Assembly: GCA_020026285.1 (NCBI GenBank)
Contig: JAHHQS010000125.1
Span: 1-11,753 of the forward strand
Direction: 5' to 3'
Length of the DNA: 11,753 nt
Source: Parabacteroides sp.
GTDB lineage: Bacteria; Bacteroidota; Bacteroidia; Bacteroidales; Tannerellaceae
Made by a program: the position numbers and the translations under genes. Below, piece by piece: positions 1-11,753 of this stretch. The notes under the pieces are model-generated. The model saw only the letters and a list, made by a program, of their open reading frames with translations. It was not told where the DNA came from and did not search any database. How positions within the stretch are numbered: position 1 is the first letter of the stretch; each line of letters starts with the position of its first letter.

Positions 1-215
1 TTGCGTCGCTATAAACAAAGAAAGGCGCTGCAAAAAATTTTCTTTTTGTGCGAACAAAAAAAACGGTTTTTAACCGGAAAACAGCTTTTCCCGATGTAAT
101 TCGGATGCTGCATCCGGTGAAAAACTGCCCGCAAGAGTAATCCGGCAGCATCCTCTACCCTGTCGCGGTCATTTCCATAGAAAACAGCAGAACACCGGTT
201 TTCCCAGTGATAGCA
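1..215. other. No supported gene; unexplained left edge
   Basis: I see no convincing coding sequence here. On the minus strand a short reading frame with a protein-like stretch (around 70-190, including the residues DRVEDAAGLLLRAV) lies just past the terminator that follows the tRNA fragment. It has no start signal and I do not recognise it. It could be a decayed gene end. Confidence 0.3.
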
Positions 216-218
216 GCA

Positions 219-255
219 AAAAAGCCTTGAAACCAATGGCTTCAAGGCTTTTTGT
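219..255 (-). terminator. Rho-independent terminator (bidirectional) after the tRNA-Trp fragment
   Basis: A run of A is followed by AGCCTTGAA, a short spacer, TTCAAGGCT and a run of T. This makes a 9-bp stem, extendable across the A/T runs, with a U-tract on either strand. On the minus strand it starts a few bases after the CCA end of the tRNA-Trp fragment, which is where a tRNA terminator would lie. It could serve either strand. Confidence 0.75.
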
Positions 256-256
256 T

Positions 257-301
257 TGGCAGGGGCAGAAGGATTCGAACCCTCGACACGCGGTTTTGGA
301 G
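257..301 (-). other. 3' fragment of tRNA-Trp (CCA), probable integration (att) scar
   Basis: Read on the minus strand, the sequence begins with the anticodon loop CTCCAAA (anticodon CCA, tryptophan). It continues through the 3' anticodon stem, a short variable loop, a T-arm GAGGG-TTCGAAT-CCTTC that pairs well, the acceptor strand TGCCCCT, discriminator G and encoded CCA. The 5' half (acceptor AGGGGCA, D-arm) is absent: the bases before the anticodon loop do not fold as a tRNA. A fragment running from the anticodon loop to CCA is what tyrosine-recombinase elements leave as attL or attR after integrating at a tRNA 3' end. A terminator follows directly. That it is a tRNA-Trp 3' half is strong; that it is an att site is inferred. 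Confidence 0.7.
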
Positions 302-557
302 TGGCTGTGGAAAGCGCCGGCAAGGCTTGAGGCTCTAAGGTGCATTGCCTTTTGTGGGTATTTCTTTCGCAGCTGATAACGGACCCAATCGCCACCGTTG
401 GGCAATTTCTGACGGTTACTGCAAAAACGCAAGTGGTCCCACACATTCTTTCAAGACCAGTAACCACTCCCCTATACACTCCGGATTGATGCTTTTTTGA
501 TGCTATGTAATAACTGTGCGTGTCTTCGTTTCCAAAGGCACTAATCCATTTGCCACA
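302..557. other. Gene-free stretch between tRNA fragment and solo IS end
   Basis: Open frames run through here on the minus strand, but none has a recognisable product or a good ribosome binding site, and one reads straight through the tRNA fragment. I see no repeat or RNA gene. If the tRNA fragment is an attachment site, this is either inside or just outside an integrated element. No integrase end is recognisable. Confidence 0.35.
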
Positions 558-590
558 AACCCTTTTTGCGAACATCCCTTGAAGTTGGCC
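558..590. repeat. Solitary IS256-type terminal inverted repeat
   Basis: The 25 bases at 558-582 are identical to 1944-1968, the terminal repeat of the IS256-family remnant further right, and in the same orientation. The following bases (AGTTGGCC) resemble the outer tip of that repeat (CATAGGC). The element body should lie to the left, yet no transposase sequence is found there. It is therefore a solo end left by deletion or recombination. It abuts the 3' end of the DUF5028-like pseudogene. Confidence 0.65.
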
Positions 591-1191
591 TATTCTAGGG
601 AAATGTGTATCATTTTTTTGGTTGGATAATTGGACAAAGTAAGTTCAAATGGCTGTGTCTCCAGAAAGTGCCGGTCAAAATCTTTCTGCTCGAAGTCGGT
701 TTCAATCGCAAAAGGAAAGTGAAAATCCATTTGGGTATCGGAGCGAATTCCGAACGAATAGGAACCACCAAGCTGTGGATATAGCAACTCCCATAAAGTG
801 GTATCCACCATCACTCTGAAATCGGGTCCGGCTAACCGCGTATTGAACAGATCTACTCCACCTTCTTCGTTGCCCTCGTTAAAAACGGTTACTTCCAAAT
901 CGTATACATAATCGGCCCGGAAAATATCCTCTTGTTTTTCCGGCAAGGTGAGATTCATCTGATCGGCGAATTCCTGATACGCATACAGGGTGGCTTTTTT
1001 GACCTGAATGGAATACCCCTCCATATTTTCATCTGCTGCGTGAAAAAATCTTCACCCAACGGTACGGTTTCTCCCATGGAGAAATACTGCTCCTTAGCAA
1101 ATGGGGTATGGGTATTCAAATAGCCGAAACGCACTGCCCAAGCCGCTATGACCAGCACGCACGCGGCAGCGGCCACCAGCTTTATTTTCAT
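590..1191 (-). pseudogene. DUF5028-like small membrane-anchored protein, frameshifted
   Basis: The gene starts at ATG 1191 behind GGAAAGAGG. It begins MKIKLVAAA followed by a hydrophobic segment to about residue 22, which is an N-terminal membrane anchor. The frame reads about 55 residues (ending around DFFTQQMK) and is then lost; the continuation (MEGYSIQVKKA, from 1024 to the stop at 590) is in another frame. One extra base near 1028-1034 would restore a reading such as QQMENMEGYSI, so a single-base deletion is the simplest explanation. The joined protein would be about 200 residues. From memory the pattern (YxMGE, GYSIxVxxA, a PF motif near the C-terminus) fits the Firmicute DUF5028 group, whose function is unknown to me. 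The 3' end touches an IS256-type repeat and the 5' side touches a truncated transposase gene, so the gene is enclosed by IS debris. A sequencing error could also cause the frameshift. Confidence 0.6.
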
Positions 1192-1216
1192 AAATCGGCC
1201 TCTTTCCAATACTGTG

Positions 1217-1930
1217 TATCCCGTTCTGTGGGTGGATGCACTGTACGAAAAAGTTCGTGTAGATGGCAGAATCGTCAGTATAGCCGTACTTGTTGTGTGT
1301 GGCGTGGATGAAAACGGCCACAGAGATATTATCGCTGTGGAACCCATGGCTGAGGAATCCAGGAGCTCCTATGGAGTACTGTTTCAAGATTTGAAAGACC
1401 GTGGCCTTGCCACGCCTAAGCTAGTTATTTCACACGCTCATTCCGGCTTGGTTGCAGCAATTCAGGAGTCCTTCCCTGGAGCCTCCTGGCAGCGCTGCAA
1501 GGTGTATTTCATGCGGAATATCCTAGCCTATGTACCGCAGAAAGAGAAGAAATCCTTTGCTGCTGTGCTCAAGGAGATCTGGCTGGCACCTACCGCAGAG
1601 TTGGCCAAAAAGCGGGCTTATGATGTGATGGACGCCTATGCCAAACGCTTTCCAAAGGCGGTTCACTGTCTTGAAAATGGCTTGGAAGATTCTCTAACTT
1701 TCTACGCATTTCCCAGACTGGATGCCCGAAAGATCTCATCCTCCAACTTGATTGAGCGCCTAAATCGTGAAATCCGGAGACGCACCAGTGTGGTAGGGAT
1801 CTTTCCTAACGAGTCGTCCTACGTCCGCCTGGTAACAACGTATCTCATGGAGTATGCAGAGGACTGGTCCGTCTCGAGGGCATACCTCAGCAAAGAATCC
1901 ATTGAGGCAACGCTGCAGATTGCAGCTTAA
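1217..1930 (+). pseudogene. IS256-family (mutator-type) transposase, N-terminally truncated
   Basis: Transposase homology begins at YPVLWVDALYEKV and runs to ...SIEATLQIAA, about 238 residues of the usual 390-410. The first catalytic Asp (in LWVDALY) and the late Glu (in NLIERLNREIRRRTSVVG) of the DDE triad are present. The middle Asp, found in the family as [VI]SDA and in the right-hand copy as VVSDAYTGL, is His here (VISHAHSGL). Loss of the N-terminal DNA-binding part plus loss of a catalytic Asp make the product inactive. An upstream ATG at 1148 keeps the frame open, but those codons are antisense to the DUF5028-like gene and not transposase. The rest of the frame is intact. Confidence 0.85.
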
Positions 1931-1940
1931 TCTCATTTTT

Positions 1941-1976
1941 CAGGAACCCTTTTTGCGAACATCCCTTGACATAGGC
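1941..1976. repeat. IS256-family terminal inverted repeat (left copy, inner end)
   Basis: It begins CAGGAACCCTTTTTGCG, and its outer tip is CCCTTGACATAGGC. Its reverse complement matches 10073-10108 with two mismatches, and 25 of its bases recur at 558-582. It forms the left boundary of the AT-rich insert carrying the peptide operon. Confidence 0.8.
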
Positions 1977-2070
1977 GAATTATTCCTAAGGGGAAACGCC
2001 TTGTTATGATAACACAGAAGAACCGGATTATCTGGATACGGCAATATTTTCATTCTACTTTCCCTCTTAT

Positions 2071-3873
2071 TCAGGACATATAAAGTGAAGACTGTTTGCT
2101 CCAAAACTCATAATACTTTCCTTTTCGTGCTACTAATTCTTCATGAGTTCCAGATTCCACTATTTCTCCATCATGAAAAAACAGTATTAAATCCGAATAC
2201 AGCACCGATCCCAGTCTATGCGTAATGAATACACTCGTCTTGCCATAAGTAAGTTCGTTAAAGCTCTTATATATCTCCGCTTCTTTAATCGGGTCTATTG
2301 CTGAAGTTGGCTCATCCAAAATAAAGATCTCATTTGATGAAAAAATAGCTCTTGCCAATGCAATTTTTTGCCATTCTCCTCCAGATAATTCCACCCCACC
2401 GAATTCTTTTGATAGCATCGTTGTTAAATTAATATTTTTATTAAATTTAGCTTTTTCAAGTGCTTCAATAATACCGACTTCATCGTCCTTTTTCTTTACA
2501 TTTGAAATTGAAACATTAAATCCAAGCGAATCCTTGTATTTGGAATAATCTTGAAATACTGTTGAGAAATTACTCCAAAATGATCTGTAATCAACAAGTT
2601 GCAGATGTTTTTTATTATACACAACGTTTCCATTCGATGGATTAAGCAACTTCATCAATAACTTAACAAAAGTCGTTTTACCGCTCCCATTTGCACCCAC
2701 AATAGCCACATGTTGCCCTTTTTTTATACTTACATTAATGTTTTTAAGTACATACTTCTCCGTTAGTGGATATCTATAATCAACACCATTAAAACGGATT
2801 AAAATGTTACCGTAATCTTCATCATTTTGGCAACCTGCGTTAAAACCAGATGATTGTAAATCCATAAATTCATAGAATTCACCCATGTCAAAACTTAATG
2901 CATATACCGATCCCAAATTTTTCGACAAATTTATAAATATATAAATCATATTTATAATAGTTGCAAAAACTGCGGCAAGACCACCTAATGTCATCTCTCC
3001 TATGATTACTTGATATGATACCATAACTATACAAACCATTAGAATGATACACCTAAATAGTTCCTCAAGCAGTAAAAGAACCGTTTTCTTTCGTTCGACA
3101 TTTCTTTTTTTCTTAAAAATCTCTGTTGACCTTTTTTCATATTTTTTTTGAAAAAAATCAAACGAATTATTAACAATAATCTCTTTGATTAGAGATTGAT
3201 CATATTTTGCAGTTTTGTAATATCCAACCTCATTATACGCATCCGTTAAGCTTCTTTCGTTTAATTTGGATATTTTATCTCCAATAATTTTACCAACAAT
3301 GACAGGAAGTATCGTCAGTAGTGACACTATACAAACCATTGGATGTATTATGTATAGCGAAACGAACAATCCGACCATTTGCACTATTAGCCGAAAAGAT
3401 TCCAATCCCAACTGATATAATTGTATATAGGTACCGTGATTAAAATTCCACGCTCTCGTTATTTTATTCTGCACATTCGGAACCTCATATAGCTCACAGT
3501 CTATTTGCGTTGCCTTTTTATTTACAGCGCCATCAAGGGTTCTCCATGAAGAAAAGTTAATGCTGTCCATAAACTTTGTTGAAAAGAAATAACAAAAATC
3601 GAGCACCACTTTCAACCCAATATAAATTAGCAAAAACAAAATCGCTAGTTTTATATCGCCAGAATAGGAAGTAGCAGTATCAATATATTTTTTCCACACC
3701 AAAGTGAATATGGGGGATACCGATGACATACCCAACAAGAACAAGGTGTATCCTAAAAAAACGACGAATTGATTCTTTATAACAAATCCCCAAAATTTAA
3801 TGCATAGCTTAATACTAGGTTTTAAGTTATTATCAGATAATTCCTTCTCAATCTTTGTCGTTGCATCAATCAT
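2071..3873 (-). CDS. ABC half-exporter (permease + ATPase), second subunit
   Basis: This 600-residue fused membrane and ATP-binding subunit of an ABC exporter starts at ATG 3873 behind AAGGGG. The open frame extends to 3912, but the extra codons lie inside the preceding gene and lack a binding site. With the chosen start the gene overlaps its neighbour by 8 bases, which implies coupled translation. Residues 30-320 carry about six hydrophobic segments. The nucleotide-binding domain has Walker A GANGSGKTT (393-401), signature LSGGE (496-500, Glu replacing the usual Gln), Walker B IFILDE with catalytic Glu521, and the switch His552. There is no N-terminal C39 peptidase domain, so this protein does not cleave a leader. 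It probably pairs with the preceding half-exporter to secrete the modified peptide, or serves self-immunity. It is the last gene of the operon; no clear terminator is visible downstream. Confidence 0.9.
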   Translation of the reverse strand: MIDATTKIEKELSDNNLKPSIKLCIKFWGFVIKNQFVVFLGYTLFLLGMSSVSPIFTLVWKKYIDTATSYSGDIKLAILFLLIYIGLKVVLDFCYFFSTKFMDSINFSSWRTLDGAVNKKATQIDCELYEVPNVQNKITRAWNFNHGTYIQLYQLGLESFRLIVQMVGLFVSLYIIHPMVCIVSLLTILPVIVGKIIGDKISKLNERSLTDAYNEVGYYKTAKYDQSLIKEIIVNNSFDFFQKKYEKRSTEIFKKKRNVERKKTVLLLLEELFRCIILMVCIVMVSYQVIIGEMTLGGLAAVFATIINMIYIFINLSKNLGSVYALSFDMGEFYEFMDLQSSGFNAGCQNDEDYGNILIRFNGVDYRYPLTEKYVLKNINVSIKKGQHVAIVGANGSGKTTFVKLLMKLLNPSNGNVVYNKKHLQLVDYRSFWSNFSTVFQDYSKYKDSLGFNVSISNVKKKDDEVGIIEALEKAKFNKNINLTTMLSKEFGGVELSGGEWQKIALARAIFSSNEIFILDEPTSAIDPIKEAEIYKSFNELTYGKTSVFITHRLGSVLYSDLILFFHDGEIVESGTHEELVARKGKYYEFWSKQSSLYMS

Positions 3874-5614
3874 TACTATTCCCCTTGTAATACAATGATT
3901 TTTGTTTATCAAACATTTCCTTAAAAAATCCGTTCTTTTCTACTAACTCTTCAAACGAGCCTTGTTCGACCACACCCCCATCTTTTAACACAATAATTTT
4001 ATCAACCTTTGTTGTTATTCCTAACCGATGAGTAATGAAAAATCTGACCTTATTTTTTGCAATATTATTAATCCTTGTATATACATCCACTTCTTTTATA
4101 GGATCCAACGACGCCGTTGGTTCATCGAAAAAAAATATACTCTTTTCGCCTGTCAACGCTCGCGATATTGATACGTTTTGCCATTGTCCTCCCGACAAAT
4201 CAACTGCATTACCAAATTCTTTTCCGAGAATTGTATTATATCCATCATGTAAGACTTCTGCTATTTTATCAATCTCAAAACATCTCATTACCGCCAAATT
4301 TTGAGATGTAATTATACCTTCATTCATCAAAACGTTTTCTTTTAAACTTAAACTAAATTTTGAATAATCCTGAAAACTAACGCCAAAGATATCACTCCTA
4401 TCCTCAGGCGATATTGCAGAAAGGTTCACTCCATTAATGAGAATAACACCTTGACTAGGCTGATAAAGACCAATCAGTAATTTCATTAACGTGCTTTTAC
4501 CAACCCCATTTTCTCCAACAATCGCATATGACTGGCCTAATTCAAACTTTAAATTTATATTCTTTAATACATAATCATCTTGATTTGGATACTTAAAATA
4601 TAGATTTTTAGTTTCAACCGTAATGCCAGGTTCCTTTTCTACTGTTTTAACGTTACCTATTTCATCTGTAATACTAACGACTTCATTATACGAACAAACA
4701 CTTGATTTGATATTTACATGCTGCGTAATGACATTTTTTAAACTCTCTAAAATTTTAATCGTTAATATTTGATTAGATATCGAAACGAATACGCCCAATG
4801 AAATCTGATTATTGATAAATGAGAATAACACAATCATCAAATTGACAAAAACAACAATGTATTCAGTTTTCAAAACCAACGCGCTCAAAAAACCATACTT
4901 AAATTTTACTTTTAAAACAGCCGTATCAATCTCATTTTGTGTTTTTTTCCAATCATCTATCAAGTAATCAGAGCAATTATTAATCCTTATATCTTTTGCA
5001 TATCCTCTATCATGAAGAATAGATGACTTGTATATCCCTCTCCTTCTATCTGTATTCAAAGATATAATTCGCTTGTATTGTCTATCTGCAATTCTATCAG
5101 AGAAATATCCTACAATTGGAGACAAAACCACTACAGATATCATTAATACAGGAGAAATACGAACTAAAATAACAATATAAGAAACAACACTAATCCCTGT
5201 TGTTAGCAATAAAAAAACATACGAGACTATCGATGAGAACAGATTGTTATCTATTACTTGTCTTATTTTATTGTATGTATCCTCGTACTCATATTGATTA
5301 TAAGGTATCTTTTTAATTAACGAATTAATATGCCTACTCCAACTTAATTCAAATGAGTGATTACATTCCTGTAACCAATAATTTAATACAATGCTGATCA
5401 TCGGCAACATATAGGAAAGAAGTAAAAACATCGCTGAACTAAATATACTGTTCAAATTACTGGGAGACTGCATAATTCCAGATACAGCATCAATAAAATT
5501 TGCTTGAGCTATTAGCGATAAAGGACCTGAAAATGCCAAAATCACAGATACCAACAAACGTATAATAAGTATACCTTTATTACTCATTATAGTTTTATAC
5601 AGATCTTTTTTCAA
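3866..5614 (-). CDS. ABC half-exporter (permease + ATPase), first subunit
   Basis: This 582-residue half-exporter has transmembrane segments between about residues 15 and 290. Its nucleotide-binding domain has Walker A GENGVGKST (367-375), signature LSGGQ (473-477), Walker B IFFFDE (Glu498) and the switch His529. All ATPase residues are present. I choose the TTG start at 5614 because GGGGGG lies six bases ahead of it; the first ATG, ten codons in, has no good site. It begins 11 bases after the protease-fusion gene, and its binding site abuts that stop codon. It overlaps the next ABC gene by 8 bases. The two proteins share architecture but are clearly diverged, as expected for a heterodimeric exporter. 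No C39 peptidase domain is present. The substrate, inferred from context, is the processed Cys-rich peptide. Confidence 0.9.
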   Translation of the reverse strand: MKKDLYKTIMSNKGILIIRLLVSVILAFSGPLSLIAQANFIDAVSGIMQSPSNLNSIFSSAMFLLLSYMLPMISIVLNYWLQECNHSFELSWSRHINSLIKKIPYNQYEYEDTYNKIRQVIDNNLFSSIVSYVFLLLTTGISVVSYIVILVRISPVLMISVVVLSPIVGYFSDRIADRQYKRIISLNTDRRRGIYKSSILHDRGYAKDIRINNCSDYLIDDWKKTQNEIDTAVLKVKFKYGFLSALVLKTEYIVVFVNLMIVLFSFINNQISLGVFVSISNQILTIKILESLKNVITQHVNIKSSVCSYNEVVSITDEIGNVKTVEKEPGITVETKNLYFKYPNQDDYVLKNINLKFELGQSYAIVGENGVGKSTLMKLLIGLYQPSQGVILINGVNLSAISPEDRSDIFGVSFQDYSKFSLSLKENVLMNEGIITSQNLAVMRCFEIDKIAEVLHDGYNTILGKEFGNAVDLSGGQWQNVSISRALTGEKSIFFFDEPTASLDPIKEVDVYTRINNIAKNKVRFFITHRLGITTKVDKIIVLKDGGVVEQGSFEELVEKNGFFKEMFDKQKSLYYKGNSND

Positions 5615-5625
5615 TCTTGTCCCCC

Positions 5626-7425
5626 CTAGCTAAGTTCATTAATTATGCTGTCAAATATCTCATCGATCTGATCTATCCTCAAAACCTTTCTCTTAGTCAA
5701 GGACGATATTTCACTAATACGATATGCCATGTCCTCTTCAGAACACAATGCCTCTTTTTCTTCTAACGGCGAAAATGTTGGTTGCATATTACGAGGCGAA
5801 AGTACAATACATGCTGTTTTTGCTCCGGTTAATGACTCAATATAGTTAAGACTTCGCAAAATATAATCATTTGAATCACACACATTGGTTACCAAAACCA
5901 TTGTATCAGGTTGTATAGCAGACAGCAAAGCATTCTGCATAAAAGGATACATACGCGAATTATAGAGTTTATCGCTCAACACATACGATTGCAGTCCAGT
6001 TATAATGACATCTTTTCCCATCCTTTCAATATCATATAGTTGACGGTTAACATATTGCAATACTTCTTTTTCGAAAAAATTCAAGTTTGATCCATAACCA
6101 GTAGGAAACACCTTGTCTATACCAAAAAGGTACCCTTGTGGTTCCGTTGCCCACTGACCAACAGCATACTGTTGGTCGATAAATTTTTTTCTCAGCTCCA
6201 ACTGTAAGGAAAATTTCCCCTGCTTCGAAGAAGTACCTATCACCGATACAATTGGCACACCTATCATTCTAAGTTTTCCGCTGCTATCACACGATATCTG
6301 CTCAATATTCATACTGTAACACTTTAGATTCTTTTTTTGAAACTGCTGCCTAATTATCTCTGTTATAGTATCAAAACTTATCATGTTCTTGCCATAAATC
6401 AAACAAAAGTCTATACAGTCTTTGGTATAATTGTGTTTCGTAATTTGATTTAATTCTGCTAAATGGCCAACAACCAATGTATCAAAAGAATCTCTATCTT
6501 CTATAATGTCTTCAAATTTTTGAATTTTGTATGCATTCGAATACTTTGCTCGATGCGAAAACGATAATGTAGAATTGTTTATATTCCCTTTAACATTAAC
6601 ATCATATACATGAACCAAGTCGCATTCAAGCATATCTGAATAGTTGGTAACAGAAATAATTTCTTTATTGTATGGAAAAACAGATATTCTTTTCCCCTTT
6701 AAACAAGGAATTTCATTAGAAGAATAATTGCATTTAGTTCTAACCTTTTTTAATGCCGTTTTTGCAATCATTATTCTAGCTTGATTACAATCCATTACCT
6801 CGCCTCGCTGAATCCAAGGAATAAGTACTGAACAAATATGTGCCGATGCGAAACTAGCCCCAGAATTGACAATATAGTCGCTCTGCGGAGACCAACACAA
6901 TTTTTGATTCATCCCTTTTCCATAAACATCAACAACTTTTGAGTCACAGAATATATATTCGCTATTTCTTTTACATTCAATATCCCAATCCACTCCAAGT
7001 ACAAACGAAAAAGCCGCTGGATAAGATATGGATCCATAGTTATTAAAAGATGATACAATTAAAGTGCCCTTATCAGTAATATCTTTACATATTTTCTCAA
7101 GTCTGTTTAAATCACTTACCGTCGAAATACCAAAACTCAAATTTAAAATATCGAAATGTTCACAATTAAGCACATACTCAAGTGCCGAGATTAACATATC
7201 CTCAGTTATTGTGTCCGTTGAATCAAAGGCTTTTATTACAGTGATATCAACATAATCATTTTCAGATATTATTCCACAAATTGCAGTTCCATGTCCGACA
7301 TTATCACTGTTGCCGGTCAAAACAAACGCGTTGTTATCATTGATCACCTTACATATTATATTTTTATCAGCAAGCTTAGGGTGAAGTAGATTCACGCCCG
7401 TATCAATAATTCCAATTTTAACCAT
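5626..7425 (-). CDS. Subtilisin-like S8 protease fused to a P-loop peptide-maturation domain (TIGR04066-like)
   Basis: The protein has 599 residues from ATG 7425, which sits seven bases after GGAGG; a TTG 18 bases upstream is open but overlaps that site. The N-terminal half (about 1-215) is a compact subtilase without signal or prodomain. It has Asp8 in IGIIDTGVN, His45 in GHGTAICG, an Asn in SSFNNYGS at the usual oxyanion position, and Ser191 in SGASFASA (family usual GTSMAxP). The triad is complete. It probably removes the precursor leader inside the cell. The second half (about 250-599) has VIGTSSKQGKF (397-405), a P-loop-like motif with Phe where Ser or Thr is usual, then TEPQGYLFG and PTGYGSN. 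From memory this pattern matches the clostridial 'peptide maturation system protein, TIGR04066 family', of unknown reaction. I know these as separate proteins, so the fusion is unusual. It follows the precursor genes directly. Confidence 0.85.
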   Translation of the reverse strand: MVKIGIIDTGVNLLHPKLADKNIICKVINDNNAFVLTGNSDNVGHGTAICGIISENDYVDITVIKAFDSTDTITEDMLISALEYVLNCEHFDILNLSFGISTVSDLNRLEKICKDITDKGTLIVSSFNNYGSISYPAAFSFVLGVDWDIECKRNSEYIFCDSKVVDVYGKGMNQKLCWSPQSDYIVNSGASFASAHICSVLIPWIQRGEVMDCNQARIMIAKTALKKVRTKCNYSSNEIPCLKGKRISVFPYNKEIISVTNYSDMLECDLVHVYDVNVKGNINNSTLSFSHRAKYSNAYKIQKFEDIIEDRDSFDTLVVGHLAELNQITKHNYTKDCIDFCLIYGKNMISFDTITEIIRQQFQKKNLKCYSMNIEQISCDSSGKLRMIGVPIVSVIGTSSKQGKFSLQLELRKKFIDQQYAVGQWATEPQGYLFGIDKVFPTGYGSNLNFFEKEVLQYVNRQLYDIERMGKDVIITGLQSYVLSDKLYNSRMYPFMQNALLSAIQPDTMVLVTNVCDSNDYILRSLNYIESLTGAKTACIVLSPRNMQPTFSPLEEKEALCSEEDMAYRISEISSLTKRKVLRIDQIDEIFDSIINELS

Positions 7426-7456
7426 TGAATTCCTCCAGCACAAAGAGCGTCCGTGA

Positions 7457-7471
7457 AAACCAACATGGTTT
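7457..7471 (-). promoter_or_regulatory. Small stem-loop between second precursor and protease gene
   Basis: On the minus strand AAACCA-TGT-TGGTTT can form a perfect 6-bp hairpin followed by a short T-rich run, three bases after the stop codon of the second precursor. It is too weak for a full terminator. It could cause partial termination or protect the transcript 3' end, so that the precursor message exceeds that of the enzymes. This is inference from position and symmetry only. Confidence 0.3.
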
Positions 7472-7473
7472 AT

Positions 7474-7617
7474 TTAACAGCCCATTGAATAGCAGCCGTT
7501 GCTATAGCAAACGCCACTCCAACAATCAGCCTCGTAGGTAGCCATTGGCGCAATACCTGCGCACAACAGTACTAAATTACACGATGATATGTTTTTCTTC
7601 ACAAGTTTTCTTTTCAA
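7474..7617 (-). CDS. Cys-rich RiPP precursor peptide 2 (47 aa)
   Basis: This peptide begins at TTG 7617, nine bases after GGGAGG, and ends at TAA 7474. It starts basic (MKRKLVKKN). Residues 18-39 are identical to precursor 1, including LCAGIAPMATYEAD, and the tail is DC-WSGV-C-YSNG-C-YSMG-C. The final four Cys (32, 37, 42, 47) are spaced CX4CX4CX4C, and each of the first three is followed by Trp or Tyr and then Ser. The likely leader is residues 1 to about 31 and the core about 32-47. The product presumably carries thioether or other radical SAM-made crosslinks, with the S8 protease removing the leader. It has an extra Cys13 not found in precursor 1. TTG is the only start giving the same length as precursor 1 and having a binding site. 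I do not recognise the peptide as a named bacteriocin; its activity is unknown. Confidence 0.85.
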   Translation of the reverse strand: MKRKLVKKNISSCNLVLLCAGIAPMATYEADCWSGVCYSNGCYSMGC

Positions 7618-7647
7618 AATCTGCTTTCCTCCCTTAAAATAATCGAA

Positions 7648-7791
7648 TTAACAGCCCTTGGAGTAACATGCCGCACTATAGCAAACGCCACTCCAACAAT
7701 CAGCTTCATAGGTAGCCATTGGCGCAATGCCCGCACATAATTGGACTTGCGATAATTCGCCTAAAACCTTTTTCCTAAGTTTGATTTTCAT
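7648..7791 (-). CDS. Cys-rich RiPP precursor peptide 1 (47 aa)
   Basis: This peptide starts at ATG 7791 and overlaps the last 17 bases of the ferredoxin-fusion gene in another frame; an AGGAGG site lies just upstream inside that gene. It begins MKIKLRKKVLGELS, a basic leader start, continues LCAGIAPMATYEAD, and ends DC-WSGV-C-YSAA-C-YSKG-C. The tail is three tandem five-residue units, Cys-(Trp/Tyr)-Ser-x-x, closed by a terminal Cys (32, 37, 42, 47). It is the same length as precursor 2 and identical at residues 18-39, but differs at most of residues 3-17 and at core residues 40, 41 and 45. Its place between a radical SAM/ferredoxin pair and a protease/exporter set marks it as the substrate. 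Sactipeptide- or ranthipeptide-type thioether bonds are the likeliest modification, but this is inferred. Confidence 0.88.
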   Translation of the reverse strand: MKIKLRKKVLGELSQVQLCAGIAPMATYEADCWSGVCYSAACYSKGC

Positions 7792-8239
7792 CAGAACCTC
7801 CTACATTACAATCAAATATATTTTTGTTGGCTTTCACCGGACACTCTAACAAACAATTCGAACAGTTATTACATTCATCGATTTTAACAGGTATAGGATA
7901 AGGATACTTATCTTGAACTACTTTTAATTCTCCGTGTGGACACAGTTGTACACAAGCTAAACACCCTATACACATATTGCTATTTACTATATCGTCAACA
8001 TTACGGTACCCATCAATTATTGCCTGTTCAATAATCTTGGCAATTCTTTCTTTAGTACTAAAATATTGAAACAGTAAGTATTCATCTGGAATTCCAACAT
8101 CGAATTCATTTTCTATCGAAACAACTAGTTGAACAAATTGCAATGAATCCATACTCGACAGTAATTCATTCTGAGTCGCATCATCCGGATCATAAATACC
8201 ATTCATTTCCAAAACGGCATCCAATTTATTTAATATCAT
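7775..8239 (-). CDS. Acyl-carrier-like domain fused to a 2[4Fe-4S] ferredoxin
   Basis: The protein has 154 residues from ATG 8239, which overlaps the radical SAM stop codon as ATGA; GGGAGG precedes it by seven bases. Residues 1 to about 78 form an acyl-carrier-like helical domain with the motif MDSLQFVQLV. Ser32 occupies the phosphopantetheine-attachment position. Residues 88-135 form a bacterial ferredoxin: CIGCLACVQLCP (Cys90, 93, 96, 100) and CNNCSNCLLECP (Cys123, 126, 129, 133), each able to hold one [4Fe-4S] cluster. The clostridial Cys-rich peptide systems include an 'acyl carrier-related protein' (TIGR04069, from memory); here such a domain is joined to an electron carrier. The simplest role is to dock on the maturase or precursor and deliver electrons for SAM cleavage. 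Whether Ser32 carries a pantetheine arm is unknown. Confidence 0.88.
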   Translation of the reverse strand: MILNKLDAVLEMNGIYDPDDATQNELLSSMDSLQFVQLVVSIENEFDVGIPDEYLLFQYFSTKERIAKIIEQAIIDGYRNVDDIVNSNMCIGCLACVQLCPHGELKVVQDKYPYPIPVKIDECNNCSNCLLECPVKANKNIFDCNVGGSDENQT

Positions 8240-9597
8240 ATAGACACCTCCCAAAACTTATTGCAAGAATTATAGCTTTCAATTTCTAGATAATCTAAAA
8301 CTCTTTGTTTAAACGATACACATTTATGTTTCATTATACCCTGTATTCTTGCAGCGCCACAAGAAGTCGATAAACAGAGAGGGAAACATGCACAATCGTA
8401 ACATTCCGTCAGTGGCGCATCAAATATCCATTTCTTTTCTTTTTTCGAATCGAATGTAATGTTTCCATCCGAATCAATATTTCCAACGCGATTATCTTCG
8501 AAACCTTCTAATTTGAAATCGCATTTCAGTATATCTCCATTTGCATCTATTGTATAGCCATGTCTAGTTCCAGCCCAACAATCATTATGTGCAAATAACA
8601 AGTTAGTCCAGGCCTTAAAGTCTAATTTATCACTATACTTTTTCATAATCTCAGACACATCTTTTTCATGAATTAGCTCTTTTTTTAATTGTTCAGCTTT
8701 CATGAAATCGCTATCTTTATAACTCCAATCAAATACGGGAATAAATGAGAAGCAAAATCTTCTATCATCTCCAAAATTTCTATAAAATAGATCAACAATT
8801 TCATCGGCTCTCTCAACCAGTTCCCGTGTGAAATTTATCCTTATTGTTATTGAAAACATCTGATATTTTATGTTTTCTTTTATTTGTTTCAAATTATGGA
8901 ATATTTGTTCAAATGATGATTCTCCGTTTTTAAGTACTCTTTGTTTAATATCAGGAAGACCATCTATCGATATTTGATACGTAACCACATTATACTTATA
9001 CAATTCCTTAAAGGTTTCCAAATCCAACAAATAGCCATTAGTAATAATCCCACATCCATATGTAAATTTGTATTTTTTCTTTAATTCGTTAAGTTTTTCA
9101 GAAAAATATTTTATACCTTTGAGTCCCATAAGAGGCTCGCCACCAAACCAACGAATCTTCACATTCTCATAATGATGCTGCTTTATTTTTTCCTCAATAA
9201 ATAGAATCAGAGCATCATATTGGTTGAAGTTCAAATAATATGTTTCTCTCTTCTGAAAGCAGTATACACAACTAAAATTACATTGATTGGTAGTCAGTAT
9301 AACGATATCAAGACGCTTGTTATTAGTCACTGCTGTTTCATAAATATCATTTATTGTATCATCAGAAGATCCATCTTGAGTAGTGATAATTCCACCTTCA
9401 ATCATCTTTTCAATATCACTCTGTTGCATCCTAGAGATCAAATCCATTGTTAATTCGCGTAAATCAGTCTGCGATGATGATTTGTTATTTATTTTGTAAA
9501 GGCTATTAGAAACTGCATTTGTTACCAAAAGATTGCCATACTTATCGTGAGTAGTAATATTAAACCTCGACAATCGATAATCGTTCAAATTAATCAT
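8236..9597 (-). CDS. Radical SAM/SPASM peptide maturase (CcpM-like)
   Basis: The protein has 453 residues from ATG 9597 behind GGAGGG. Residues 1-95 form an N-terminal region typical of peptide maturases. The radical SAM core follows, with CNFSCVYC (Cys106, 110, 113), which binds the SAM [4Fe-4S] cluster, and GGEPL (152-156), which contacts SAM. The C-terminal SPASM domain shows Cys340, Cys359, then CYDCACFPLC (399, 402, 404, 408), Cys413 and Cys426, enough for two auxiliary iron-sulfur clusters. Enzymes of this architecture make thioether (Cys to alpha, beta or gamma carbon) or carbon-carbon crosslinks in RiPPs. The substrates are probably the two Cys-rich peptides encoded 445 bases downstream. 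Length and neighbours fit the clostridial 'Cys-rich peptide radical SAM maturase' (CcpM, TIGR04068) group, recalled from memory. It is the first gene of the operon and overlaps the next by four bases. Confidence 0.9.
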   Translation of the reverse strand: MINLNDYRLSRFNITTHDKYGNLLVTNAVSNSLYKINNKSSSQTDLRELTMDLISRMQQSDIEKMIEGGIITTQDGSSDDTINDIYETAVTNNKRLDIVILTTNQCNFSCVYCFQKRETYYLNFNQYDALILFIEEKIKQHHYENVKIRWFGGEPLMGLKGIKYFSEKLNELKKKYKFTYGCGIITNGYLLDLETFKELYKYNVVTYQISIDGLPDIKQRVLKNGESSFEQIFHNLKQIKENIKYQMFSITIRINFTRELVERADEIVDLFYRNFGDDRRFCFSFIPVFDWSYKDSDFMKAEQLKKELIHEKDVSEIMKKYSDKLDFKAWTNLLFAHNDCWAGTRHGYTIDANGDILKCDFKLEGFEDNRVGNIDSDGNITFDSKKEKKWIFDAPLTECYDCACFPLCLSTSCGAARIQGIMKHKCVSFKQRVLDYLEIESYNSCNKFWEVSI

Positions 9598-9689
9598 ATT
9601 ATTTTCCCTCCAATATGTAAAAAATTAAAAGAGTAAAAAGCTTATTACTGGCATATACAAAAAATCAAATCAAGTACTTTTGCGTGTTT

Positions 9690-9715
9690 TTGATGATAAA
9701 TGATAAACTATAACA
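9690..9715 (-). promoter_or_regulatory. Tentative extended -10 promoter and tandem TTTATCAT repeat
   Basis: On the minus strand, TGTTATAGT (9707-9715) resembles an extended -10 element (TGnTATAAT). No good -35 box lies at the right distance. It is about 110 bases before the maturase start. Directly after it, TTTATCAT occurs twice in tandem with a one-base overlap, at the place of a start-site operator. Both are weak calls from pattern only in an AT-rich background. Confidence 0.25.
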
Positions 9716-9832
9716 AGATTTTGATGTTCTCTTACCAGTCAAACAGCATTATGCAACCACTGCAATCTAATTTTAACGACCTTATCGGACAATCAAACAA
9801 CAGAAGTTAATAAAACACCTATCATGCTTAAA

Positions 9833-9964
9833 CTATTCCTCGAACATCAAATCATAGATGCGATCCTCTTTTTTGCTGTATCCCAGTAGATTTCTAACCC
9901 TAATATTCCACCAATCATATTTTACCTCATCACGAATTCTACGCAATAGAATCGTCCGCTTTCG
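9833..9964 (-). pseudogene. C-terminal scrap of an unidentified protein
   Basis: A 43-codon open frame without a start ends at TAG 9833. Its translation has a protein-like composition, with many charged residues and two adjacent Trp: IRDEVKYDWWNIRVRNLLG, then a short basic and acidic tail ending in MFEE. A stop codon lies immediately before it, and no ribosome binding site is visible. It looks like the 3' end of a gene lost when the neighbouring IS or the operon moved in. I do not recognise the family. Confidence 0.3.
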
Positions 9965-10072
9965 TTAAAATCAGACACAATTCGATTAGTCACAGATAAC
10001 GTATTGATGATATAGTAGCTATTTTCTTATTAAAACGAATAATCACTCATTAGTTCACAGACATCTATCTTG

Positions 10073-10108
10073 GCCTACGTCAAGGGAAGTTCGCAAAAAG
10101 GGTTCCTG
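10073..10108. repeat. IS256-family terminal inverted repeat (right copy, inner end)
   Basis: It begins GCCTACGTCAAGGGAAG. It matches the reverse complement of 1941-1976 except at two positions (C/T at the sixth base, A/T at the sixteenth). It marks the right boundary of the bracketed 8.1-kb segment. Confidence 0.8.
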
Positions 10109-10118
10109 TAAAATGGGA

Positions 10119-11057
10119 TTAAGCTGCAATCTGCAGCGTTGCCTCAATGGATTCTTTGCTGAGGCATGCCCTCGAGACGGACCAGTCCTCCGCATACTCC
10201 ATCAGATAGGTGGTCACCAGACGGACATAAGATGCCTCATTGGGAGAGATCCCAACTACACTGGTGCGTCTTGGGATCTCACGATTCAATCGTACGATAA
10301 TGTCGGAAGACGAAATCTTCCGAGCATCCAGTTTCGGGAATTGATAGAAAGTCAGTGAGTCTTTCAGTCCGTTTTCTAAACACGAGATCGCTTCAGAAAA
10401 TCGTTTAACATAGGTATCTATCATTTCGTATGCACGCTTTTTGGCGAGACCTGCAGTATGGACCAGCCATAACAGCAGCGAAGGCTTTCTTCTCTCTTTG
10501 TGGCACATAGGCCAGAGTATTCCGCATAAATTAGACCTTGCAGCGTTGCTAGAAAGCCCCAAGAAAGGACTCACGAATGGCGGCAACTAGACCGGTATAA
10601 GCATCTGAAACGACCAGTTTAGTCGTAGTCAACCACACTTTTTCTGGCTCTGGAACAGAATGTGACACGCATCTCTGTACTCCTCTGCCATAGATCCCAT
10701 AGCAATAATATCCCTGTGGTCATTTTCGTCTACGCAACATATAACAAACACTGCCACACTGAAGATTCTTCTGTCAACATGGACTTTTTGTACAGTGCAT
10801 CTATCCATAGAACAGGATATAGCCGCTTTGTCTGAGCTTGGGTACCATGAGGTACATCGTTCCCATATGGGTATCCAGACATCGGGGACGGTATCCACTG
10901 CGGTAGCCGCTCGACTATCCGTACGCTCACTTTTCTCCACACCCATCTGCTGATTCACCTCAACCTCCATATGCTGCGTACAAATTCATTCCAGCATAGG
11001 ATCCATTTGAGTGATACATTGCAGTAGCAATCTGTAGTATTCCTCTTGTGATTTATT
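10119..11057 (-). pseudogene. IS256-family transposase, multiply broken
   Basis: Pieces in different frames add up to a mutator-type transposase: KSQEEYYRLLLQ and TQMDPMLE near 11050-10990, an in-frame stop, MEVEVNQQMGVEKSERTDSR (from 10970), a frameshift into SGYRPRCLDTHMGTMYLMVPKLRQSG, then a jump straight to YPVLWIDALYKK that skips roughly 60 residues. After that come VVSDAYTGLVAA, two stop codons around QRCKV, a further short deletion, and an open C-terminal part from 10586 to the stop at 10119 ending SIEATLQIAA. The first two catalytic Asp remain, but the last motif reads DIIVRLNREIPRRT, with Val where the left copy has Glu. The element cannot supply transposase. The original start codon near 11057 also appears lost. 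Confidence 0.85.
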
Positions 11058-11114
11058 AGAGTCTCTCCCTTGTAATGATGATTATTTTGACAACGATCAT
11101 TTTACAGGAGCCCT

Positions 11115-11466
11115 AATGGCTTGTCTATTTTATATTCGAACTTTCGCAAACTTAATTATAAGCTATCCCTATACCCGAAAAACTGTTTGGATGACTTGTT
11201 GCCTTTCTATGTTTTCTTGGAGCTAAATGCCCGCAAGAGATCATTTTCCAGCACGATTAAGTGCTATTTACGGGATTCTCAGATGAATTAGCATGGTGGG
11301 TATCTTCCAAAATGAAAGTTCGGATTTTCGTGGAGCGTGATTGTCCATGCTCCAACTTGGTCTCTTCATAGATTTTGAGCGCTTTACAAAATTGTTCTTG
11401 CCAATATACATTGTTTATCCATCTCTGCTATAATATTCAGCCATGTTTTTCATTTGCCACATAGTC
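11115..11466. other. Degenerate stretch, no supported gene
   Basis: On the minus strand short frames carry protein-like pieces (for example NNVYWQEQFCKALKIYEE, near 11370-11420) but are interrupted by stops. They may be decayed downstream sequence of the partial gene that ends at 11467. I see no RNA gene, strong terminator or repeat. Confidence 0.3.
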
Positions 11467-11753
11467 TTACAATAAAGCTAAGAATTTTTCCATCAAATAG
11501 GAGCTTTCCTCAAAATTATGATACGCTTCTGCAAATTCTGCATATGTGCAACACATATCCGTTCTGTATAACCCCGTAATGTCATGATCACAATAATATA
11601 ACAAACTCTCTTCATCATCGTATCCGTAAAACATCAATTCATGATTGTGAGCCTTATTTTGGAATCCATAAGATTTTATAAAAAGCCTATCGACCATAAT
11701 GATTAACACTTTTCCCAAATCTATCTGTTGCTTCACGAAATTCAGAATATCTA
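11467..11753 (-). CDS. Partial gene, possibly BtrH-N-type cysteine-peptidase-like protein (C-terminal part)
   Basis: The frame is open to the window edge and stops at TAA 11467. A GTG at 11736 could be read as a start, but the codons before it (DILNFV) fit the same protein and no binding site is visible, so the gene most likely begins outside the window. The visible part has GKVLIIMVDRLFI, a hydrophobic strand, then HNHELMFYGYDDEE followed by YYCDHD and a helix (YAEFAEAYHNF). The order, a V-x-V-D strand, then HE/H-x-hydrophobic-GYDDE, then a second D, is what I recall from BtrH N-terminal-like and related papain-fold domains found in peptide and antibiotic clusters. Such proteins usually continue for another 100 or more residues; the stop here and the broken frames downstream suggest a C-terminal truncation. 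The family call is tentative. Confidence 0.4.
   Translation of the reverse strand, partial: DILNFVKQQIDLGKVLIIMVDRLFIKSYGFQNKAHNHELMFYGYDDEESLLYYCDHDITGLYRTDMCCTYAEFAEAYHNFEESSYLMEKFLALL

Follow-up and report, generated by a model that had tools for sequence, protein, structure and literature searches.

The window, by which we mean the whole stretch of 11,753 nucleotides that was analysed, carries a minus-strand operon. Its genes follow one another in the order radical SAM (rSAM) maturase, acyl carrier protein (ACP)-ferredoxin fusion, precursors 1 and 2, a fusion of an S8 subtilase with a TIGR04066-like domain (S8-TIGR04066), and two ABC transporters, with the following features:

8236..9597, minus: radical SAM/SPASM maturase, 453 aa (Radical_SAM 71.8 bits, cut-off 29.5)
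7775..8254, minus: acyl carrier domain fused to a 2x[4Fe-4S] ferredoxin, 159 aa (PP-binding 23.9 bits, cut-off 20.8; Fer4_7 35.9 bits, cut-off 27)
7648..7791, minus: precursor 1, K-type, 47 aa, ends CYSKGC, core with conserved Cys
7791-7738, minus: putative leader of precursor 1, aa 1-18 (boundary inferred from conservation and a leader pattern common to other loci)
7737-7651, minus: putative core of precursor 1, aa 19-47 (boundary drawn likewise)
7474..7617, minus: precursor 2, M-type, 47 aa, TTG start, ends CYSMGC
7617-7564, minus: putative leader of precursor 2, aa 1-18
7563-7477, minus: core of precursor 2, aa 19-47
5626..7443, minus: S8 subtilase fused to a TIGR04066-like domain, 605 aa (Peptidase_S8 50.1 bits, cut-off 21.8)
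3866..5614, minus: ABC transporter, 582 aa (ABC_tran 90.1 bits)
2071..3912, minus: ABC transporter, 613 aa (ABC_tran 98.5 bits)

The rSAM contains a CxxxCxxC motif (C106, C110, C113) and a C-terminal set of Cys residues (C340, C359, C399, C402, C408, C413, C426), all of them invariant in 26 aligned sequences. By this motif and the C-terminal SPASM Cys set it is classed as a SPASM radical SAM enzyme, in which these residues would ligate the clusters. Its closest solved relative, by profile and by fold, is CteB; TigE, a non-thioether enzyme, is also among the fold relatives. Against NCBIfam, the rSAM fell below the curated cut-off for every family among the best 25 of 53 matches. It scored 149 bits against TIGR04463 (cut-off 525) and 130 bits against Clo7bot (cut-off 600), and Clo7bot membership was rejected on the latter score. 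The proteins P0031–P0033 and P0037–P0041 are rSAM relatives at 60% and 47%. A 557-aa metagenome protein (P0043), listed with DUF1611 (PF07755) and Radical_SAM, is 80% identical to the window rSAM over 44% of it and is either a gene fusion or an assembly artefact.

The ACP-ferredoxin gene and the beginning of precursor 1 share 17 nt, and the D-S-[LI] motif of the fusion protein is common to the ACPs of five other loci. In the S8 protein the Asp, His and Ser motifs were recognized by eye as IIDTG, GHGT and GASFASAH, no obvious signal peptide was seen, and the S8 part scored 102.9 bits against QhpE, below the cut-off of 165. The protein is probably a leader protease that carries an additional domain of unassigned role. 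No C39 peptidase domain appeared among the Pfam matches of either ABC transporter at E≤0.1. PADLOC returned matches at the superfamily level only: the rSAM matched viperin, the S8 protein matched subtilase and IetS, and the ACP-ferredoxin matched BrxP. RiPP-type precursors adjoining a radical SAM maturase had been proposed in an earlier note on this DNA, and the operon and domain matches bear this out.

The cluster is flanked by inverted copies of a Mutator/IS256-type transposase (1217-1979 and 10070-10819, 77-86% matching), so the cluster may have moved as a unit. A plus-strand ORF lies at the left copy (1148-1930, Transposase_mut 243 bits) and the right copy is broken up; a third end-like repeat lies at 546-590. 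Left of the transposase copy and outside the cluster, positions 590-1024 (minus) encode a DUF5028 protein (93.7 bits). The ORF at the right edge (11467-11753, minus) matches BtrH_N weakly (16.2 bits, cut-off 29.7), and tblastn shows a weak similarity (E 0.033) to the BtrH-like proteins in related loci; it is perhaps the remnant of a BtrH-like gene.

Two small precursors with a conserved core

The translations of precursor 1 (MKIKLRKKVLGELSQVQLCAGIAPMATYEADCWSGVCYSAACYSKGC, 7791-7648, minus) and precursor 2 (MKRKLVKKNISSCNLVLLCAGIAPMATYEADCWSGVCYSNGCYSMGC, 7617-7474, minus, from the TTG start) agree with the earlier description of twin 47-residue ORFs with Cys at positions 32, 37, 42 and 47. 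Both also contain a fifth Cys, Cys19, and precursor 2 has an extra Cys13 that is not conserved. SD-like sequences precede both starts (GTAGGAGG and GGGAGG). The pattern CX4CX4CX4C occurs twice in the six-frame translation of the window. In 200 order-2 Markov shuffles it averaged 0.02 occurrences, and no shuffle gave as many as two. Because of the SD-like sites, the operon location and the conservation described below, we regard both ORFs as real. The precursors matched no Pfam family at E≤0.1 and no NCBIfam family above its cut-off, in keeping with the earlier remark that the motif is not known from a characterized sactipeptide or ranthipeptide. The sole NCBIfam match was to elgicin_lanti at 18-19 bits (cut-off 40).

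A search with precursor 1 found 18 related proteins at E≤1, and a profile search found 25 at E≤10, which were the same 18 and seven more. We left out P0143, which diverges after Thr27, and P0145, which is partial and lacks the repeat, and we retained P0012 although its frame continues beyond the last Cys. The alignment thus consists of 23 database proteins and the two window peptides, giving 25 rows with 22 distinct cores. The spacings Cys32-37 and Cys37-42 are five residues in every row, and Cys42-47 is five in 22 rows, four in two and seven in one, so the regular spacing noted earlier holds across the family. The residue after Cys is W in 25/25 rows in unit 1, Y in 25/25 in unit 2, and Y in 24/25 in unit 3 (I in the other). 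The residue that follows is S in 24/25 (T once) and 24/25 (A once) in units 1 and 2, and S in 15, A in six, T in two, L in one and H in one of the 25 rows in unit 3. The pentapeptide unit of Cys, an aromatic residue and Ser that had been proposed therefore stands for the aromatic residue and fails for the Ser. The earlier description also missed Cys19, which opens the conserved block in all 25 rows, the invariant Glu29 (25/25, always three before Cys32) and the existence of two peptide types. Residue 31 is D in 23 of the rows and Q in two. The motif Cys-X3-Asp/Glu was seen once in the 25 rows (CYSKD in P0002) and is absent from the window peptides.

Since Ser is no fixed part of the repeat unit, it would be unlikely to serve as an obligate crosslink partner. 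The S-x-x-C spacing of both window peptides would permit a lanthipeptide in which Ser34, Ser39 and Ser44 are dehydrated and joined to Cys37, Cys42 and Cys47, and the low-scoring elgicin_lanti match points in the same direction. We consider this reading very improbable: neither a dehydratase nor a cyclase is found among the operon proteins, Ser/Thr is absent from unit 3 in 8/25 rows and from unit 2 in 1/25, and a relative genome, G001, holds no LanC-like protein above the cut-off (best 12 bits, cut-off 23.2).

The codons of four precursor copies, two from the window and two from the related locus L001, were compared pairwise. Within the 29-codon core each pair shows 9-14 synonymous and 2-3 non-synonymous differences; in the 16 codons preceding the core there are 2-6 synonymous and 9-12 non-synonymous ones. 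The predominance of synonymous differences indicates that the core is under selection at the protein level; hardly anything changes across its 29 residues, whereas the leader drifts. A fast-evolving bacteriocin is expected to show the opposite, and a frozen core would suit a conserved signal or a metal-binding product better.

Five conserved and regularly spaced Cys could indeed bind metal, and unmodified peptides that bind metal or form disulfides, with the rSAM acting on something else, would also account for the core. This seems improbable to us, given the tight operon with the rSAM and the similar leaders beside other rSAM/S8-TIGR04066 loci. In addition, the peptides matched no solved disulfide peptide in the PDB; at E≤10 there were three matches (E 1.6-1.9), all to an unrelated enzyme.

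The type of each peptide was assigned from the residue preceding the last -GC or -C. Among the 25 rows eight are K-type, 14 are M-type, and P0141, P0142 and P0144 are neither. The K-type gene precedes the M-type gene in both the window and L001. Five further peptides (P0007, P0011, P0014, P0017, P0018), all M-type, have ORFs whose start lies inside an upstream gene, in a different reading frame. A full-motif test of that gene fitted only one of the five, because the other four start too far inside it or deviate from the motif, and we substituted a test of codon-level residue sets. At the diagnostic position Lys is possible and Met impossible in 5/5, thus the order K-type then M-type fits all seven cases examined. 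In the upstream gene of P0007 the residue sets suggest that Cys42 is absent, so the number of Cys-aromatic units may vary between peptides.

A pattern scan for the rSAM in contigs of 84,980 species, which reaches close relatives only, found a single locus, L001, which belongs to the MAG of an uncultured member of Eubacteriales and is 73% identical. At E≤1e-55 the rSAM was found in one of the 391 genomes sampled from the class, which was itself, and at 1e-50 in two of the 295 genomes of the family; the precursor profile found one of the 398 genomes of the phylum, again itself. Against great rarity, individual clusters of precursor proteins, such as P0004, P0139 and P0140, represent 58, 64 and 65 contigs. 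Viral contigs, phages and plasmids contained distant rSAMs only (best about 30% identical), a degenerate core pattern had no exact counterpart in the viral contigs, and S8 matches in viral, phage and plasmid DNA covered ≤40% of the query in the 8 listed out of 29 records.

Proposed product

Our interpretation starts from the computed genes and domains, the conservation, the order of the peptide types and the kinship to CteB and to S8-TIGR04066 systems. On balance, the operon probably produces a two-peptide rSAM RiPP that is crosslinked by thioethers, freed of its leader in the cell and exported. From the sequences we infer the steps of leader binding, crosslinking, electron supply, cleavage and export. 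The two precursors would each be made with a Lys-rich leader (about aa 1-18), which the RRE-like N-terminal part of the CteB-like SPASM rSAM would bind. The rSAM would then modify the 29-residue core, most likely through thioether links that start from several of its five Cys. Working with the rSAM, the ACP-ferredoxin fusion would probably donate the electrons. Removal of the leader inside the cell would be the task of the S8 protease, and the two ABC half-transporters would export the mature peptide pair. More tentatively, and with some doubt on our part, a single CteB-like enzyme might build a ladder of regular crosslinks on the Cys-aromatic units, an undescribed ring topology of the kind that the earlier note had suggested, with the ACP-ferredoxin coupling a carrier to the electron supply.

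The rSAM might instead perform other chemistry, for example a single Cys-Glu link to Glu29 or a reaction on Trp33, Tyr38 or Tyr43, with the other Cys free or in disulfides. The invariance and fixed position of Glu29 make it a candidate acceptor, the aromatic residues are conserved almost as strictly, and the fold comparison also brings up TigE, which is not a thioether enzyme. At W-S-G, a three-residue cyclophane would require a side chain at Gly35, and this ring is disfavoured at unit 1 because of that Gly. PapB joins Cys to Asp or Glu, according to PMC9413430; the Cys-X3-Asp/Glu motif, however, is missing from the window peptides and nearly so from the family. As CteB also ranks first by both sequence and fold, we judge such chemistry unlikely, and favour the thioether-crosslinked pair. 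The regular Cys-aromatic units, the near-invariant core and the two natural types make these peptides a clean test of what these enzymes produce, and the same substrate also tests why an acyl carrier protein takes part.

Related loci and known systems

TIGR04066 was matched at E≤1e-8 in 18 of the 391 genomes of the class, in 15 of them above its cut-off, and G001 has four matches. The peptides beside S8-TIGR04066 frames have in common a Lys-rich start followed by a hydrophobic motif of the V-x-L-[YCG] kind. Their Cys cores differ greatly, e.g., MKKLRKPTSKRTENLNKVRVLGTMVASEPGSKYQGCQNPRGCGCTAC (L122) and MKKKLLKPKKSSSKITLYKEKGIWCC (L125). A scan for the leader pattern in eight S8-TIGR04066 loci (139 kb) gave 15 matches, 14 of which are these peptides, with at least one per locus, and gave 10 matches in 79 control viral-contig loci (1,260 kb); it is more a description than a test, because the pattern was drawn post hoc and the control DNA is of a different kind. 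The same kind of leader is seen in two tandem 24-aa precursors ending -NNCWC (L124, 8287-8671) and in three tandem precursors of about 26 aa ending -IWCC, -VHCC and -VVCC (L125, 5150-5525). Short loci of stand-alone TIGR04066 matches (L092–L118) showed one plausible Cys-rich precursor, in L106.

The ACP stands alone in L087, L122, L124 and L125, and in L088 it makes up the C-terminal part of a longer protein (267 aa); among the seven aligned, its fusion to ferredoxin occurs only in the window and L001. BtrH-like proteins of about 330 aa are present in the S8-TIGR04066 loci L087, L088, L123 and L128, together with ACPs in L087 and L088, and none was seen in L001. This co-occurrence recalls butirosin synthesis, in which an acyl group is transferred from an ACP. 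In L123 (3808-10446) a BtrH-like protein, an ABC transporter, S8-TIGR04066 and a leader peptide containing two Cys lie together, and the 16.8 kb examined contained no match to the window rSAM at E≤1e-4. Between S8-TIGR04066 and the rSAM of L125 sits a 466-aa protein of the class C beta-lactamase/serine hydrolase superfamily (7771-9171, 52 bits, cut-off 415).

The earlier note did not recognize the system, whose type is already known from CLI_3235/CcpM and lachnocin. PMC10731318 tabulates the SacP23 cluster, in which TIGR04068, TIGR04066 and TIGR04069 proteins are accompanied by an S8 protease and an ABC transporter; the linkages of SacP23 itself "remain to be elucidated". Compared with that table, the window has the same kinds of protein in one operon: an rSAM, an ACP-related protein, TIGR04066, S8, ABC and a Cys-rich precursor that is short, as is its leader. 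It differs by joining the S8 and TIGR04066-like parts in a single protein, by the ferredoxin attached to the ACP, and by having two precursors. By cut-off it is no member, as the rSAM reaches 52.4 bits against TIGR04068 (cut-off 500). The TIGR04066-like part scores 64.9 bits against a cut-off of 200, yet it is clearly homologous (E 6.4e-18). TIGR04069 was not among the best 25 of 101 NCBIfam matches; the ACP is recognized by Pfam. Our search, which covered mainly the open-access literature, found this architecture only in SacP23 and a relative from P. polymyxa Kp10.

Other families resemble the window in part. No paper on "Cys-every-fifth" or lachnocin was found in the open-access literature. 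PMC9062424 maps the gene clusters of rSAM RiPPs, and among those named in its section 4 none has a Cys-aromatic repeat. CteB, the maturase of the ranthipeptide SCIFF (5WGG, 5WHY), is only 17-19% identical to the window rSAM and acts on a different precursor, and SCIFF membership was rejected (66 bits, TIGR03974 cut-off 425). The "Cys-every-fifth" enzyme CefB (NF038107) is likewise related to the rSAM and has a Cys-repeat precursor; membership was rejected at 142 bits (cut-off 600). L133 (573.7 bits) is the nearest CefB-like locus that we found; its precursor frame is a long repeat rich in Gly, Ala and Asn that has Cys but hardly any aromatic residues. For PapB, the rSAM score was 97.8 bits (NF047865 cut-off 340), and membership was rejected on this score and on the missing Cys-X3-Asp/Glu motif. 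Thuricin CD is also a two-component peptide product of radical SAM enzymes, two in that case, whereas the window has one rSAM and two very similar peptides (PMC12093266).

Lachnocin systems (NF038169, NF038170) share with the window a fused frame of the S8-TIGR04066 type beside an rSAM, ABC transporters and short precursors. Their precursors have a CHCGCHG-type core, and membership was rejected since the window peptides gave no NF038169 match at E≤1. Two of the loci look like lachnocin loci, L126 by its peptide (77.4 bits) and L127 by similarity. The window peptides belong to a real and conserved two-peptide precursor family, for which we found no characterization in the literature searched. 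As judged from its proteins, the window operon is a divergent relative of the CLI_3235/CcpM and lachnocin systems; what is new within the S8/TIGR04066/ACP radical-SAM systems is this unnamed precursor family and the ACP-ferredoxin fusion.
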